Shown here: piece after piece, positions 1 through 64,000 of the stretch
How positions within the stretch are numbered: the stretch's first letter is position 1
Layout: each line of letters begins with the position of its first letter
Assembly: GCA_020852815.1 (NCBI GenBank)
Contig: JADZAN010000028.1
Coordinates: 124,001-188,000, forward strand
Source of the DNA: Gemmatimonadaceae bacterium
Lineage (GTDB): Bacteria > Gemmatimonadota > Gemmatimonadetes > Gemmatimonadales > Gemmatimonadaceae
Length of the DNA stretch: 64,000 bases
Direction of reading: 5' to 3'
Notes under the pieces: generated by a model
Database searches by the model: none
What the model was told of the DNA's origin: nothing
What the model saw: only the letters and a program-made list of their open reading frames with translations
Made by a program: the position numbers and the translations under genes

Positions 1-135
1 AAGGAATGCCGCAGCGTGGCGTGCGGCGCCGGCGCATCGCCGCGCGGAGGCGCCAGGTGCAACGTTGGCCATCGGGTGCGAGCGCGAATGGGGCGATGAC
101 ATGGCGAACCGGTGCGTGTACGGGTGGGAGGCGCG

Positions 136-1005
136 TTATCCCTTGGGGGCGCGAATGCGGATGAGCCCTTCCTGCGCGACCGACGCCACGAGGACTCCGC
201 CTTGCGTGTAGATCGAGCCACGCACGAAGCCGCGCGCCCCCGCGGCAGCCGGCGAGTCCATCACATACAGCATCCACTCGTCGGTGCGGAAGGGGCGGTG
301 CATCCACACCGAATGATCCAGCGAGGCGATCTGCAACGATCGCGACCGGAAGGCGACGCCGTGCGGACCGAGCGCCGTGGGGAGAAGCCCGTAGTCCGAC
401 GCATAGGCGAGGACGGCCTGATGGATGATCTGGTCGTCGGGGAGCCTGCCAATCACGCGGAACCAGACCTGTCGCGACGCCGGCCGCACCTCGGCATCGA
501 ACGGGTCGTTGGGGGTCACGGGGCGAAAGTCGATCGGGCGGTCCTGCGTGAGCACCGGGCGCAGCGACTCCGGGATGCGGTCCGCCATCTCGCGGATGAG
601 CGAGAGTTCCGGCGCCAACTCGTCGGGCGCTACCACTTCGGGCATCGGCTGCTGGTGTTCCATCCCCGGTTCATCCACATGGAACGAGACCGAGAGATTG
701 AAGATCGCCTGCCCGTGCTGGATGGCGGTCACGCGCCGCGTGGTGAACGAGTTGCCGTCGCGCAGGCGGTCGACGAAGTAGACGATCGGCGCGGCCAGGT
801 CGCCGGGGAGGATGAAGTAGCCGTGTACCGAGTGCGCCTCGCGCTCTCCCTCGACGGTGCGCCGCGCGGCGACGAGTGCCTGGGCAAACACCTGCCCGCC
901 AAAGACGCGTCCCGTCCCCAGGTTGCGATTGCGTCCGCGATAGATGTTGACCTCGAGCGGTTCGAGGTCGAGCAGGGCCAGCAGTTCTTCGGTCGCGGAT
1001 GACAT
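136..1005 (-). CDS. tesB: Acyl-CoA thioesterase II (TesB family)
   Basis: Hydrolyses acyl-CoA thioesters to free fatty acid and CoA in the cytoplasm. The 289-residue product matches the usual length of TesB (about 286) and shows a double hot-dog layout. GGQVFAQAL at residues 36-44 is the conserved N-terminal hot-dog motif. The catalytic positions known from E. coli TesB fall at the same numbers: Asp204 (in ASDYG), Ser228 where E. coli has Thr (in SLDHS) and Gln278 (in AQEG). The frame stays open 104 codons further upstream, but that part runs into the divergent secreted-protein gene and has no family similarity, so the ATG before SSATEELL was chosen. The gene is divergent from the DUF3108 gene across about 200 bp. 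The family call is firm; the physiological substrate is unknown. Confidence 0.93.
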   Translation of the reverse strand: MSSATEELLALLDLEPLEVNIYRGRNRNLGTGRVFGGQVFAQALVAARRTVEGEREAHSVHGYFILPGDLAAPIVYFVDRLRDGNSFTTRRVTAIQHGQAIFNLSVSFHVDEPGMEHQQPMPEVVAPDELAPELSLIREMADRIPESLRPVLTQDRPIDFRPVTPNDPFDAEVRPASRQVWFRVIGRLPDDQIIHQAVLAYASDYGLLPTALGPHGVAFRSRSLQIASLDHSVWMHRPFRTDEWMLYVMDSPAAAGARGFVRGSIYTQGGVLVASVAQEGLIRIRAPKG

Positions 1006-1208
1006 GGCGAGGCGTGAGGATTTCGGGGAGGTCGATGGCGAACATACCGACCGCCCCCGCTCGCGCGCCACGCCCCGTGCGAGCCAGCCGGCGCACACTG
1101 GGAGGTCGTCGGTGGCGAGCGCCTGTGCGGTGTCTGTCCGCGCGTGGGAACCGCAGTCTATCCCCCGGAGTAAGGGTTTAGATTGCGACGCCGAAACTTG
1201 AGGAAGCC

Positions 1209-2021
1209 ATGATGCGGTCCGCCCCTTCGACATCCTTGCTGCGCCACCGCCTGCGATCGCTGATCGTGGCCGGAGGCGTTGCCGTCGTGTCGCAGGGGCC
1301 GCTGGCCGCGCAGGCACCGCTTGCCGCGCAGCCGCCGGCGACGGGGAGCGTGGCGCGCGCGCTCGCCTTTGGGATCGGCGAGAGCATGGTCTACGACGTG
1401 AAGTTCGGGCTGTTCAACGTCGGGACGGCGCGCATGGAAGTGGTGGGGCTCGACACCGTTCGCGGGCGCAAGGTGTGGCACACGAAGCTGGAGATCACCG
1501 GGGGCATTCCCGGCTATCGCGTGCACGACGTGCTGGAGAGCTGGATCGACGTCGAGACGTTCAACTCGCTGCGGCATCGGCAGGCGACGGTCGAGGGGAA
1601 GCGCGAACGCACCAGGGTCTACGACATCTTTCCCGAGCGCGGCGTCTATCGCGAGCAGGGCAAGGGGGAGTTCCCCACGGTGACCAACCCGCTCGACGAG
1701 GGGGCGTTCATCTTCTTCGTGCGCAACCAACCGTTGGAAGTGGGAAAGCAGTACGACTTCCCGCGCTACTTCATCCCCGACCGCAACCCTGTCACCGTCA
1801 TCACGGCGCGCAAGGAATCGCTCACGGTGCCGGCGGGGACGTTCCAGACGATCGTCATCAAGCCGATCATCAAGTCCAAGGGGGTCTTCTCGAAGAACGG
1901 ACGCGCCGAGATCTGGTTCACCGACGACGACCGGCGGCTGATGGTGCGGATGGAGACGCACGTCGTCTTCGGGACGATCTCGTTGCAGCTCCGCGAGTTC
2001 TCGCAAGGCGCCACGCCCTGA
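1209..2021 (+). CDS. DUF3108 domain-containing secreted protein
   Basis: Predicted exported protein of 270 residues. A basic and hydrophobic N-terminus ending near QGPLAAQ looks like a signal peptide. The mature part (from about residue 55, GIGESMVYDVKFGLFNVGTA, through VPAGTFQTIVIKP) has the alternating beta-strand pattern typical of DUF3108 proteins, which are periplasmic or envelope proteins of unknown biochemical role. A GAGGAA Shine-Dalgarno-like stretch lies three bases before the first ATG and six before the second, so translation may start at the second Met. It converges on the PAP2 gene that follows. The family assignment rests on recognised sequence style; no function can be stated. 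Confidence 0.85.
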   Translation: MMRSAPSTSLLRHRLRSLIVAGGVAVVSQGPLAAQAPLAAQPPATGSVARALAFGIGESMVYDVKFGLFNVGTARMEVVGLDTVRGRKVWHTKLEITGGIPGYRVHDVLESWIDVETFNSLRHRQATVEGKRERTRVYDIFPERGVYREQGKGEFPTVTNPLDEGAFIFFVRNQPLEVGKQYDFPRYFIPDRNPVTVITARKESLTVPAGTFQTIVIKPIIKSKGVFSKNGRAEIWFTDDDRRLMVRMETHVVFGTISLQLREFSQGATP

Positions 2022-2043
2022 GGGCGAGTGGCGGGGTAGCCAG

Positions 2044-2069
2044 CGGCGCGGAGGAGTGACGCCGCGCCG
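2044..2069. terminator. Inverted repeat between convergent genes, likely bidirectional terminator
   Basis: An 8-bp perfect G+C stem (CGGCGCGG pairing with CCGCGCCG) closes a 10-nt loop in the 54-bp gap between the converging DUF3108 and PAP2 genes. There is no T-run, so if it terminates transcription it does so weakly or with Rho. Confidence 0.45.
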
Positions 2070-2075
2070 AAGCCG

Positions 2076-3185
2076 CTAGTACGGCAACCCGACCGAGAGC
2101 CCGACCGCGCGCGGCGTCACCAGCGGCGACCAGGTGAAGCCCCGCTTTCCGCGTGTTGGGGTCGGCGCGAGCTCCGAGGCGCTCCCCCCCGGTGACAGCT
2201 GCGCCCGCCCGCGCGCCACGGTGACGCGCGCCACGCCACCGCCAATCAGGAGCGCCAGCGGGTAGTCGCTCGCCCAATGCACCCCGTTGTTGACCATCGC
2301 GAAGCCGAGCACGGTCATCAGCGAGTAGCCTAACGGGCGCACGAACTTCTTCTCCGGATAGTTGAGGGCCACGATCTCCACGGTCGACATCGCGGCCGCC
2401 ATGTGCCCCGAAGGCATGGCGTCGTAGGCGGGGACGTTGTCGTTGTAGTCGCCCAGGCTGGGAAAGGGGCGCCAGCGCCCGCGCGGCTGCGTGGCCTCGT
2501 TGGGCGTCTGCCGGCCAAACGAGCGCTTGAGCAACTGCGTGTACACGCCGAGCGACACCAGCCCCGAGGTGATCTCGCTGGCGGTGGTGCGCGCGCGGTG
2601 GTCGTCGTTGCGCATCCCGTGCACGAGGAAACCGCCGGCCACGAGGAGGTCGGTGGTGCCGTCGCCCAGGAAGTACAGCGCGGAGCCGAGCGTGCTGGGG
2701 ATGGGGAGCTTCATCCCCGCAAAGCGCACGTTGATGGAGGGGTGATTGGGCGGGAGGCCAACGTGCCGCGCCACCATGCGCGTCTTGTCGACCAGGTAGT
2801 CGTCGGCGGCATAGAGCGCGGCGGTGCTCACCGCCACCACCCCCCACTCGGCCAGGTTGGAGGGGCGCAGGCCGAGCGTGAAGGTCCCCCCCACCGTGGG
2901 CGGGATCTCGCGCAGCATGCGCAGGCGCACCGGCCGGCGGTACTCGTACACGCCGTGCACGCCAAGGTCGACGCGCTGCGCGCTGCCGCGCACGTTGGTG
3001 GGGCGCCGGGGGAGGGTGTCGGATGGCGCACCAATGGCGGCCGCGCGCGACGCTTCGAGCGAATCGGCCACGACGCGCGCGCCAGATGCAACGCCGGTGT
3101 CGGGCGGTGGATTCTGCGCACCGGCGGTGGCTCCGGCGACAAGTCCGGCGGTGACGAGGCGGGAGAGAAGCACGCGGCGTTTCAT
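2076..3185 (-). CDS. PAP2-family phosphatase, secreted or membrane-bound
   Basis: Type 2 phosphatidic-acid phosphatase fold enzyme (369 residues), expected to dephosphorylate a lipid phosphate or similar substrate outside the inner membrane. The N-terminus MKRRVLLSRLVTAGLVAG is a signal peptide or anchor. The three PAP2 signature regions are visible: K220 with R225 (KRSFGRQ), PSGH at 258-261, and H303-x3-D307 in NNGVHWASDYP. The first motif is a loose match, with no RP pair. About 110 extra N-terminal residues precede the core. The start was placed at the ATG before KRRVLL; upstream in-frame codons encode a non-signal sequence. A second PAP2 gene lies immediately upstream on the same strand (gap about 95 bp), so the two may be co-transcribed. 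Substrate unknown. Confidence 0.88.
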   Translation of the reverse strand: MKRRVLLSRLVTAGLVAGATAGAQNPPPDTGVASGARVVADSLEASRAAAIGAPSDTLPRRPTNVRGSAQRVDLGVHGVYEYRRPVRLRMLREIPPTVGGTFTLGLRPSNLAEWGVVAVSTAALYAADDYLVDKTRMVARHVGLPPNHPSINVRFAGMKLPIPSTLGSALYFLGDGTTDLLVAGGFLVHGMRNDDHRARTTASEITSGLVSLGVYTQLLKRSFGRQTPNEATQPRGRWRPFPSLGDYNDNVPAYDAMPSGHMAAAMSTVEIVALNYPEKKFVRPLGYSLMTVLGFAMVNNGVHWASDYPLALLIGGGVARVTVARGRAQLSPGGSASELAPTPTRGKRGFTWSPLVTPRAVGLSVGLPY

Positions 3186-3279
3186 GAAAGCCGCCACCTG
3201 GAGCCAGCACCGACGCGCGTCCCGTTCATCCTGCCTGCCTCCGCGCGTCATGCGCACCGCTGTCCTGCTCGAGTGAGGC

Positions 3280-4089
3280 CTAACGACCGCCAGCGTGCCA
3301 GGAGAGCGCCTGCATCCCGCTCAACGTGCCGAGTGCCGCGCCGGTCACCACGTCGCTGGGCCAATGGGCGTTCTGGTACATGCGCGCCAGCCCCACGGTC
3401 CCCGCGGCGCCGTAGAGTGTGGTGCGGATGAGCCACTTCTTCGAAGGATAGCGCCCAGACAACTCGCGCGAGAGCACGGTGGCCAGGGCGAAGGCGGCGC
3501 TCGTGTGTCCCGAGGGGAACGACGACCGGCGGGCGTCGAAGAAGCCGCGCCCCGGGTAGTACTGATCGGGATCGTTGGGCGAGGCGTTGGGGCGCGAGCG
3601 CCCCACGAGTCCCTTGATGCCGATGGTGAGGGCACCGCTCAGCATCACCGCCTGCGTCGATTCCATCCCGATGTGCTCCACCACGTCGTGCCCGGTCACG
3701 GCGCCGCCGGCCCACAGGAGCGTTCCCACGGTGAGGGGGACGAATCCGCCGAGCGAGGCGCAAAGCACCGACGCCCGGCGCGTGGCGCCGTCAGGGGAAC
3801 GAAAGCGCCCGATCTCGCGCATCACCGGCTCGTCGATGAGCGACACGGCGGCCGATGCGCCCACCGCGAGGAACGAGTTGCGCACGAAGCGCGGGGCGCC
3901 GCGCGCCACCGACAGCGCGTGCAGCGACAGGATGGCCGGCGGGTCGATCTGCAGCCCGGATTGCACCTGGCGGATGGAGTCGCCGCTGAACCCGAGCCCG
4001 CGGAGGGCAAGGATCGACGCCTGTGCGGAGACCGACTGGGCGAAGCACATGCCGCCAGCAAGAACGACCGCACGCATCAATCGCGACAT
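3280..4089 (-). CDS. PAP2-family phosphatase, second paralogue
   Basis: A canonical PAP2 phosphatase of 269 residues with a signal-like N-terminus (VVLAGGMCFAQSVSAQA). All three motifs are complete: K159-x6-R166-P167 (KGLVGRSRP), FPSGHTSAAFA with PSGH at 192-195, and NAHWPSDV near the C-terminus. It is closer to the family consensus than its downstream neighbour, so it is the likelier general lipid-phosphate phosphatase of the pair. The start ATG is preceded by GGAGG with five-base spacing, better than most starts here. It ends in a TAG stop inside the recurrent GTTAGGC word. Substrate unknown. Confidence 0.92.
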   Translation of the reverse strand: MSRLMRAVVLAGGMCFAQSVSAQASILALRGLGFSGDSIRQVQSGLQIDPPAILSLHALSVARGAPRFVRNSFLAVGASAAVSLIDEPVMREIGRFRSPDGATRRASVLCASLGGFVPLTVGTLLWAGGAVTGHDVVEHIGMESTQAVMLSGALTIGIKGLVGRSRPNASPNDPDQYYPGRGFFDARRSSFPSGHTSAAFALATVLSRELSGRYPSKKWLIRTTLYGAAGTVGLARMYQNAHWPSDVVTGAALGTLSGMQALSWHAGGR

Positions 4090-4452
4090 CCATCCTCCGG
4101 GAAGAGGTACTCACCATCTCAGGAAGGGCGACGGCTCCAGGCAGGCGCCGCGCACCGGCGCGCCGGCGACCATCGGTGCGTTGGCTGCACGCATGCCGCA
4201 GCCGGTAACGAGGCGGGGACAAACTGCGGCAACAAGGGACGATCCGCGAGGGGTCAGCCGCCACATGACGGTTACCATCCCGTCCCCTCGCGCCCCCCTC
4301 CCCCAGCACAGATCAGACGCCGGGCACCAGCTGCACGTCAATTCGCCCGATGGACCGCGCTACCGGTCGCTCATTCCCTGTGAGGGGAGACACCAGGTGT
4401 GCCCCCCTCCCCGATCCGCACAGGTTGGGGAAGCGCTAAGAACGCAGCGGGG
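4090..4452. other. Intergenic region without a recognisable gene
   Basis: This 363-bp gap between two minus-strand genes shows no credible protein, RNA or repeat. Reading frames that cross it are mirror images of the neighbouring genes. The part next to the PAP2 gene holds its Shine-Dalgarno site and presumably its promoter, but I could not pick out convincing -35 and -10 boxes. Confidence 0.6.
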
Positions 4453-6726
4453 TCACTTCTTGAGGGCGTGCCAGACGTCCGAGTAGTCGTCGGTCCAGAC
4501 GCGGGAGCTGGCAGAGGGGGCCAGGACCGACCACCCCGCGTCGCGCACGAGGGGGGCCAGCGTGTGGGCGCTCGCCGCCATCGCCACCCAGCGCGAGGCG
4601 TAGATCAACTGCGACTTCTCCTTCTCGGTCACGTCGCGGTTGCCCGAGGCGCCGGCCAGGCGAGCGTCGCGCGCCAACTCCACCAGGACGGGCTCCAGCT
4701 CCAGGTACCGATTGCTGATGTGAAAGGCGACGACGCCGCCCTGTCGCAGCTTCCGGGTGTAGAGCTGCAGCGCCTCGCGCGTCATCAGGTGCACGGGGAT
4801 CGCGTCCGAGCTGAAGGCGTCGAGCACGATGAGGTCGAGCGACGAGTCGGGGGCGGCGGCCAGCGAGAGGCGCGCATCGCCGAGCACGATGCGGACATCG
4901 GGCTGGCACAGGCGCAGGTAGGTGAACAGCTGCGGATGGGTTGCCAGCGAGACGACGAGCGGGTCGATCTCGTAGTAGGTCCAGCGCTCGCCGGCTCGCG
5001 CGTAGCAGGCGGTGGTCCCGGTTCCCAGCCCCACCAGCGCCACGTCGCGCGCGCGCGTGCTGTCGGTCGCCAGCCGGAAGATGTCGCCCAACGGTCCTTC
5101 GCGGTGGTAGTAGGTGAGCGGCTCCTTCTTGCGGCTGGCGAGGCGCGCCTGTCCGCCGTGCGTGGTGGTGCCATGCTGCAGGACGAGGAACTGCGAGTAC
5201 TGACGCACCCTGTACACACCGTAGAAGGAGCGCCCCTGGTAGATGGTATCGCTCTCGGCGCGGAGTCCCAGGTCGGTGCCCAGGTAGAGGGCGGCGGCGC
5301 CCAGGGCGAGGCGCAACGGCCGCTTGTAGAACGTTGCCGCTGCCAGCGCCGTGGCGCCGAGGAAGGCATAGAGCGTGTAGTCGCCCCACTTCCCCGAGGG
5401 GAGGGGGAGATCAGAGCCAAGGACGACGACACCAAGGATGAGGAGCGGGCCGACGACATCGAAGATGGCCGCGCGCCGCGGCGACCCCACGGTGTTCCAC
5501 ATGGGGCGCAGCGCCAGCGCCACGATCATCGCAAAGGGATACTCGATGACGCTGTCGTAGAGGATGGGGGCGAGCAGGACGTTGAAGACGCCGCCCAGCA
5601 GTCCGCCGAGCGAGATCCAGAGGTAGTACTCGGTGAGGAACTCCGCGCGCGGGCGGGCATCGGCCAGCTCGCGATGGCAGGCCAGCGCCATCACGAAGAA
5701 CGTCACCAGGTGCAACGTGGCGACGGCCGCGAGATGCGACGCCGGGTTGGCGCCGATGCTGAGCATGAGCCCCAGGGCCAGGAAGACCTGGAGGAAGAGG
5801 ACATGCCGCCGGTTGAGGAGCGGGCGCCGGGCGAAGACCAGGACGAAGGTGAGGAGGTACAGCGCCAGCGGGACAACCCACAGGAAGGGGACCGAGGCGA
5901 TGTCGGTACTGAGGTACGTGGTGACGCCGAGGAGGAGCGACGACGGGGCGAAGGAGAGGAGGACCCAGCGCAGTCGCCAGGCGCGCGTGGGGACGAGGGT
6001 GGGGACGCGGGTGGCGACTAGTCTGCCTGTGGGGGCGGTCTCGCTGCCCAATGGAGCATCCGTGCTTTCATTCGCGTTCGCGGGCGCATCCGCCGGCGAG
6101 CGCGAGCTCTCACCGGCGCGCCACGCCGCGATACCCGCGGTCGCCAGCAGGGCGAGCAGCACGCCGTAGCCCCACGCCCACTGCACCCCCTGCTCCCCCA
6201 GCCGCAACGAGGGTTCGATGAGCGTGGGATAGGCGAGGAGTGCGGCAAAACTCCCCAGGTTGCTGGCCACGTAGAGGAAGTACGGGTTCCCTGCCAGGCG
6301 ATGCCGCGTCCCGGCAAACCATCGTTGCAGCATCGGCGCCCCTGCCGCCAGCAGCACGAATGGCGCACCCAGCGTGGTGGCGAGGAGTGAGAGGAGCCAC
6401 CAGATCGCGGCGCCCGTCCCGCTCGTGGGGGGGCGAACCGCGCCAATCGTTATGGGAAGGGTGCTGGCCGCCAGCGCGAGCAGTGCCACGTGCAGCACCG
6501 CCTGCCGGGGCACGGAGAGCCATCGCGTGGTGAGGTAGGTATACAGGTAGCCGACCAGCAGCGCCGCCTGGAAGAAGAGGAGGCAGGTGTTCCACACCGC
6601 TGGTGTCCCGCCTAACAAGGGGAGCACGAGCTTGGTGAACATGGGCTCCACCACGAACAGGAGCGCCGCGTTCAGGAAGGTGGCGACCGCGAACAGGGCC
6701 ACGAGGGCGTTCGCCGCTACAGGCAT
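4453..6726 (-). CDS. Polytopic membrane protein fused to a spermidine-synthase-like methyltransferase-fold domain
   Basis: A 757-residue fusion. Roughly the first 450 residues form many hydrophobic segments (from VAANALVALFAVATFLNAALL onward, with PLLGGTPAVWNT, typical of this family's membrane part). The C-terminal part carries a Rossmann-type spermidine-synthase-like domain: VALVGLGTGTTACYARAG as the AdoMet-binding glycine loop, YYEIDPLVVSLA with the acidic residue after strand 2, and LGDARLSLA. Proteins of this architecture are widespread and usually annotated as fused MFS/spermidine synthase; their real substrate is generally unproven. The frame is open to a GTG 29 codons upstream; the ATG before PVAANAL was preferred because the hydrophobic domain begins there. 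No polyamine genes are nearby. Confidence 0.85.
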   Translation of the reverse strand: MPVAANALVALFAVATFLNAALLFVVEPMFTKLVLPLLGGTPAVWNTCLLFFQAALLVGYLYTYLTTRWLSVPRQAVLHVALLALAASTLPITIGAVRPPTSGTGAAIWWLLSLLATTLGAPFVLLAAGAPMLQRWFAGTRHRLAGNPYFLYVASNLGSFAALLAYPTLIEPSLRLGEQGVQWAWGYGVLLALLATAGIAAWRAGESSRSPADAPANANESTDAPLGSETAPTGRLVATRVPTLVPTRAWRLRWVLLSFAPSSLLLGVTTYLSTDIASVPFLWVVPLALYLLTFVLVFARRPLLNRRHVLFLQVFLALGLMLSIGANPASHLAAVATLHLVTFFVMALACHRELADARPRAEFLTEYYLWISLGGLLGGVFNVLLAPILYDSVIEYPFAMIVALALRPMWNTVGSPRRAAIFDVVGPLLILGVVVLGSDLPLPSGKWGDYTLYAFLGATALAAATFYKRPLRLALGAAALYLGTDLGLRAESDTIYQGRSFYGVYRVRQYSQFLVLQHGTTTHGGQARLASRKKEPLTYYHREGPLGDIFRLATDSTRARDVALVGLGTGTTACYARAGERWTYYEIDPLVVSLATHPQLFTYLRLCQPDVRIVLGDARLSLAAAPDSSLDLIVLDAFSSDAIPVHLMTREALQLYTRKLRQGGVVAFHISNRYLELEPVLVELARDARLAGASGNRDVTEKEKSQLIYASRWVAMAASAHTLAPLVRDAGWSVLAPSASSRVWTDDYSDVWHALKK

Positions 6727-6884
6727 GGGGCGGGGTGGAGTGAGCGCAGCGCGAAGGGTGGACAGGTCGGCGTCGCGCGCTGCATCGTAATCCCGCGTCC
6801 TGCGCCCGGCCACCCGACACCCGACCCGCGGGTCACATCAGCCGGCCGCAACCCCTTTCCCTCGCCACGTTCCGCGCGCCACCG

Positions 6885-7358
6885 ATGACATCCGACGCTT
6901 TCGCCGAACGGGGCCCGGTTCCCCCCTTCCCGCCACCGCTTCTCTACGCGCTCCCGCTACTGGGTGGCTACGTGCTCCACCGGTGGCGCCCCTTCCCGTT
7001 TCTTCCGGGCGCGGTGTCACTCGTTGCCGGTGTGATCCTCGTCGCCTTGGGTCTGGTCGGCATCCCCGCGCTCCGCGCCATGCGGCGCTCGGGCACCTCC
7101 CCGCTTCCGTGGCATCCCGTATCCGCCCTCGTGACCGATGGTCCGTATCGACTGACGCGCAACCCGATGTACGTCGGGATGACGCTTCTGTACCTGGGCG
7201 GGTCCGCGCTCATGAACTCGGCGTGGCCGCTCGCCTTTCTCCCCGTGATCCTCTTCGTGATGAATGCGCTGGTGATACCGCGTGAGGAGCGGCACCTCGC
7301 CGAGCGCTTCGGCGAGCCATACCTGGACTACTGCCGCCGGGTGCGACGTTGGATATGA
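6885..7358 (+). CDS. Isoprenylcysteine-carboxyl-methyltransferase-like membrane protein
   Basis: A small integral membrane protein (157 residues) with about four hydrophobic segments and the hallmark YRLTRNPMYVGMTLLYLG, followed near the C-terminus by PREERHLAERFGEPYLDYCRRVRRWI. This is the pattern of the ICMT/PEMT-like family, which transfers a methyl group from AdoMet to a thiol, carboxyl or phospholipid headgroup at the membrane. Bacterial members are rarely characterised. It is divergent from the membrane/spermidine-synthase fusion and converges on the amidohydrolase gene. Confidence 0.88.
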   Translation: MTSDAFAERGPVPPFPPPLLYALPLLGGYVLHRWRPFPFLPGAVSLVAGVILVALGLVGIPALRAMRRSGTSPLPWHPVSALVTDGPYRLTRNPMYVGMTLLYLGGSALMNSAWPLAFLPVILFVMNALVIPREERHLAERFGEPYLDYCRRVRRWI

Positions 7359-7377
7359 CGGCGAGACGCGCGAGCGC

Positions 7378-8637
7378 CTAACGCGCGACCTTGTTCCCGG
7401 CGATCCACACGGAGTGGATGCGCCGCACGTTGGAGATGTTGGCCATCGGGTCGGCGTCCAGGACGATGAAGTCGCCCCACTTCCCCGCCTCGAGCGTCCC
7501 CAGGTCGCGATCGAGCTGCATGCAGCGCGCGGCGTCGCGCGTGGCGGCGGTGAGCACCTGCCGGGGAGTCAGCCCCGCCTGTGCCATGAGTTCCAGCTCC
7601 ATCAGCTCGAAGTAGCCCTGGAAGCGCCCCACCGGGCCGGTGTCGGTTCCCATGGCGATGGTCACCCCTGCATCGGACAGCGTCTTCAGGTTGCGGCTGG
7701 CGACTGCGAGCGCCGCCTTGTAGCGATGCGCCGCCGGGCTGCGGCGCATCGCCTCCTGCCGCGCCGGCTCCTGCACCGTGGCCATCCACGCGCGGTTGGC
7801 GTGCGTGAGGAAGAGCGAGTCGCGGAAGAAGTCGGGGGTGGACTCGTAGACAAAGGTCGACACCTCGCGCATGAGGGTCGGGCTCACGCACACCTGTCGC
7901 TGCTTGAGCTGGGCGATGACCTCGGCGTCCACGTCCGCGTCGCGAATGCTGTGGGCCACGAGGTCGGCGCCGTCCGCGAGGAGCGCCTTGGCATCGCCGA
8001 GGTAGAAGAGGTGAGCCGCCAGGCGCAATTCGTGCTTGTGCGACTCGTCGATCACGGCGCGCGCGACCTCGGCCGGCATCTTCGTCGTCGTCCCCAGGTT
8101 GTCGTCGACGCGGATCTTGGCGATGTCCACGTGCTGCGCCGCGACGGCCGCCACCTGCGCGCGCGCCTCGTCAGGCGTCGTGGCGGTGATCACCGGCCCC
8201 GCCAGGTAGACGCGGGAGCGCGCCAGCGTCGGTGTGTCCTGCGAGCGCCGCGCCGCAAAGACATCGGCCGGCTCTCCACCGAGCGAGTACACGGTCGTGA
8301 CGCCGTAGGCGGCATACGTCTCCAGGTCGCGCGCGCCGTTCACGTGTCCGTGCGCGTTGACCAAACCCGGGATCACGACCTTGCCGTCGAGCGCGATTCG
8401 CTGCGCGCCAGCCGGCACCGCAACGCGCGCCGCCGGCCCCGCGGCAATGATGCGTCCGTTTCTCACGACGATGGTCGCATTCGGGACGGGAGGGCGATCG
8501 GTGCCATCGATCAGGCGCACCCCCGTGAAGGCGCGCGTCGTTTCCTGCGATTGCGCCGCAGCGTGTCGCGGGGAGATGGCAAGCGCGCCGCAACCGAAGA
8601 GGACGACCGCTGTGGCGGCGATGTGGCGAAGCGACAT
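7378..8637 (-). CDS. Exported metal-dependent amidohydrolase
   Basis: Amidohydrolase-superfamily enzyme of 419 residues with a signal peptide (AATAVVLFGCGALA, cleavage near HAAAQ). The metal-binding H96-x-H98 is in VNAHGHVN. Further signatures are DESHKHELRLAAH in the middle, AHSIRD, and GTDTGPVG carrying the catalytic Asp. The C-terminal beta-sandwich shows LEAGKWGDFIVLDADP. Members act on cyclic amides, isoaspartyl or prolyl peptides, or related bonds; the substrate cannot be told from sequence. The frame is open much further upstream, into the divergent DUF5916 gene, so the ATG at the start of the signal peptide was chosen. The stop is a TAG inside a GTTAGGC word. Confidence 0.9.
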   Translation of the reverse strand: MSLRHIAATAVVLFGCGALAISPRHAAAQSQETTRAFTGVRLIDGTDRPPVPNATIVVRNGRIIAAGPAARVAVPAGAQRIALDGKVVIPGLVNAHGHVNGARDLETYAAYGVTTVYSLGGEPADVFAARRSQDTPTLARSRVYLAGPVITATTPDEARAQVAAVAAQHVDIAKIRVDDNLGTTTKMPAEVARAVIDESHKHELRLAAHLFYLGDAKALLADGADLVAHSIRDADVDAEVIAQLKQRQVCVSPTLMREVSTFVYESTPDFFRDSLFLTHANRAWMATVQEPARQEAMRRSPAAHRYKAALAVASRNLKTLSDAGVTIAMGTDTGPVGRFQGYFELMELELMAQAGLTPRQVLTAATRDAARCMQLDRDLGTLEAGKWGDFIVLDADPMANISNVRRIHSVWIAGNKVAR

Positions 8638-8821
8638 GGGACCGGTGGTAGGGGCGTCAGGTGCAACGCGTCTCGAGGGGCGAGGGCGCGGCGTCTCGTC
8701 CCAGCGGGACGAGCCGGTGCGCGCAGGAGGATGGGGTCGCGCACCGGGCCCTGCAAGCAGGTCCAACCAACCAGCGCCTTCGTGTGTCCAACCGCGGTCG
8801 CCCGATCGTGGAGTAATCGCC

Positions 8822-11449
8822 ATGAAGTCTCTCTCTACTGCCGTTGCCGTCGCCGCGCTTGGCGCCGTCGCCGCGCTTGGCGCTGTCGCGGCGGGCGCGT
8901 TGGCGCAGTCGCCAACCATCCGCGACGCTTCGCCCGCGGAGGTCACGTCCAGGGGGCGCGGCAGTGCGCGCGACGCGAGTGTTTCATCGGCCATCGCGGT
9001 GCGCACCGTGCAACCGCTTCGTATAGATGGCGTGGGCGATGACGCGGTATGGCTCGCCGCGCCGCGCGTCTCCGACTTCCGGCAATTCGAACCCAAGGTC
9101 GACGCCGAAGCCCGCTTCAGGACGGAGTTCCAGGTCGCCTTCGATGCGCGGAATCTCTACGTCTTCGTGCGCATGTTCGATCCGCACCCCGACAGCATCA
9201 TGCACGCGTTGTCGCGGCGCGACGTGCGCGGTCCGTCGGACCAGGTCAAGCTCCTCATCGACTCGTACGACGACAAGCGCACGGGCTACGAGCTGGCGGT
9301 GAACCCTGACGGGGTCAAGCGCGACTTCGCGATGAGCAACGACACCGACGAAGACGATTCGTGGAACGGGATCTGGGACGTAGCGACGACGATCGACTCG
9401 TTGGGATGGACGGCCGAGTATCGCATTCCGCTCTCACAGCTGCGCTACGCCCCGGCCAGCGAGCACACATTCGGCTTCGGCATCTGGCGCGACATCGAGC
9501 GGTATCGCGAGCGGGTGGCGTGGCCGGCGTACGTCCCCACGCGCAACGGGCTCGTCTCGCAGCTGGGGCGGCTGACTGGGCTCGCCGGGATCACCAGCGC
9601 CCGCCGCCTCGAAGTCACGCCATACATCGTGACCAAGAACCTCCAGCGCGTGAAGCCTAACGACCCGTACGCGCGCGGACAGGACGTCGAGATCGGGGGC
9701 GACCTCAAGTTCGGGATCACCCCCAACATCACGCTCGACGCCACCGTGAACCCGGACTTTGGCCAGGTCGAGGCCGACCCGGCGGTCCTCAACCTCTCGG
9801 CCTTCGAGGTCTTCCAGAGCGAACGCCGCCCCTTCTTTGTCGAGGGGACCGGGCTGTACCAGTTCCAGCTCAACTGCTACATCGTGGTCGACTGCAGCAC
9901 CAACGAGGGGCTCTTCTACTCGCGCCGTATTGGCCGCTCGCCCGTGCTGCGCGACACCTATGGCGACGCGAGCACGCCCACGTCGACGCCGATCGCCGCC
10001 GCCGCCAAGCTTACCGGGCGCACCAGGGGCGGGCTCGCCTTTGGCCTGCTCGAGGCGGTCACCGAGCAGGTGAGTGGGGCGCAGGCGCGCGTGGTGGAGC
10101 CGCGCACAAACTACGCCGTGCTGCGCGCGCAGCAGGACCTGCGCGGCGGGAACGCCGGGGTCTCGCTCATCGGCACGGCGGTGAATCGTTCGCTCGACGG
10201 CGGGAGCGCTCCCTTCCTGCACGCCAGCGCCTACGCGGGTGGCGCGACGGCCCGCAGCCGATTCCACAACGGCGAGTACGAGTTCAACGCGCAGGTCACC
10301 GCCTCGCGCGTTGCCGGTTCGCGCGAGGCGATGTGGCGCACGCAGCGCAGCCCCGTGCACTACTACCAGCAACCGGGCGACGAGCTCACGGTGGACTCGT
10401 CGCGCACCTCGCTCGGCGGGCACGCCGAGCAGCTCAAGTTCGGGAAGTACGGCGGCGGGATCACACGCTTCGAGACGTCACTCGTCAGGCAGTCGCCGGG
10501 CTTCGAGGTGAACGACATTGGCTTCCTGCGCCGCGCCGACATCACCGACTGGAGCAGCTGGGCCGCGCTCTCCTTCCGCAATGCACGCGGCATCTATCGC
10601 TGGGCGCAGCTCAACATCAACCATTGGGAGCGGTGGAACACGTCGGGCACGCGGCTGGACAACGCCGTGAACATGAACGGGCACATGGGGCTCAACAACA
10701 ACTGGGACGTGCACCTGGGCGGCACCTTCGCCGGGCTCACGCCGAGCTATTGCGACCGGTGCACCCGAGGAGGGCCGGTCCTGCGCCAATCGGCCGGCTT
10801 CTACCCGTGGGGCGGCGTCAATACCGATAGCCGCCGTACCGTGTCGGGGGGGCTGTGGGTCAACATGCGTCTCACCGACGAAGGGAAGTCGTACGGCACG
10901 TCGCTCTCGCCATACCTCAACCTGCGTGTCTCCACGCGGCTGCAGGCCGGGCTGCAGCTCAATCACTCGCAGCAGCACGACAACACGCAGTGGTACGGGA
11001 ACTTCGTCGACACGCAGGGGGGCACGCACTACACCTTTGCGCACCTCGACCAGCGCACGGTCTCGATGAGCACCCGGGTGAACTACACCGCGACGCCCAA
11101 CCTGACCTTCGAGTTCTACGGCGAGCCGTTCGCCTCGTCGGGGAGCTATGACAACGTGCGCGAGGTGAGCGGCACCCCCGGCGCCGAGAGCTACGACGAT
11201 CGGTTTCGCGCGTACCTCCCACCCTCCGGCGCCACGTCGTCGTTCCGCTACACGCAGCTGCGCACCAACACGGTCATCCGGTGGGAATACCGCCCGGGCT
11301 CGACGCTCTTCCTCGTCTGGACGCAGGGACGCCAGGACGACTCGGACACGGGGCGACGGCAGTCGTGGGGGCGCGACTATCGCGACCTCTTTGCCCTGCA
11401 CCCGGACAACACCTTCCTCGTCAAGCTCGCCTACTGGTTCGATCGTTAG
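8822..11449 (+). CDS. DUF5916 outer-membrane protein with N-terminal CBM9-like domain
   Basis: A large envelope protein of 875 residues. After a signal peptide, residues about 60-220 form a carbohydrate-binding family 9-like domain (PLRIDGVGDDAVWLAAPRVSDF, then VAFDARNLYVFVRMFDP). The rest is a DUF5916 beta-barrel-like region with the diagnostic ATVNPDFGQVEADPAVLNLSAFE and ERRPFFVEG. The last residue is aromatic-rich (KLAYWFDR), fitting outer-membrane insertion. Such proteins are common in Bacteroidota and Gemmatimonadota and are suspected to handle oligosaccharides or peptides at the surface; no function is proven. The signal peptide contains a near-perfect tandem repeat of the coding unit for AALGAV. 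GGAG sits seven bases before the ATG. Confidence 0.9.
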   Translation: MKSLSTAVAVAALGAVAALGAVAAGALAQSPTIRDASPAEVTSRGRGSARDASVSSAIAVRTVQPLRIDGVGDDAVWLAAPRVSDFRQFEPKVDAEARFRTEFQVAFDARNLYVFVRMFDPHPDSIMHALSRRDVRGPSDQVKLLIDSYDDKRTGYELAVNPDGVKRDFAMSNDTDEDDSWNGIWDVATTIDSLGWTAEYRIPLSQLRYAPASEHTFGFGIWRDIERYRERVAWPAYVPTRNGLVSQLGRLTGLAGITSARRLEVTPYIVTKNLQRVKPNDPYARGQDVEIGGDLKFGITPNITLDATVNPDFGQVEADPAVLNLSAFEVFQSERRPFFVEGTGLYQFQLNCYIVVDCSTNEGLFYSRRIGRSPVLRDTYGDASTPTSTPIAAAAKLTGRTRGGLAFGLLEAVTEQVSGAQARVVEPRTNYAVLRAQQDLRGGNAGVSLIGTAVNRSLDGGSAPFLHASAYAGGATARSRFHNGEYEFNAQVTASRVAGSREAMWRTQRSPVHYYQQPGDELTVDSSRTSLGGHAEQLKFGKYGGGITRFETSLVRQSPGFEVNDIGFLRRADITDWSSWAALSFRNARGIYRWAQLNINHWERWNTSGTRLDNAVNMNGHMGLNNNWDVHLGGTFAGLTPSYCDRCTRGGPVLRQSAGFYPWGGVNTDSRRTVSGGLWVNMRLTDEGKSYGTSLSPYLNLRVSTRLQAGLQLNHSQQHDNTQWYGNFVDTQGGTHYTFAHLDQRTVSMSTRVNYTATPNLTFEFYGEPFASSGSYDNVREVSGTPGAESYDDRFRAYLPPSGATSSFRYTQLRTNTVIRWEYRPGSTLFLVWTQGRQDDSDTGRRQSWGRDYRDLFALHPDNTFLVKLAYWFDR

Positions 11450-11479
11450 GCTCGGCGGCTGCAACTGTCCAGGCGTGAG

Positions 11480-12460
11480 TCAGGCCAGGGTGAGGAACTC
11501 CTCCTTGACCCACCGCTGCTCGGAGCCGATGCGGCACCACCCGTCCTGTCGCTCGTGCACGAAGACCTCCTGCCCCTTGCTCAACCACGCGAGCTTGGTG
11601 AAGGTGGCCGCGGGACCGTTGCGCACGTTGAGCGTGTCGCTGCGAACCGTGGCCCGCACCACCGGCGTGACGAAGCGCTCCGATACCCACTCGTCGCGCC
11701 CCGCCGAGATCTTCACCCACCCGTCGCGCGACTCGAAAACGCGCAGCACGCTCCCCAGCCGCACCGTGTTCACCTTGTCGAACGAGGTGCCGGGACCGGA
11801 ACGCACGTTGAGCGTTGGCGAGTTGACGCTGCCATACGTCATCCCCGCCGGCGGTTGCGGTGGCGCAGCCCGCCCCGGCATGGCATTGCGCACGAGCGGA
11901 TAGAACGAGCGCTGCGCGTTCTCCACCATGTTGCCGCCAAAGAAGGCGGTCCCCGGACACGTCTTGGTGTTCCCCGCGCCGTTGGTGCGTGCGCCGGTGT
12001 CCAGGTGAAACCAGTGATGGTACACCACGCGATCGGCGTTGACGGGGATCGCGAAGCGCTTGCATACCGCGGCGCTGAACCGGATGATCGTGTCGCGATG
12101 CGCCGGCGACATCCGGTCACGCCCGGTGTCGAAGTTGCCCAGGTGCTCCACGCAGATGGCGTTGGCGTTGTTCCCCTTGATGCACGCCGGCGTTTGCTCC
12201 AGCGATCGCCCCGTCATCACCATCCCATCGGGAAAGGTGGTGAAGTGCTGCCCGATGTCGCCCCAGCCATTGTTCACCACGTGATGGTGCTTCATCCCCT
12301 GCTGCAGCTCGAAGTGGTTGCCCCCGGAGAACGACCGATAGTTCGGCGACCACGTATGGTGCTGCTGCAGCGTGAGCACCGTGCGCGCGAGTTGCAGCCG
12401 CGCGATCCAGCCCTCGAACTCGGCGAGGGTCATCAGCGTGAACCCAAAGCGTGTTTGCAT
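11480..12460 (-). CDS. PGRP/amidase_2-type hydrolase with two SH3b domains
   Basis: A 326-residue protein. Its first ~190 residues resemble zinc-dependent N-acetylmuramoyl-L-alanine amidases of the peptidoglycan-recognition fold. Candidate zinc ligands are His34/35 (QQHHTW), a histidine in the VVYHHWFHLD cluster (147-152) and Cys168 (KTCPGTAF). Two bacterial SH3 repeats follow at about 205-262 and 263-325 (LNVRSGPGTSF and LNVRNGPAATF), typical of cell-wall binding. The role would be cell-wall turnover or lysis. No signal peptide is obvious, which is unusual for a wall hydrolase, and an effector or phage-derived origin is possible. Another ATG lies five codons upstream; the choice between them is arbitrary. 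Confidence 0.85.
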   Translation of the reverse strand: MQTRFGFTLMTLAEFEGWIARLQLARTVLTLQQHHTWSPNYRSFSGGNHFELQQGMKHHHVVNNGWGDIGQHFTTFPDGMVMTGRSLEQTPACIKGNNANAICVEHLGNFDTGRDRMSPAHRDTIIRFSAAVCKRFAIPVNADRVVYHHWFHLDTGARTNGAGNTKTCPGTAFFGGNMVENAQRSFYPLVRNAMPGRAAPPQPPAGMTYGSVNSPTLNVRSGPGTSFDKVNTVRLGSVLRVFESRDGWVKISAGRDEWVSERFVTPVVRATVRSDTLNVRNGPAATFTKLAWLSKGQEVFVHERQDGWCRIGSEQRWVKEEFLTLA

Positions 12461-12520
12461 GGCGGGACACTGCACGGCGCGCCAGCCGCCAGCAAGCGGC
12501 CTCGGGCATTTGCCGACCCG

Positions 12521-13948
12521 TCAGGCGTGCGACGGACGGATGTCGACGGTGATGTTGCGCCAGCGCCCCTGGCGGAAGCGCCAGATCGAGAGCACGCAAC
12601 GCGTCACGTGGCCGGCCAGGATCGCGCGCCAGATGTCCCACGGGTCGAGCGTCGAGACGCGCTGCACCACCCAACAGATCCCCAGCGGGATCAGGATCTG
12701 CGACACGATGGAGATGTAGAGCGGCGAACGCGTGTCGCCCGTCCCCTGCAACCCGCCGGTGTACGTGAGTGCCACGGCGATGAAGACGCCCGAGATGCTC
12801 AGGTAGCGCAGCAACTGTACTCCCAGCGCCACGACCTCCGGGTCGTTCATGCCGAACATGCCGAGCAACTGTCGCGGGATGAGGACGAAGAGGAGGCCGA
12901 TGAGCGACGCCCCCACCGCGGCGATGCGCGCGGCCTCGAAGGCCGATCGTTCGGCGCGATCCGCATCGCCGGAGCCGAGGCTCTGCCCCGCAACGGTCGC
13001 CACCGCCCCCGTGAGACCGGTGGCGGTCCACGTGATGAACGAGAAGAGCTCGGTGTACGCCACGGCGTACGCGGCCTGCGCCTGCCCGCTCACGGCTAAC
13101 GATCCGATGAAGCCAAGGAGCATCACGCCGCCCACGTTCATCGCCACCCCCTGCACGCCGCTGGGCAAGCCAAAGCGGAACAGCGCGCGCACGATGTCCC
13201 ACTCGATCCGGAACCCCTCGCCGCGCGGAAAGCGCACCACCCACGTCCCGCTCCAGAGCTTGTACGCCGAGTAGAGGGCAATGCTCCCCGTGGCAATCGC
13301 CGTACCCATCGCCGCGCCCTTGGTCCCGAAAGCGGGAATGGGGCCGAGCCCCTGGATGAGGATGACGTTGAACGTGATGTTGAGCGCGGTGAGCGCGATG
13401 CCTAACCGCAGCGGCGTGCGGGCGTCGCCCGCGGAGCGCAGCGCCCCGCCCACCATGTAGAAGAGGAGCATCCCCACACCAAAGACGAACATGATGCGCA
13501 GGAACGGCAGCGCCTCGGCGCGCACGTTGGGGGCGGCGTTCACCAGCGAGAGGAGGTGCGGCGCCGCGAAATACCCGATGGGAGCCAGCACGCCGAGCGA
13601 GAGCCCGACCGCCACCAGGAACGCCTGCAGCACCGTGCGGTTGACGCGCTCCACGTCGCGCGCACCGGCAAAGCGCGCCACCAGCACGCTCATCCCGATG
13701 AAGAGCGACGAGATGAAGGCGATGACCACCAGGTAGATCTGGAGCGAGACGCCGATGGCGGCGTTGCCGGCGTAGCCGACAAAGTGCCCAACGAGCGCGT
13801 GGTCGATGACCCCCTGCAACCCACCAATGACATTCTGCAGCATGGTGGGCCAGGCGATGCGCCAAACCGCGGGAAGCAGCGGCCCCTCGACGATGCCACG
13901 GTCAAAGGCGTCCTTTCCGCGAGCCGCGGAGGTCGACGGTGCGCTCAT
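12521..13948 (-). CDS. MATE-family multidrug efflux transporter
   Basis: A 475-residue inner-membrane protein with about twelve hydrophobic segments and the two-fold MATE repeat. The first half contains RIAWPTMLQNVIGGLQGVID and GMSVLVARFAG; the second half echoes it with FRFGLPSGVQGVAMNVGG and GAVATVAGQSLGSGDADRAER. It is expected to export cationic or xenobiotic compounds using a Na+ or H+ gradient. It lies 24 bp downstream of a small secreted-protein gene on the same strand and is probably co-transcribed with it. Confidence 0.93.
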   Translation of the reverse strand: MSAPSTSAARGKDAFDRGIVEGPLLPAVWRIAWPTMLQNVIGGLQGVIDHALVGHFVGYAGNAAIGVSLQIYLVVIAFISSLFIGMSVLVARFAGARDVERVNRTVLQAFLVAVGLSLGVLAPIGYFAAPHLLSLVNAAPNVRAEALPFLRIMFVFGVGMLLFYMVGGALRSAGDARTPLRLGIALTALNITFNVILIQGLGPIPAFGTKGAAMGTAIATGSIALYSAYKLWSGTWVVRFPRGEGFRIEWDIVRALFRFGLPSGVQGVAMNVGGVMLLGFIGSLAVSGQAQAAYAVAYTELFSFITWTATGLTGAVATVAGQSLGSGDADRAERSAFEAARIAAVGASLIGLLFVLIPRQLLGMFGMNDPEVVALGVQLLRYLSISGVFIAVALTYTGGLQGTGDTRSPLYISIVSQILIPLGICWVVQRVSTLDPWDIWRAILAGHVTRCVLSIWRFRQGRWRNITVDIRPSHA

Positions 13949-13972
13949 GAGGAGGGGGGCGCCAGCCGACCG

Positions 13973-14359
13973 TTACTGCGCGCGCTTGCCGGTGAAGGTG
14001 GCGCTCCCCATGCCGCCCATCTCGAGCGTCCCCTTCATGTTGTCCTTGTCGACCAGGACGCCGCTGAACTCGAAGTCGGGCATCCCATCGGCCCCCTTCA
14101 TCGCGAACTTGATGGTGTCGCCCTTCACCGTCCCTTCCACGGCGCGCGACCCCAGGCGCTGCGACTCATACGTCCCGGTGACTTTCTCCCCCTCCTGCTT
14201 GAGCGTCACGGTCGGGTAGCCGGTCCCGTTCTCGGTGGTGACGGCAAACGACCACTTGCCGGTAACATCGATCGCCTTGGCCTGCGCCGCGATCGAGTCG
14301 GGAACGGTACCGGCGAACAGGAAGGCAACGAGGGCGAGGAGGAAGCGAAGGCGCGTCAT
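13973..14359 (-). CDS. Small secreted beta-rich protein of unknown function
   Basis: A 128-residue exported protein: signal peptide MTRLRFLLALVAFLFAGTVPDSIAA, then a compact beta-strand domain (TGKWSFAVTT, GEKVTGTYES, KGDTIKFAMK, MGSATFTGKRA). Repeated G-T-x-x-G-D-T-I-type strands are seen in many small Gemmatimonadota and Bacteroidota secreted proteins of lipocalin-like appearance. The frame extends 32 codons upstream of the chosen ATG, but only this ATG gives a signal peptide. It sits between an amidohydrolase and a MATE transporter on the same strand. No function can be assigned. Confidence 0.8.
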   Translation of the reverse strand: MTRLRFLLALVAFLFAGTVPDSIAAQAKAIDVTGKWSFAVTTENGTGYPTVTLKQEGEKVTGTYESQRLGSRAVEGTVKGDTIKFAMKGADGMPDFEFSGVLVDKDNMKGTLEMGGMGSATFTGKRAQ

Positions 14360-14516
14360 GACATGAGGCGTGCAAAGGTGAATCGGGCGCAGCAACGGCG
14401 GTGAGTCGTGCCCGGGAATGCTAACCGCGTGTACGGAGTGCGCACTACAGGCCATCCACTACAGGCCCCACCCATGAATGGTCGCGCGCGGGACGAGACG
14501 TCGCAGCCAGGCGCCG

Positions 14517-16259
14517 CTAGCCGCTCGAGATCGCATGGACCGCGCGCCCCGCGACCGATGTCTCCACGACGCGAATGTCCTTGATGGTGGTGGGATCGAC
14601 GTCGTGCGGATCGTTCTCCAGCACCACGAAGTCGCCCCACTTCCCGGCGGTGATGGATCCCTTGGTCGACTCCTCGTACGACGCGTGCGCGCCATGGATC
14701 GTCGCGATGCGCAGCGCCTCATCGACGGTGACCTTCTGGTTGGCCCCCCATTCACGCGCGCGATAGTCGCGACGGGTCACCATGCTCTGCAGCGCCATCA
14801 GCGGCTCGAAGGGGCCAGGGCCGTAGTCCGACGCCCCCGGGACGACGATCCCCATGTCGAGGAACGATCGGTGGGCGAACATCCAGCGCATCTTCTCGTC
14901 GCCGTACGCGCCCCACTTCTCGCCATGGTAATAGATGTAGGTCCAGAACGGGGTGGGAATCGACCCGGTGGACTTGATGCGTCGCAGCAGCTCGGGGTTC
15001 ACGAGCGAACAGTGCTCGATGCGGTGACGGCGGTCGGGGTGCGGCCAGCGCGCCAGCGCGCGTTCGTAGGCGGTGAGGACCATGTCGATCGTGACATCGC
15101 CGTTGGCGTGGATCCCCACCTGCCAGCCGTTGGTGTGTGCGTCGTCGACGGCGTCGTGGATGTCGGCCTGCGTCATGGTGAGGATGCCGTGGTCGTTTGT
15201 CCCGACGTACGGGGTGCTCATGCGCATGGTGCGTTCCGACGCCGAGCCGTCGGCGGCGTACTTGACCCCGCCAATGCGAATCCATTCGTCGCCGAAACCG
15301 GTGCGTATGCGGGCATCGCGCAGGCGACGATACGGCTCGCCTGACGAGACCATGAGGTAGGCGCGGTGTCGCAGCTCGCCGTCGGCGCGGATGTCCTCGT
15401 ACGCCTGCAGGTCCTCGCCGTCGGCCCAGAGGTGGTGGACGGAGGTGAGTCCGGCGGCGGCGAAGAGGCGTGACATGTGGCGCATGCCCTGGCGGGCGCG
15501 CTCGCGCAGCTGCGCGGGCGTGAAGCGTTCGCGCGTGCCGACGCTGTCGAAGACGGCGCGCGCCAGTTCTGCCACGCGCCCGTTCGGCTCGCCGTTGGCG
15601 TCGCGGAAGAAGCGGCCGTGCGACGGATCGGGCGTGTCGCGCGTGATGCCCGCCAGCCGCAATGCGGTGCTGTTGTACCAGCTCGTATGGCCGCCGCGAT
15701 GGTTCACCGACACCGGGTGGTTGGGCACCGCCTCGTCGAGGTCGCGCCGGTGCAGCGGGCGCTCATCCTCCAGCTTGGTGTCGTCGAACATGTAGGCGTT
15801 GACCCACTGCCCGGCCGGCGTCCGGGCCGCCTTGGCCGCCAGCGCCGCCTTGAGCGCGGCGATGCTGCGCAGGTCGCCGTTCACCTCGAACAGCTCGTTG
15901 ACCCCGCCCGGGTGGCAGTGCGCGTCGATGAAGCCGGGCGTGACCGTCATCCCCTTCGCGTCCAGCACCTGCGTGCGCGCGGTGGCCACGTTGCGGATGT
16001 CGTCGTTGCGCCCGACGGCGAGGAACTTCCCGTCCTTCACCGCGAACGCCTCGGCGCGTGGCTGCGACGGGTCGCTGGTGAGGACGCGCGCGTTCACGAC
16101 GATGCGATCGGCTTCCACGCCGCTCCCCCGTGCCTGCAGCGGGGCGCGTGCCGGCGTGGCGCGCGCGGGCCAGGCGAGCGCGCGGCGCGGAAGCGCGGTG
16201 GCGCCGGCCAGGAGCGCCGACAGCGAGAGAAACTCCTTGCGTGTGAGGTCACGCGCCAT
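14517..16259 (-). CDS. Exported YtcJ-like amidohydrolase
   Basis: Metal-dependent amidohydrolase of 580 residues, of the long YtcJ/DUF-type subfamily. The N-terminus (LTRKEFLSLSALLAGATALPRRALA) resembles a Tat signal, though with R-K rather than R-R. The metal motif H114-x-H116 is in PGFIDAHCHPGG. Further motifs are VNHRGGHTSWYNS, GGVKYAADGSASERT, QVGIHANGD, RRHRIEHCSL and ASDYGPGPFEP, the last with the catalytic Asp. The C-terminus shows ITAGKWGDFVVLENDP, as in the other amidohydrolase nearby, but the two are clearly different subfamilies. The substrate is unknown. The divergent ABC-transporter genes begin about 160 bp away. Confidence 0.9.
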   Translation of the reverse strand: MARDLTRKEFLSLSALLAGATALPRRALAWPARATPARAPLQARGSGVEADRIVVNARVLTSDPSQPRAEAFAVKDGKFLAVGRNDDIRNVATARTQVLDAKGMTVTPGFIDAHCHPGGVNELFEVNGDLRSIAALKAALAAKAARTPAGQWVNAYMFDDTKLEDERPLHRRDLDEAVPNHPVSVNHRGGHTSWYNSTALRLAGITRDTPDPSHGRFFRDANGEPNGRVAELARAVFDSVGTRERFTPAQLRERARQGMRHMSRLFAAAGLTSVHHLWADGEDLQAYEDIRADGELRHRAYLMVSSGEPYRRLRDARIRTGFGDEWIRIGGVKYAADGSASERTMRMSTPYVGTNDHGILTMTQADIHDAVDDAHTNGWQVGIHANGDVTIDMVLTAYERALARWPHPDRRHRIEHCSLVNPELLRRIKSTGSIPTPFWTYIYYHGEKWGAYGDEKMRWMFAHRSFLDMGIVVPGASDYGPGPFEPLMALQSMVTRRDYRAREWGANQKVTVDEALRIATIHGAHASYEESTKGSITAGKWGDFVVLENDPHDVDPTTIKDIRVVETSVAGRAVHAISSG

Positions 16260-16422
16260 GACGGGCTCCGAAGGGAGGAGACGCGAAGCTCGCACCGGTG
16301 GGACCAACTGGCGAGGGGGGAGCCTGGCGCGGCGGCCCGCTCCAACCCTAGCCACCGCACCACGCGCGCGAGAGTTTGGGGCGCCCGCCGCTCCCTGTCT
16401 CCCCGCATCTCCTTCCGTCGAC

Positions 16423-17316
16423 ATGCTCTCCGTTCGCAACCTCGTGAAGGTGTATCCCGGTCCGGTCGCTGCCCTGCAGGGTATCTCCCTCGACATTCCG
16501 AGCGGGATGTTCGGCCTCCTCGGCCCAAACGGCGCGGGGAAGACGACGTTCATGCGGATCCTGGCTGGTGCCCTCGAGCCAACGTCGGGATCGGTCTCGC
16601 TCGACGGCATGGACACGCTCGCCAACCCCGACGCGCTGCGTGCCTCGCTGGGGTACCTGCCGCAGGACTTCGGCTTCTTTCCGCACCTGAGCGGGCAGGG
16701 AATGCTCGAGTACCTGCTGCGGCTCAAGGGGGTGACCGGAGCTCGCGGCGTGGCGGCGCTGGCGGGCGAGCTGCTGGAGCGCGTGAACCTCGCGCATGCC
16801 GCCAGGCGCAAGGTGAAGGACTACTCGGGGGGCATGCGCCAGCGGCTCGGCATTGCCCAGGCCATTGCCGGCAATCCGACGTTGGTCATCGTGGACGAAC
16901 CGACGGCGGGGCTCGATCCCGAGGAGCGCCTGCGCTTCTACCGGTTGCTGGCCGAGCTGGCGCAGGATCGCACCGTGCTCCTCTCGACGCACATCGTCGA
17001 GGATGTCGCGGTGCTCTGCCGCCGTTTTGCCATCATCCGCGGCGGCCAGGTGGTGGCGCTCACCTCGCCGCACGAGGCGAGAGCGCAGCTGGCGGGGAAG
17101 GTGTTCGAGGGCGACGTGTCACCGGAGCAACTGGAGCAAGTGCGCGCCACGCGCCGCGTGACGCAGGCGGTGCTTGTCGAGGGGCGCAACCGCGTGCGCA
17201 TCTTCGAGGAGAGCGGGGTGTGCCCGGATGGGTTCGAACCGGTGGTGGGAACGCTCGAGGACGCGTACTTCCTCCTCATGCGTGGCGGCGCCACGGACGC
17301 GGGGCGCGCGGCATGA
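16423..17316 (+). CDS. ABC transporter ATP-binding protein
   Basis: A 297-residue ATPase subunit. Walker A is GPNGAGKTT (34-42), the Q-loop is in YLPQDFGFFP, the signature YSGGMRQR spans 135-142, Walker B LVIVDE 155-160, and the H-loop His191 is in LLSTHIVED. The C-terminal ~80 residues form an accessory domain. It energises the permease encoded directly downstream, whose ATG overlaps this gene's TGA (ATGA), so the two are translationally coupled. The long upstream extension of this frame is antisense to the amidohydrolase gene and was discarded. Confidence 0.93.
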   Translation: MLSVRNLVKVYPGPVAALQGISLDIPSGMFGLLGPNGAGKTTFMRILAGALEPTSGSVSLDGMDTLANPDALRASLGYLPQDFGFFPHLSGQGMLEYLLRLKGVTGARGVAALAGELLERVNLAHAARRKVKDYSGGMRQRLGIAQAIAGNPTLVIVDEPTAGLDPEERLRFYRLLAELAQDRTVLLSTHIVEDVAVLCRRFAIIRGGQVVALTSPHEARAQLAGKVFEGDVSPEQLEQVRATRRVTQAVLVEGRNRVRIFEESGVCPDGFEPVVGTLEDAYFLLMRGGATDAGRAA

Positions 17317-20300
17317 GTGCCAGCCGCCTGCTCATCGTCGCGCGTGACGAGTTTCACCTCACGCTGCGACGCCCGATGGTGTGGACGTTGATCGTCCTCC
17401 TCTTCCTCCTGAGCTGGGGGCTCTCCGAAGGGGTGGTGGGGGTGGCCATCGGCTCTGGCGATGCGTCGGTGGGCGGGAAGCGCGTCTTCCTCACGTCGCA
17501 GTTCGCCATCACGCAAGTGATGGCCGTCTTCGTCTTCATGTTCTACACCTTCTTCGTGTCGGCGGCGGCCGGCCTGTCGGTGATCCGCGACGACGAGTCG
17601 CGGGTGCTCGAGGTGCTGATGTCGACGCCGCTGCGTCCGGTGGAGTATGCGTGGGGGAAGTTTGCTGGCGTGACGGCGGCGTTCCTGGTCGTTCTCGTCC
17701 TCCACATCGCATGCCTGGTCGTCTTCCTGTCGTTGGTCCCCAACGCCGACATGATCGAGGCGCGGGGACCGTTCGCGCTCTCCAACTACCTGGTGCCGGC
17801 GCTGGTGATCGCGGTGCCGAGCATTGTCTTCGCGGCGGGCGTTGCGTTCGGTGTGGGAACGGGGACGCGCCGGGCGATCCTCGTCTTCGTGGTTCCGATC
17901 GCAATGCTGATGCTCGGCGCGTTCCTCCTCTGGAACTGGTCGCCCTCCTGGCTTCCCGAGTCGACCAATCGCCTGCTGATGTTCCTCGACCCGGCGGCGG
18001 TGCGCTGGCTCAACGAGACGTATCTCGAGGTTGACCGGGGGGCGACATACTACAACTCGCAGCCCGTCGGGTGGGACACGCTCATCGTGGCCAATCGCCT
18101 CTTCTGGTCGGGGCTCGCGGTGGTGGCAGCGTGGTCAGGCATCCGGCGCTTCACCGCCACGGCGCGCACCTCGCACCGCGTCACGGCGCAGCAGGTACAG
18201 GCAGCGCTGGCGGCGCCGGCCGCTCCGGCGGCGCCGCCGCCGGCGAGCACGCGCCTGCTCTCGACGCTGCAAATGGTGCGGGAGCCGTTAGGCGCGGTGG
18301 CTACCGCATTTGGCGGTGCCCGTGCCGAGGGGCGCGAACTCGCCTCGCGGGCAGGGCTCTACCTCTTTGTCCCGCTCATCGTCGTCACGATCGTGAACGG
18401 CGCCTCGGTTGCCCTGGGCGCGTTCGACACCCCGCTCCTCCTCACCCCCGGGCAGCTCGCGTCGTCGCAGGCGCAGCTCATGGCGGTGTATGTCTCGCTC
18501 CTCCTCGTGTTCTACGGCGTGGAGAGCATGGAGCGCGAGCGCGCCACGCGCCTCAACGCCATCCAGGACACCCTGCCGGTCAGGACCGGGGCGCTCCTCC
18601 TGGGCAAACTCCTGGCGTTAGGCATCGTGTGGCTCGTGGTGGCCGTCGCCTCCATGATGGGGGCCGCGGTGCTCATCCTCGTGCAGGGTCGCGTCCCATT
18701 CTCCTTGACGCCGTTTGCCATCCTGTGGGGGCTGCTCTTCCTCCCCACCTTCCTGGCCTTCAGCTGCTTCTGCGTTGCCGTGTGGTGCGTGACGCGCAAC
18801 CGGTATACCACCTACGCCCTCGCGCTGGGCGCACTGGGGCTCACCCTATGGGCCGACCTCACCGACCGCATCACGTGGTTGAGCAACTGGGCGCTGTGGA
18901 GCGGGATCAAGTGGACCGACATCGGCCCGCTGGAGTTCGACCGACAGGCGATTGTCCTCAACCGCCTGTTGTGGCTGTCGGTCGCGGTGGCGTTCTGGCG
19001 CCTGGCGGTGGCGACGTATCCGCGCACCGCGCGCGATCCGTTGGCAGTGTTGCGCGTCTTCTCCTGGCGCGGGCTGGCGCGTGCGCTGCGTGGCGCGGCC
19101 CCGTGGCTCGTGGCGCCGGCGCTGCTGGCGGCGCTCACCTTCCGCGCGGTCCAACTCGGCCCGGACGGCGCCGTCGCCGAGAAGGCGGGAAAGGACTACT
19201 GGAAGAAGAACCTCGCCACCTGGCGCGAGGCGTATTTCCCCTGGCTCAAGGCGGCCGACGTCGACATCGAGATCGAACCCGCCGCGCGCCGGTTCAGGGT
19301 GAAGGGATCGTACCTCGTGATGAATCATCGCGACACCACGCTGCGAAGCCTCGCGATGACCGTGGGCCGCTGGACGAATGCCCGCTGGACCATCGATGGC
19401 GACTCGGTGCGTCCAGATACGTCGACGCGCCTCTACGTCTTTCGCCTCGCGCGGCCGCTCGCCCCGCACGATTCGGTGCGCATCGGCTTCTCCTACAACG
19501 GTGATGTATCGGCGCCTTCGAAGGGGAGTGGCGGCGCGCCGGAGTTCATCGTCCCGTCGGCCGTGGTCATGACCGCATTCGGCCCCAGCTGGTTTCCCAT
19601 GTTAGGCTACGTGCCCGACCTGGGAACCGACGAGGACAACACGTTCGAACCCCGGCAGTACCCTGAGGACTGGTACGTCGGGACCACGCGCTCGCTGTTC
19701 GGCAGCCAGTTGCCGATGACCGTGCGCACGCGCATCACCGTCCCGGCGGGCTGGGTGGCAAACGGTGTCGGCGAGCTGGTGAGCAGCACCGTGATCGACG
19801 GGCGCCGCACGGCGACGTGGATCACCGAGACGCCGGTGATGTCGTTCAACGTCGTGGCCGGCGCGCTGCTCGAACGACGCGGCGAAGGAACGGCGCTCTA
19901 CTACAACGCCCAACATCCGTACAACATCGACGAGATGATGCTGGCGCTGAACAGCGCGCGGCGCTGGTACGGCGAGTGGTTCGGCACCTTTCCGTGGAAG
20001 CTCCTCAAGGTCACCGAGTTCCCGAACCTTGCCGGCTACGCACAGGGCTTTCCCACCAACATCACCTTCTCCGAAGGAATTGGTTTCCTCACCAAGAACG
20101 ACGCGCGCACCAACCCCGCGTTCATGGTGACGGCGCACGAGATCGCGCACCAGTGGTGGGGCAACATGCTGCAACCGGGCTACGGCCCCGGCGCCAACCT
20201 GCTGAGCGAAGGAATGTCGCACTTCTCCACGATGCTCCTCGTCGAACAGGTGAAGGGGTTCCGGGGCGGGCTGGAGCTGCGCAAGGGGCTGGAGTCGCGC

Positions 20301-20918
20301 TGGGCAGACGGGCGCCGCGCCGACGCCGAGCGCAAACTCTATCTCGTCGATGGCTCCAAGGCCGGCGACGGAGTCGTCACCTACGAGAAGGCGGGATGGA
20401 CCTTCTGGATGCTCGCCGAGCGCATGGGGCGCGACAACGCGACACGCGGCATGAAGGAGTTCATCGCGAAGTTCCGCGGCAGCGAGGACCACGCCGCACT
20501 CCAGGACCTGACCGCGCACCTGCGCGCCTACACCCCGGATACCGCCGCGTACGACGACTTCCTGCGGCAGTGGTTCGACACCGTGTCGGTGCTGGAGTAC
20601 CAGGTACCGCGCGCGACCACACGGCGCGCTGCAGCTGGCGGCGACTGGGAGACGACGGCGCTCATTCGCAACGTGGGAAACGCGCGCATGCCAATCGACA
20701 TCGCCGTCACGCGCGGCGAGCGCTATGCCAACGACACCACCGGGACGCCGGCGCCCGGCTACCAGCAGGCCATCACCCGCGTGACCGTTGGCGCCAGGGA
20801 CTCGCTGTCGGTGACGCTGCGCTCGCCGTTCGAGCCGGAGAAGGTCGTCGTCGATCCCGACGTGCGCCTCCTGATGCTCCGTCGGAAGCTCGCGGAGGCG
20901 AAGGTGACCAAGGGGTAG
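17313..20918 (+). CDS. ABC-2 permease fused to an M1-family aminopeptidase domain
   Basis: A 1201-residue fusion. The N-terminal half contains two ABC-2-type permease blocks: residues 1 to ~300 with RPMVWTLIVLLFLLSWG and DDESRVLEVLMSTPL, and ~350-640 with MERERATRLNAIQDTLPV. They are joined by an Ala/Pro-rich linker. After the last membrane segment (LVAPALLAALTF) comes a soluble M1 peptidase-like domain (about 650-1201) with intact zinc motif H942-E943-x2-H946 (AHEIAHQWWGN) and Glu966 in LLSEGMSHFS. The domain would face the outside if the permease has the usual topology. The family is known as ABC transporter permease/M1 aminopeptidase; substrates are undefined. Coupled by ATGA overlap to the ATPase gene. 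Confidence 0.92.
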   Translation: MSASRLLIVARDEFHLTLRRPMVWTLIVLLFLLSWGLSEGVVGVAIGSGDASVGGKRVFLTSQFAITQVMAVFVFMFYTFFVSAAAGLSVIRDDESRVLEVLMSTPLRPVEYAWGKFAGVTAAFLVVLVLHIACLVVFLSLVPNADMIEARGPFALSNYLVPALVIAVPSIVFAAGVAFGVGTGTRRAILVFVVPIAMLMLGAFLLWNWSPSWLPESTNRLLMFLDPAAVRWLNETYLEVDRGATYYNSQPVGWDTLIVANRLFWSGLAVVAAWSGIRRFTATARTSHRVTAQQVQAALAAPAAPAAPPPASTRLLSTLQMVREPLGAVATAFGGARAEGRELASRAGLYLFVPLIVVTIVNGASVALGAFDTPLLLTPGQLASSQAQLMAVYVSLLLVFYGVESMERERATRLNAIQDTLPVRTGALLLGKLLALGIVWLVVAVASMMGAAVLILVQGRVPFSLTPFAILWGLLFLPTFLAFSCFCVAVWCVTRNRYTTYALALGALGLTLWADLTDRITWLSNWALWSGIKWTDIGPLEFDRQAIVLNRLLWLSVAVAFWRLAVATYPRTARDPLAVLRVFSWRGLARALRGAAPWLVAPALLAALTFRAVQLGPDGAVAEKAGKDYWKKNLATWREAYFPWLKAADVDIEIEPAARRFRVKGSYLVMNHRDTTLRSLAMTVGRWTNARWTIDGDSVRPDTSTRLYVFRLARPLAPHDSVRIGFSYNGDVSAPSKGSGGAPEFIVPSAVVMTAFGPSWFPMLGYVPDLGTDEDNTFEPRQYPEDWYVGTTRSLFGSQLPMTVRTRITVPAGWVANGVGELVSSTVIDGRRTATWITETPVMSFNVVAGALLERRGEGTALYYNAQHPYNIDEMMLALNSARRWYGEWFGTFPWKLLKVTEFPNLAGYAQGFPTNITFSEGIGFLTKNDARTNPAFMVTAHEIAHQWWGNMLQPGYGPGANLLSEGMSHFSTMLLVEQVKGFRGGLELRKGLESRWADGRRADAERKLYLVDGSKAGDGVVTYEKAGWTFWMLAERMGRDNATRGMKEFIAKFRGSEDHAALQDLTAHLRAYTPDTAAYDDFLRQWFDTVSVLEYQVPRATTRRAAAGGDWETTALIRNVGNARMPIDIAVTRGERYANDTTGTPAPGYQQAITRVTVGARDSLSVTLRSPFEPEKVVVDPDVRLLMLRRKLAEAKVTKG

Positions 20919-20923
20919 CGATC

Positions 20924-20984
20924 GCCCGGCGCCACGCGTAATTCAACCATTCGACCGGACGTCCATCGTCAGCGGGCGCCGGGC
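20924..20984. repeat. Long-spaced 10-bp perfect inverted repeat after the permease gene
   Basis: GCCCGGCGCC at 20924-20933 is repeated in reverse complement at 20975-20984, with 41 bases between. The pair fills the gap between the permease stop and the penicillin-acylase start. It could be a long-loop terminator or a protein-binding site; there is no T-run. Confidence 0.4.
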
Positions 20985-21016
20985 CCATGCTGCCTTCCTC
21001 CTCGCTCCGCCCTTTC

Positions 21017-23242
21017 ATGAAGAAGTACCTCCTCATCCTCGCGGCGGCGGCGCTCGCCTGCTCCCGGGGTTCCGACTCCGGCTCGTCGCCCTCCGTCTCC
21101 GGCGCCGACATGGCACGCATGGAGGCACACGCCCAGGCAGTCACCATCACGCGCGACGACTGGGGCATTCCCCACGTGAAGGGGAAGTCGGACGCCGACG
21201 CGGTCTTCGGCGTCATCTACGCCCAGGCCGAGGACGACTTCAACCGTGTGGAGACCAACTATCTCGTCTCGCTCGGCCGGTTGGCCGAGGCAGAAGGCGA
21301 GACGGCGCTGTATCGCGACCTGCGCCAGCGCCTCTTCATCGATGCCGACACGCTCAGGGCGCAGTACGCGCGCGCCGAGCCGTGGCTCAAGTCGCTGATG
21401 GACGCCTGGGCCGATGGACTCAACTATTACCTGGCGAAGCATCCCGAGGTGAAGCCGCGCGTCATTACGCACTGGGAACCGTGGATGGCGCTCTCGTTCA
21501 GCGAAGGGAGCATTGGGGGCGACATCGAGGACATCTCGCTTCGGGAGCTGCAAGCGTTCTACGGCAAGGGCGATACGACGCGAAAGAGCGCCGCACTCCC
21601 CGCGCACGATATGCAGCTGGCGGCGCTCGAGGATCGCGTCGAGCGCGAGCCTTCGGGCTCCAACGGCTTCGCCATCGCCCCGTCCAACAGTGCCTCGAAG
21701 AAGGCGCTGCTGTGGATCAACCCGCACACCTCGTTCTTCTTCCGCGAGGAAGCGCAGATGACGAGTGATGAGGGGCTCAACGCCTACGGCGCCATCACCT
21801 GGGGGCAGTTCTTCATCTATCAGGGCTTCAACGAGAAGGCGGGGTGGATGCACACCTCCAGCGGCGCCGACGTCACCGACGAGTGGGCGGAGACAATCCT
21901 CAAGAACGGTGACACGATCACCTACGAGTACGGGAACGAGCAGCGCCCCGTGACGACGGCGACGATCACGCTCACCTACAAGGATGCGGCCGGCCCCGCC
22001 ACCAAGGACTTCACCGTCTACCGCACGCACCATGGCCCCATCGTGCGCGAGAAGGACGGGAAGTGGATCGCCTTCAACATGATGAACGAGCCGCTCACGG
22101 CGCTCACGCAGTCGTACGCGCGCACCAAGACGAAGAACCTGGCCGAGTTCAGGAAGGTGATGGACCTGCACACGAACTCGTCCAACAACACGCTCTTTGC
22201 CGACGCCGACGGGAACATCGCCTACTTCCACGCCAACCACGTGCAGAAGCGCGACCCCAGGCTCAACTGGGAAAAGCCGGTGGATGGCAGCAACCCGGCC
22301 GCCGAGTGGAAGGGGGTGCACAGCGTCGACGAGAGCCCGAACGTCTTCAACCCGCCCAGCGGGTGGGTGCAGAACACGAACAACTGGCCCTTCTCCGCCG
22401 CGGGCCCCAACAGCCCGAAGCAGAAGGACTACCCGCGCTACATGGAGACCTACCCGGAGAATCCGCGCGGCGTGCACGCGGTGATGGTCCTCAAGGACAA
22501 GAAGGACTTCACGCTCGAGACGCTGCGCGACGCCGCCTTCGACTCGTACCTCCCGGCCTTCGCCGACCTGATCCCCGGGCTGGTGAGGGCGTATGACGCC
22601 GCGCCGGCGGGCTCGCCGCTCAAGCAGAAGCTCGCCGAGCCCATGGCGCAGTTGCGCGCGTGGGACTATCGCTGGGGTGCGACCTCGGTCCCGACCTCGC
22701 TGGCCGTGTACTGGGGCGAGGAAGTGTGGCGCATGTCGCGCGCCGACGCCGAGAGCGAGGACATGTCGGTGTACGACTACATCGCGAGGAAGCTCACCGG
22801 CGCGCAGAAGCTCGCCGGGCTCGGCGCCGCCGTCGATTCGCTCACCGCGGACTTCGGGACGTGGAAGACTGCATGGGGCGACATCAACCGCTTCCAGCGT
22901 CGCACTGGCGACATCGTGCAGCCGTTTGCCGACAGCGCGGCGAGCATCCCGGTCCCGTTCACGTCGTCGCGCTGGGGCTCGCTCGCCTCGTTCGGTGCGC
23001 GCCCCTATCCGGGGACAAAGAAGTGGTACGGCACCAATGGCAACTCGTTCGTGGCCGCGGCGGAGTTCGGCGACAGCGTGCGCGCCATCGCCATCACCGC
23101 CGGTGGCGTGAACGGTAACCCGAAGAACAAGCACTTCAACGACCAGGCGGAGCGCTATGCCGCCGGCAACCTGCGCCCGGTATACTTCTACCCGTCGCAG
23201 CTGCAAGGACACACCGAGAAGACCTACAAGCCCGGACAGTAG
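21017..23242 (+). CDS. Penicillin-acylase-family lipoprotein
   Basis: An Ntn-hydrolase of the penicillin acylase (S45) family, 741 residues, made as one precursor that normally self-cleaves. The N-terminus MKKYLLILAAAALAC carries a lipobox with Cys15, so it is a probable lipoprotein. ITRDDWGIPHVKGKSDADAVFG is the conserved start of the alpha chain. The autocatalytic Ser is Ser215 in PSGSNGFAIAP, the new N-terminus of the beta chain. The family hydrolyses amide-linked acyl groups, including beta-lactam side chains and acyl-homoserine lactones; substrate not predictable here. The ATG that begins the lipoprotein signal was chosen over one ten codons upstream. The next gene starts three bases after the stop. 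Confidence 0.92.
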   Translation: MKKYLLILAAAALACSRGSDSGSSPSVSGADMARMEAHAQAVTITRDDWGIPHVKGKSDADAVFGVIYAQAEDDFNRVETNYLVSLGRLAEAEGETALYRDLRQRLFIDADTLRAQYARAEPWLKSLMDAWADGLNYYLAKHPEVKPRVITHWEPWMALSFSEGSIGGDIEDISLRELQAFYGKGDTTRKSAALPAHDMQLAALEDRVEREPSGSNGFAIAPSNSASKKALLWINPHTSFFFREEAQMTSDEGLNAYGAITWGQFFIYQGFNEKAGWMHTSSGADVTDEWAETILKNGDTITYEYGNEQRPVTTATITLTYKDAAGPATKDFTVYRTHHGPIVREKDGKWIAFNMMNEPLTALTQSYARTKTKNLAEFRKVMDLHTNSSNNTLFADADGNIAYFHANHVQKRDPRLNWEKPVDGSNPAAEWKGVHSVDESPNVFNPPSGWVQNTNNWPFSAAGPNSPKQKDYPRYMETYPENPRGVHAVMVLKDKKDFTLETLRDAAFDSYLPAFADLIPGLVRAYDAAPAGSPLKQKLAEPMAQLRAWDYRWGATSVPTSLAVYWGEEVWRMSRADAESEDMSVYDYIARKLTGAQKLAGLGAAVDSLTADFGTWKTAWGDINRFQRRTGDIVQPFADSAASIPVPFTSSRWGSLASFGARPYPGTKKWYGTNGNSFVAAAEFGDSVRAIAITAGGVNGNPKNKHFNDQAERYAAGNLRPVYFYPSQLQGHTEKTYKPGQ

Positions 23243-23245
23243 GCC

Positions 23246-23983
23246 ATGCGCCGCCTCAGACTCGAAGCCGCCGTCCGCGCGGGCGGCGTGCTGGCCAGCG
23301 CCGTGCTGGCGTGCGCCGCCATCGCGTCGCCCGCGCGTGCCCAGGGGACGACGCGCTCGATCTTCAACGGCAAGGACCTGGGCGGCTGGCACGTCGACGT
23401 CCCCGCGCTCGACAGCAACCCCAGGGCGCCCAACCCGTTCGTCGTTCGCCACGGGATGCTGGCCACGTTAGGCGAGCCGCAGGGGCACCTCATCACCGAT
23501 GCGAGCTATCGCGACTATCGGCTGGAAGTGGAGTACCGCTTCCCGGGCAAACCGGGGAATGCGGGGGTGCTCATCCACGCCTCCACGCCGCGCGCGCTGT
23601 ACCGGATGTTCCCCAAGTCTGTCGAGGTGCAGATGGAGAGCGGGAACGCCGGCGACTTCTGGTGCATCGTGGAAGACATCACCGTCCCCGACATGGTCAA
23701 GCGGCGCGGCCCCAGGAGCGAATGGGGAATCACCGAGGGAAAGGGGCGTCGCATCGTGAACCTCACCGACGGCGCCGAGAAGCCGTTAGGCGAGTGGAAT
23801 CGCATGGTCATCGAGGCACTCGGCGGCGAGGTGAAGGTCTGGGTCAACGGGACGTTGGTGAACCACGGCACCAACGCCACCGCCCGTCAGGGACAGATCG
23901 CCGTGCAGTCGGAGGGCACTCCCGTGGAGTTCCGCATGCTGCGCCTCACGCCGATCAGTGCGCTGTCTGCCAAGGCTCCCTGA
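23246..23983 (+). CDS. DUF1080 (3-keto-disaccharide hydrolase-like) secreted protein
   Basis: A 245-residue exported protein with a signal peptide (residues 1-33, ending ASPARAQ). IFNGKDLGGWHVD at 38-50 is the DUF1080 hallmark; DYRLEVEYRFPGKPGNAGVLIH and VEVQMESGNAGDFW follow the same family pattern, a concanavalin-like beta sandwich. Members have been linked to hydrolysis of 3-keto-glycosides or to glycan binding. It starts three bases after the penicillin-acylase gene and ten bases before the MmgE/PrpD gene, so this is a tight operon. Confidence 0.9.
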   Translation: MRRLRLEAAVRAGGVLASAVLACAAIASPARAQGTTRSIFNGKDLGGWHVDVPALDSNPRAPNPFVVRHGMLATLGEPQGHLITDASYRDYRLEVEYRFPGKPGNAGVLIHASTPRALYRMFPKSVEVQMESGNAGDFWCIVEDITVPDMVKRRGPRSEWGITEGKGRRIVNLTDGAEKPLGEWNRMVIEALGGEVKVWVNGTLVNHGTNATARQGQIAVQSEGTPVEFRMLRLTPISALSAKAP

Positions 23984-23993
23984 CCCGACCGCC

Positions 23994-25454
23994 ATGTCAT
24001 CGCTCGATCGACGCGAGTTCCTGGGTTCGGTGGTGGCGGCGAGCCTCGCGACCGGGGCGGCCGCCGGCGCCGCGCACGCCGAGCCGGTGGCGCGCGTCCA
24101 CGCGCTGTTGAGCGCCGACGGCGTCACGCGCACACTGGCGCGCCACGTGGTTGGCGCCTCGTACGACACGCTTCCCGACGCGGTGCGCCAGGAAGCGCGC
24201 CGCACCCTGCTCAACTGGACCGGATGCGCGATTGGCGGGTCGCGGCACGAAACGGTCGATACCGCCATCGCCGCGCTCTCGCCCTTTTTCGGTGCGGCGC
24301 AGGCTTCCCTGCTCGGCCGAAGCGAGCGCGTGGATCTGCTGCACGCCGCGCTGCTCAACGGGATCGCGTCGCACGTGCATGACTACGACGACACGCACCT
24401 CAAGACGGTGATCCACCCCGGCGGCCCCGTGCTGTCGGCCCTCCTGGCGCTTGCCGAGTATCGCCCGGTCTCGGGGCGTGACTTCCTGAATGCGATGGTG
24501 CAAGGTATCGAGGTCGAGTGCCGCATCGGCAACGCGGTCTATCCTGATCATTACGATCGCGGCTGGCACATCACGGGGACGGCCGGCGTCTTCGGGGCGG
24601 CGGCGGCGTGCGGCAAGCTGCTCGCCCTCAACGAGCAACAGATGACATGGGCGTTGGGGCTGGCGGCGACGCAGCCGGTGGGATTGCGCGAGATGTTCGG
24701 CTCCATGACCAAGCCGTTCCATCCGGGACGCGCCGCGCAGAACGGGCTCACCGCCGCGCTCCTCGCATCCAAGGGCTTCACCAGCACCGAGGTGGGGCTC
24801 GAGGGGAAGTGCGGATGGGCCAACGTCACCAGCACCAAGCAGGACTATCGGGAGATCACCGGGGAACTGGGGAGCCGCTACGAGCTGCTGCTCAACACCT
24901 ACAAGCCGTTTGCCTGTGGTATCGTCATTCACCCGGCCATCGACGCCTGCATCCAGCTGCGCAACGCCCACCGCCTCACGCCGGAGCAGGTGGAGCGCAT
25001 CGACCTGCGCGTCCATCCGCTCGTGCTCGAGCTCACCGGGAAGAAGACGCCGCAGACAGGGCTGGAGAGCAAGTTCTCCGTCTACTTCGCGGCGGCGCTG
25101 GCCATTGCGAAGGGTTCGGCGGGGATCCACGATTTCAGCACCGTGAACGCACGCGACCCGCGCATCGTCGCGTTGCGCGACCGGGTGACGGCGACGGCCG
25201 ATCCGTCCATCAAGGAGGAGCAGGTGCGGGCCACCATCACCCTCAGGGACGGACGCACGCTCGAGCAGTTCATCGAGCACGTGGTGGGAAGTGTCGAGCG
25301 CCCCATGTCCGACGCCGACCTCGAGGCCAAGTTCCTCGCCCTCGCCGAGGGCGTGATTCCGGTGGCGCAGTCGCGTCGCGTGATGGAGCGATGCTGGAAG
25401 GTCGACACGCTTGCCAGCGCGGCGGAGCTCGCGACGGCGGCACGGCGCAGCTAG
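23994..25454 (+). CDS. MmgE/PrpD-family protein with Tat signal
   Basis: A 486-residue member of the MmgE/PrpD family, which includes 2-methylcitrate dehydratase and cis-aconitate decarboxylase. Landmarks are LLNWTGCAIGGSRHET, GIASHVHDYDDTH, HPGGPVLSALLALAEY, WHITGTAGVFGAAAACGKLL and FHPGRAAQNG. Unusually it begins with a twin-arginine signal (SLDRREFLGSVVAASLATGAAAG), so the enzyme seems to be exported, unlike the cytoplasmic PrpD. No other methylcitrate-cycle gene is near, so a role on another acidic substrate is likelier. The ATG before SSLDRREF was taken because it gives the complete Tat signal. Gaps to neighbours are ten bases on each side. Confidence 0.9.
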   Translation: MSSLDRREFLGSVVAASLATGAAAGAAHAEPVARVHALLSADGVTRTLARHVVGASYDTLPDAVRQEARRTLLNWTGCAIGGSRHETVDTAIAALSPFFGAAQASLLGRSERVDLLHAALLNGIASHVHDYDDTHLKTVIHPGGPVLSALLALAEYRPVSGRDFLNAMVQGIEVECRIGNAVYPDHYDRGWHITGTAGVFGAAAACGKLLALNEQQMTWALGLAATQPVGLREMFGSMTKPFHPGRAAQNGLTAALLASKGFTSTEVGLEGKCGWANVTSTKQDYREITGELGSRYELLLNTYKPFACGIVIHPAIDACIQLRNAHRLTPEQVERIDLRVHPLVLELTGKKTPQTGLESKFSVYFAAALAIAKGSAGIHDFSTVNARDPRIVALRDRVTATADPSIKEEQVRATITLRDGRTLEQFIEHVVGSVERPMSDADLEAKFLALAEGVIPVAQSRRVMERCWKVDTLASAAELATAARRS

Positions 25455-25464
25455 GGGGTACACC

Positions 25465-26133
25465 ATGAGAATCGTCGGCGGCAAGTTTGCAGGGCGCGAC
25501 CTCACCTCGCCGGCCGATCGGCACGTGCGCCCAACGGCCGAGCACATGCGCGGGGCGTTGCTTGATCTGCTGGAGCCGGAGCTTGCCGAGGCGCGCGTCC
25601 TTGACCTGTACGCCGGAACCGGCGCGCTCGGCATCGAGGCCATTTCGCGCGGCGCCGCGTCGTGCGACTTCGTCGAGTGGCGCCCCACGTCGCTGTGGGC
25701 GCTCAAGAGCAACGTCAATCGCTTCAAGCTCAAGGGGCGCACGCGCACCTTCAAGCACGATGCCATCCACTTCACGCTTGCGCTCGAGGAAGGGCGCTAC
25801 GACCTCGCCTTCTGCGACCCGCCGTATGAGTCGAAGCAGCTCGACTGGATCATCCGCCTGTGGGAGGAGAAGCGCTTCGCGCGCATCCTGGCGGTGGAGC
25901 ACGCCCTGACGCACATCCTTCCGTCGGGGCACTCATCGATCACGTCGGGACTGACCTGCTTCACCATCTATCGCGATGCGGCGTCGCTGGCGCTGCCCGA
26001 CGCGCCGCGCCCCGTGGCGCGCGTGGTCCCCCTTCCGTGGACACTCGAGGAGAGCTCGCGCCCCTCGCGCCCCTCGCGCCCAACGCGCCCGTCTCGGACG
26101 TCGCGCTCCCCGCGCCGGCCGCCGCGCGCCTAA
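25465..26133 (+). CDS. rsmD: 16S rRNA (guanine966-N2)-methyltransferase RsmD
   Basis: Methylates N2 of G966 in 16S rRNA during 30S assembly, in the cytoplasm. The 222-residue protein begins MRIVGGKFAGRDL and has RPTAEHMRGALLDLL, AdoMet motif I DLYAGTGALGIEA (47-59) and the catalytic DPPY at 118-121, all as in RsmD. The last ~25 residues are a low-complexity Ser/Arg/Pro tail (SRPSRPSRPTRP) absent from typical members. AGGGGG lies just upstream of the ATG with proper spacing and settles the start. It closes a run of co-directional genes, although its housekeeping role seems unrelated to them. Its TAA overlaps the TAG of the opposite-strand gene. Confidence 0.93.
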   Translation: MRIVGGKFAGRDLTSPADRHVRPTAEHMRGALLDLLEPELAEARVLDLYAGTGALGIEAISRGAASCDFVEWRPTSLWALKSNVNRFKLKGRTRTFKHDAIHFTLALEEGRYDLAFCDPPYESKQLDWIIRLWEEKRFARILAVEHALTHILPSGHSSITSGLTCFTIYRDAASLALPDAPRPVARVVPLPWTLEESSRPSRPSRPTRPSRTSRSPRRPPRA

Positions 26134-26666
26134 CGCGGAAGCGCGGGGCGCGTCAGCGGGCGATCGATGGCCCGCGCCAACTGCTGCGCCACGTGCTGTG
26201 GCCCGTGATGCAGCCAGACCGGGGACAGGAGCACCAGGCGCCCATCGCGCAGGCGCAACGCCGGACGATAGATGTCGCCCCCCTCATCGTCCTTGGCATG
26301 GTCGAGTTCCACGGCGTCGACCACGTCGACCGGAAACTCGATCGTCTCGCGGACGCCAATCCCCAAACGCTCGATGCGCCACAGCCCTGAGGCCTGGTCA
26401 AGCACCGCCTGCGTGCGCGGGGATCGCCAGCAGACCCACGTCCCGGCGACCAGGGCCACGAATCCCGCGGTTGCCCCGCCCAGGCGCTCCATCGCCACGC
26501 TCCCCCCCACGTCGGGCGACACGGCCAGCGACGCCACCATCGCGACGATGCCAACCGCGATGAACAGCCCGCCGAGAATCCAGTGCATTCCCGGCGTGTG
26601 GACGAGTGTGATGGTGCGGTCGACGTTGGTATATCGCATGAGTCGTCCAGATGACGTGTGCAACAC
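26130..26666 (-). CDS. Hypothetical two-helix membrane protein
   Basis: A 178-residue protein I do not recognise. Two hydrophobic segments are clear (about residues 28-48, MHWILGGLFIAVGIVAMVASL, and 65-82), followed by a soluble domain with WRIERLGIGVRETIEFPVDVVDAVEL and LRLRDGRLVLLSPVWLHHG. The soluble part reads like the PH-like domains of uncharacterised membrane proteins, but this is only an impression. An ATG nine codons downstream (MRYTNVD) is an equally good start. Its stop overlaps the rsmD stop on the other strand, both falling inside one CCTAACG word. Confidence 0.7.
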   Translation of the reverse strand: MLHTSSGRLMRYTNVDRTITLVHTPGMHWILGGLFIAVGIVAMVASLAVSPDVGGSVAMERLGGATAGFVALVAGTWVCWRSPRTQAVLDQASGLWRIERLGIGVRETIEFPVDVVDAVELDHAKDDEGGDIYRPALRLRDGRLVLLSPVWLHHGPQHVAQQLARAIDRPLTRPALPR

Positions 26667-26874
26667 CGTTCACGTCACCATCGAGCGGCGCACTGACGGT
26701 CGCGGACGCAACGCGTACCGCTCTCCGTCGCGCGGATGAGAGCTTTCCCATCCCGCGCGTGTGACGATCGCCACACCGCGTCACGCGTGCGGTTCACTCC
26801 GTTACGGCGTGGGCGGCGGGATCGGCGTGGACCCCAAACCAGCGGTGGTCATGCGCCGTGGGGTAGCGCCTCGC

Positions 26875-29664
26875 CTAGCCGGTGTTGCGCAGCCCGGCCG
26901 CCACGCCGTTGATGGAGAGATGGATGCCGCGCTTCACGCGGTCGGGGAGAATTGCACCTGTCGACTCGCCAAGGCGATAGCGGCGCATGAGCTCCACCTG
27001 CAGGTGGTTGAGCGGATCGATGTATGAGAAGCGATGCTCGATGGAGCGGGCGAGCGCGGGATTGGAGGCGAGGCGCGTTGCCTCGCCGGTAATGAGGGCG
27101 AGCATCTCGCCGGCGCGGCGCCACTCGCCCTCGATGCGCGCGAAGATGCGCTCGCCGAGCGCGCGATCCTCCACCAACTCCACGTAGCGGCGGGCGATGC
27201 CCAGGTCGGTCTTGGCAAGGACCATGTCGAGGTTGGAGAGGAGCGTGCGGAAGAAGGGCCACCGCGCGTACATGCGGCGCAGGAGGGCAAGGCGCTTCTC
27301 GCGCCGCGCGGGGTCAGCATCGAGGAAGGTGGCAACGCCGGAACCGAAGCCGCACCATCCGGGGAGCGCGACGCGGCACTGTCCCCAGGAGAAGACCCAC
27401 GGAATGGCGCGCAGATCGTCGATGGCGCGCGATGCTTTGCGCGACGACGGGCGCGACCCGATGTTGAGTTCCGCGATCTCGCGAATGGGGGTGGCGCTGA
27501 AGAAGTAGTCGGCAAAGCCGGGCGTCTCGTACACCAGCGCGCGATACGCGGCAAACGACGCCGCGCTGACCTGCTCGGCCGCGTCGCGAAAGCTGCGCGG
27601 GAGGGCGCGCGCCGGCGGCAGCAGCGTCGCCTCCAGCGTGGCGGCGACGAGCGTTTCCAGGTTGCGACGTCCGATGTCCGGGTTGGCGTACTTGGAGGCG
27701 ATGATCTCCCCCTGCTCCGTCAGCCGCAACTGCCCGTTCACCGTTCCTGGTGGCTGCGCCAGGATGGCCTCGTAGCTCGGGCCGCCGCCACGCCCCACGG
27801 TCCCGCCACGCCCATGGAACAGGCGTAGCGTGATGCCGCGTGTTGCCTCACCGTCGCGAAAGAGCGCGGCGAGGTCGGTCTCGGCCTTGTACAGCTCCCA
27901 GTTGGAGGTGAAGGTCCCGCCGTCCTTGTTGCTGTCGGAGTAGCCGAGCATGACCTCCTGCTCGCTTCCCGAGGCGCGCATCATCGCCGCGATGCCGGGA
28001 AGTTCGTAGAAGTCGCGCATGATGGCCGGCGAGCGTTGCAGGTCGCCGATGGTCTCGAAGAGCGGGACGACGATGACATCGGTCCGCGCCCCGCCCCCGA
28101 GCGTCCCGTGCAGGAGCCCCGCCTCCTTGAACAGGAGCAGGACCTCGAGGAGGTCGCTCACGTCCTCGGTGTGGGAGATAATGTACTGGCGCAGCGCCGC
28201 ACGTCCGAAGCGCGCGCGCATCGCCATCGCGGTCTCGAAGATCGCCAGCTCGCCGACGGTCGACTCGCTGTAGGGCGCGCCACGCACGCGGAGGCCGCGC
28301 GCGTCGTTGAGGCAGCGCATGAGCAGGGCGCGGCGCGCCGGCTCGCCTAACGCGGCGTAGTCGTCGTGCAGCGCGGCCACGCGCAGCAGCTCCGCCAGCG
28401 TCGCCTCGTGGCGGTCCGAGCTCTGGCGCAGGTCCACCGTCGCCAGGTGGAAGCCGAAGACCTGCACCGCCCGGACGAGCGGCGCCAGCCGCAATGGAAC
28501 GACCGGATCGGCGTGATGCGCGCGCAACGACGCCTCGATGGCCTGCAGGTCGGTGAGGAACTGGTCGGCGCTGTCGTAGGGCTCGGCGGCGGCGACCGCC
28601 TGTCGCAGCGCCACCGCCCCGGTGAGCGCGGTGAGCGTGGCGGCCAGGCGCGCATACATCCCGATCAGGGCGCGACGGTAGGGCTCGTCGGAACGATGCG
28701 CGCTGGCGTCGCCGGATCGGTCGGCCAGCGCCTGCAGCGCAGGCGTCACCTCGGTCAGGAGCGTCGACATCGACAGCTCGGCGCCCAGCGCATGCACCTC
28801 GTCCAGGTACCAACCAATGGCCGTCTGACCCTGGCGCTCGAAGGCGCGCTGCAGCGTCTCGGACGTGACGAAGGGATTGCCGTCGCGGTCGCCGCCAATC
28901 CAGTTCCCCATGCGAAAGAAGGTCGGGATCGCCTCTCCCGGCATCAGCTCCTCCAGCGCGCGGTACATCCGCGGAACCTCGCGCAGGAAGGTGGCGTGGT
29001 AGTACTGCAGCGCGTTCTCGATCTCATCGGCAACCGTTAGGCGCGTCAGCCGGAGGATGCGCGTCTGCCAGAGCTGCGTCACGCACCCCTTGAGCCGAAG
29101 CTCGTTGTCGGCGCGGTCGCGAGCCGTGAGGAGCGATTCGCGCTGCGCGACCAGCTCGGCAATGGTACGCTCGGCTGCCAGGATGCTCTGCCGTTGCACC
29201 TCGGTGGGATGCGCCGTGAGCACCGGCGAGATGCAGGCCGACTGGAGCATTCGGGCCACGCGGTCATTCGCGACGCCGGCCCCCCGCAGTCGGCGGAATG
29301 TCATCGCCAGCGACCCTTCCTGCACGTCCCCCTGCCGCTCGTGGTGCAGCCGGCGGCGCACGAAATGACGGTCTTCGGCGATGTTGGCCAGGTGCGAAAA
29401 GAAGGAGAAGGCGCGAATGACGCTGACGGTCTCGTCGTTGGTGAGGTTGCGGAGAATCGAGTCGAGCGAAGCGCCCGCCGCTGCATCGCTCTTGAGGCGA
29501 TAGGCAACGGAGAGTTGGCGCACGCGCTCGACGAGTTCGTACGCCTCCGTTCCATCCTGTTCGCGGATGACGTCGCCCAGGATGCGCCCCAGGAGGCGGA
29601 TGTCCTCCATGAGCGGACGGTTCTTTTCTGCGGCGAGCGCAGCCCTTTCCATGGGAGTACGCAT
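26875..29664 (-). CDS. ppc: Phosphoenolpyruvate carboxylase
   Basis: Carboxylates PEP with bicarbonate to oxaloacetate, refilling the TCA cycle in the cytoplasm. The 929-residue length is normal. All signatures are present: [13 protein letters not shown] with the catalytic His152, [13 protein letters not shown] (254-266), [10 protein letters not shown] (574-583), the glycine loop [14 protein letters not shown] (616-629) and the C-terminal GLRNTG needed for activity and effector binding. A second ATG four codons in is possible. It stands alone, with gaps of about 200 bp on both sides and no regulatory signal that I can identify. Confidence 0.97.
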
Positions 29665-29874
29665 GTTTGCGACCGGGGGCGCAACGTGTTGTTATATCAA
29701 TACTTGGCGACGGACGAATGACGCCGGCCGCGAGACTCGGCCGGCTCTCCAAACCGAGGGTTCGCCCCTTTGGCCACCGTTAGGCCGACGCGCCAATCCT
29801 CGCCGCTCGCCGCCTGACGAGTTTTCCACATCTGCCGACAGAGCCCGACGGCGTGCCGTCAAGCCCGCCAGCGC

Positions 29875-31161
29875 CTAACGAAGTTCCGCCGCCAGCGCGC
29901 GAAGGAGCGCGTCGACGTCCTGCTCGGTGTTGAACAGGTGTGTCGAGATGCGCTGGCCGTTGAACCAGTTGCCCGGCACCACCTTCACTTCCACGCGGTG
30001 CTTTGTCCGCAACCGCGCGTGCAGGTCGCCGGCTTTCACCGCATCGGGAAGACGATAGCTCAACAGTGGCGAGGCGGTGGGGCCCGCTCCGCCGCTCACG
30101 ATCGTTACCTGCGGCAGCGATCCAAGCGCGGCGTGCAGCCGTGCGCGCAGTGCCAGGTTGTGCGCCTCGACCTTCGCCATCCCGATGGTGGTGAGGTAGT
30201 CGATCGCCGCTCCCAGCCCGATCACGCTCGGGATGGACGAAACGCCTGACGAGGCCGAGTAGCCCGCACGCCCGCTCTGCAGCGCCACCGGGTCGATCCG
30301 TGCGCCAACCTCCTCGCTCAGGTAGAGCAGCCCGGTCCCCTTGGGCGCCAGCAGCCACTTGTGCCCGCTCGTGGCGTACGCGTGGCATCCGAGCGCCTTG
30401 AGGTTGACCGCAATGGCACCGACCGCCTGCGCCCCGTCCACCACCGCCAGGCACCCGTGTTCACGCGCCAGTTGCGATAGTTCGGCGACAGGCATCCGTA
30501 GCCCGGTGGAGCTGAGCAGGTGCGAGAAGGAGAGGACCTTGGTATTCGGCGTGATGGCGCGCAGGAAGCGAAGGACGATCGCCTGCGTGTCAGTCTCACC
30601 GGGTGCAATCGGGACGACGTCGAGCCCGATGCCGAACTTGCGAACGGCATAGTCCCAGCACACGCGTCCGCCGGGATGCTCCTGGTCGGTAGTGAGGACG
30701 CGATCACCCGGGGCGAGCCCCAAGCCCTGGGCGATCCAGTTCATTCCTTCGGTGGTGCAGTTGGTGAGGATCATCTCCTCGGTCTTGCACCCGAGAAAGG
30801 TGGCGGCCTTGGCGCGCACGTCATCCAGCGCCTGTTCCAGCGGGCCGTAGCCCTGCGCCGCCGGATTGCTCTCGAGGGTAGTCCACGCGCCGAGCGCCTT
30901 CTCCATCACCGGGCGCGGCGTGGGGCCCAGGGAACCGGTCTGCAGGTAGGTGAGTCCGGGCTCGAAGAGAAAGTCGTTGGGGGCGAGCGCGAGCCCGCGC
31001 GACGCGCCGTCGTGCGATCCGCCGAGCGCCGGAACGCCGCGAGGAGCCACATGTCCCTCAAGCGACATCGCCTCGGCGAGCGGAATCGGCGCCATGAGCG
31101 CGGCCGAGGTAACGCCAACGCTGCGCAGGAACTCACGACGAGATGAACCGGGTTGCGACAT
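29875..31161 (-). CDS. Class V aminotransferase-fold PLP enzyme with Tat signal
   Basis: A PLP-dependent enzyme of 428 residues related to isopenicillin-N epimerase and cysteine desulfurase folds. The Tat signal is at the N-terminus (SSRREFLRSVGVTSAALMAP). The PLP Lys is K268 in ATSGHKWLLAPKG, and Asp242 in VVDGAQAVG binds the pyridine nitrogen. TTEGMNWIAQGL, DQEHPGG and SHLLSSTGLRMPV are typical of the epimerase-like group, rather than NifS/IscS with their active-site Cys. A folded cofactor enzyme with a twin-arginine signal fits export in the folded state. Substrate unknown. The frame runs upstream past the chosen ATG without making a signal. Confidence 0.9.
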   Translation of the reverse strand: MSQPGSSRREFLRSVGVTSAALMAPIPLAEAMSLEGHVAPRGVPALGGSHDGASRGLALAPNDFLFEPGLTYLQTGSLGPTPRPVMEKALGAWTTLESNPAAQGYGPLEQALDDVRAKAATFLGCKTEEMILTNCTTEGMNWIAQGLGLAPGDRVLTTDQEHPGGRVCWDYAVRKFGIGLDVVPIAPGETDTQAIVLRFLRAITPNTKVLSFSHLLSSTGLRMPVAELSQLAREHGCLAVVDGAQAVGAIAVNLKALGCHAYATSGHKWLLAPKGTGLLYLSEEVGARIDPVALQSGRAGYSASSGVSSIPSVIGLGAAIDYLTTIGMAKVEAHNLALRARLHAALGSLPQVTIVSGGAGPTASPLLSYRLPDAVKAGDLHARLRTKHRVEVKVVPGNWFNGQRISTHLFNTEQDVDALLRALAAELR

Positions 31162-31394
31162 TCCAGGTTGGAGCGACGGGGATGCAGTGCGGAGGTGTGG
31201 CCGATGCAGGGGTCGCTCGCGACCCCTCGGCCCCACTACCGCCTCAAGCTGTACGCCCGCGTCCGCCGCCGCCATGCGCGCGTCATCGTCTCGCCCGGCA
31301 CGGCCCCGGCGCACCCTTCGTATCTTCGAGCAGTCCCACCGCTGCGCCAGGGCAAGGCACGGCGCGTTCCGCTCCACTCGTTCCAGCCCCCGCC

Positions 31395-32426
31395 ATGGAC
31401 ATCACCGCCCTCACGATCCCCGGCCTCTACGACTCGTCGCCCGAGCACTGGCAGAGCATGTGGGAGTCGCGCGACGCGACCATCCAGCGCGTGGTGCAGT
31501 CGGAGTGGGAGCTGCCCGAGCGCGCCGATTGGGTCTCGTGCCTGGACGCGGCAATCATCGGCGTTAGGCAGCCGGTGGTGCTCGTGGCACATAGCACGGG
31601 GTGTCCGCTCGTGGCGCACTGGGCGGTGTCGGCGTCGCCGCTGCGGCACCTCAATGTGCGAGGGGCGTTGCTGGTGGCGCCGAGCGACCCCGACGGACCG
31701 AACTACCCCGCCGGGCCCACCGGCTTCTCGCCCGTGCCGATGATCCGCCTCCCCTTCCCTTCCATCGTGGTCGGCAGCAGCAATGATCCGTACTGTGCTG
31801 CCGAGGTTGCACGGTCGTATGCAACCGCGTGGGGGAGCCGCTATGTGGAGGTGGAGGGGGGCGCGCACCTCAACGCCGACGCCGGCTATGGGGAGTGGCC
31901 GGCGGGGTGGGGGTTGCTCGAGGAGCTGCGCGCGGCGCCGGTGCCTGACGAGTGGCTCCCGTCGTGGCTGGGCGATGAAGCGTCGCTCGACGCCTTTCTG
32001 GCGTGCTTCTTCGACGGGAGCTTCCCGATTGCCTGGTGGACGCATGGGGCGCACGTCGGAATGGCGGCCGCGGTGCTCTGGTCCACGCCAATCCCGCGCG
32101 CGCTGAATCGGCTTCGGGACGCCATCAGGCACTACAACACGAGTCAGGGCGGGCACAACACCGACAGCAGCGGCTATCACGAGACGCTGACGCGCCTCTG
32201 GCTGGGGGCGATTGCCGCGTCGATGACCACGCTCCCGGCGGAGTGCTCGCGACTGGAGGCGGTGCGGCAGATGTACCGGGCCTATGCGCGTCGCTCGGCG
32301 TTCTTTCGCGATTGGTACTCGGTGGAGCTGCTCAAGTCGTTGCCGGCGCGGCGGGGGTGGATGGCGCCGGACCTGGAGTTGACGGGGATTGCCGGCTCGG
32401 TGTTCGCGCCGCACACGGAGCACTAA
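31395..32426 (+). CDS. RBBP9/YdeN-type serine hydrolase fused to an uncharacterised C-terminal domain
   Basis: A 343-residue fusion. Residues 1-180 are a small alpha/beta hydrolase of the RBBP9 type: starts with TIPGLYDSSPEHWQSMWE, nucleophile Ser67 in VAHSTGC, Asp131 in SSNDPYC and His158 in GGAHLNADAGYGEWP, so the triad is complete. From about 195 a second, all-helical-looking domain begins (FPIAWWTHGAHVGMAAAVLW, RLRDAIRHYNTSQG, SGYHETLTRLWLGAI). This WTHxxH / NxxxG / YHET pattern recurs as a stand-alone uncharacterised protein in many bacteria; I know no assigned function. No signal peptide, so likely cytoplasmic. It is divergent from the aminotransferase gene. Confidence 0.88.
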   Translation: MDITALTIPGLYDSSPEHWQSMWESRDATIQRVVQSEWELPERADWVSCLDAAIIGVRQPVVLVAHSTGCPLVAHWAVSASPLRHLNVRGALLVAPSDPDGPNYPAGPTGFSPVPMIRLPFPSIVVGSSNDPYCAAEVARSYATAWGSRYVEVEGGAHLNADAGYGEWPAGWGLLEELRAAPVPDEWLPSWLGDEASLDAFLACFFDGSFPIAWWTHGAHVGMAAAVLWSTPIPRALNRLRDAIRHYNTSQGGHNTDSSGYHETLTRLWLGAIAASMTTLPAECSRLEAVRQMYRAYARRSAFFRDWYSVELLKSLPARRGWMAPDLELTGIAGSVFAPHTEH

Positions 32427-32443
32427 AGGCGCGATGTCGCAGC

Positions 32444-32489
32444 TCGCCGCTTCGCGTGATGAGAAGAGCGGTTTCAGGCGAAGCGGCGA
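32444..32489. terminator. 12-bp perfect inverted repeat between convergent genes
   Basis: TCGCCGCTTCGC is followed after 22 bases by its exact reverse complement. The structure lies in the 111-bp gap where the hydrolase-fusion gene and the penicillin-acylase gene converge, the normal place for a bidirectional terminator. It has no T-run on either side. Confidence 0.6.
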
Positions 32490-32537
32490 AGGAGCGAAGG
32501 CACCAGCGATAGACGCTGGGGCGGTGTGCGGGGCCGC

Positions 32538-34676
32538 CTAACGCCCCGGGCGGTAGCGGCGGATGGTGGTGCGTTCGACGTCGGCGGCGGTGAAGGCGAC
32601 GGGCTTCATCTCGCCACGGGCGAACATCGCGGCCTGGTCGGCAAAGAAGGGAGATTCGGGGCGCGAGCTTTCGCCGTAGGCCAGCACCGACACCGCGCGA
32701 GGGGTGGGGGTGAACTCGACGGCGAGGACCCAGCCATCACCGCCGCGCGCGATGCGCTTGCCGTCGGGCGCATCGCTGTACTGCAGGACGCGGAAGCACC
32801 CCAACGCTCCCGTGCAGCCGCCGACCGGAACGTCGACGTTTCCGCGGCGCACGCGATGCACATCGCCCCAGGCGACGTCGGCGCGACCGTAACGGCGCAC
32901 CGTTTCACCCACGGCCCACGCGAAGTCGGCGGCGGCGCGCGCCGGGTCGGCGAGTCCCGACGGCGTGTCGTTGGGGCGCGCCGACGTCCACGGCGTGGCG
33001 AAGGTGCGCCGCTGGCGTTCGGCCATGGGGAGCCCGCGCATTGTCTCGCCCCCTTGCAGGTGACGGGTGAACCAGGCTTCGAACAGGACGCCGCCGCGCG
33101 AGGCCGGGGCGGTGGTACGGTCCCACCGCGACAGCATCGCTGCCGCATCGGCAACGTCGGGGGCGGGGTTGGACGCACGCACCGCGGCCAGCAGGTCGTC
33201 GGTGAAACGCTCACCGACCAGCATGCGATACGAGTGCTTGAGCGCCACGACATCGTCCAGCGTCATCTTCGGCTTCGCCGTCACCAGGCGAAGGGCAAGC
33301 TGCGTGCGGAAGCCTAACGCGGGGCGCGAGAAGTTCGACGGCCAGCGCGTGGAATCGATGATGGCGTTGAGGTTGGTGTAGTGGAACGGGTCGTTCGATT
33401 GCTGGATGTAGCCGCCGGGCGGGTTAAGCAGTTGCGGGAGCGAATCGAAGGGGACCATGTCGCGCCACATCTCGACCGAGGTGCGCACCGGGATGGCGAT
33501 CGAGTCACCGCCCGACGGATGCGGCAACGCCGGCACCGTGGCGTTCCAGACGTAGAAGATGTTCCCGCGCGCATCGGCGTACGTGAAGTTCGACGTGGTG
33601 TGCGCGCGCAGGCGCATTGCCTCCTTCCACTCGTCGAGCGTGCGTGCGCGCATCAGGCGCAGGAACTGCTCTCCCTTGCGGAACTCTCCCTCCGACGGCC
33701 AGCGCACGACGTACACCTTGCCGTTGGCCCGCTCCACCACCGGCCCCACGTGCGTGCGCCACATCGTGCGCACCTCGCTCGAGAGGCCGGCGCCGTTGCG
33801 AAACTCGGCGACGACGTCCACGCGCTGCAGCGGCCGGCTCTCGCCATCCAGCAGGTAGTGGTCGACCTGCGTGGTGTCGACATCCAGGGCGTAGAGCGCC
33901 TCGTTGTCGGTGTTGTTGTTCGTCGTTGCCCATCCCAGCTCGCGATTGAAGCCGCCCACGAGCAGCGACGGATTCCCGATGCGGAAGTCGCCGTAGAAGT
34001 CCATCACGCCGGGAATCGTGACCTGCGCCTCGTAGTAGCCAGCGGTCCACTCCAGGTGCGGATTGCGCAGCAGGATGGTGCGCCCCGACTTCGTGCGCGA
34101 CGGGGCAAAGGCCCAGGCGTTGGACCCTTCGCCTTCCCGCTGCAGCGAATCCTGTCGAGCGCGCTCGCGGCGAGCACGCGCGCGATCGGCGAAGGACTGC
34201 GCCGCGTTGGGGACGGCCTCCTCCATCCAGAGCGCGGCGACGTCCTCACCGGTGAAGTCGGTCGGCATCCACATCGGCATCTCGCCGCGGTGCTGCCGCA
34301 CGTAGTCGTTCACGCCGGCCGCAAAACCGTGGTAGGTGGCGCGCGTCTCTTGTTGCAACTGCCGGAATGTCTCCGCGGCGCGCTGGTGCGCGAGGCGGGC
34401 CTCGAAGTCGCGCTCGAGCGAGTCGCGCCCGTAGTAACGCCCCAGGTGCCCGCGTGCGCGCACCAGTCCCAGCGCCACGCGATCGCCGTAGTCCTCGAGC
34501 TGCACCCACGCCATGGCGTAGCCGAACGCACCAAAATCCTCGGCGCGAATGTGCGGGACGCCGTGCGTGGTGCGGAGAATCTCGACCCGATCGGCATACG
34601 GGCGCGACGGTTGCGCCGCCGCCGCGTGCGCCACAGCGACGATCATTCCGCCCAGTGCAAGTGCGCGCTGCATCAT
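32538..34676 (-). CDS. Penicillin-acylase-family protein, second homologue
   Basis: An S45-family Ntn-hydrolase precursor of 712 residues with a signal peptide (MQRALALGGMIVAVAHAAAA). The autocleavage and catalytic Ser is Ser185 in EGEGSNAWAFAPSRT, a textbook GSNAW. VEILRTTHGVPHIRAEDFGA (31-50) opens the alpha chain; RNPHLEWTAGYYEAQVTIPG and GFNRELGWATTNNNTD follow as expected. It differs from the other S45 homologue in the window (no lipobox, different linker), so this is not a recent duplication. Its start ATG overlaps the TGA of the epimerase-like gene upstream (ATGA), so it is translationally coupled to it. Confidence 0.92.
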   Translation of the reverse strand: MMQRALALGGMIVAVAHAAAAQPSRPYADRVEILRTTHGVPHIRAEDFGAFGYAMAWVQLEDYGDRVALGLVRARGHLGRYYGRDSLERDFEARLAHQRAAETFRQLQQETRATYHGFAAGVNDYVRQHRGEMPMWMPTDFTGEDVAALWMEEAVPNAAQSFADRARARRERARQDSLQREGEGSNAWAFAPSRTKSGRTILLRNPHLEWTAGYYEAQVTIPGVMDFYGDFRIGNPSLLVGGFNRELGWATTNNNTDNEALYALDVDTTQVDHYLLDGESRPLQRVDVVAEFRNGAGLSSEVRTMWRTHVGPVVERANGKVYVVRWPSEGEFRKGEQFLRLMRARTLDEWKEAMRLRAHTTSNFTYADARGNIFYVWNATVPALPHPSGGDSIAIPVRTSVEMWRDMVPFDSLPQLLNPPGGYIQQSNDPFHYTNLNAIIDSTRWPSNFSRPALGFRTQLALRLVTAKPKMTLDDVVALKHSYRMLVGERFTDDLLAAVRASNPAPDVADAAAMLSRWDRTTAPASRGGVLFEAWFTRHLQGGETMRGLPMAERQRRTFATPWTSARPNDTPSGLADPARAAADFAWAVGETVRRYGRADVAWGDVHRVRRGNVDVPVGGCTGALGCFRVLQYSDAPDGKRIARGGDGWVLAVEFTPTPRAVSVLAYGESSRPESPFFADQAAMFARGEMKPVAFTAADVERTTIRRYRPGR

Positions 34677-35851
34677 TTCGGTTGGGTCGCCTTCCACGCC
34701 GCGAGCACTTCCGCCTCGCGCTTCATGTCGAGTCCGTTCACCTCGCCGCGCAGCGTGCGCGCCTGCTCCTCCGCCGGCCGCGTCTTGTGCCAGTCGAGCG
34801 TGTCCTTCGCCGTCACCGCCATGGACCGGAAGGTGAGCCCGGCGGCGATGGCCTTCTCCGCCTTGCGACGTTGGTAGCCAGCCGTGGCGCCGTATGGCGG
34901 TTGCCACACCGTCATGTGCCGCCACGGGCGAACACCTTGCGCCTGCAGGAACTCCCACGGGACCCAGGTGAAGTGCGCCCCGGCCGTCGTCACCGCCTTC
35001 ACGCCGTACAGCATCTCGGCAATCGTCATGGGATGCTGTGGCCCCACGGCGTTGTAGGTGCCGAAGGTGCGCGCCTCGGCCACACGCACCGTCCACTCGG
35101 CAAGGTCGCGCGAGTCGATGAACTGGCACGGATCGTCCGGCTTGTCGGGGGCGAGCACTTCCCCGCCCTGGTCGATGCGCGCCGGCCAGTAGGTGAAGCG
35201 GTCGGTGCGATCGAGTGGCCCGACGATGAGGCACGGACGAATGACCGTGTGCATGTCGGGGTAGTGCGTGGCGACCTCCTGCTCGGCGCGTGTCTTGAGC
35301 GCGCCGTAATATCGGGACGAGTGTTGCGGATCGAGCGTATACGGATCGACGCCGTCGGGCATCGGCGTGGTCGGCGAGCTTTCATCGATCCCGATCTGGC
35401 TCTGGTCGCGATAGACCGAGGTGGTCGAGACGAAGATGTAGTGCTTCGTGTTTCCCTTGAGGTACTGCGCCGCGTTGCGCACCCACGCGGGGAAGGTCGT
35501 GGGATTGTCGATCACCACGTCGAACCGTTTCCCCTTGAGCGCGCTGGTGTCGCTGTTCAAGTCGCCGATGAGTTCCTCGGCCACCTTTCCCTTGAACATG
35601 CCGGGGCGCGTCTTGTTGCGGTTGAAGAGCGTGACGCGGTGCCCGCGGGCGATGGCATACTCGACCTGCTCGGGGCCGGTGAAGCCGGTGCCACCGAGGA
35701 TGAGCATGTTGAGCGAGGCCGGGGCGCGCCCGACATCGCGTCGTTTGTCTTCGAACGCGCGCGAGGCTGCGGCGCTGGACGACGCGGGGGCGAGTGCCAT
35801 CGCACCGCCGATGACGGCACTCGTCTTGAGAAATGAGCGGCGACTGCTCAT
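34673..35851 (-). CDS. NAD-dependent epimerase/dehydratase-like protein with Tat signal
   Basis: An extended short-chain dehydrogenase fold protein of 392 residues. A Tat signal opens it (SSRRSFLKTSAVIGGAMALAPA). The NAD(P)-binding loop is LILGGTGFTGP (50-60), followed by VTLFNRNKT, IDNPTTFPAWVRNAAQYL and FVSTTSVYRD. The usual YxxxK appears as YYGALKTRAE, so catalytic residues look present. Such Tat-exported epimerase-like proteins are common in this kind of genome and are poorly studied. The ATG before SSRRSF makes the full Tat motif and was preferred to one five codons upstream. The Rieske gene ends 67 bp upstream on the same strand, so read-through from that unit is possible. Confidence 0.88.
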   Translation of the reverse strand: MSSRRSFLKTSAVIGGAMALAPASSSAAASRAFEDKRRDVGRAPASLNMLILGGTGFTGPEQVEYAIARGHRVTLFNRNKTRPGMFKGKVAEELIGDLNSDTSALKGKRFDVVIDNPTTFPAWVRNAAQYLKGNTKHYIFVSTTSVYRDQSQIGIDESSPTTPMPDGVDPYTLDPQHSSRYYGALKTRAEQEVATHYPDMHTVIRPCLIVGPLDRTDRFTYWPARIDQGGEVLAPDKPDDPCQFIDSRDLAEWTVRVAEARTFGTYNAVGPQHPMTIAEMLYGVKAVTTAGAHFTWVPWEFLQAQGVRPWRHMTVWQPPYGATAGYQRRKAEKAIAAGLTFRSMAVTAKDTLDWHKTRPAEEQARTLRGEVNGLDMKREAEVLAAWKATQPK

Positions 35852-35918
35852 GGATCGACTCCGCACGGATGGTGGGCGCAGGGGGAGCCTTCAACTTGGC
35901 CGCCGGGCCCGCGTCGCG

Positions 35919-36914
35919 CTACGACGCGGTGGGTCGTGGTTCTGCGGCCGGGCGCGCGCGTGCCGCCAGCCAGGCCAGGTACTCCGAGACCAGCGCGTCG
36001 GCACCAATGGTGCGCCGTGGGTCGAACTGTATTCCTTCTCCCGCAACGATGTCGGGTTCGATGAAGGCGCGAATGAACGACGCTCGCACGCGGACATCGA
36101 TGGCATCGATGCCACGTGCCAGTCCCGTTCGCGGATGCATCCAGACGATGGTGCGCACATGCGACCGCGTGGCGGAGCGAGGATGGATGCTCACCAGGCC
36201 ATACGTCGTCGTACGCCCAAAGCGGGACGTGACGAGAATCAGGGCGCCGGCGCCGGCATTTCGCACCGTCATCTCCGAGCGCGGCCCGGCCAGAACGTGC
36301 GTCACGCGATCGCGCCACGCTGTTCCCACCACCTCGAACGACGCGCGTGCCTCGAAGTGATCGTCTCGCCTGAGGATTTCGGGTGATCCTACGAGCTTTC
36401 GGTCGTGCGCCGTGAGGAAGTGCTGGGCATCGAACCCGTTGGTGCTCACCATCCACCACGGCATCTCCACATCGAAGGCGAACGGCGGCGCCGAGATGAG
36501 GGCGTCGCTCGACGCGTCCGCGAAGAACGGTGCCGGTGTCGTGTGCGCCGGATCGGTGTGGAAGAAGAGGTGGCCGCCGAGAACCGCGACGGGATAGGCA
36601 TCGAGTCGCGCGGCTTCCGGCGGGACTTCGCCCGAGGGCGTGCCATCGCATCGACCGTCGCCGCGAAAGCGCCAGCCGTGCAGCGGGCACTCGAGGCAGT
36701 GCCCCACGACGTTGCCGCGTGCCAGGTGCGCCCCGAAGTGCGCGCAGCGACCGTCCAGCACGTGCAACTGACGGTCGACCGCGAAGGCGACGTACTCTCG
36801 ATTCCCCAGCGTGATCTCCACGGGGCGCCGCATCGACTCGACCGGGGCGACATAGTACCAGCCGTGCGGCACGAGGGGCAAGTCGAGCGCGCCTGCGTGT
36901 TGTCGGGCGTTCAC
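35919..36914 (-). CDS. Rieske non-heme iron oxygenase-like protein
   Basis: A 331-residue oxygenase component. The Rieske [2Fe-2S] ligands are C57-x-H59 (GRCAHFG) and C76-x2-H79 (ECPLHGW). The mononuclear iron site appears as D162-x2-H165-x4-H170 in NGFDAQHFLTAH, the conserved D/N-x2-H-x4-H oxygenase motif. Such enzymes hydroxylate, desaturate or cleave a hydrophobic substrate using O2 and an external reductase, which is not encoded nearby. The start is a GTG that overlaps the TGA of the radical SAM gene upstream (GTGA), tying the two together. In context it may be a tailoring enzyme of the divergent radical SAM/GH3 pathway. Confidence 0.88.
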   Translation of the reverse strand: MNARQHAGALDLPLVPHGWYYVAPVESMRRPVEITLGNREYVAFAVDRQLHVLDGRCAHFGAHLARGNVVGHCLECPLHGWRFRGDGRCDGTPSGEVPPEAARLDAYPVAVLGGHLFFHTDPAHTTPAPFFADASSDALISAPPFAFDVEMPWWMVSTNGFDAQHFLTAHDRKLVGSPEILRRDDHFEARASFEVVGTAWRDRVTHVLAGPRSEMTVRNAGAGALILVTSRFGRTTTYGLVSIHPRSATRSHVRTIVWMHPRTGLARGIDAIDVRVRASFIRAFIEPDIVAGEGIQFDPRRTIGADALVSEYLAWLAARARPAAEPRPTAS

Positions 36915-38656
36915 GTGGTCGCGCGAGCCGGAGTGGAGCGATGCGCCGCCAACGCTCGCCGCGAGACGGGCAGCAACTCGCCTGGCGTCGGGGCGCCGTG
37001 CGTCGGGGTGCCTAACGTTCGCGCCACATCGGCACGCAGCTGCCGGTCGATCCAGCGATGCAGCGTCGCGAACACCCGTCGGACCAGCGGGGCGCCGCGC
37101 ATCGCGTCGCGTTGGAAATCGAGCATCTCGTCACGAATGGCTGGCTGGTATTGCAGGATCCCCTCGTAGAACAGCGTGGCGTCGAGCGATACGCGCCGCT
37201 CGACCAGTTCGTTCGCGAGCCACCGCACATGATGCCCCACCTCGCTGCAGGACATCGTCGTGTGCGCCCAGTAGGGCGAGACAGTTCGTGGATTCGCGTG
37301 CGTCACCAGCCCGTGGCGCGCGGCGAGATCGGGAGCGAGGATGGGGACCGTCGCCACGCGCGTCGAGAAGGTGGCCAGGAAGTGGAAGTCGGGGGATGAC
37401 GCGACCAGCATGTCGCGCGTGGCCTCGAGCGTCGCGCGCGTCTCGCCCGGGAAGCCGACGATGAGTGAGATGACGGTCGTGAGCCCCGCGTCGCGGCAGG
37501 TCGCCAGCGCGCGTGCATTGTCGCGCGCCGTCGTGCGCTTCTGCATGCGGTCGAGCTGCCCCTGGTCTCCCGACTCGATCCCGATTTGCACCTGGATGCA
37601 CCCCGCCGCACGCATGGCGCGCACGACGTCCGCGTCCAGCAGGTCATCGGCGCGGGCATAGCAGATCCACTTGATGCCGATGTTGCGCCTGACGAGCTCG
37701 TCGCAGAACTCGAGCAGCCGGCGCGTGGGCATGGTGAAGAGCGAGTCCAGGCAGGTGATGTACTCCACGCCCAGCGTGGTGGCGTAATGTTCCCAGTCGT
37801 CGGCCATGCGCCGGGCGGAGCGCGTGCGGAACTTCGTGTCGTCGAAGAGGTACGGATAGTTGCAGAAGGCACACCGATACGGGCAGCCGCGCACGCTCTC
37901 GTAGTGGATCATGCGATAGCGCTCTCCGCGGCGTCGCGCGACCAGCCCCCAGTCGGGGCGGTCGAGTGCGTCGAGGGAAAGCGTGGCTGGCACTCCGCTG
38001 AACAGCACCCGCGTCGGGCCAGCGCCCTGGAGCCGCCCGCGCTCCGGCGGGACCAACGTGCGAAAGCCGGAGCGAATCCACTCGGCGAGGGCCGGAACGA
38101 GTGACTCTCCGTATCCCACTGCGAGGATGTCGATGAGTGGCGACCCGTCCCATTGCAGGTGCAGCGTTCCGGCGAGTGCGCCGCCCACGACGATACGATT
38201 CCAGGGACGCTTGAGGCGCACCAGCAAGGGCTCCAGCTCGCTCAGGTCGCGGAGGAACGTTGCCGATGCGAAGACCACGTCGCACGCGCGCAGCTTCGCG
38301 TCGCTGTTGTCGGTGCCGCGCAGCAGGTCGTCGAAGGTGAGGAGCTCGAAGTCGATTCCCTCGCGGGCGAGCGCCGTGGCGAGCACGACTTCGGTGAGCT
38401 CGGGGGTGGCGACGTTCTCGCGCGTTTCGAGCAGCGCGCGCATTTCCGGCGACAACCGCTGACGATGCCGACGCGCGTGCAGCCGGCCGAGCAGCACCGA
38501 CTCGGCGACCGTCGCCTTTACCTTGGCTTCCAGCCACGCGTGCTGGGCGTGGCGCGCCTGCACCACCTGTTTCCACAGCGCGCGAAGCAGGCTTCCTTCG
38601 CGCGCCGACAGGTAGCTCCCCGTGACGATGAGGACCTTCACTGGCGCAGATGCCAT
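36911..38656 (-). CDS. B12-binding-type radical SAM protein (1)
   Basis: A 581-residue radical SAM enzyme. The 4Fe-4S motif is C258-x3-C262-x2-C265 (RGCPYRCAFCNYPY). The ~240 residues before it form a Rossmann-like domain in the position of the cobalamin-binding domain (VKVLIVTGSYLS, ACDVVFASATF, RIVVGGALAGT, ILAVGYGESL), but no DxHxxG cobalt-ligand motif is visible, so B12 binding is uncertain. After the cluster come ITCLDSLFTMP, QIGIESGDQGQLDRM and IVGFPGETRATLE, usual for the class. The ATG before ASAPVKVL was chosen; the upstream extension is Arg-rich filler. It heads the minus-strand arm of the divergent locus. Reaction unknown. Confidence 0.9.
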   Translation of the reverse strand: MASAPVKVLIVTGSYLSAREGSLLRALWKQVVQARHAQHAWLEAKVKATVAESVLLGRLHARRHRQRLSPEMRALLETRENVATPELTEVVLATALAREGIDFELLTFDDLLRGTDNSDAKLRACDVVFASATFLRDLSELEPLLVRLKRPWNRIVVGGALAGTLHLQWDGSPLIDILAVGYGESLVPALAEWIRSGFRTLVPPERGRLQGAGPTRVLFSGVPATLSLDALDRPDWGLVARRRGERYRMIHYESVRGCPYRCAFCNYPYLFDDTKFRTRSARRMADDWEHYATTLGVEYITCLDSLFTMPTRRLLEFCDELVRRNIGIKWICYARADDLLDADVVRAMRAAGCIQVQIGIESGDQGQLDRMQKRTTARDNARALATCRDAGLTTVISLIVGFPGETRATLEATRDMLVASSPDFHFLATFSTRVATVPILAPDLAARHGLVTHANPRTVSPYWAHTTMSCSEVGHHVRWLANELVERRVSLDATLFYEGILQYQPAIRDEMLDFQRDAMRGAPLVRRVFATLHRWIDRQLRADVARTLGTPTHGAPTPGELLPVSRRALAAHRSTPARATT

Positions 38657-38768
38657 GGCGATACGATGCGGCGCATCGCCTCCTGGCGACAGGGGAACGC
38701 GCCGCGCGGATCGCGGCATTCATCCGCGCGGTGGCGCGTGACATGTGCGCACAGGTCCCGGCGTCGAC

Positions 38769-38796
38769 TTGCCGTCATCCGTCGAAGTGGTAGAAT
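38769..38796 (+). promoter_or_regulatory. Sigma-70-like promoter for the radical SAM/GH3 operon
   Basis: TTGCCG and TAGAAT are separated by 16 bases in the 179-bp divergent gap. The -10 box ends 39 bases before the GTG start of the plus-strand operon. Boxes this close to consensus stand out in sequence this rich in G+C. I see no equally good pair for the minus-strand arm. Confidence 0.5.
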
Positions 38797-38835
38797 CGCC
38801 CAAGGCGCCCCTCTCTCCCTGAGGCCGAGGTCGAC

Positions 38836-40335
38836 GTGAACGATCTTGACGCGAGGCATGACTCCAGCGGTTCCAGCGGTTCCAACGGCTCCAGCGGCGC
38901 GCGCGGCGCCGGCGCCACGTCGGCGCGACCGCTGCGTATTGCGCTCATATCGCCCAAGGGGCCGCTCTACCGGCATCGCGGCGGGATCTGGAAGAAGTCG
39001 CTGCGTTACCAGCCGCTCACGCTCACCACGCTCGCCGCGCTCGTTCCGCGCGACGTGCCGCACAGCATCGTCCTCTTCGATGAGGGGATCACCGACGTTC
39101 CGCTCGACCTCGACGTCGACCTGATCGGCATCACCGTCATCACGGGGACGGCGGTGCGCGCGTATGAACTGGCCGATCGTTTTCGCGCCCGCGGGATCAC
39201 CGTGGTGCTGGGCGGGCCGCATGTCACGCTGATCCCCGACGACGCGCAGCCGCACGCCGACGCAATCGTCGTCGGATACGCGGAGGAGAGCTGGCCGCAA
39301 CTCCTGCGCGACGTGCGCGATGGCACGCTGGTGCCGCGCTACGTACAGCGCCCGGGGCTCGACATCGGCGGGCAACCGTTTCCCCGGCGTGAGCTCCTCC
39401 CCAGCGCGCACTTCCTCACCAACAATGTCTTCGAGGCCACGCGCGGCTGCGTGCACCCATGCGAGTTCTGCGTCGTTCCCACCGCGTGGGGACGCAAGCC
39501 GTACCAGAAGCCGGTGCACGAAGTGGTCGCCGACATCCGGCAGCACGGCGCGCGCAAGCTCATCTTCGTCGACCTCAACATCATTGCCGACCGTCGCTAC
39601 GCCGTGGAGCTGTTCACCGCGCTCATCCCGTTGCGGCTGCAATGGTACGGGTTGTCGACGGTGCTGCTGGCGGACGACGATGAACTGCTCGCCCTCGCGC
39701 AGCGGAGCGGGTGCACCGGACTGCTCATGGGGCTCGAGTCGCTCTCGACGACGAACCTCAGGGGAAACCGCAAGGGGTTCAACTCTCCCGAGCAGTACGC
39801 CCGCGTGGTGGAACGCTTGCACGCGCACGGGATCGCGCTGCAAGGGTGCTTTGTCTTCGGCCTCGATGACGACACGCCGGACGTCTTCCTCAAGACGGCG
39901 GAGTTCGCGGTGGAGGCGCGGATCGACCTCCCGCGCTTTGCCGTCGTGACCCCCTTTCCCAACACGCCGCTCTACAAGCGCCTGGACGCGGAGGGGCGCA
40001 TCCTCACCAGGAACTGGGAGCTGTACGACGCGCAGCACGTCGTGTTCCAACCCAGGCACATGAGCGTGCGGGAGTTGCAGCTGGGGATCGAGGCGGCATG
40101 GAAGCACGCCTACAGCTATCGCTCCATCTGGCGACGCCTGCGCCATTCGCCGGCGCCATGGCCGGTGCGCATCGGGACCAACCTGGGGTATCGCTTCTAC
40201 GCCAACAACCTGTCGCGCTTCTACAACTGCGACTGGATCATCGGGCGCGCGCCCTCCGCGCAGCGCATGCCGCCGCCGGCAGGTACAACGCCTATCCCTG
40301 AGTCGGTGGCGCGCGAGCCGGAGGCGGTGTCGTGA
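38836..40335 (+). CDS. B12-binding-type radical SAM protein (2)
   Basis: A 499-residue radical SAM protein, first gene of the plus-strand operon. An N-terminal Ser/Gly-rich stretch (residues 9-27) is followed by a Rossmann-like domain (LRIALISPKGPLY, VDLIGITVITGTA, VVLGGPHVTLIPDDA, AIVVGYAEESWP) and the cluster motif C205-x3-C209-x2-C212 (RGCVHPCEFCVVP). Later LLMGLESLSTTNL, GCFVFGLDDDTPDVF and TPFPNTPLYKRLDAEGRIL match the hopanoid/B12-type radical SAM group with a DUF4070-like C-terminus. No DxHxxG is seen. GTG start. Its stop overlaps the next GTG (GTGA). Similar enzymes methylate, cyclise or rearrange unactivated carbons; the substrate is unknown. Confidence 0.9.
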   Translation: MNDLDARHDSSGSSGSNGSSGARGAGATSARPLRIALISPKGPLYRHRGGIWKKSLRYQPLTLTTLAALVPRDVPHSIVLFDEGITDVPLDLDVDLIGITVITGTAVRAYELADRFRARGITVVLGGPHVTLIPDDAQPHADAIVVGYAEESWPQLLRDVRDGTLVPRYVQRPGLDIGGQPFPRRELLPSAHFLTNNVFEATRGCVHPCEFCVVPTAWGRKPYQKPVHEVVADIRQHGARKLIFVDLNIIADRRYAVELFTALIPLRLQWYGLSTVLLADDDELLALAQRSGCTGLLMGLESLSTTNLRGNRKGFNSPEQYARVVERLHAHGIALQGCFVFGLDDDTPDVFLKTAEFAVEARIDLPRFAVVTPFPNTPLYKRLDAEGRILTRNWELYDAQHVVFQPRHMSVRELQLGIEAAWKHAYSYRSIWRRLRHSPAPWPVRIGTNLGYRFYANNLSRFYNCDWIIGRAPSAQRMPPPAGTTPIPESVAREPEAVS

Positions 40336-41705
40336 CCGCGTCACGGGCCATGCGCCTCACCATCGTGCACCCCTGCGTCGGGCGCATTCCGGGGCAGAAG
40401 TACATCCGCACCTGGCAGATGGAACCGCTCCCCGCGGCCACGCTCGCCGGGCTCACGCCGCGCGATGTCGAGGTGCGCTTCCACGACGACCGCATGGAGC
40501 GCATCCCGTTCGACGAGCCCACCGACCTGGTCGCGATCAGCGTCGAGACGTACACGGCCAAGCGCGCGTACCAGATCGCCAGCGAGTATCGCCAGCGCAA
40601 GGTGCCGGTGGTAATGGGGGGCTTTCACGCCTCGCTCTGCCCGGACGAGGTGGCAACGTACGCCGAGTCGGTCGTGGTGGGAGAGGCCGAGCAGTTGTGG
40701 CCAATGGTGGTGGACGATGCCCGTCACGGCCAGCTGCAAAAGTTCTATCGCGCAGCGGGACGGTCGTCGCTGGCGGGGCTGCGCCCGGATCGCTCGATCT
40801 TCCGCGGGAAGCGCTACCTCCCCATCGGACTGGTCGAGGCGGGGCGGGGGTGTCACTTCTCGTGCGAGTTCTGCGCGGTACAGACGGTCTTCGAGGCCTC
40901 GCAGACGCGACGCCCCATCGACCAGATCCTCGCCGAGGTGCGCGCGCTCAAGGACGAGAAGAAGCTCTTCTTCTTCGTCGACGACAACATCACCTCCAAC
41001 CTGCGGCAGGCCAAGGAGTTCTTCCGCGCCCTCATCCCGTTAGGCATCCGATGGGTGAGCCAGGCCAGCATCAACGCCGCGCACGACGAGGAGTTCCTCG
41101 ATCTCCTCAAGCGCAGCGGGTGCCAGGGCGTGCTCATCGGCTTCGAGAGCCTCGACCCGGCCAACCTCGAGTCGATGAACAAGCGCTTCAACACCGCCAA
41201 GGGAGGGTTCGAGCAGGCGTTAGGCAACCTGCGGCGCCACGGAATCCGCGTGTACGGGACCTTCATCTTCGGCTACGACGGCGACACGCCGGCGAGCTTT
41301 GCCCCCACGGTCTCGTTCGCGCAGTCGCACGCCTTCTACATCGCCGCCTTCAACCACCTCACCCCGTTCCCCGCAACGCCGCTGTACCAGCGCCTGGCGC
41401 GCGAGGGGCGGCTCCTCTACGACGCCTGGTGGATGGACGATCGCTACAGCTACAACCGCATCCCCTTCACGCCGCGCGGCATGTCGCCTGACGAGTTGCA
41501 GCGCTCGTGCCTCGCGGCTCGGCGCACGTTCTACGGCTGGCCCAGCATCCTCAGGCGGAGCCTGGACCCCGTGAACCGCGGCAACGGCTTCATGTGGCGC
41601 AACTTCTACATGATCAACGCGATGCACCGCGCCGACGTGAGCCTGCGCGACCACTACCCACTGGGAGACATGGCATGGCAGGGGGCGCTGCGGCCGGCGC
41701 ACTGA
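40332..41705 (+). CDS. B12-binding-type radical SAM protein (3)
   Basis: A 457-residue paralogue of the preceding protein with the same architecture: Rossmann-like N-domain (MRLTIVHPCVGRIPG, LVAISVETYTAKRAY, VVMGGFHASLCPDEV, SVVVGEAEQLWP), cluster C174-x3-C178-x2-C181 (GCHFSCEFCAVQ), FFFVDDNITSNLRQAK, LIGFESLDPANLESM and GTFIFGYDGDTP. The ending (MWRNFYMINAMHRADVSLRDHYPLG) differs from its neighbour. GTG start overlaps the upstream TGA, so translation is coupled. Having two such enzymes in tandem suggests two successive radical steps on one scaffold; that is inference. Confidence 0.9.
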   Translation: MTASRAMRLTIVHPCVGRIPGQKYIRTWQMEPLPAATLAGLTPRDVEVRFHDDRMERIPFDEPTDLVAISVETYTAKRAYQIASEYRQRKVPVVMGGFHASLCPDEVATYAESVVVGEAEQLWPMVVDDARHGQLQKFYRAAGRSSLAGLRPDRSIFRGKRYLPIGLVEAGRGCHFSCEFCAVQTVFEASQTRRPIDQILAEVRALKDEKKLFFFVDDNITSNLRQAKEFFRALIPLGIRWVSQASINAAHDEEFLDLLKRSGCQGVLIGFESLDPANLESMNKRFNTAKGGFEQALGNLRRHGIRVYGTFIFGYDGDTPASFAPTVSFAQSHAFYIAAFNHLTPFPATPLYQRLAREGRLLYDAWWMDDRYSYNRIPFTPRGMSPDELQRSCLAARRTFYGWPSILRRSLDPVNRGNGFMWRNFYMINAMHRADVSLRDHYPLGDMAWQGALRPAH

Positions 41706-42892
41706 CCGCGCCCGTGCCTGACGACGGCACGTCGGTGCGCCCCGTCGTCACCTCCGTCGTGCGTGACGACGATGCGGCGATTCGCGCTCTCCTGCGCGCG
41801 TCGGTCATTCCCGGCGCGGTGCGCGTTGCCTTCACTCGCGAGCCGGACTACTTCGCCGGCGACGCGCTGGCCGGCGGCGAGGATCACGCCGTGGTCGCGC
41901 GTCACGGCGGCCGCCTGGTGGGATTGGGGCGATGCAGCGTGTACCCGCTCTTTCGCAACGGCGCCCCGGCGCGCGTGGCGTACCTGGGGGAACTGCGCCT
42001 CGCGCCCGGGACGGCCAACGGCGTGCGACTCCTGCGCGACGGCTATGCCGCGCTCGCCGAGTCGGTGGGCGAGGTGGAGGCCTGCTTCACGAGCATCACG
42101 AACGACAATGTGCGCGCCCGCTCCGTGCTGGAGCGCGGCGGGCGACTCGGCTTGCCGGCCTACGCGCCGATTGCATCGCTGGTGACGCTGGTGGCGCCGG
42201 TGGCGCCGGTGGCGCTGGTGGCGCCGGCAGCACCGCTGGCGCCGGCCGCGGGGTTCGCGATGGCGGCACCGGTGCGCTCGGCGCACCCGCCACACCACGT
42301 TGCGGCTGGCGGCGCCGACCGGCGCGCGGATGTCGCCGACGGTTTGGCTTTCCTTGCCCGGCACGCGCCCGACAGGCAGCTCGCGCTGCAGTGGGACGAT
42401 GACCGGCTGGCGCGCCTGGCGCGACACGGCTTCACCGGCGACGATCTCGTGATTGTCCGGCGTGGGGGTGCCGTCGTGGCGGCAGGGGGGATATGGGACC
42501 AGCGTCCGTTCCGGCAGGTGGTGGTGGACGGCTACGCCGCTGCGTTGCAGCTGGCGCGGCCCGCGGTCAACCTGTGGTGTCGCCTCACGCGGCGCCCCGC
42601 ACTCCCGCCGCCGGGGAGCGTGCTGGCGCAGGGGGCGCTCCTCGGCGCCACGGTGTCGGCACCCGGCGATTGGCGCGTGCTTTGGCCGGCGCTGCAGGCG
42701 TGCGCGCGCGCCAGGGGGATCGCCTGGCTCACCGTCGCGCGCGACGCACGCGATCCCGAACTCCCGGTGCTGCGCGCGCTCACGCGTGCGCGCGAGTATC
42801 ACACCACGCTGTACGACGTGGCGCTGGGGCGGCGGTCGCCGGCCGCTGCGTGGGACTCACGCCTGGTACGCCCGGAGGTCGGGCTCCTGTGA
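41675..42892 (+). CDS. GNAT-like N-acyltransferase with Ala/Pro/Val linker
   Basis: A 405-residue protein. Residues about 25-165 look like a GNAT acyltransferase (RDDDAAIRALLRAS, DHAVVARHGGRLVGLGRCSVYP, VAYLGELRLAPGTANGVRLLRDGY, SITNDNVRARSVLERGG). A low-complexity linker encoded by tandem GTGGCGCCG units (near 42184-42250) then leads to a second domain with AGGIWDQRPFRQVVVDGYA and a C-terminal TLYDVALG. Two GNAT-fold halves are plausible. The ATG lies 31 bases inside the preceding gene; a GTG 13 codons later is an alternative. In the operon it could transfer an acyl group onto, or from, the radical SAM product. Acyl donor unknown. Confidence 0.75.
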   Translation: MAGGAAAGALTAPVPDDGTSVRPVVTSVVRDDDAAIRALLRASVIPGAVRVAFTREPDYFAGDALAGGEDHAVVARHGGRLVGLGRCSVYPLFRNGAPARVAYLGELRLAPGTANGVRLLRDGYAALAESVGEVEACFTSITNDNVRARSVLERGGRLGLPAYAPIASLVTLVAPVAPVALVAPAAPLAPAAGFAMAAPVRSAHPPHHVAAGGADRRADVADGLAFLARHAPDRQLALQWDDDRLARLARHGFTGDDLVIVRRGGAVVAAGGIWDQRPFRQVVVDGYAAALQLARPAVNLWCRLTRRPALPPPGSVLAQGALLGATVSAPGDWRVLWPALQACARARGIAWLTVARDARDPELPVLRALTRAREYHTTLYDVALGRRSPAAAWDSRLVRPEVGLL

Positions 42893-43734
42893 CGCTCTCC
42901 CTCACCCCCGATATCCCTGCGTTGCAGGTGGCGGGCGACGTGGCCGATTCGGTTCTCCGCTCCGCACTGGGCGCCAGTGAACGGCACGAGCTGTTTGCGC
43001 TCCTCGACCGCCACTTCGAGGGCGTGACCCCCGTGCAGTTCGCGCGCGACCTCGAGGAGAAGGACTGGGTGCTGCGCATCCGACGCGAGGGCCGGCTCGT
43101 GGGTTTCACGACGTTGCAGCTGTACAGCGCGACGATCGACGGAACGTGCGCACAGGTGCTGTACTCCGGCGATACGATCGTGGCTCCCGAGGCGTGGACA
43201 TCGCCGGTGCTGGCACGCGGGTGGATCGCCCTCGTGCGGGCGCTGCAGCAGGTGCAACCGGGCGAGCGGTGGTACTGGCTCCTGCTCTCGTCGGGCTTTC
43301 GTACGTATCGCTTTCTCCCTGTTTTCTGGCGCGACTTCTGGCCGCGCCACGACGCCGAGGCGCCGGCAGGAGTGCGCGAGACGCTGAATGCGCTGGCGAC
43401 CGCGCGATTCGGGGAGTCGTATGATGCGCGCGCCGGCGTGGTGCGCTTCGCGCATCCTCAGCGGCTGCGTGGCGCGCTGGCCGACATTCCCGACGGTCGC
43501 ACCGACGATCCGCACGTGCGCTACTTCCTGGCCCGCAACCCGGGATGGAGGGCGGGCGATGAACTCGTCTGTCTCACCGAGTTGAGCGACGCGAACCTTA
43601 CGGCTGCGGGATTGCGCATGGTACGCAGCGATGCGCGCCGCTCGTCGCTGTCAACCTCGCTGGAATCAGCAGCGCAAGCACCAGCGCAAGCACCACCGCT
43701 GGCACTCACACAAGTACCGCCGGCGGCACCGTGA
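42889..43734 (+). CDS. Unrecognised protein, possibly acyltransferase-like
   Basis: A 281-residue protein I cannot place in a named family. ALLDRHFEGVTPVQFARDLEEKDWVLRIRREGRLVGFTTLQLYSA resembles the first half of a GNAT-like fold, and RWYWLLLSSGFRTYRFLPVFWRDFWP is a distinctive aromatic-rich block. The last 30 residues are an Ala/Pro/Gln tail (AQAPAQAPPLALTQVPPAAP). No signal peptide or membrane helix. The GTG start overlaps the previous TGA and its own TGA overlaps the next GTG, so it is made together with its neighbours and is likely a pathway component. Confidence 0.7.
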   Translation: MTLSLTPDIPALQVAGDVADSVLRSALGASERHELFALLDRHFEGVTPVQFARDLEEKDWVLRIRREGRLVGFTTLQLYSATIDGTCAQVLYSGDTIVAPEAWTSPVLARGWIALVRALQQVQPGERWYWLLLSSGFRTYRFLPVFWRDFWPRHDAEAPAGVRETLNALATARFGESYDARAGVVRFAHPQRLRGALADIPDGRTDDPHVRYFLARNPGWRAGDELVCLTELSDANLTAAGLRMVRSDARRSSLSTSLESAAQAPAQAPPLALTQVPPAAP

Positions 43735-45440
43735 CCATCGGCGCCACGGTGGCCAATGCGTTATGGTTGGCATCGATGCGCCCGGCGGCGCGTGCGTTCG
43801 AGCGCGCGCTCGACCAGCCGGGCGCCGCGCAGTGGCGCTGGCTCGCTCGCCAGTTGCAGCTGCATGCCTCCAGCGAGTTTGGCCAGGCACGCGAGTTCGG
43901 GCGCATCGACTCGCCGCGGACGTATGCGCGCGCCGTGGAGCTGTGCACCTACGACGACCTCGCCCCACACATCGCGCGCATTGGTGCCGGGGTGCGCGAC
44001 GTCCTGGCCACGGGGCGCGTGACGCACCTGGCCCCGACGAGCGGCTCCACCGGCGCGCGAAAGCTCATTCCGTTCAACGCCGAGTTGCAGCGAGGCTTCA
44101 GCGCCGCCGTGGGCGCGTGGATGCACGACCTCGTGCGCCAGCGCCCGGCGCTGGTCGGCGGTCCCGCCTATTGGTCCATCTCCCCGCTGGTGGAGGAAGC
44201 TGCGGAGGAGAGCAACGCAGCGCGCACCGCGCGGGGCGCCGCGCAGTGCGTCCCACCCGGCGCCGACGAATGCGACGTGCCACACGCCGCCATCCCGATC
44301 GGATTCGCCGACGACGCCGACTACCTCGGCGCGGGCGCTGCATGGCTCGTGCGGCAGGCGATGGCCGCACCGTCATCGCTGCGACACGTACGCGACATGC
44401 AGGCCTTCTGGCGCCTGACCGCGCTCGCGCTCCTCCGCCGGCGGGGGCTGCGGCTCATCTCGGCATGGCATCCGTCGTTTGTCGACATCCTGATGGACGC
44501 GGCCAGCAACGCGTGGGAGGAACTGCTGGATGCCATCGCGAGCGGCACGTGTCCGTGGATCGCCGCGCTCCCGCCCGGCGCACGCGCTGGCTGGACGACA
44601 TCTCCCGACCCTCACCGCGCCGATGAACTGCGCCGCCTGGGACGCGACTCGTGGCCGTCGTGGTGGCCGCAGCTTCAGGTGATCAGTTGCTGGGGAGAGC
44701 AGGGCGCCGAAGCAGGGTGGCGCTCCATTGCACGCCACGTGTCGGCGCATGCATCACACGTGTTGGTGCAGCCAAAGGGGCTCCTCGCCACCGAGGGCGT
44801 GGTGACAGTTCCCCATGGGATGACCCATGTGCTCGCGCTCAATTCGCACTTCTTCGAGTTTCTCGATCGCGACGGGAACGTTCGCTTGGCGCAGGAGCTG
44901 AATCGCGGCGGTGAGTACGAGGTCGTGCTGAGCAATGGCGGCGGGCTGTGGCGCTATCGCCTGGGCGACATGGTGGCGTGCACCGGCCACCTCAAGGCAA
45001 CTCCCACGCTGCAGTTCCTGGGTCGCGCCGGACAGGTGAGCGACCTTCGCGGTGAGAAGCTCAGCGAGCCCTTCGTGGCACGAGCGCTGCGCGGCGCATG
45101 GGAGGGGGGTGAAATGCCCGCTTATGTCGCGCTCCGCGCGTGGAACGATGGGGCGGCAGCCGGCTACGAGCTGCTCGTGGCAGAAGAAGCGCGCGCCGAC
45201 GGCGCCAACGCGCGTGATGCCGCACACGAGGCGCGCCTGCGCCACTTGGAGCGCGCGCTGTGCGAGAACCCGCACTACGCCCTGGCTCGCCGGCTCGGCC
45301 AGCTGCAACCGCTGCGGGAGCGCTCGGTGCCGCGCGACGCCGCGCGTGACGATCTGTGGTCGCACCCCGGGCGCCTGGGCGATGCAAAGCCTCGCCTCCT
45401 GCTCCCTGCGGTGGAGCGGCGCATCGCACCGGACGGCTGA
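43731..45440 (+). CDS. GH3-family adenylate-forming enzyme
   Basis: A 569-residue member of the GH3 family, known in plants as acyl-acid-amido synthetases that adenylate a carboxylate (auxin, jasmonate) and join it to an amino acid. The phosphate-binding loop is T103-S104-G105-S106-T107-G108 (APTSGSTGARKLIPF). Further GH3 landmarks are QVISCWGEQGAEAGWRS, LLATEGVVTVP, NRGGEYEVVLSNGGGLWRYRLGDMV and LRGEKLSEPFV. Bacterial members are poorly characterised. As the last gene of the operon it may activate the acid made by the radical SAM steps and pass it to an amine; the GNAT-like proteins could be partners. GTG start within a GTGA overlap. Confidence 0.9.
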   Translation: MTIGATVANALWLASMRPAARAFERALDQPGAAQWRWLARQLQLHASSEFGQAREFGRIDSPRTYARAVELCTYDDLAPHIARIGAGVRDVLATGRVTHLAPTSGSTGARKLIPFNAELQRGFSAAVGAWMHDLVRQRPALVGGPAYWSISPLVEEAAEESNAARTARGAAQCVPPGADECDVPHAAIPIGFADDADYLGAGAAWLVRQAMAAPSSLRHVRDMQAFWRLTALALLRRRGLRLISAWHPSFVDILMDAASNAWEELLDAIASGTCPWIAALPPGARAGWTTSPDPHRADELRRLGRDSWPSWWPQLQVISCWGEQGAEAGWRSIARHVSAHASHVLVQPKGLLATEGVVTVPHGMTHVLALNSHFFEFLDRDGNVRLAQELNRGGEYEVVLSNGGGLWRYRLGDMVACTGHLKATPTLQFLGRAGQVSDLRGEKLSEPFVARALRGAWEGGEMPAYVALRAWNDGAAAGYELLVAEEARADGANARDAAHEARLRHLERALCENPHYALARRLGQLQPLRERSVPRDAARDDLWSHPGRLGDAKPRLLLPAVERRIAPDG

Positions 45441-45586
45441 GTTGTGCCGGGCGGACCGCGACGCGCGCACGGCTCGTCGCGGCCTCCCGTGCGGCGCGTC
45501 CCTGCTAGCTCGTCGCGCGCTCCTGCGTCGTATGAATGCGCCCGCCCCCGAGTACGTGCCACGGGCGCCGACACTCCAGTTGTCCC

Positions 45587-46231
45587 ATGCCATCACCTCG
45601 CCCCTCGGACGCTTCTCGCCGCGCACACCGTCCCAAGCCGCGCCCCCAGCGAATCGGACGGCTCCGCGCCGAGTCCCACAATAGTGTCGCGGCGCTCGTT
45701 GCGGCGTCGCTCCTTGCCCTGTCGGCGTGCGGGACCAGCGACTCGATCACATCCAGCGTCGCCTACTCGCAGCGCATGGTTGGCGCGCTGCAGTTGCAGT
45801 CCACGGCCGCCCTCCCCGCCACTCTCAACACCCGCGCACAATCGGGTAACGTCACCTGGACGCCGCCCATCCCGGCGACCGAGGTCCGCATCCTCGTCCC
45901 GGCACAGGTCATCGAGGTGCGCGACACGGTGCGCGTTGGCGAGTCGGTGTCGATCGTCGTCAACACGATCGGGGAGAACGGATGCTGGCAGTCAGACGGC
46001 GGGACGATCGCGCAGCGCGGCGATTCCGCCTTCGTCGTCGCCTATGATCGCCATTCGGGGGCGCAGATCTGCACGCAGCTCTGGACCGATCGCCTCGCAC
46101 ATCAGGTCACCGCGGTCTTCCCCACGCCGGGCATCGGGGTGATCCGGGCGCAAGGGCGCCGCATCAAGGACAGCGATCCTTCCTACTCGACGCCGGTGAC
46201 GGCCGAACGGAAGATCGTCGTCATCCCCTAA
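45587..46231 (+). CDS. Hypothetical lipoprotein
   Basis: About 214 residues. A lipobox (AALVAASLLALSAC) lies some 45 residues after the first usable ATG, an unusually long N-terminal region rich in Arg and Pro; the true start may be a non-ATG codon closer to the lipobox, but none is clearly suitable. The mature part is a beta-rich domain (ATEVRILVPAQVIEVRDTVRVGESVSIVVNTIGENGCW) with two Cys that could pair. No family recognised. It follows the GH3 gene after about 145 bp and converges on the TonB-receptor-like gene. Confidence 0.65.
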   Translation: MPSPRPSDASRRAHRPKPRPQRIGRLRAESHNSVAALVAASLLALSACGTSDSITSSVAYSQRMVGALQLQSTAALPATLNTRAQSGNVTWTPPIPATEVRILVPAQVIEVRDTVRVGESVSIVVNTIGENGCWQSDGGTIAQRGDSAFVVAYDRHSGAQICTQLWTDRLAHQVTAVFPTPGIGVIRAQGRRIKDSDPSYSTPVTAERKIVVIP

Positions 46232-46258
46232 GCGTGCGCAGCTAGTGTGGCGCCCGCA

Positions 46259-48718
46259 TCAGCGACTCGACCGTCCCATGTCGGCGCGCACGCCCACCGA
46301 GAGGAGCGCCGGGAGCCACCCCAGCCGCCCCGGGTCGCGCGACGGCGACTCGCGATAGTAGAAGATCGCGTCGCGCCGATCGAGGGCGTTGAGGACGCGC
46401 GCGTAGGGGGCCAGCACCACGCGACACGAGGGTCCGGCCACGCACACGCGCGAGGAGATGGTGGCGTCCACGCGCAGGAACGAGCGTTGCGGGGGGAGGG
46501 CCGACTCCGCCGAGGCCGACACGACGTTTCCCGAGGAAGTCGACGCCGGCGCACTGCGATTGGCGCTCTCCAGGACGACGGCGGCGAACGAGAGGCCGCG
46601 CGCATACGACGCCGAAAGCGATCCGTACAACCTCCAAAGGCGCGCAGCAGCGCCGAGCGAGGCCACCTGCTCGAGGCGCGACGACACCACCTCGGCTGCC
46701 GAGTCGCGGTCCCAGGCGCGCACCTCGCGCGCCACGCGCGAGTACGACGCCGTGAGCGACGTCGCCCCGCGCGCGTACTGCCACATGAGGTCGATGCCAC
46801 GGTGGCGCAGTGCCGACTGCCCCACCCCGGTGCGCTGCGGCCGCTGCCAGTATGCGACGGCTGACACGCCGGCATGTGACCACCGTTGCGACGCCCCAAC
46901 TTCGAGTTGCATCGCGGTCGACTGCGAAAGCCACGCGCCGCCGCCCACCGGCGCGCTGGCCGCCAGCCCGGTGGAGGGGAGCACGGTGGCACCGCCGGAC
47001 TCGTCGAAGAGCGTCGCGGTGCGCGAATAGCCGCCCACCCCCAGGCGCAGCGCACTTCCCCCGCTCGGCGTCGCCTCCAGCGCGAGGCGCGGGAGGAACG
47101 TGACGCGCCCGGCGTCGAAGGCGCTCGGCGCCATCACCGCGCGCCCCCCCACCCCCAGCTGCAACCAGGGCGCGAGCAGGCGGCGGTGGTCGACGTACAC
47201 CGCCCCCGTCGTTCCCGCCACGCGCGCCATCACCGGCACCTGGTCGCACGCCGACGCGATGGGACAGGGATCGCCGCTCCCCGCACTCGTGAGAGGCGCG
47301 CCCGTGGAGTCGCCGGCAACGGTGCGCTGCACGTCCATGCGTTCCCCTTCCACCCCCACTGCCGTCACGGCGCGTGTCGTGCCCCAACGATGCTCTGCCA
47401 GAACGGCCAGGCGGCGCGAGTCGGCGCGGAGGTGTCCCGCACGCAGCGTGAGGAGCGGAAGGTCGATGACGGCGTCGGCGAGCCCGGCGCGCAGCAGCGT
47501 CCCGTGCCGCTCGCGGGTGCGTTCCCATGCCAGCGAGCCGGCGCGGTTGCCCCAGCGGGCGTTGTCGATCCCCTGGTCGCGCGGCAGGTCGAGCGCCTCG
47601 TCGGTGACGAGGGCGGTGGCCCGGAGTTCGTCGCCCGCCGCGGGTTGCAGCTGCAGGCGCACGAAGCCATCGCCGTAGGCATAGCCCGGGTCGGCGCCGG
47701 CCCACTGCGCCACGCGCCCGTCGTTCACGCGCCGCACGCCGGCCATGAGCGAGCCGCGGCTGCCTAACGGGAGCTCGCCGCCGGCGCGCTCGGACAGCAC
47801 GTCGATCGTGGCCCACAGGCGCAACGAGTCGGTGGCCGCCGGCCGGGCACGCAGGTCGAGGACGTAGTCGGTGCCGCCATCGTAGCGCGCCGGCGCTCCC
47901 CCCGACCACATGCGGGCCGGCGCCATCACGTCCTCGTCCACCACGGGGAGGAGCCCCCCCAGGTGCAACGGCGCGCCCAGCGGGATCCCGTCGAGCGTGA
48001 CCCGCGCCCCCGCATCCTTCGCCCCCCAGATGAACAGCGTGCGCCCGTCGCCCCCACTCCCGGGGTCGCCGGCACCGCGCCCGGGCACGACACCAAGGAT
48101 CGCACTCGTCATCGCCCCCGGCGAGGCAAGGAGCGTCGCCGCACGGCTGGACGATGCCCCGTCGGCATAGCGCGCATTCAGCGCCTCGATCCCCGGGGCG
48201 AGCGCGGGCTCGTCGTCACGCGACGCCTGCACGACGATGGCCGACAGCGAGACGGGAAGCCTCGTCAGCTGCACGTCGAGCACAAGCGCCGACCCCTCGG
48301 GGACGACGAGGCCGAGACGCGTGGGACGATACGCCGCACGCGTCACGAGCAGCGTGTAGTGCCCAGGGGTCATCGCCGGAAAGACGAAGCCGCCGTCCAG
48401 CGCCGAGGTGGCCATGCGCGCGGTGCCGTTCCCCTCGAGCACGACGAACGCCGAGGCAAGCGGGACGTCGGCACCGGCGTCGAGCACGCGCCCGCGCACT
48501 TCACCCAGCAGCGTCCGAGCGGAGTCGCGGGCAGTTGCAGCGCGTGCCACGGCGCGCCCCTCCGCGCGCCCCTCAGCGCGCCCCGCCGCGCGAGCGCTGC
48601 CCACCGCGCGCGTCGCCACCGTGCGGGAGAGCGTGTCCTGCTGCTCCATCGCCCGCGCCTCCGGCATCGCGCTCGTCAGGCGCGTCGCGACGGTAAGGGC
48701 GAGGACGGCGGAAAGCAT
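46259..48718 (-). CDS. TonB-dependent-receptor-like outer-membrane protein
   Basis: About 819 residues. After a signal-like start (MLSAVLALTVATRLTSA) and an Arg/Ala/Gly-rich stretch comes a carboxypeptidase-regulatory-like domain (LGEVRGRVLDAGADVPLASAFVVL ... YTLLVTRAAYRPTRLGL), then a plug-like region (GRTLFIWGAKDAGARVTLDGIPLGAPLHLGGLLPVVDED) and a long beta-barrel ending VGVRADMGRSSR. It likely takes up or binds a nutrient at the surface, powered by TonB. The usual C-terminal aromatic residue is missing. The N-region lacks basic residues, so a start a few codons upstream (YRVVL) is possible. It lies downstream of an ECF sigma/anti-sigma pair, which suggests regulation of the FecIR kind. Confidence 0.8.
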   Translation of the reverse strand: MLSAVLALTVATRLTSAMPEARAMEQQDTLSRTVATRAVGSARAAGRAEGRAEGRAVARAATARDSARTLLGEVRGRVLDAGADVPLASAFVVLEGNGTARMATSALDGGFVFPAMTPGHYTLLVTRAAYRPTRLGLVVPEGSALVLDVQLTRLPVSLSAIVVQASRDDEPALAPGIEALNARYADGASSSRAATLLASPGAMTSAILGVVPGRGAGDPGSGGDGRTLFIWGAKDAGARVTLDGIPLGAPLHLGGLLPVVDEDVMAPARMWSGGAPARYDGGTDYVLDLRARPAATDSLRLWATIDVLSERAGGELPLGSRGSLMAGVRRVNDGRVAQWAGADPGYAYGDGFVRLQLQPAAGDELRATALVTDEALDLPRDQGIDNARWGNRAGSLAWERTRERHGTLLRAGLADAVIDLPLLTLRAGHLRADSRRLAVLAEHRWGTTRAVTAVGVEGERMDVQRTVAGDSTGAPLTSAGSGDPCPIASACDQVPVMARVAGTTGAVYVDHRRLLAPWLQLGVGGRAVMAPSAFDAGRVTFLPRLALEATPSGGSALRLGVGGYSRTATLFDESGGATVLPSTGLAASAPVGGGAWLSQSTAMQLEVGASQRWSHAGVSAVAYWQRPQRTGVGQSALRHRGIDLMWQYARGATSLTASYSRVAREVRAWDRDSAAEVVSSRLEQVASLGAAARLWRLYGSLSASYARGLSFAAVVLESANRSAPASTSSGNVVSASAESALPPQRSFLRVDATISSRVCVAGPSCRVVLAPYARVLNALDRRDAIFYYRESPSRDPGRLGWLPALLSVGVRADMGRSSR

Positions 48719-48860
48719 CAGCACGACACGGTACGCACGGTGACGGATTGTCTCAGGATGCGGATTTCGCGGCGGCCCCGCGTCACGCGAGGCGCGAACT
48801 GCAGCGCGCGTCAGGGCCCTTCGCGTTAGACCCGGCGCGTCGCCGCCTGTGTCTCCCTCG

Positions 48861-49748
48861 TTACCGCCCCGGGGTGAGGAGGATCCCGGCCGCCGCTGCC
48901 TCGCCGGGCACGACCGTCGTCCCACGAACGGAGACCACCGTGCGCCCATCGTGCGTCACGCGCGCGCTGCGCAGCGTCGACGGGAACTCCACCTCGACTA
49001 CCGCACCCGCGCCGGCGAGCTGGACCTCGAGCTTGCCATCCCCCGTGAGGAAGCGCGGAACCCGCTCGCTCCCCGCACCGCGCGGCGTGGACGTGACGGT
49101 GACCTGCACGTCGCGCCGGTCGCTGACCCGCACCACCATGCGCGCCGGCGACTGAGACGGTTCGTTGGCCGTTGCAGCCGGCGCCGGCATCTCCAGGAGC
49201 GAGACCAGCGCCTCGCCGTCGACCGGGAGAACTGAGACGGCGGCGGCGGGAGCGGAAAGCGGCGCCGGCGCTACCGGGACATCGATCGCTGCAGTGCTCG
49301 CGCTCGCCGTCACCGGTGTCGCCGAGTCGTTGCGCGACAGCAAGTGACGCCAGCGGGGAGCCGTCATCGCCGCCGCCCCGCCGCCCACAACGAGGAGCAC
49401 GGCCGCCGCACGGCGCATGGCGACCGACGCGCTCCCCCACCACCCGCGGCTCGCGGCGCCGCGATCGCTCAACTTCGTGCGCGCGTTCCCCGCGAGCGGC
49501 CGCACTCGCGTGGCATCACTCGCGATGGAGGACTCGCGCCACCGGCCGCCCGCTCGCCATGCGTCGGGTTCGCGCGTGTCGACGAGTGCCACCTCCACCT
49601 TGAGCGCCGCCATCGCCTCGCGCAGGTCGCGTAGCGCGTGGCGGCACACGGCGCACGTTGCCATGTGCGCGGCCGTCTCGCGGTGCCCCTCCGCGTCGAG
49701 CGTCTCGTCGGCGAAGGCAATCAGCAACGCCTCGCTAGGGTGCGGCAT
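48861..49748 (-). CDS. Zinc-finger (HC2) anti-sigma factor
   Basis: A 295-residue single-pass membrane protein. Its N-terminal zinc finger is H28-x3-C32-x2-C35 (AAHMATCAVCRH), the anti-sigma zinc-binding motif. One membrane helix lies at about 112-130 (RRAAAVLLVVGGGAAAMTA). The C-terminal ~160 residues would be periplasmic and beta-rich (ARMVVRVSDRRDVQVTVTSTP), ending VVPGEAAAAGILLTPGR. It overlaps the ECF sigma gene by 14 bp and would hold that sigma inactive at the membrane. The signal it senses is unknown. Confidence 0.85.
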   Translation of the reverse strand: MPHPSEALLIAFADETLDAEGHRETAAHMATCAVCRHALRDLREAMAALKVEVALVDTREPDAWRAGGRWRESSIASDATRVRPLAGNARTKLSDRGAASRGWWGSASVAMRRAAAVLLVVGGGAAAMTAPRWRHLLSRNDSATPVTASASTAAIDVPVAPAPLSAPAAAVSVLPVDGEALVSLLEMPAPAATANEPSQSPARMVVRVSDRRDVQVTVTSTPRGAGSERVPRFLTGDGKLEVQLAGAGAVVEVEFPSTLRSARVTHDGRTVVSVRGTTVVPGEAAAAGILLTPGR

Positions 49749-50232
49749 CGGTGGTCTCCTGCAGGTAGGCCTTGTGGAAGCGCTTGAGCGCCCGGGCAAT
49801 CAACGTGGGGACGATCTCGACGCGCACGTCGATCACGTCGGCAATCTCGGCGTAGCGAAAGCCCGACTCACGCAGCAGCAACGCCTCGCGGTCGCGCGGT
49901 ATCAACCTATCGAGCGCCAGGCGCACCACGCGCACCGACTCGGCGCGGTCGAACTCTTCTTCCGGCGACTCGGCCTGGGCGTCGTCGGGGTGCGCGGCGT
50001 GGCGCTCGCGGATCGCGGTGCGCCGCGACTGGTCGCGCACGAGGTTCGTGCAGACGCGGAAGAGCCACGAGCGCGGGTTGTCCACGGCGCGCGTCTCGCG
50101 CCACAGCCGCAGGAAGGCATCCTGCACGACGTCCTCCGCCAGGTGCACATCACGCGTTAGGCGATGGACGTAGCGCAGGAGTTCGAGCCGGTGCTCGGCG
50201 TAGATCGCTTCCCAGGTGGCGTCCGGTCCCAT
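49735..50232 (-). CDS. ECF RNA polymerase sigma factor
   Basis: A 165-residue group IV sigma factor. Region 2 shows YVHRLTRDVHLAEDVVQDAFLRLWRETRAVDNPRSWLFRVCTNLVRDQSRR; region 4 shows LDRLIPRDREALLLRESGFRYAEIADVIDVRVEIVPTLIARALKRFHK, where the helix-turn-helix reads promoter -35 elements. The linker is acidic (ESPEEEFDRAE). The start ATG before GPDATWEA fits the family length; the upstream extension is unrelated. It probably controls the TonB-receptor-like gene downstream and its own operon. The 225-bp divergent gap to the DUF4397 gene should contain its autoregulated promoter, not recognisable by eye. Confidence 0.92.
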   Translation of the reverse strand: MGPDATWEAIYAEHRLELLRYVHRLTRDVHLAEDVVQDAFLRLWRETRAVDNPRSWLFRVCTNLVRDQSRRTAIRERHAAHPDDAQAESPEEEFDRAESVRVVRLALDRLIPRDREALLLRESGFRYAEIADVIDVRVEIVPTLIARALKRFHKAYLQETTDAAP

Positions 50233-50457
50233 TCGTGTGCGGTGTATCGCGTGGCGCGACAGGGGCTTCCGTCCCCGGTGGCAACGCACGCCCCGGCCCC
50301 TGTACGACGCCTGACACCCGGGATGCTAGCACCCCCTGCACGCCTTCCAGAGGGGGAAGGGGTGAAGTGCTATACGTCGGTGGACGGCGCGTCCTATCGC
50401 TCGCCACGCCGCGCCATGGTTGGCGCCGGGCTTCCCTTCAGCACGAGGACATACGCC

Positions 50458-51189
50458 ATGCGAGCCGTTCATACGACCCGTCGTCGCACCCGACTTCACG
50501 CCCGCCGTCACGCCCGACTGCTCGTCCCCATTGCGCTCCTCTCGCTCACGGCCGCCTGTGACGACTCCGACGCTCCCGACGCGGTCGCCAGCATTCGTTT
50601 CCTCCATGCGTCACAGGGACGCGCGGCCGTGGACTTCCGCGCCGATGGCACCACCGAAGACGGTGGTCGCAGCTACGGCGCCGCCTGGTCCAACAGCGTG
50701 GTGCTGGAAGCGGGAGCGCGCACGCTGAGCGCGCGGCTGGCCGGCGCCACGACCGACATCGCCTCCACCGCCGCGTCGCTGGTGAACAGTGCGTCGTACT
50801 CCGCGATCCTTGCCAAGCGCCCCACCGGCGACTCGCTCCTTGTCCTTGCCGACACCGCGGCCACGCCGGCCGATACCAAGGCCTTCGTGCGCATCCTGAA
50901 TGTCGCGCCGACTGCGGCGAGCGTGGATGTCTACATCACCGCAGCAAACGCCGACCTTGCGACGACGACGCCGAACGCCACCGCCATCGACTTCCTCAAG
51001 CGTTCGCCGTATCTCGAGGTCACCGCAGCCGCGCAGCGCGTGCGCCTCACCACGGCCGGGACCAAGTCGGTCGTCCTGGACGTGAACACGCTCGCGCTCC
51101 CCAACCGCAGCGTGCGCAGCATCGCCGTGCTCGAGGCCACTGCCGGCGGCGCTCCCCTGCAGGGGATTGTCTCGGCGGAACGGAACTGA
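50458..51189 (+). CDS. DUF4397 lipoprotein
   Basis: A 243-residue lipoprotein: Arg/His-rich N-region, then a hydrophobic core LLVPIALLSLTAAC with the lipobox Cys followed by DDSD. The mature part has two DUF4397-type repeats (ASIRFLHASQGRAAVDFRADG and AFVRILNVAPTAASVDVYITAANAD), beta-sandwich modules of surface or periplasmic proteins with no known activity. It is divergent from the ECF sigma gene and is followed by a strong hairpin, so it forms a single-gene unit. Confidence 0.88.
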   Translation: MRAVHTTRRRTRLHARRHARLLVPIALLSLTAACDDSDAPDAVASIRFLHASQGRAAVDFRADGTTEDGGRSYGAAWSNSVVLEAGARTLSARLAGATTDIASTAASLVNSASYSAILAKRPTGDSLLVLADTAATPADTKAFVRILNVAPTAASVDVYITAANADLATTTPNATAIDFLKRSPYLEVTAAAQRVRLTTAGTKSVVLDVNTLALPNRSVRSIAVLEATAGGAPLQGIVSAERN

Positions 51190-51211
51190 GGCACGTCATC
51201 AGGGTGGAGCG

Positions 51212-51244
51212 GGGTCCCGGGCGACGAGGCGTCGCCCGGGGCCC
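51212..51244 (+). terminator. Strong hairpin terminator after the DUF4397 gene
   Basis: A 14-bp stem with one G-T wobble (core CCCGGGCGAC / GTCGCCCGGG) and a 5-nt loop starts 22 bases after the stop codon. Only CCTT follows, so the T-run is poor, but stem stability and position make a terminator likely. Confidence 0.7.
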
Positions 51245-51376
51245 TTGCGCCGTGCACCCACCCAGGTTGCATGTGCAGGGCGTCCAAGGGCACAATGCAT
51301 CAGCCAGCTTGCAGAGCGTCGAGCCCGGTCACCATATGGAGGCGCACCCGATTGCTGCCCCTTCCCGCGAACGCCC

Positions 51377-53335
51377 ATGCCCTCACGCCGCCCGCCGCGA
51401 CGTTCCTCCAAACGCTCCACCGCGCGCCCCGCCAGCCGCACTGCCGCCCGCACCGCCGCGCGCACCGCCACCGACAGCAGCAACGCCAGCACGCGCGCGG
51501 AGCCGCTGCCGCCCCAGCGCTACATGACGGTCATTGCGCAGGATCCCGCGGTGCGCCACAAGGGGAAGATCGTCACCGCACGAATCGCCGTCCCCGCCGA
51601 GGCGCTGCGCCCTGGCCCCATGGGCTACCGGTTGCAGCTGGTGGACTACGACGCCACCGCCCGGCGCTTCAATGGCCTGCACGAACTCCCCGCGCGCTAC
51701 GAAGACGAACCGCGCGCCTGGCACGAGGGCGACCCGGCCATCGTGGACGACTACCGCTTTCACGCGCAGAACAGCTACGCACTCGTCATGCGCACGCTCG
51801 CGCGCTTCGAGTTTGCGCTGGGGCGACGCATCGGGTGGTCGTTCCGCACGCACCAGCTCAAGGTGGCGCCGCATGGGATGTACGACGCCAACGCGTTCTA
51901 CACGCCGGAACAGGAAGGGCTCGTCCTGGGATACTTCGCGGGCGTCAGCGGCGCCCCGGTCTTCACCTGCCTCTCGCACGACATCATCGTCCACGAAACG
52001 ACGCACGCGCTCATTGACGCATTGCGCCCGCGCTTCATGGACCCGTCCACCCCCGACCAGGCGGCGTTCCACGAAGGGCTGGCCGATGTCGTCGCCCTCC
52101 TCTCGGTCTTCTCGCAACCCGAGGTGGTGAGGCACCTGTTGCGCGGCGGCGACCGCGCGGACGCCATGCTCATCGCGCGCAAGGACGTCCTCCCCGAGGC
52201 GCTGCGCGAGAGTGCGCTCTTTGGCCTCGCCGACCAGATGGGGAGCGAACTCGCCTCGCTGCGCGGCAGCGCCTTGCGGCGCAGCGCCTCCATCGACCCC
52301 GATCCCGCCCTCAAGGATTCGTACGAGTTCCTCGAATCACACCGGCGCGGTGAACTCTTTGTCGCTGCCGTGATCCGCGGCTTCATCGATGCGTGGTCGG
52401 CCCGCATTCTCTCGTCAGGCACCCCCACCGCCAAGCGATTCCCGCTTGATCGCGTGGCCGAGGAGGGGGCCAACATTGCCGACGCGCTCGTGACGATGTG
52501 GATTCGCGCCCTCGATTACATGCCGCCGGTGCACCTGGCGTTCGGCGACGCACTGAGCGCAGCGCTCACCGCCGACCTCGAGGTGCGCCCGGATGACTCG
52601 CGCTACCAGCTCCGCGAGCACATGCGTCGCAACTTCGCCGCCTTCGGCTTTGCCCCCGCCTCGCGCCGCAAGGACCTGCCGGGAGTCTGGAACCCGCCGC
52701 CTAACGGGCTCCGCTACGACCGCGTGCGCTTCGAGTCGATGAAGAGCGACGCCGACGAGGTCTTCCGCTTTGTCTGGGACAACCGCGAGCGCCTCGAGCT
52801 GCGCGACGGCGCGTACACGCAGGTGCTCTCGGTCAATCCGTCGGTGCGCATCGGGTTCGACGGCTTCGTGGTGCGCGAAACGGTCGTCACCTACTACCAG
52901 GTGGCCCGCCTCACACCGGACGAACTCGCCGCCGTTGGGGTGAAGGCACCGGCCGACTACCTGCGGCGACTGGCGGAGCTTGATGAGGAACGCCGGCAGA
53001 AGCGCGAAGCCGACGCGGCGCGGCGCACGCCGCACTCCGACGAGGCGCCTGACGAGTCGGCGAATGTCGGCGGCGACGCGGGCGATGACGACCAGGCGAT
53101 CCTCACGCCACTCTACGGCGGCGGTGTCCTCATCTTCGACGAGTACGGCCACGTGAAGTACTGGGTGCATAACGACGTCTTCGGCTCCAGCCAGCAAGCG
53201 CGCCTCAAGTACCTGTGGGAAGAGGGACTCCTGCAGCCCGAGCAGGACGGCGCCCGGCTGCGCGCCGAGCGCTTGTCGTCGTTGCATCGCGCGCGCGCAC
53301 TCGGCGTGCGCCGCGCCTTCCGGGAGGGGTGGTAG
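51377..53335 (+). CDS. Gluzincin-like HExxH metallopeptidase, uncharacterised
   Basis: A 652-residue protein with a clear zinc-peptidase core: H206-E207-x2-H210 (IIVHETTHALIDAL) and, 22 residues later, HEGLADVVALL with Glu233 as probable third ligand, the gluzincin arrangement. The first 45 residues are Arg/Ser/Thr/Ala-rich low complexity, not a signal peptide; a start at the Met before TVIAQDPAVR would remove it. The C-terminal half includes LDYMPPVHLAFGDALSAAL and an acidic disordered stretch near residues 555-575, then GGGVLIFDEYGHVKYWVHND. Likely cytoplasmic. The MBL-fold gene begins two bases after its stop, so the two proteins probably work together. I know no characterised relative. 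Confidence 0.8.
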   Translation: MPSRRPPRRSSKRSTARPASRTAARTAARTATDSSNASTRAEPLPPQRYMTVIAQDPAVRHKGKIVTARIAVPAEALRPGPMGYRLQLVDYDATARRFNGLHELPARYEDEPRAWHEGDPAIVDDYRFHAQNSYALVMRTLARFEFALGRRIGWSFRTHQLKVAPHGMYDANAFYTPEQEGLVLGYFAGVSGAPVFTCLSHDIIVHETTHALIDALRPRFMDPSTPDQAAFHEGLADVVALLSVFSQPEVVRHLLRGGDRADAMLIARKDVLPEALRESALFGLADQMGSELASLRGSALRRSASIDPDPALKDSYEFLESHRRGELFVAAVIRGFIDAWSARILSSGTPTAKRFPLDRVAEEGANIADALVTMWIRALDYMPPVHLAFGDALSAALTADLEVRPDDSRYQLREHMRRNFAAFGFAPASRRKDLPGVWNPPPNGLRYDRVRFESMKSDADEVFRFVWDNRERLELRDGAYTQVLSVNPSVRIGFDGFVVRETVVTYYQVARLTPDELAAVGVKAPADYLRRLAELDEERRQKREADAARRTPHSDEAPDESANVGGDAGDDDQAILTPLYGGGVLIFDEYGHVKYWVHNDVFGSSQQARLKYLWEEGLLQPEQDGARLRAERLSSLHRARALGVRRAFREGW

Positions 53336-53337
53336 CC

Positions 53338-54678
53338 ATGGCCACGAGACAACCGACAGAAGTGCAGATCCGATCGTATCAAGTGGGGTTCGGCGATTGC
53401 TTCCTGCTGTCGTTCATCTACTCCGCGCGCATGGCCCGTCATGTCCTCATCGACTTCGGGACGACGGAGCTGCCGAGCAAGTCGACCAAGGCGCTCAAGC
53501 CATCGGCGTACATGCCGATGGTGGCCGAGGACATCAAGCGCGTGTGCGGCGGCGAAACGGGGCGGCTCACCGCCGTCGTTGCCACGCACCGCCACGCCGA
53601 CCATATCAGCGGCTTCGGCACGGATGGGCGCACCGGCGACTCGGGGAGCATCATCAAGGCACTGCGCCCTAAGCTGATCTTGCAGCCGTGGACCGAGGAC
53701 CCCGACGCCGCCACCGACGCGCGCAAGGCCACACGTCTGTCCAACCGGTCGCGCAAGGGCTTCGTCGCCTCGCTCGCCGCCATGCACGAGGTGGCCGGCC
53801 AGGTGGCGGCGCTCGCCGCGAAGAACCCGCCATGGATGAGCGCCGCCATCCGCAAGGAGCTGTCGTTCATTGGGCAGGACAACATCGCCAACCGCTCGGC
53901 GATCGATAACCTCATCGCCATGGGTGAGGCGTCGGGCGCCGCGGCGCGCTACCTCCACTATGGCGTCAAGTCGGGGCTCGACGCGCTCCTGCCAGGCGTG
54001 AAGGTCCACGTCCTCGGCCCTCCCGACCTCACGCAAACCAGCGGCATCACCAAGCAGGTGAGCGAAAACGAGAACGAGTTCTGGCAGCTTCTTGCGGGAT
54101 CCAAACTACGCGTAGCAGGGGGCGCGCTCGCGGGAGGACTCGGCGCGCGCAAGCGCGGCGATGCGCCGGTGGTGCCCATCGAAGGGCGTTGGTTCCGCGA
54201 TCGGCTGGAGCGGATGCGTGCGCAGCAACTGCTCGAGATCGTGCGATCACTCGACCAGCAGATGAACAACACCAGCGTCATCCTCCTGTTCGAGGTCTTC
54301 GGGAAGAAGTTGCTCTTTCCCGGCGACGCGCAGTTGGAGAACTGGAGCTACGCCCTGCAGGAGGCGCCGGACGCCGAGCGGGTGCGCGAGCTCCTGGCCG
54401 ACGTCGACGTGTACAAGGTGGGGCATCACGGGAGCCGTAACGCGACGCCGAGGAAGCTGTTGTGGGAGAAGTTCCGCAAGCGGAAGGGGCGGCAGCTCAA
54501 GACGCTGCTCTCGACGCTCCCAGGCAAGCATGGGCGTACGACGTCGAATACCGAGGTGCCGCGCCGGACCTTGCTGCAGGCGTTGGAGGAGGAGAGCCAG
54601 CTGCTCAACACCGACGACCTGTCGTTCGGGGCGCAGCCGGAGTTGTGCAACGTGTTGGTGGTGAAGCCGGCGACGTGA
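53338..54678 (+). CDS. MBL-fold metallohydrolase, ComEC/Rec2-like domain
   Basis: A 446-residue metallo-beta-lactamase-fold enzyme without membrane segments. H84-x-H86-x-D88-H89 (THRHADHISGF) is the dinuclear zinc motif; KKLLFPGDAQLENW gives the bridging Asp and VYKVGHHGSRNATP the late His, the pattern of the soluble domain of ComEC and related stand-alone proteins. QVGFGDCFLLSF near the N-terminus is also typical. These domains cleave phosphodiesters or act on nucleic acids, though many are uncharacterised. GGGAGGGG lies eight bases before the ATG, a strong Shine-Dalgarno for this genome. It is coupled to the metallopeptidase gene. Confidence 0.88.
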   Translation: MATRQPTEVQIRSYQVGFGDCFLLSFIYSARMARHVLIDFGTTELPSKSTKALKPSAYMPMVAEDIKRVCGGETGRLTAVVATHRHADHISGFGTDGRTGDSGSIIKALRPKLILQPWTEDPDAATDARKATRLSNRSRKGFVASLAAMHEVAGQVAALAAKNPPWMSAAIRKELSFIGQDNIANRSAIDNLIAMGEASGAAARYLHYGVKSGLDALLPGVKVHVLGPPDLTQTSGITKQVSENENEFWQLLAGSKLRVAGGALAGGLGARKRGDAPVVPIEGRWFRDRLERMRAQQLLEIVRSLDQQMNNTSVILLFEVFGKKLLFPGDAQLENWSYALQEAPDAERVRELLADVDVYKVGHHGSRNATPRKLLWEKFRKRKGRQLKTLLSTLPGKHGRTTSNTEVPRRTLLQALEEESQLLNTDDLSFGAQPELCNVLVVKPAT

Positions 54679-54746
54679 GGTCGATCGCCGGTGAATCGGG
54701 ACGGTCAAAATCCAACCGGAGAGACTGGCAGGAGCCTCTCAGCTCA

Positions 54747-55340
54747 CTATCGACGTAGTACGATCGTTACGGCATCGATTGCGGAAAGCGAATAGGGGGC
54801 GTTCACGAAACCGGTTCTCCCAACTTGCAGCACCGGTGCGGACCGCGACCTACCGAGGGGCACTTCGACGCCACCTCGCCAGGAAGCACGTGAGACCGAC
54901 TTGAGCGGCACCGCGGAATGATCGGCCTCCTGGGGCTTCGTCGCCAGAGAAACGCCCGCTCCAAATACCAACCGAACAGGAACTGCAGCACTCACAGACA
55001 TTGCACCTTCCAGTCTCGCGCCCCAAAGCCACGAGGGAAATACCGCATCTGGAAGACAACCAGACGTAGTCGGGTGGCAAAGCGCGATATCGTCCGTTGT
55101 AGAAACGCCGTGATCCAACGTCGCGAGCACACGGACTGAATGCCGTCCAGCGAAGGTCCGTTCAACGCCAAGAAGGCCTCCGAGATCTGCAATACCACCT
55201 TCGGGGTGACTCGTACGCATCCCCCCTAACGATACTCCGAACAGGACCCGCATCGGTTCGGGCGTCTGCGCGGCGGCGTTCTGCGAGATCACAGTCCATC
55301 CAGTGAGCGCAAGCGCTGCCGTCCCAACGAACCGCATCAT
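54747..55340 (-). CDS. Secreted outer-membrane-like protein, hypothetical
   Basis: A 197-residue exported protein: signal peptide MMRFVGTAALALTGWTVISQNAAA, then alternating hydrophobic strands (RVLFGVSLGGM, HSVRVLATLDHG, VPVRLVFGAGVSLATK, SWRGGVEVPLG, DAVTIVLRR) that look like a small outer-membrane beta-barrel. One Cys pair (CHPTTSGC) may form a loop disulfide. Codon use is visibly less G+C-rich than to the left, so this is the first gene of the island-like part. Its promoter region is cut by a truncated IS3 copy starting about 70 bp upstream, so it may have lost normal expression. Confidence 0.7.
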   Translation of the reverse strand: MMRFVGTAALALTGWTVISQNAAAQTPEPMRVLFGVSLGGMRTSHPEGGIADLGGLLGVERTFAGRHSVRVLATLDHGVSTTDDIALCHPTTSGCLPDAVFPSWLWGARLEGAMSVSAAVPVRLVFGAGVSLATKPQEADHSAVPLKSVSRASWRGGVEVPLGRSRSAPVLQVGRTGFVNAPYSLSAIDAVTIVLRR

Positions 55341-55407
55341 CAGTCGTCTCCCGTTGACGGAACCCGCGTGACTGAGACACCGCACGTCGGATTTCCAGAC
55401 GCAACGT

Positions 55408-56014
55408 TCACAGTGCGGCTCTCTGCCGCATGCGACGCGCCACGCGCTTCGTGCCCACCCGAATGCCGTCGCCCCGCAGGTCACGCTGCACCTGCGGGGC
55501 CCCGTACGTCTCGCCACTCGCGCGATGAATGATCCGTACGCGCGCCATGAGGACCTCATCCGCGATCGCGCGCACCTCAGGTGCACGCCTCCGCGAGTTG
55601 TAGAAGCCGCTCGGCGACACCTCAAGCACAGCGCCCATGAGTCGCACCGGATGCTCGTGCCGATGCCGCGCAATACAGGCGTACTTCACCGCGACTCCCT
55701 CGCGAGGTACACCGCGACTTTGTTTGCGAACTCACGCTCCGTCTTGAGCCGCGCATTCTCGCGCCGCAGCCGCTGCCTTCCTGCTCGGGCGTCTCGACCA
55801 CACCCGCCGCGGCGAGCCCACTCGGCCGCGCCGCCGGCACGCGGGTCCACTCCCGCAGCTGTTCGGGGCGGACGTCCAACCCCTGCGCCACGTGCGTGAG
55901 CGTCCCACCCTTGGCCCGCCGCTCGTGCATCAACCGGACCGCTTCCTGTTTGAACTTCCCGGGGAATGCGCGGCGCTCACGCCGGGCGTTCGACTCCTTC
56001 CTTCGTGGCGTCAT
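55408..56014 (-). pseudogene. Decayed IS3-family transposase (orfA frameshifted, orfB truncated)
   Basis: Reading leftwards, orfA begins MTPRRKESNARRERRAFPGKF and continues with the helix-turn-helix part (KQEAVRLMHERRAKG, HVAQGLDVRPEQLREW). A frameshift after VVETPEQE throws the leucine-zipper-like end (RLRRENARLKTEREFANKV) into another frame. orfB (MKYACIARHRHEHPV ... SGETYGAPQVQRDL) stops after VGTKRVARRMRQ, so the whole DDE domain is gone. Upstream, near 56043-56064 and again at 56088-56109, a GTGAGGTGTCC-type terminal sequence occurs twice, the trace of this element's left end and of a second related one. Not able to transpose. Confidence 0.85.
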
Positions 56015-56146
56015 GAACCACCTCCGCCCGCAATCTGGGGCAAGTGAGGTGTCCGTCAAACCTGGTCAGGTCCAAACCTAGGGTGCGTGAGGTGTCCACG
56101 AAACTGGGGATGGCTCACTATCTCCGCATCTCGACCCCAGAGCGGT

Positions 56147-56168
56147 GAGCTTGTTGTTGTACAAGCTC
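56147..56168. repeat. 8-bp stem hairpin upstream of the intact IS
   Basis: GAGCTTGT, a 6-nt loop (TGTTGT) and ACAAGCTC form a perfect hairpin 10 bp from the left end of the IS3-family element. No T-run follows. It could be a leftover of another element's end or the structure that attracted the insertion; its function is unknown. Confidence 0.4.
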
Positions 56169-56178
56169 TGGCCAGAAG

Positions 56179-56203
56179 TGTCCTGCCTCAGTTGAAATGT
56201 GAC
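56179..56203 (+). repeat. Left terminal inverted repeat of the IS3-family element
   Basis: Begins TGTCCTG and ends ATGTGAC; pairs with the right repeat in inverted orientation at 19 of 25 positions. The matching blocks at the two ends of the repeat are separated by a variable centre. Confidence 0.8.
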
Positions 56204-56243
56204 TCCCAGCCGCTCACTCTATGCAGTGAGCCCGGAGGAGTCC

Positions 56244-56585
56244 ATGAGTCGACGCAACGGCAAGCCGAAGGCCCGGCGACAGTTCACGCCCGAGGAGAAA
56301 GCCACGATCCTGCGGCGGCATCTCGTCGACAAGGTCCCCGTCTCGGACCTGTGTGACGCGTACGCGATCCAGCCCACGCTCTTCTACCTCTGGCAGCGCC
56401 AGGCCTTCGAACACCTGAGCGCTGCGCTGCAGGATGGGCGCTCGCAGCGGGGCATATCGCAGGCCGGCGCGGCCGAACGGGCACGCGTGGCCGCGCTCGA
56501 AGCCAAGCTCGCAAAGAAGGATGCGCTGATCGCCCAGGTGTCGGAGGAGTACCTCGCCCTGAAAAGAAAACTTGGGGCGCCCTGA
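56244..56585 (+). CDS. IS3-family transposase OrfA
   Basis: A 113-residue DNA-binding subunit. KARRQFTPEEKATILRRHLVDKVPVSDLCDAYAIQPTLFYLWQRQAF (about 8-54) is the helix-turn-helix that recognises the IS ends, and the C-terminal RVAALEAKLAKKDALIAQVSEEYLALKRKL is a coiled coil for oligomerisation. GGAGGAG four bases before the ATG is one of the best Shine-Dalgarno sites in the window and fixes the start. Near its end the run CTGAAAAGAAAACTTGG lies where IS3 elements make a programmed -1 frameshift into orfB. Confidence 0.9.
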   Translation: MSRRNGKPKARRQFTPEEKATILRRHLVDKVPVSDLCDAYAIQPTLFYLWQRQAFEHLSAALQDGRSQRGISQAGAAERARVAALEAKLAKKDALIAQVSEEYLALKRKLGAP

Positions 56586-56632
56586 CCGCGCGATGGGTCC
56601 CGCCCGATCTCCGCGATGCGGTCGTCGATTTC

Positions 56633-57613
56633 GTGACGGCCTTCAGTGCGCGTTCCGAGCAGTCGGTGCGCTGGGTGCTGGCACGCCTGGGCCTTGCTCC
56701 GACGCAGTACTATCGCTGGACCGCCCGCTACGGGAAGACCAACACGCCCGCCGGCCCCGTGCCGCGCGACCATTGGCTGCAGCCGGCGGAGCGGCAGGCG
56801 ATCCTCGCGTATCACGACACGCATGCCCCGGAGGGCTATCGGCGCATGACGTCCCTGATGCTCGACGCGAACGTCGTCGCCGTGAGTCCCGCGACGGTGT
56901 ATCGCGTGCTGCGGGCGGCCGAGGTGCTCGACCGGTGGAACCGGACGCCGTCGAAGAAGGGCACGGGCTTCGTGCAGCCGACGGCGCCGCACGAGCATTG
57001 GCACATCGACATCAGCGACCTCAGCGACCTCAATATTGCGGGGACGTTCTACTACCTGTGCGCGCTCCTCGACGGCGCCACGCGCTTCCTCGTCCATTGG
57101 GAGCTGCGCGAACGCATGACCACGGTCGACGTCGAGACGATCCTGCAGCGGGCGCGCGAGCAGTATCCCGATGCGCGCCCGCGGATCATCTCGGACTACG
57201 GCCCGCAGTTCCTCGCGCGCGACTTCAAGGAGTTCATGCGGCTGGCGGGCATGACGCATGTCCGCACGTCGCCCTACTATCCGCAGTCCAACGGGAAGCT
57301 CGAACGCTGGCACCAGACGCTCAAGGCCACGACAATCCGGCCGCAGGCACCGGCGTCCCTCGAGGAGGCACGTCGACTGGTGGCCGGCTTCGTGGACCAC
57401 TACAATCACCACCGCCTGCACAGCGCGCTGGGGTATATCACGCCGGCCGACGCGCTGGCGGGCCGCGCGGATGCCATCTGGGCCGCGCGCGATCAGAAGC
57501 TCGAAGCGGCCCGTGCGGCCCGGCGGCACGCGCCACCCCCCCCGTCCCCACCGACGTCCGTCACCCCGCGGTCCTACACTGAACACCCACCCCACCTGTC
57601 ACATTCTCGCTGA
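56633..57613 (+). CDS. IS3-family transposase OrfB (DDE catalytic subunit)
   Basis: A 326-residue DDE transposase counted from the first GTG. The catalytic triad is D126 (WHIDISDL), D188 (IISDYGPQF) and E224 (SNGKLERW), with exactly 35 residues between D188 and E224, the DD(35)E spacing of IS3. The frame is in the -1 register relative to orfA and open from 56582, overlapping its stop, so the active product is probably an OrfA-OrfB fusion made by frameshifting (joining ...LTARWVPPDLRDAVVDF). The C-terminal ~45 residues are a Pro/His-rich tail. Confidence 0.9.
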   Translation: MTAFSARSEQSVRWVLARLGLAPTQYYRWTARYGKTNTPAGPVPRDHWLQPAERQAILAYHDTHAPEGYRRMTSLMLDANVVAVSPATVYRVLRAAEVLDRWNRTPSKKGTGFVQPTAPHEHWHIDISDLSDLNIAGTFYYLCALLDGATRFLVHWELRERMTTVDVETILQRAREQYPDARPRIISDYGPQFLARDFKEFMRLAGMTHVRTSPYYPQSNGKLERWHQTLKATTIRPQAPASLEEARRLVAGFVDHYNHHRLHSALGYITPADALAGRADAIWAARDQKLEAARAARRHAPPPPSPPTSVTPRSYTEHPPHLSHSR

Positions 57614-57622
57614 ACCAGGACA
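57598..57622 (-). repeat. Right terminal inverted repeat of the IS3-family element
   Basis: Ends CAGGACA and lies partly over the last codons of orfB, as is common in IS3 elements. GAAG, the target duplication, follows at once. Confidence 0.8.
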
Positions 57623-57727
57623 GAAGAACCATTGTGCTTTTCGCGGTTTGGAATTGAGCATCTTGCTAGTCCGGAAAGCACTCGCTTCGATTAGTAGTGC
57701 GGCCAACTGTGATATGTGGACCTACAG

Positions 57728-58021
57728 CTACCCCCGCTTCTGCTCAAGACTTCGCGCGATTGCTTTCCGGCGCTGGGCGGCTTCCTCCTCGCTGAGCCGC
57801 CAAATTCTCGCGACGCGCATTGCGCAGTCGTCGGACACGAGTGACAAGAGATCTAGCAAAGCCTCCGATACATGCCACACCCCTTGTGCCGATTGTGCCA
57901 ATTCCGCACCGTGTTGAGCCGCTGTTTCCGCATCTGTTACGAATGACAAGGCTGCCACGTACTCAGCCTCACTAAAACGGCTCGCTTCATCATCTGACTG
58001 TGGTCGAATGTTTCGTAGCAT
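57728..58021 (-). CDS. Small hypothetical protein
   Basis: A 97-residue soluble, mostly helical-looking protein (SRFSEAEYVAALSFVTDAETAAQHGAEL ... RLSEEEAAQRRKAIARSLEQ) rich in Ala, Glu and Arg. No family recognised. Base composition is lower in G+C than the core genes and the protein sits between two IS elements, so it is probably acquired cargo or a remnant of a longer gene. The ATG is the only good start in the frame. Whether it is expressed cannot be told. Confidence 0.55.
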   Translation of the reverse strand: MLRNIRPQSDDEASRFSEAEYVAALSFVTDAETAAQHGAELAQSAQGVWHVSEALLDLLSLVSDDCAMRVARIWRLSEEEAAQRRKAIARSLEQKRG

Positions 58022-58121
58022 GGTAATGGCATTCGTGGTTACTGGCGGCCCGCAGATGAGTTCTTCTATTAAGGAGCATACTGAGCTTACCCCGATTTAG
58101 TGGACGCGTAAGTGATAGGAA

Positions 58122-58885
58122 CTACGCTGCCACCTTCAACTGCGCGTCGTACACGCCCGGACTGACGTAACCTAACGACGAATGGCGCCGCTTCCGGTTG
58201 TACCAGGTTTCGATGTAACGGAAGATGGCCCGACGCGCCTCGTCTCGCGTATGCCAGTCGTGCTTCATCAGCAGCTCGAACTCCAAGGTGGCGAAGAAGC
58301 TCTCGGCGACCGCGTTGTCGTACCAGTCGCCCTTGCCGCTCATGCTGGCAATCATCCCGTGCTTCGCCAGCTCCTCCCGGTACTCGCCCGACGCGTACTG
58401 GCTGCCGCGATCCGAATGGAAGAGCAGCCCCACCGCGGGATGGCGGGCGGCACACGCCATCCGCAGCGCGCTCAGCACCAGCTCGACTTCCATGGTGTCC
58501 CGCATCGCCCAGCCCACGCACCGCCGCGAGCCAAGATCCAGCACGGTCGCCAGGTACAACGCCCCTTCATGCGTCGGGATGTACGTGATGTCCCCGACCC
58601 AGACGCGAGTCACGGCCACGCCGTTCACATCGAACGCGCGTGCCAGGAGGTTCGGGGCGATCGGCTCGGCGTGATTGGAGTGCGTCGTGCCGACGCGTCC
58701 CCGCTTCTTCGGTCGTGCCACCAAACCGTCCGCGCGCATCAGCCGGGCCACCCGCTTGGTGCTGGTCGGCAGCCCAATGTCCTGCAGCTCCTGCCGGACC
58801 CGGGGGGCGCCGTAGGTCTCACCGCTCTCCGCGAAGGCAATCCGGATGTGCGCCATCAACACCTCGTCCATCAGCGCCCGCCAGC
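58122..58885 (-). pseudogene. IS3-family OrfB, N-terminally truncated
   Basis: From about ALMDEVLMAHIRIAFAESGETYGAPRV to the C-terminus this is a normal OrfB: D in WVGDITYIPT, D in LLFHSDRGSQYASG, E in YDNAVAESFFATL, and the ending WYNRKRRHSSLGYVSPGVYDAQ. The DDE core is complete, but the first ~30 residues and all of orfA are missing, cut by the neighbouring IS end. The frame runs on upstream through that end only by chance. Not expected to be functional. Confidence 0.85.
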
Positions 58886-58945
58886 TTGGACTTGACCCGG
58901 TTTCGTGGACCCCATTCGCCCTAGTTTCGGGGCGGAGGTGGCACA

Positions 58946-59620
58946 TGGGATCGAATCGGAAAGCCGCGCGGCCTGGCGACGAGCACGAAGCGCGTGGCGC
59001 GGCTGATGCGGCGCGAGGGGCTGGTGGCGCGGCCGCGGACACGGTGGCGCGTGGTGACCACCGAGTCGCCGCATTCGCATCCGATTGCGCCGAATCTGGT
59101 GGCGCGGCCGTTCGACCGGCACGGGGTGGCACTCACTCGCATCTGGCTCGGCGACATCACCTCCCTGCCGACGCGGGAAGGTTTCGTGTATCTGGCGACG
59201 GTGCTGGATCTCGCCTCGCGGCGCTGCGTGGGCTGGGCGATGCGGGACACCCTGGAAGTCGAGCTCGTGGTGAGTGCCCTCCGCATGGCGCGCGACGCGC
59301 GGCAGCCGGCGCCCGGCCTGATCTTTCATTCTGATCGCGGCCGTCAGTACGCGGCGGCGTATCGTACCGAGTTGGCCGCGCACGGGATGGTGACGAGTAC
59401 GAGCGGGAAAGGCGATGGTTACGACAACGCGGTGGCCGAGAGTGTCTTCGCCACGTTAGCGTTCGAAGTGCTCCAGCGCAGCGACTGGCAAACGCGGGCC
59501 GACGCGCGGCGCGCGATCTTCCGGTACATCGAGACGTGGTACAATCGCAAGCGGCGGCACTCGACGTTAGGCGACGTGAGCCCCGCCGTGTACGAGGAGC
59601 AGGTGCAGGCGGCCGCGTAG
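58946..59620 (+). pseudogene. IS3-family element with orfA-orfB internal deletion
   Basis: An orfA-type start (MGSNRKAAR) is followed after about 25 bases by the middle of orfB (LATSTKRVARLMRREGLVARPRTR), in a different frame, so most of orfA and the start of orfB have been lost. The rest of OrfB is complete: D in WLGDITSLPT, D in LIFHSDRGRQYAA, E in YDNAVAESVFATL, ending YNRKRRHSTLGDVSPAVYEEQ. Translation could begin at the ATG in VARLMRR (58994), giving a 208-residue DDE fragment without its DNA-binding part. Confidence 0.82.
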
Positions 59621-59665
59621 TCCCTCTTCCTTACGCGTCCACCACCTCGGGGCAAGCTCAGTCCA

Positions 59666-60033
59666 CTGCTCAACAAATGGTGTTCGAATCCGCGCATGGT
59701 GATGGATGTCGGAGAGCGACAACACCAGTACAACGCGCGAGCATACTCCGAGGCGAGGCCCGCAGTGAACACGTTGCAGGACCGCGCGTCCGACGTCCCA
59801 GGAAAGTTCGACCGCGACGATCCGTGTGGATGCGAGCTCCACCATTTCCTTTGCCGTCGGTGGCGACCTGAACGTCGTATCTGTGAGCTTTTAGTATCTT
59901 GACAGACCGGACTCCACCTCCGATGCTTCTGTCGCACAATACCCAGTAGGCGAATCAAATGTTGCGCTCGCTGTCGGAGGAAATCTCGGCCTGCGAGGCG
60001 GGTGAACGGCGTTTGCTTGCGACTCTGCCTCAA
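59666..60033. other. Intergenic region without a recognisable gene
   Basis: These 368 bases between the IS debris and the first island lipoprotein hold no convincing coding sequence. Composition is clearly lower in G+C than in the core. Short frames on both strands lack any family feature. A promoter for the lipoprotein should lie near the right end, where A+T-rich stretches (CTTTTAGTATCTTGACAG) occur, but no clean box pair is visible. Confidence 0.55.
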
Positions 60034-60636
60034 ATGATGAGCCACCGCAGAGCGCGGTGTACGACGATGCTATGTTGTTGCCTCATGAGCTGCCAGCATG
60101 CGACGTCGCCGGCGCCGACTCCCTCACACTTTCTGAGGGCCAGCATTACCCCCGTTGGTGGTAACGCGACGAATTTGCGTCGCTTCGAAGGGTCGGGCGC
60201 GTACACCAACATGGGATCGGCGGGTTCTCCCTCGGGCGGGGACTACCTCATCATGTATTCCATGGGCGAGGGTGCTTCGCTGGGCAACATGATGCTCTTT
60301 TCGTGGTACGACGCCGACCGCCTCACCATCGGCGAGTTTCCGATTCATGCGCCGCAAGACGGCGAATTCGAAACGCGGAGCGGCCTTGAGGCGGTGCTTT
60401 CCACGCATCGCAACGGCGTCGAATCCTACGCCTCGACGACCGGGGCCTTGACGATCACTGGTGTGACCGATTCGACGGTCACCGGACGCTTCTCGTTTCG
60501 AGCGCTGCGCTACTGCTACCGCAATCCTAACGTACCAGGTGGCGACGGCTCGTGCATTCCGTCGCAGCTCGACCCAACTGCGCCAGAAGTGGTGATTGCG
60601 GGAACCTTCGCGCTCGGAAAGCGCGCCGTACCGTAG
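60034..60636 (+). CDS. Small lipoprotein, hypothetical
   Basis: A 200-residue protein with a short Cys-rich leader (RRARCTTMLCCCLMSC) that reads as a lipobox ending at Cys. The mature part is beta-rich (NLRRFEGSGAYTNMG, DYLIMYSMGEGASLGNMMLFSW, GALTITGVTDSTVTGRFSFRAL, VIAGTFALGKRA). The TGALTITxVTDSTVTGxFSF pattern occurs in small secreted proteins of unknown role in Gemmatimonadota and Bacteroidota. Two adjacent ATGs are possible starts. Codon use is less G+C-rich than in the core. It precedes the trypsin-like gene by about 190 bp on the same strand. Confidence 0.65.
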   Translation: MMSHRRARCTTMLCCCLMSCQHATSPAPTPSHFLRASITPVGGNATNLRRFEGSGAYTNMGSAGSPSGGDYLIMYSMGEGASLGNMMLFSWYDADRLTIGEFPIHAPQDGEFETRSGLEAVLSTHRNGVESYASTTGALTITGVTDSTVTGRFSFRALRYCYRNPNVPGGDGSCIPSQLDPTAPEVVIAGTFALGKRAVP

Positions 60637-60823
60637 GCAACTTCGAAGAGTTGGGGAACACGTGCCATCGGCGCGCAACAGCGTGCCGGTATCTCGTGTC
60701 GATGTAGCGACTACCGCGACAGGGGTCGTGGCAGGTTGGTTCACTGACGCGGGGAGGCGCAGAAATGGCGGTCCCCCTGACGGCGGGTTGAACCGCTCTC
60801 TGTTCGTCGCGGAGGTGGTGTGT

Positions 60824-62716
60824 ATGCGAACGGTCCCGATTGTGACTTTTGTGCTCAGCGCCCTGATAGTCGCGGCCTGTCGCGAAGATCCCCCAGCTGC
60901 TCCCGTGCCTCCCCTGCCGCCACCTTCACTGGCGGTTCAAGCGGACACCGCCTACGCCGACTCTTCAGCCTATCCCGAAGAGTCGGAGACGCGAAGCATT
61001 GCCAGCCGTTTCCCAGGATACGCCGGCATCTCATTTGATGCCACGCGCGGCGTGCTCTTGGTGTCTATGACTGACTCTGGACAGTCGCTCGCGATGCTCA
61101 CACCTGCGAGACAGTCAGCGCATAATCAGCGACTGAGTGATCGCCTCGGCCTCAGTGCCAACACTGCCCCTATCGAGCCGCGGATTGTGCCGTATAGCTA
61201 TCGGCAATTGCTGCGCTGGCGACGCATCCTGTCAAGCCGCTTGCGTGCAAGTCGCACCAACCACGTGATCATGCTGGACGTCCAGGGCAACCAGCTGCTC
61301 GTTGGTACGCCGAACCCGGGGATGGTGGCGCAAATCATGGGTCCGGGCAACGCGGAGATCATCGCGCCAGGGGCGATTCGAGTTACATCGCAGATGCCGC
61401 GCGCGGCGGTGTCTTCGACTCATTTGAGATCTGAGCCACCTCGGTTAACGCGGCGCACCCCGAGCGCGATGGCAGCCAACGACTCATTGACCTCGCGCAA
61501 TCGTCCCATCGAAGGCGGCATGTTCATTTCACTCATAAAGACGAAATACGTAAAGGCACCCAGCCTTGGGAAATGCACGGTGGGGTTGGGCGTCATCTAC
61601 AACGGAGTACCTGGGTTTTTGACTGGGACGCACTGCAGCGACGAGGCTGGCAGGATCGGACCTACCATCACGGCCTTCGCGCAACCCAACATCCAGCAGG
61701 TCGAAACGGACCTCGCTGGGCGCGAGAGTGTCGACCCTCCCTTCACCAGCGCGATATGCGAGTACCCGACCGCGTACCAGAACATGATCACGACGCCGGT
61801 GCCGGTCGCGCCGGAGCCACCGCTGGGACCGATCCCCTGGGAGGGACCTTGGCCATCTAATCCCAACCCACCGACCACCGTTCTCTGCCGCCAATCGGAC
61901 GCCCTCTTTGCGACATGGGATCCGCTTGTCACAGCGGTCAATGGCACGTCGCTCGGCACCATCGCGCGAACCATCGACATCGCGGATCCTGCGAACAACA
62001 ACATGCTCGTAGGATCGTTGCGCATCGATCAAGGCAACCGGAGGCTGTACGTCACTGCCGAGCTGCCGCAGTATCCGATGCCCGGCGTAGAAGTGGATAA
62101 GGTGGGGGCGAGAACGGGATGGTCTCGCGGCCTAGTTTTCGGCAGCGCCACCCAAGCATACACCGTGCAAATGGCCAACTGGTCTAGCGGGCCCGATCCC
62201 GACACCGTGTGGAGCATCAGGAAGCAGACCTACGTCACCTTTCCGGCCAATGACGGAGACAGTGGTAGTCCCGTCTTCCTCTCGCCCCCGACGGGCGCAA
62301 CATCCGTTACGCTCGTCGGATTCTTGACTGGAGCATGGGGCGCTGCGGGCGTGATCACCACGATGCACCAGCTGCGAGCCGAAATGACGGGTGCACTGAA
62401 CGTACTCGCGGCAAATCCCCCCCCACCGCCGCCCCCACCCCCTCCCCCTCCCGTGAGCGCATCGATCATGGGGCCGTCAGCCGTCAAATCAAACAATCCT
62501 TGCCTGTGGACTGTTTCAGCCTCCGGTGGATCAGGCGTGTACTCGTATCAGTGGAGGAAGAACGGCGTCAACCTACCGTACACAAGCGCCGATGTGACGC
62601 TGGCATCGTCGTCCGCCTTTACACTGTCCGTTACGGTCACGGCGAGCACCGGCGGATCCTCGACTGCGAGTCTAAACGTGAGCATCTCGTCTTCCGCACT
62701 GACCTGTCAGTTCTAA
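60824..62716 (+). CDS. Trypsin-fold serine-protease-like lipoprotein with polyproline hinge and Ig-like domain
   Basis: A 630-residue lipoprotein (lipobox LSALIVAAC, Cys19). After a Pro-rich stretch and a ~200-residue N-terminal region comes a chymotrypsin-like domain: His270 in FLTGTHCSDE and Ser480 in NDGDSGSPVFL are the catalytic His and Ser; the Asp is probably in the VETDLAGRESVD region or at CRQSDALF. A run of twelve prolines (532-543) links to an Ig-like domain (VSASIMGPSAVKS ... YSYQWRKNGVNLPYT ... SVTVTASTGG). GGAGG lies nine bases before the ATG. Base composition marks it as acquired. Probably a surface protease of unknown target. Confidence 0.8.
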   Translation: MRTVPIVTFVLSALIVAACREDPPAAPVPPLPPPSLAVQADTAYADSSAYPEESETRSIASRFPGYAGISFDATRGVLLVSMTDSGQSLAMLTPARQSAHNQRLSDRLGLSANTAPIEPRIVPYSYRQLLRWRRILSSRLRASRTNHVIMLDVQGNQLLVGTPNPGMVAQIMGPGNAEIIAPGAIRVTSQMPRAAVSSTHLRSEPPRLTRRTPSAMAANDSLTSRNRPIEGGMFISLIKTKYVKAPSLGKCTVGLGVIYNGVPGFLTGTHCSDEAGRIGPTITAFAQPNIQQVETDLAGRESVDPPFTSAICEYPTAYQNMITTPVPVAPEPPLGPIPWEGPWPSNPNPPTTVLCRQSDALFATWDPLVTAVNGTSLGTIARTIDIADPANNNMLVGSLRIDQGNRRLYVTAELPQYPMPGVEVDKVGARTGWSRGLVFGSATQAYTVQMANWSSGPDPDTVWSIRKQTYVTFPANDGDSGSPVFLSPPTGATSVTLVGFLTGAWGAAGVITTMHQLRAEMTGALNVLAANPPPPPPPPPPPPVSASIMGPSAVKSNNPCLWTVSASGGSGVYSYQWRKNGVNLPYTSADVTLASSSAFTLSVTVTASTGGSSTASLNVSISSSALTCQF

Positions 62717-62878
62717 GTCCTGTCTGGAAGTTAGATCAGAGTACCCGAACGACTTCAGTTTGCGCGCGTCTATAATTCAGGCGCGCGCATGCGTGAGCCC
62801 TTGGTGTGGGTCCCGAACTCGACGGCAGCTCAGAAGTGGAGTAGGTTGGCGCCGGGGGCGACACCCGGAGCATCAACC

Positions 62879-63230
62879 GATGAAGAGTCCCGCTTTAGGG
62901 AAGAGCAGATCGCCTATGTGCTGCGACAGGCGGAAGGTGGCACCGCCGTCGTCGACATCTGCCGCCAGTTGGGGGTGAGCGAAGCGACGATCTATGTCTG
63001 GAGAAAGAACTTTGCGCATCTCGGCACCAGCGAGATGCGCCGCCTCCGGCAGCTCGAAGGCAAGAACAATCGGCTGAGACGCCTCGTGGCCGCTCTCACA
63101 CTCGACAACCACATGTTGGCGGAGGCGCTCCGAAAAAACGGGTGACGCCGACCCGCCGACGCGCGACGGCGCAGTGGACACGTTCGGAATCAGTTGCGTG
63201 CGCGCGCGTCGGCTGTTAGTGGCGACTCTA
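62879..63230 (+). pseudogene. IS3-family (IS407-like) orfA with orfB remnant
   Basis: FREEQIAYVLRQAEGGTAVVDICRQLGVSEATIYVWRKNFAHLG and MRRLRQLEGKNNRLRRLVAALTLDNHMLAEAL form a nearly complete OrfA. The canonical start (MKKSRF-type, near 62879) has suffered a small deletion that shifts it out of frame; the open frame now extends upstream by chance. Only about 25 codons of orfB follow (TPTRRRATAQW ... CARVG) before a stop, then similarity ends. The element is dead. Confidence 0.8.
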
Positions 63231-63282
63231 GATTGCGGAGAAGGGGCGACCGGAATTGCACACTTGGGTGAGGCGGCTGTCA

Positions 63283-63328
63283 TCCGACATCTCAAATTCC
63301 CTACTTTCCGACATTTGAAACTCCCTAC
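63283..63328. repeat. Two 22-bp direct repeats at the left end of an IS21-like element
   Basis: TCCGACAT...TCCCTAC occurs at 63283-63304 and again at 63307-63328, differing at three positions in the middle. Closely spaced repeats at the ends are typical of IS21 elements, where they bind the transposase IstA. The istA-like frame starts 20 bases further on. Confidence 0.7.
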
Positions 63329-63348
63329 CGCCACCAGTGGAGGTCGGT

Positions 63349-64000
63349 ATGGCGGAGGGATTGGCAGGAGCAGCGGCCGGCGTTGGATCGACGGGGCCTG
63401 ACCCAGCGGAGGCGGGGCCCGTGTTGAAACCAGCGGTGGTTGAGGACGTCCTGCGCCGGCTGGCGCAACGCGAAAAGGTGGTGCAGCCCGCGGCGGAGTT
63501 CGGCGTGGATCCGAAGGCGATCCGGACGTGACGGGACAAGGGCCGGTATGCGCCGCGCGCGCGCGACCGTCGATCCTCGCGCCACACGCGGCGTGGCTCA
63601 CGGCGCGCGCGCCGGAGGTGGCGTTCAACAGCGCGGTGCTGTTCCGCGAGCTGGTGACGCACTTCGGCTACCCCGGCTCGGCGCAGCAGGTGCTCCGCTT
63701 CGTGCGGCCGCTGCGCGTGGCGGCGCGGGTGGCGAAAGCGACCGTGCGCTTCGAGACCCCGCCCGGGCAGCAGGCGCAGGTCGACGTCGGGCAGGTGCGC
63801 GTGTGGATCGCCGACGTCGCGTGCACCGCGCACGTGTTCGTGTGCACGCTCGGCTACTCGCGCCGGTGCTACGCGGAGGCGTTTGCGCACGAGCGCCTCG
63901 CCGCGGTGCTCGCGGGCCATGAACACGCCTTTCAGCACTTTGGTGGCGTGCCGGCGCCACTCGTCGTCGACAACGCGAAGCCGGTCGTGCTCAAGCACCT
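63349..64000 (+). pseudogene. IS21-family transposase IstA, broken and cut by the window edge
   Basis: The frame starts MAEGLAGAAAGVGSTG and carries a helix-turn-helix (VVEDVLRRLAQREKVVQPAAEFGVDPKAIRT). It then meets a TGA at 63529-63531 where a TGG is expected before RDKGRYAPRAR, and a frameshift around 63555-63563 moves on to RPSILAPHAAWLTARAPEVAFN. From there IstA continues normally to the window end, with the first catalytic Asp in PPGQQAQVDVGQ and VVDNAKPVVLKH near the edge. GGAGG precedes the ATG. With both a stop and a frameshift the gene cannot make full-length transposase. Confidence 0.82.

Follow-up and report, generated by a model that had tools for sequence, protein, structure and literature searches.

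The locus under study occupies positions 35919-45440 of the window, by which we mean the whole 64,000-nucleotide stretch of Gemmatimonadaceae DNA analysed here. The seven open reading frames that an earlier sequence-only reading had placed there in two divergent arms were all confirmed; they are tightly packed, with B then A forming the left arm (minus strand) and C, D, E, F and G forming the right arm (plus strand). The features are as follows.

35919-36914, minus strand: A, Rieske non-haem iron oxygenase, accessory tailoring enzyme (Pfam Rieske 1.8e-16, both iron motifs)
36911-38719 (start more likely ATG 38656), minus strand: B, radical SAM protein, accessory (Radical_SAM 4.6e-20, CPYRCAFC)
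38657-38835, no strand: divergent intergenic gap, one sigma-70-like site inside
38836-40335, plus strand: C, B12-binding radical SAM protein, core (Pfam Radical_SAM and B12-binding)
40332-41705, plus strand: D, B12-binding radical SAM protein, core (Pfam Radical_SAM and B12-binding)
41675-42892, plus strand: E, predicted N-myristoyltransferase-type double-GNAT acyltransferase, kernel (AF2 model, VIA-align)
42889-43734, plus strand: F, single-domain GNAT-fold protein, kernel and best cluster marker (AF2 model)
43731-45440, plus strand: G, predicted GH3 adenylating acid-amine ligase, kernel (Pfam GH3 9e-36)

The gap between the arms, previously put at 179 bp, is of this length when the starts are taken as ATG 38656 for B and GTG 38836 for C, and is 116 bp if the longest start of B is used; the ATG at 38656, which gives the N-terminus MASAPVKVL... 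as in relatives, appears more likely. Most junctions had been described as overlapping, and four of the five within the arms (B/A, C/D, E/F and F/G) are 4-bp overlaps, whereas D and E overlap by 31 bp because the start of E was set at ATG 41675. This start (405 aa, MAG...) is most likely, rather than 41702, since the MAG... N-terminus is common to many relatives. A single sigma-70-like site was found in the region (38769-38796, plus strand, about 40 bp before C), a consensus match only, with 0.5 expected by chance. The window also encodes a TAT-signal NAD-epimerase-like protein at 34673-35866 and a long ORF resembling a TonB-type receptor at 46259-48949, and these flanking genes seem to lie outside the cluster.

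The Rieske oxygenase, the three radical SAM proteins and the GH3 enzyme named in the sequence-only reading were all borne out by domains and motifs. In A, the Rieske motif CxH..CxxH (at residue 57) and the mononuclear-iron D/H motif NGFDAQHFLTAH (at residue 159) are both present, as in Rieske non-haem iron oxygenases. Radical_SAM and CxxxCxxC were found in each of B, C and D; C and D carry the Pfam B12-binding domain as well, which places them among B12-dependent radical SAM proteins, and the N-terminus of B reads like a B12-like fold. All three scored below every named radical SAM family's threshold, including the curated cut-offs of BchE, HpnJ, PhpK and TIGR04072. TsrM, CysS, TokK, BchE and HpnJ (and AprD4 by fold) share CxxxCxxC and the B12-binding domain with these proteins and appear among the PDB profile matches, but the proteins of this locus lie far below every cut-off of the named B12-dependent families. 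Ladderane, hopanoid and bacteriochlorophyll pathways were rejected as candidates, with radical SAM scores far below those families and no matching partner genes seen, and so was anti-phage defence, for which PADLOC gave weak generic radical SAM matches and nothing else.

The Pfam GH3 score of G was 124.1 bits against a cut-off of 23.6; its three nucleotide motifs, PTSGSTG..K, KGLLATEG and GGLWRYRLGD, are all kept and are conserved in 22 relatives, and plant JAR1 is recovered at 3.7e-36 with a profile of the G family. A GH3 match on a Streptomyces plasmid was set aside as unrelated by context, sitting as it does in a PKS cluster with thrS, a cluster which we take to resemble that of borrelidin. 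Against the OlsH family (NCBIfam NF052613) G reached 43.7 bits, with a cut-off of 620, and by this score is not an OlsH, a bacterial GH3 enzyme that produces N-acyl ornithine in partnership with an alpha/beta hydrolase (PMC12493201). The OlsH/OlsI ornithine-lipid pathway of Planctomycetes also places a bacterial GH3 with ATP-dependent fatty amide formation in a lipid cluster, but unlike this locus it is without a radical SAM, NMT-type or F-type protein (PMC12493201).

E and F are nearly invisible to Pfam, their GNAT folds being weak by sequence and clear by structure. The earlier description of E as GNAT-like holds for its fold, but from the AF2 model (pLDDT 89.8, confident) and VIA-align, E is more exactly assigned as an N-myristoyltransferase (NMT)-type double GNAT, with two fused GNAT domains and NMT as the best structural match. 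The best 50 PDB entries listed by VIA-align were all eukaryotic N-myristoyltransferases (Z 21.7-23.0), aligned over about 300 residues at 3.6-4.1 A and 10-14% identity; Foldseek by E-value puts acetyl-transferring double GNATs above NMT, whereas the VIA-align Z and the TM-scores, which were followed here, favour NMT. F, previously left unrecognised, is assigned from its AF2 model (pLDDT 90.4) as a GNAT-fold protein with one domain, at Z 11-13 to NatD, AAC(2') and GCN5.

Most alignments of E extend to the very end of the model, where they pair it with chain residues 496, 492, 451 or 410, which we take to be natural NMT C-termini; model residue 396 stands opposite the last aligned NMT residues, as read from the alignment and not from active-site coordinates. 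Of 85 E relatives whose reading frame closes within the contig, 77 finish in L, 4 in V and 3 in I, 84 in all, and the sole exception has a frame that looks broken. This ending in exactly L, V or I is what a catalytic C-terminal carboxylate would lead one to expect; NMT1 uses its final residue, Gln496, as catalytic base (PMC12219266). NMT-type double GNATs have been reported in bacteria and archaea from structure searches, with the caution that the same structure does not prove the same activity; small-molecule double GNATs have an NMT-like fold too (PMC12219266). E shares with the eukaryotic and other NMT-type proteins (PMC12219266) a full-length fold match and a C-terminal residue at the same end of the fold, but unlike NMT it is bacterial, about 10% identical, and encoded in one operon alongside a GH3 ligase and radical SAM enzymes. 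The Pfam NMT profile PF01233 gave no match in the genome of the window up to E 10, nor among the members of alignment A1. This and the identity of about 10% to NMT make any assignment of acyl length and acceptor to E tentative. The NpuN-type bacterial tandem-GNAT acyltransferases are likewise double GNATs and put a fatty acyl group on a natural-product amine, but they act on ribosomal lanthipeptides, while here no precursor peptide or lanthipeptide synthetase was noticed, and for NpuN a protein other than NMT is reported as the nearest solved relative (PMC13060382).

A search with C, at one genome per species, returned 57 loci, with C identity mostly 56-84%. Of these, 26 have C flanked by 7.5 kb or more in each direction, and among them D was present in 26/26, E in 26/26, F in 24/26 and GH3 in 23/26, counts that are biased towards C-bearing loci; one apparent loss is explained by F and GH3 being located just past the fetched stretch (L065). 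By record titles the carriers fall into eight groups (Verrucomicrobiota, Chloroflexota, Planctomycetota, Acidobacteriota, Pseudomonadota, Gemmatimonadota, Myxococcota and Desulfovibrio), the cultured Chthoniobacter flavus Ellin428 (L047) being one named carrier, and C-D-E-F-G was found linked, with gene set and order kept, over eight phyla, so that the recurrence on which the sequence-only reading depended is established. This conservation of the set across phyla is far beyond chance. Searches with F in whole genomes showed exactly one copy per positive genome, in 6/200 genomes of the window's phylum, 9/369 of the class of Limnobaculum, 11/241 of Verrucomicrobiota, 1/201 of Chloroflexota and 17/199 of Planctomycetota, a sporadic presence of 0.5-9% of genomes per group. 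In the C tree, the window joins another Gemmatimonadaceae bacterium and one Acidobacteria bin within Verrucomicrobiota, a pattern that fits horizontal transfer, of which such patterns are no proof. One version of the cluster is borne by a Citrobacter portucalensis plasmid typed as mobilizable, which carries F, GH3, C, D, E, two D paralogues, PAP2 and a DUF4440-like gene together with a fifth radical SAM gene and a desaturase; the Citrobacter cluster is without a near match in E. coli.

The seven genes had been taken as one unit. This stands for C-D-E-F-GH3, within which E-F-GH3 is the kernel, but A and B are accessory to the conserved unit. Relatives of A (26-46% identity) were found in 18 loci; B-like genes, 49% identical, adjoin the core in two Acidobacteria loci (L066 and L070), the only ones besides the window in which B was seen with the full core, and a B relative also stands beside E-F-GH3 in a gammaproteobacterial locus (L140). 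The kernel is near-invariant, with C and D as its usual companions and other C-H-functionalising enzymes optional. The whole-genome F search gave 25 loci in which 3.5 kb or more flanks F in each direction: 23 of these have GH3, 22 have E, 22 have E and GH3 together, and 16 have C or D. When every search is pooled, 50 loci have flanks of 5 kb or more in each direction, the majority of them fetched through C, and the counts were 48 for GH3, 47 for E and 40 for C or D. The recurrent accessory genes encode fatty acid desaturase, PAP2, DUF4440-like membrane protein, Rieske, AurF, P450, alpha/beta hydrolase-like and hexapeptide proteins, labels which come from a simple ORF caller and HMMs, by which short genes may be missed.

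Several versions differ in what surrounds the kernel. A protein of about 900 aa combining RnfD, FG-GAP and UnbV_ASPIC occurs in 4 of the 50 loci and in none of them together with C or D, which, given how few such loci there are, does no more than suggest mutual exclusion. Such a fusion (900-944 aa, RnfD-like) adjoins E-F-GH3 at L140:5315-8074, L141, L146, L160 and L161, where C and D are absent. UnbU and UnbV proteins belong to enediyne PKS cassettes; their RnfD-like and UnbV_ASPIC domains are here fused and replace C/D in some kernel loci, but unlike the enediyne cassettes the fusion loci contain no PKS, and the fusion is absent from the window. In a verrucomicrobial locus (L153:5000-11212), two radical SAM proteins precede E-F-GH3 in place of C and D, and read as a MoaA/Tes-like pair different from C and D. 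Burkholderia arboris (NZ_CP101525.1, L101:8773-17683) has E-F-GH3 with a PAP2-desaturase fusion, more desaturases and a Rieske oxygenase, in a stretch unannotated in the record from which radical SAM genes are absent. A cytochrome P450-like gene lies near the core in L048, L049 and L064, where the Rieske oxygenase is absent, as if P450 and Rieske oxidases were interchangeable. In Acinetobacter baumannii (NZ_CP104448.1, L102:6440-13804), HlyD-like, MFS, F, GH3, TolC-like and E genes stand in one run without a radical SAM gene, possibly a minimal, exported version, and an MMPL-like transporter lies beside the kernel in two planctomycetes; these transporter names (HlyD, MFS, TolC, MMPL) are a reading of the sequences and not HMM results. 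Acinetin-505 was considered for the Acinetobacter locus and rejected, as that operon adjoins abaR/abaM/abaI in papers and none of these was recognised there.

Taken together, we consider with moderate confidence that the locus represents one form of a modular cluster for the biosynthesis of a lipid-derived amide, spread partly by horizontal transfer. An amide-type, lipid-derived metabolite had been proposed before, and with the set now seen to recur it is the best reading, for which we infer product and substrates. The product would probably be a fatty amide, with radical enzymes modifying its carbon chain. E would take a long acyl chain from acyl-CoA or acyl-ACP and attach it to an amine, its own C-terminal carboxylate serving as base by analogy with N-myristoyltransferases; F may make a second acyl transfer, and GH3 would adenylate a free carboxylate and condense it with an amine to close the amide. 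C and D, aided in the window by B and A, could modify unactivated carbons of the chain or scaffold by methylation, cyclisation or hydroxylation, an amine part being the other conceivable target of C and D, and the product would probably be exported or put in the envelope, export being suggested by other versions and not by the window, in which no exporter was identified. Two acyltransferase-fold proteins and an acid-amine ligase may be enough in principle for a multi-acyl amide from primary metabolites, and since the targets of the variable enzymes are unactivated carbons or double bonds, the simplest reading would be a decorated alkyl chain. The conserved gene set and order, the E-F-GH3 linkage seen again through F, the desaturase, AurF, P450, Rieske and PAP2 neighbours, the transporter-like genes beside some kernels, the plasmid copy, the fold and C-terminus of E and the GH3 motifs of G all point this way, as does the analogy of OlsH, a bacterial GH3 capable of fatty amide formation (PMC12493201). 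Against it, the donor is not indicated by any acyl carrier, KS or peptide gene.

Other explanations account for parts of these data. The genes could instead build a membrane aminolipid of ornithine-lipid type, with GH3 making an N-acyl amino acid, E and F adding acyls, and the radical SAM enzymes and oxygenases modifying tails or headgroup to tune the membrane, and nothing secreted. OlsH, which N-acylates ornithine together with an alpha/beta hydrolase (PMC12493201), is a precedent, and desaturase, PAP2 and alpha/beta-hydrolase-like genes are common neighbours, but the OlsH score of G (43.7 against 620) speaks against it, and the sporadic distribution and the dedicated exporters of some versions better suit a specialised metabolite, so we regard this reading as unlikely, if deserving of attention. 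Improbable in our view is that E acts on proteins or peptides, as a bacterial protein N-myristoylation for which the other genes make an unusual acyl group: the whole-length NMT match of E would favour it, but the fold is common to small-molecule double GNATs (PMC12219266), E is constantly linked to an acid-amine ligase, and no gene for a conserved peptide or substrate was noticed among the ORFs called there, calls that omit very short genes.

That the seven genes are unrelated neighbours, adjacent by chance, is hardly credible. The inconstant presence of A and B and the separate transcription of the two arms are in keeping with it, but the linkage of C-D-E-F-G across phyla at 56-84% C identity already contradicts it for those five genes, B is again beside the core in Acidobacteria, relatives of A recur, and start and stop codons overlap. 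Returning to the lipid-derived amide, a bolder form of it is quite possible, though somewhat less likely than not: a new, widespread lipo-amide class made with no NRPS or PKS by a bacterial NMT-type enzyme and a GH3 ligase. Up to five B12-type radical SAM enzymes would cyclise or polymethylate its alkyl chain, and one conserved scaffold kernel would accept interchangeable modules for C-H activation, either radical SAM or the RnfD/UnbV-like fusion.

The earlier statement that no described cluster with this gene combination was known agrees with the searchable papers, a scope that excludes most subscription journals, where none matched. The cluster is present in eight phyla and on a plasmid, and is built of enzyme types little known in bacteria: NMT-type double GNATs have been reported there from structures only (PMC12219266), OlsH is the characterised bacterial GH3 considered here (PMC12493201), and the B12 radical SAM proteins belong to no assigned family. 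Because the partner genes are known, the role of bacterial NMT-type proteins is now directly testable. Mining rules built on NRPS/PKS cores would likely miss such lipid products, for which the E-F-GH3 trio provides a search handle among lipid natural products.
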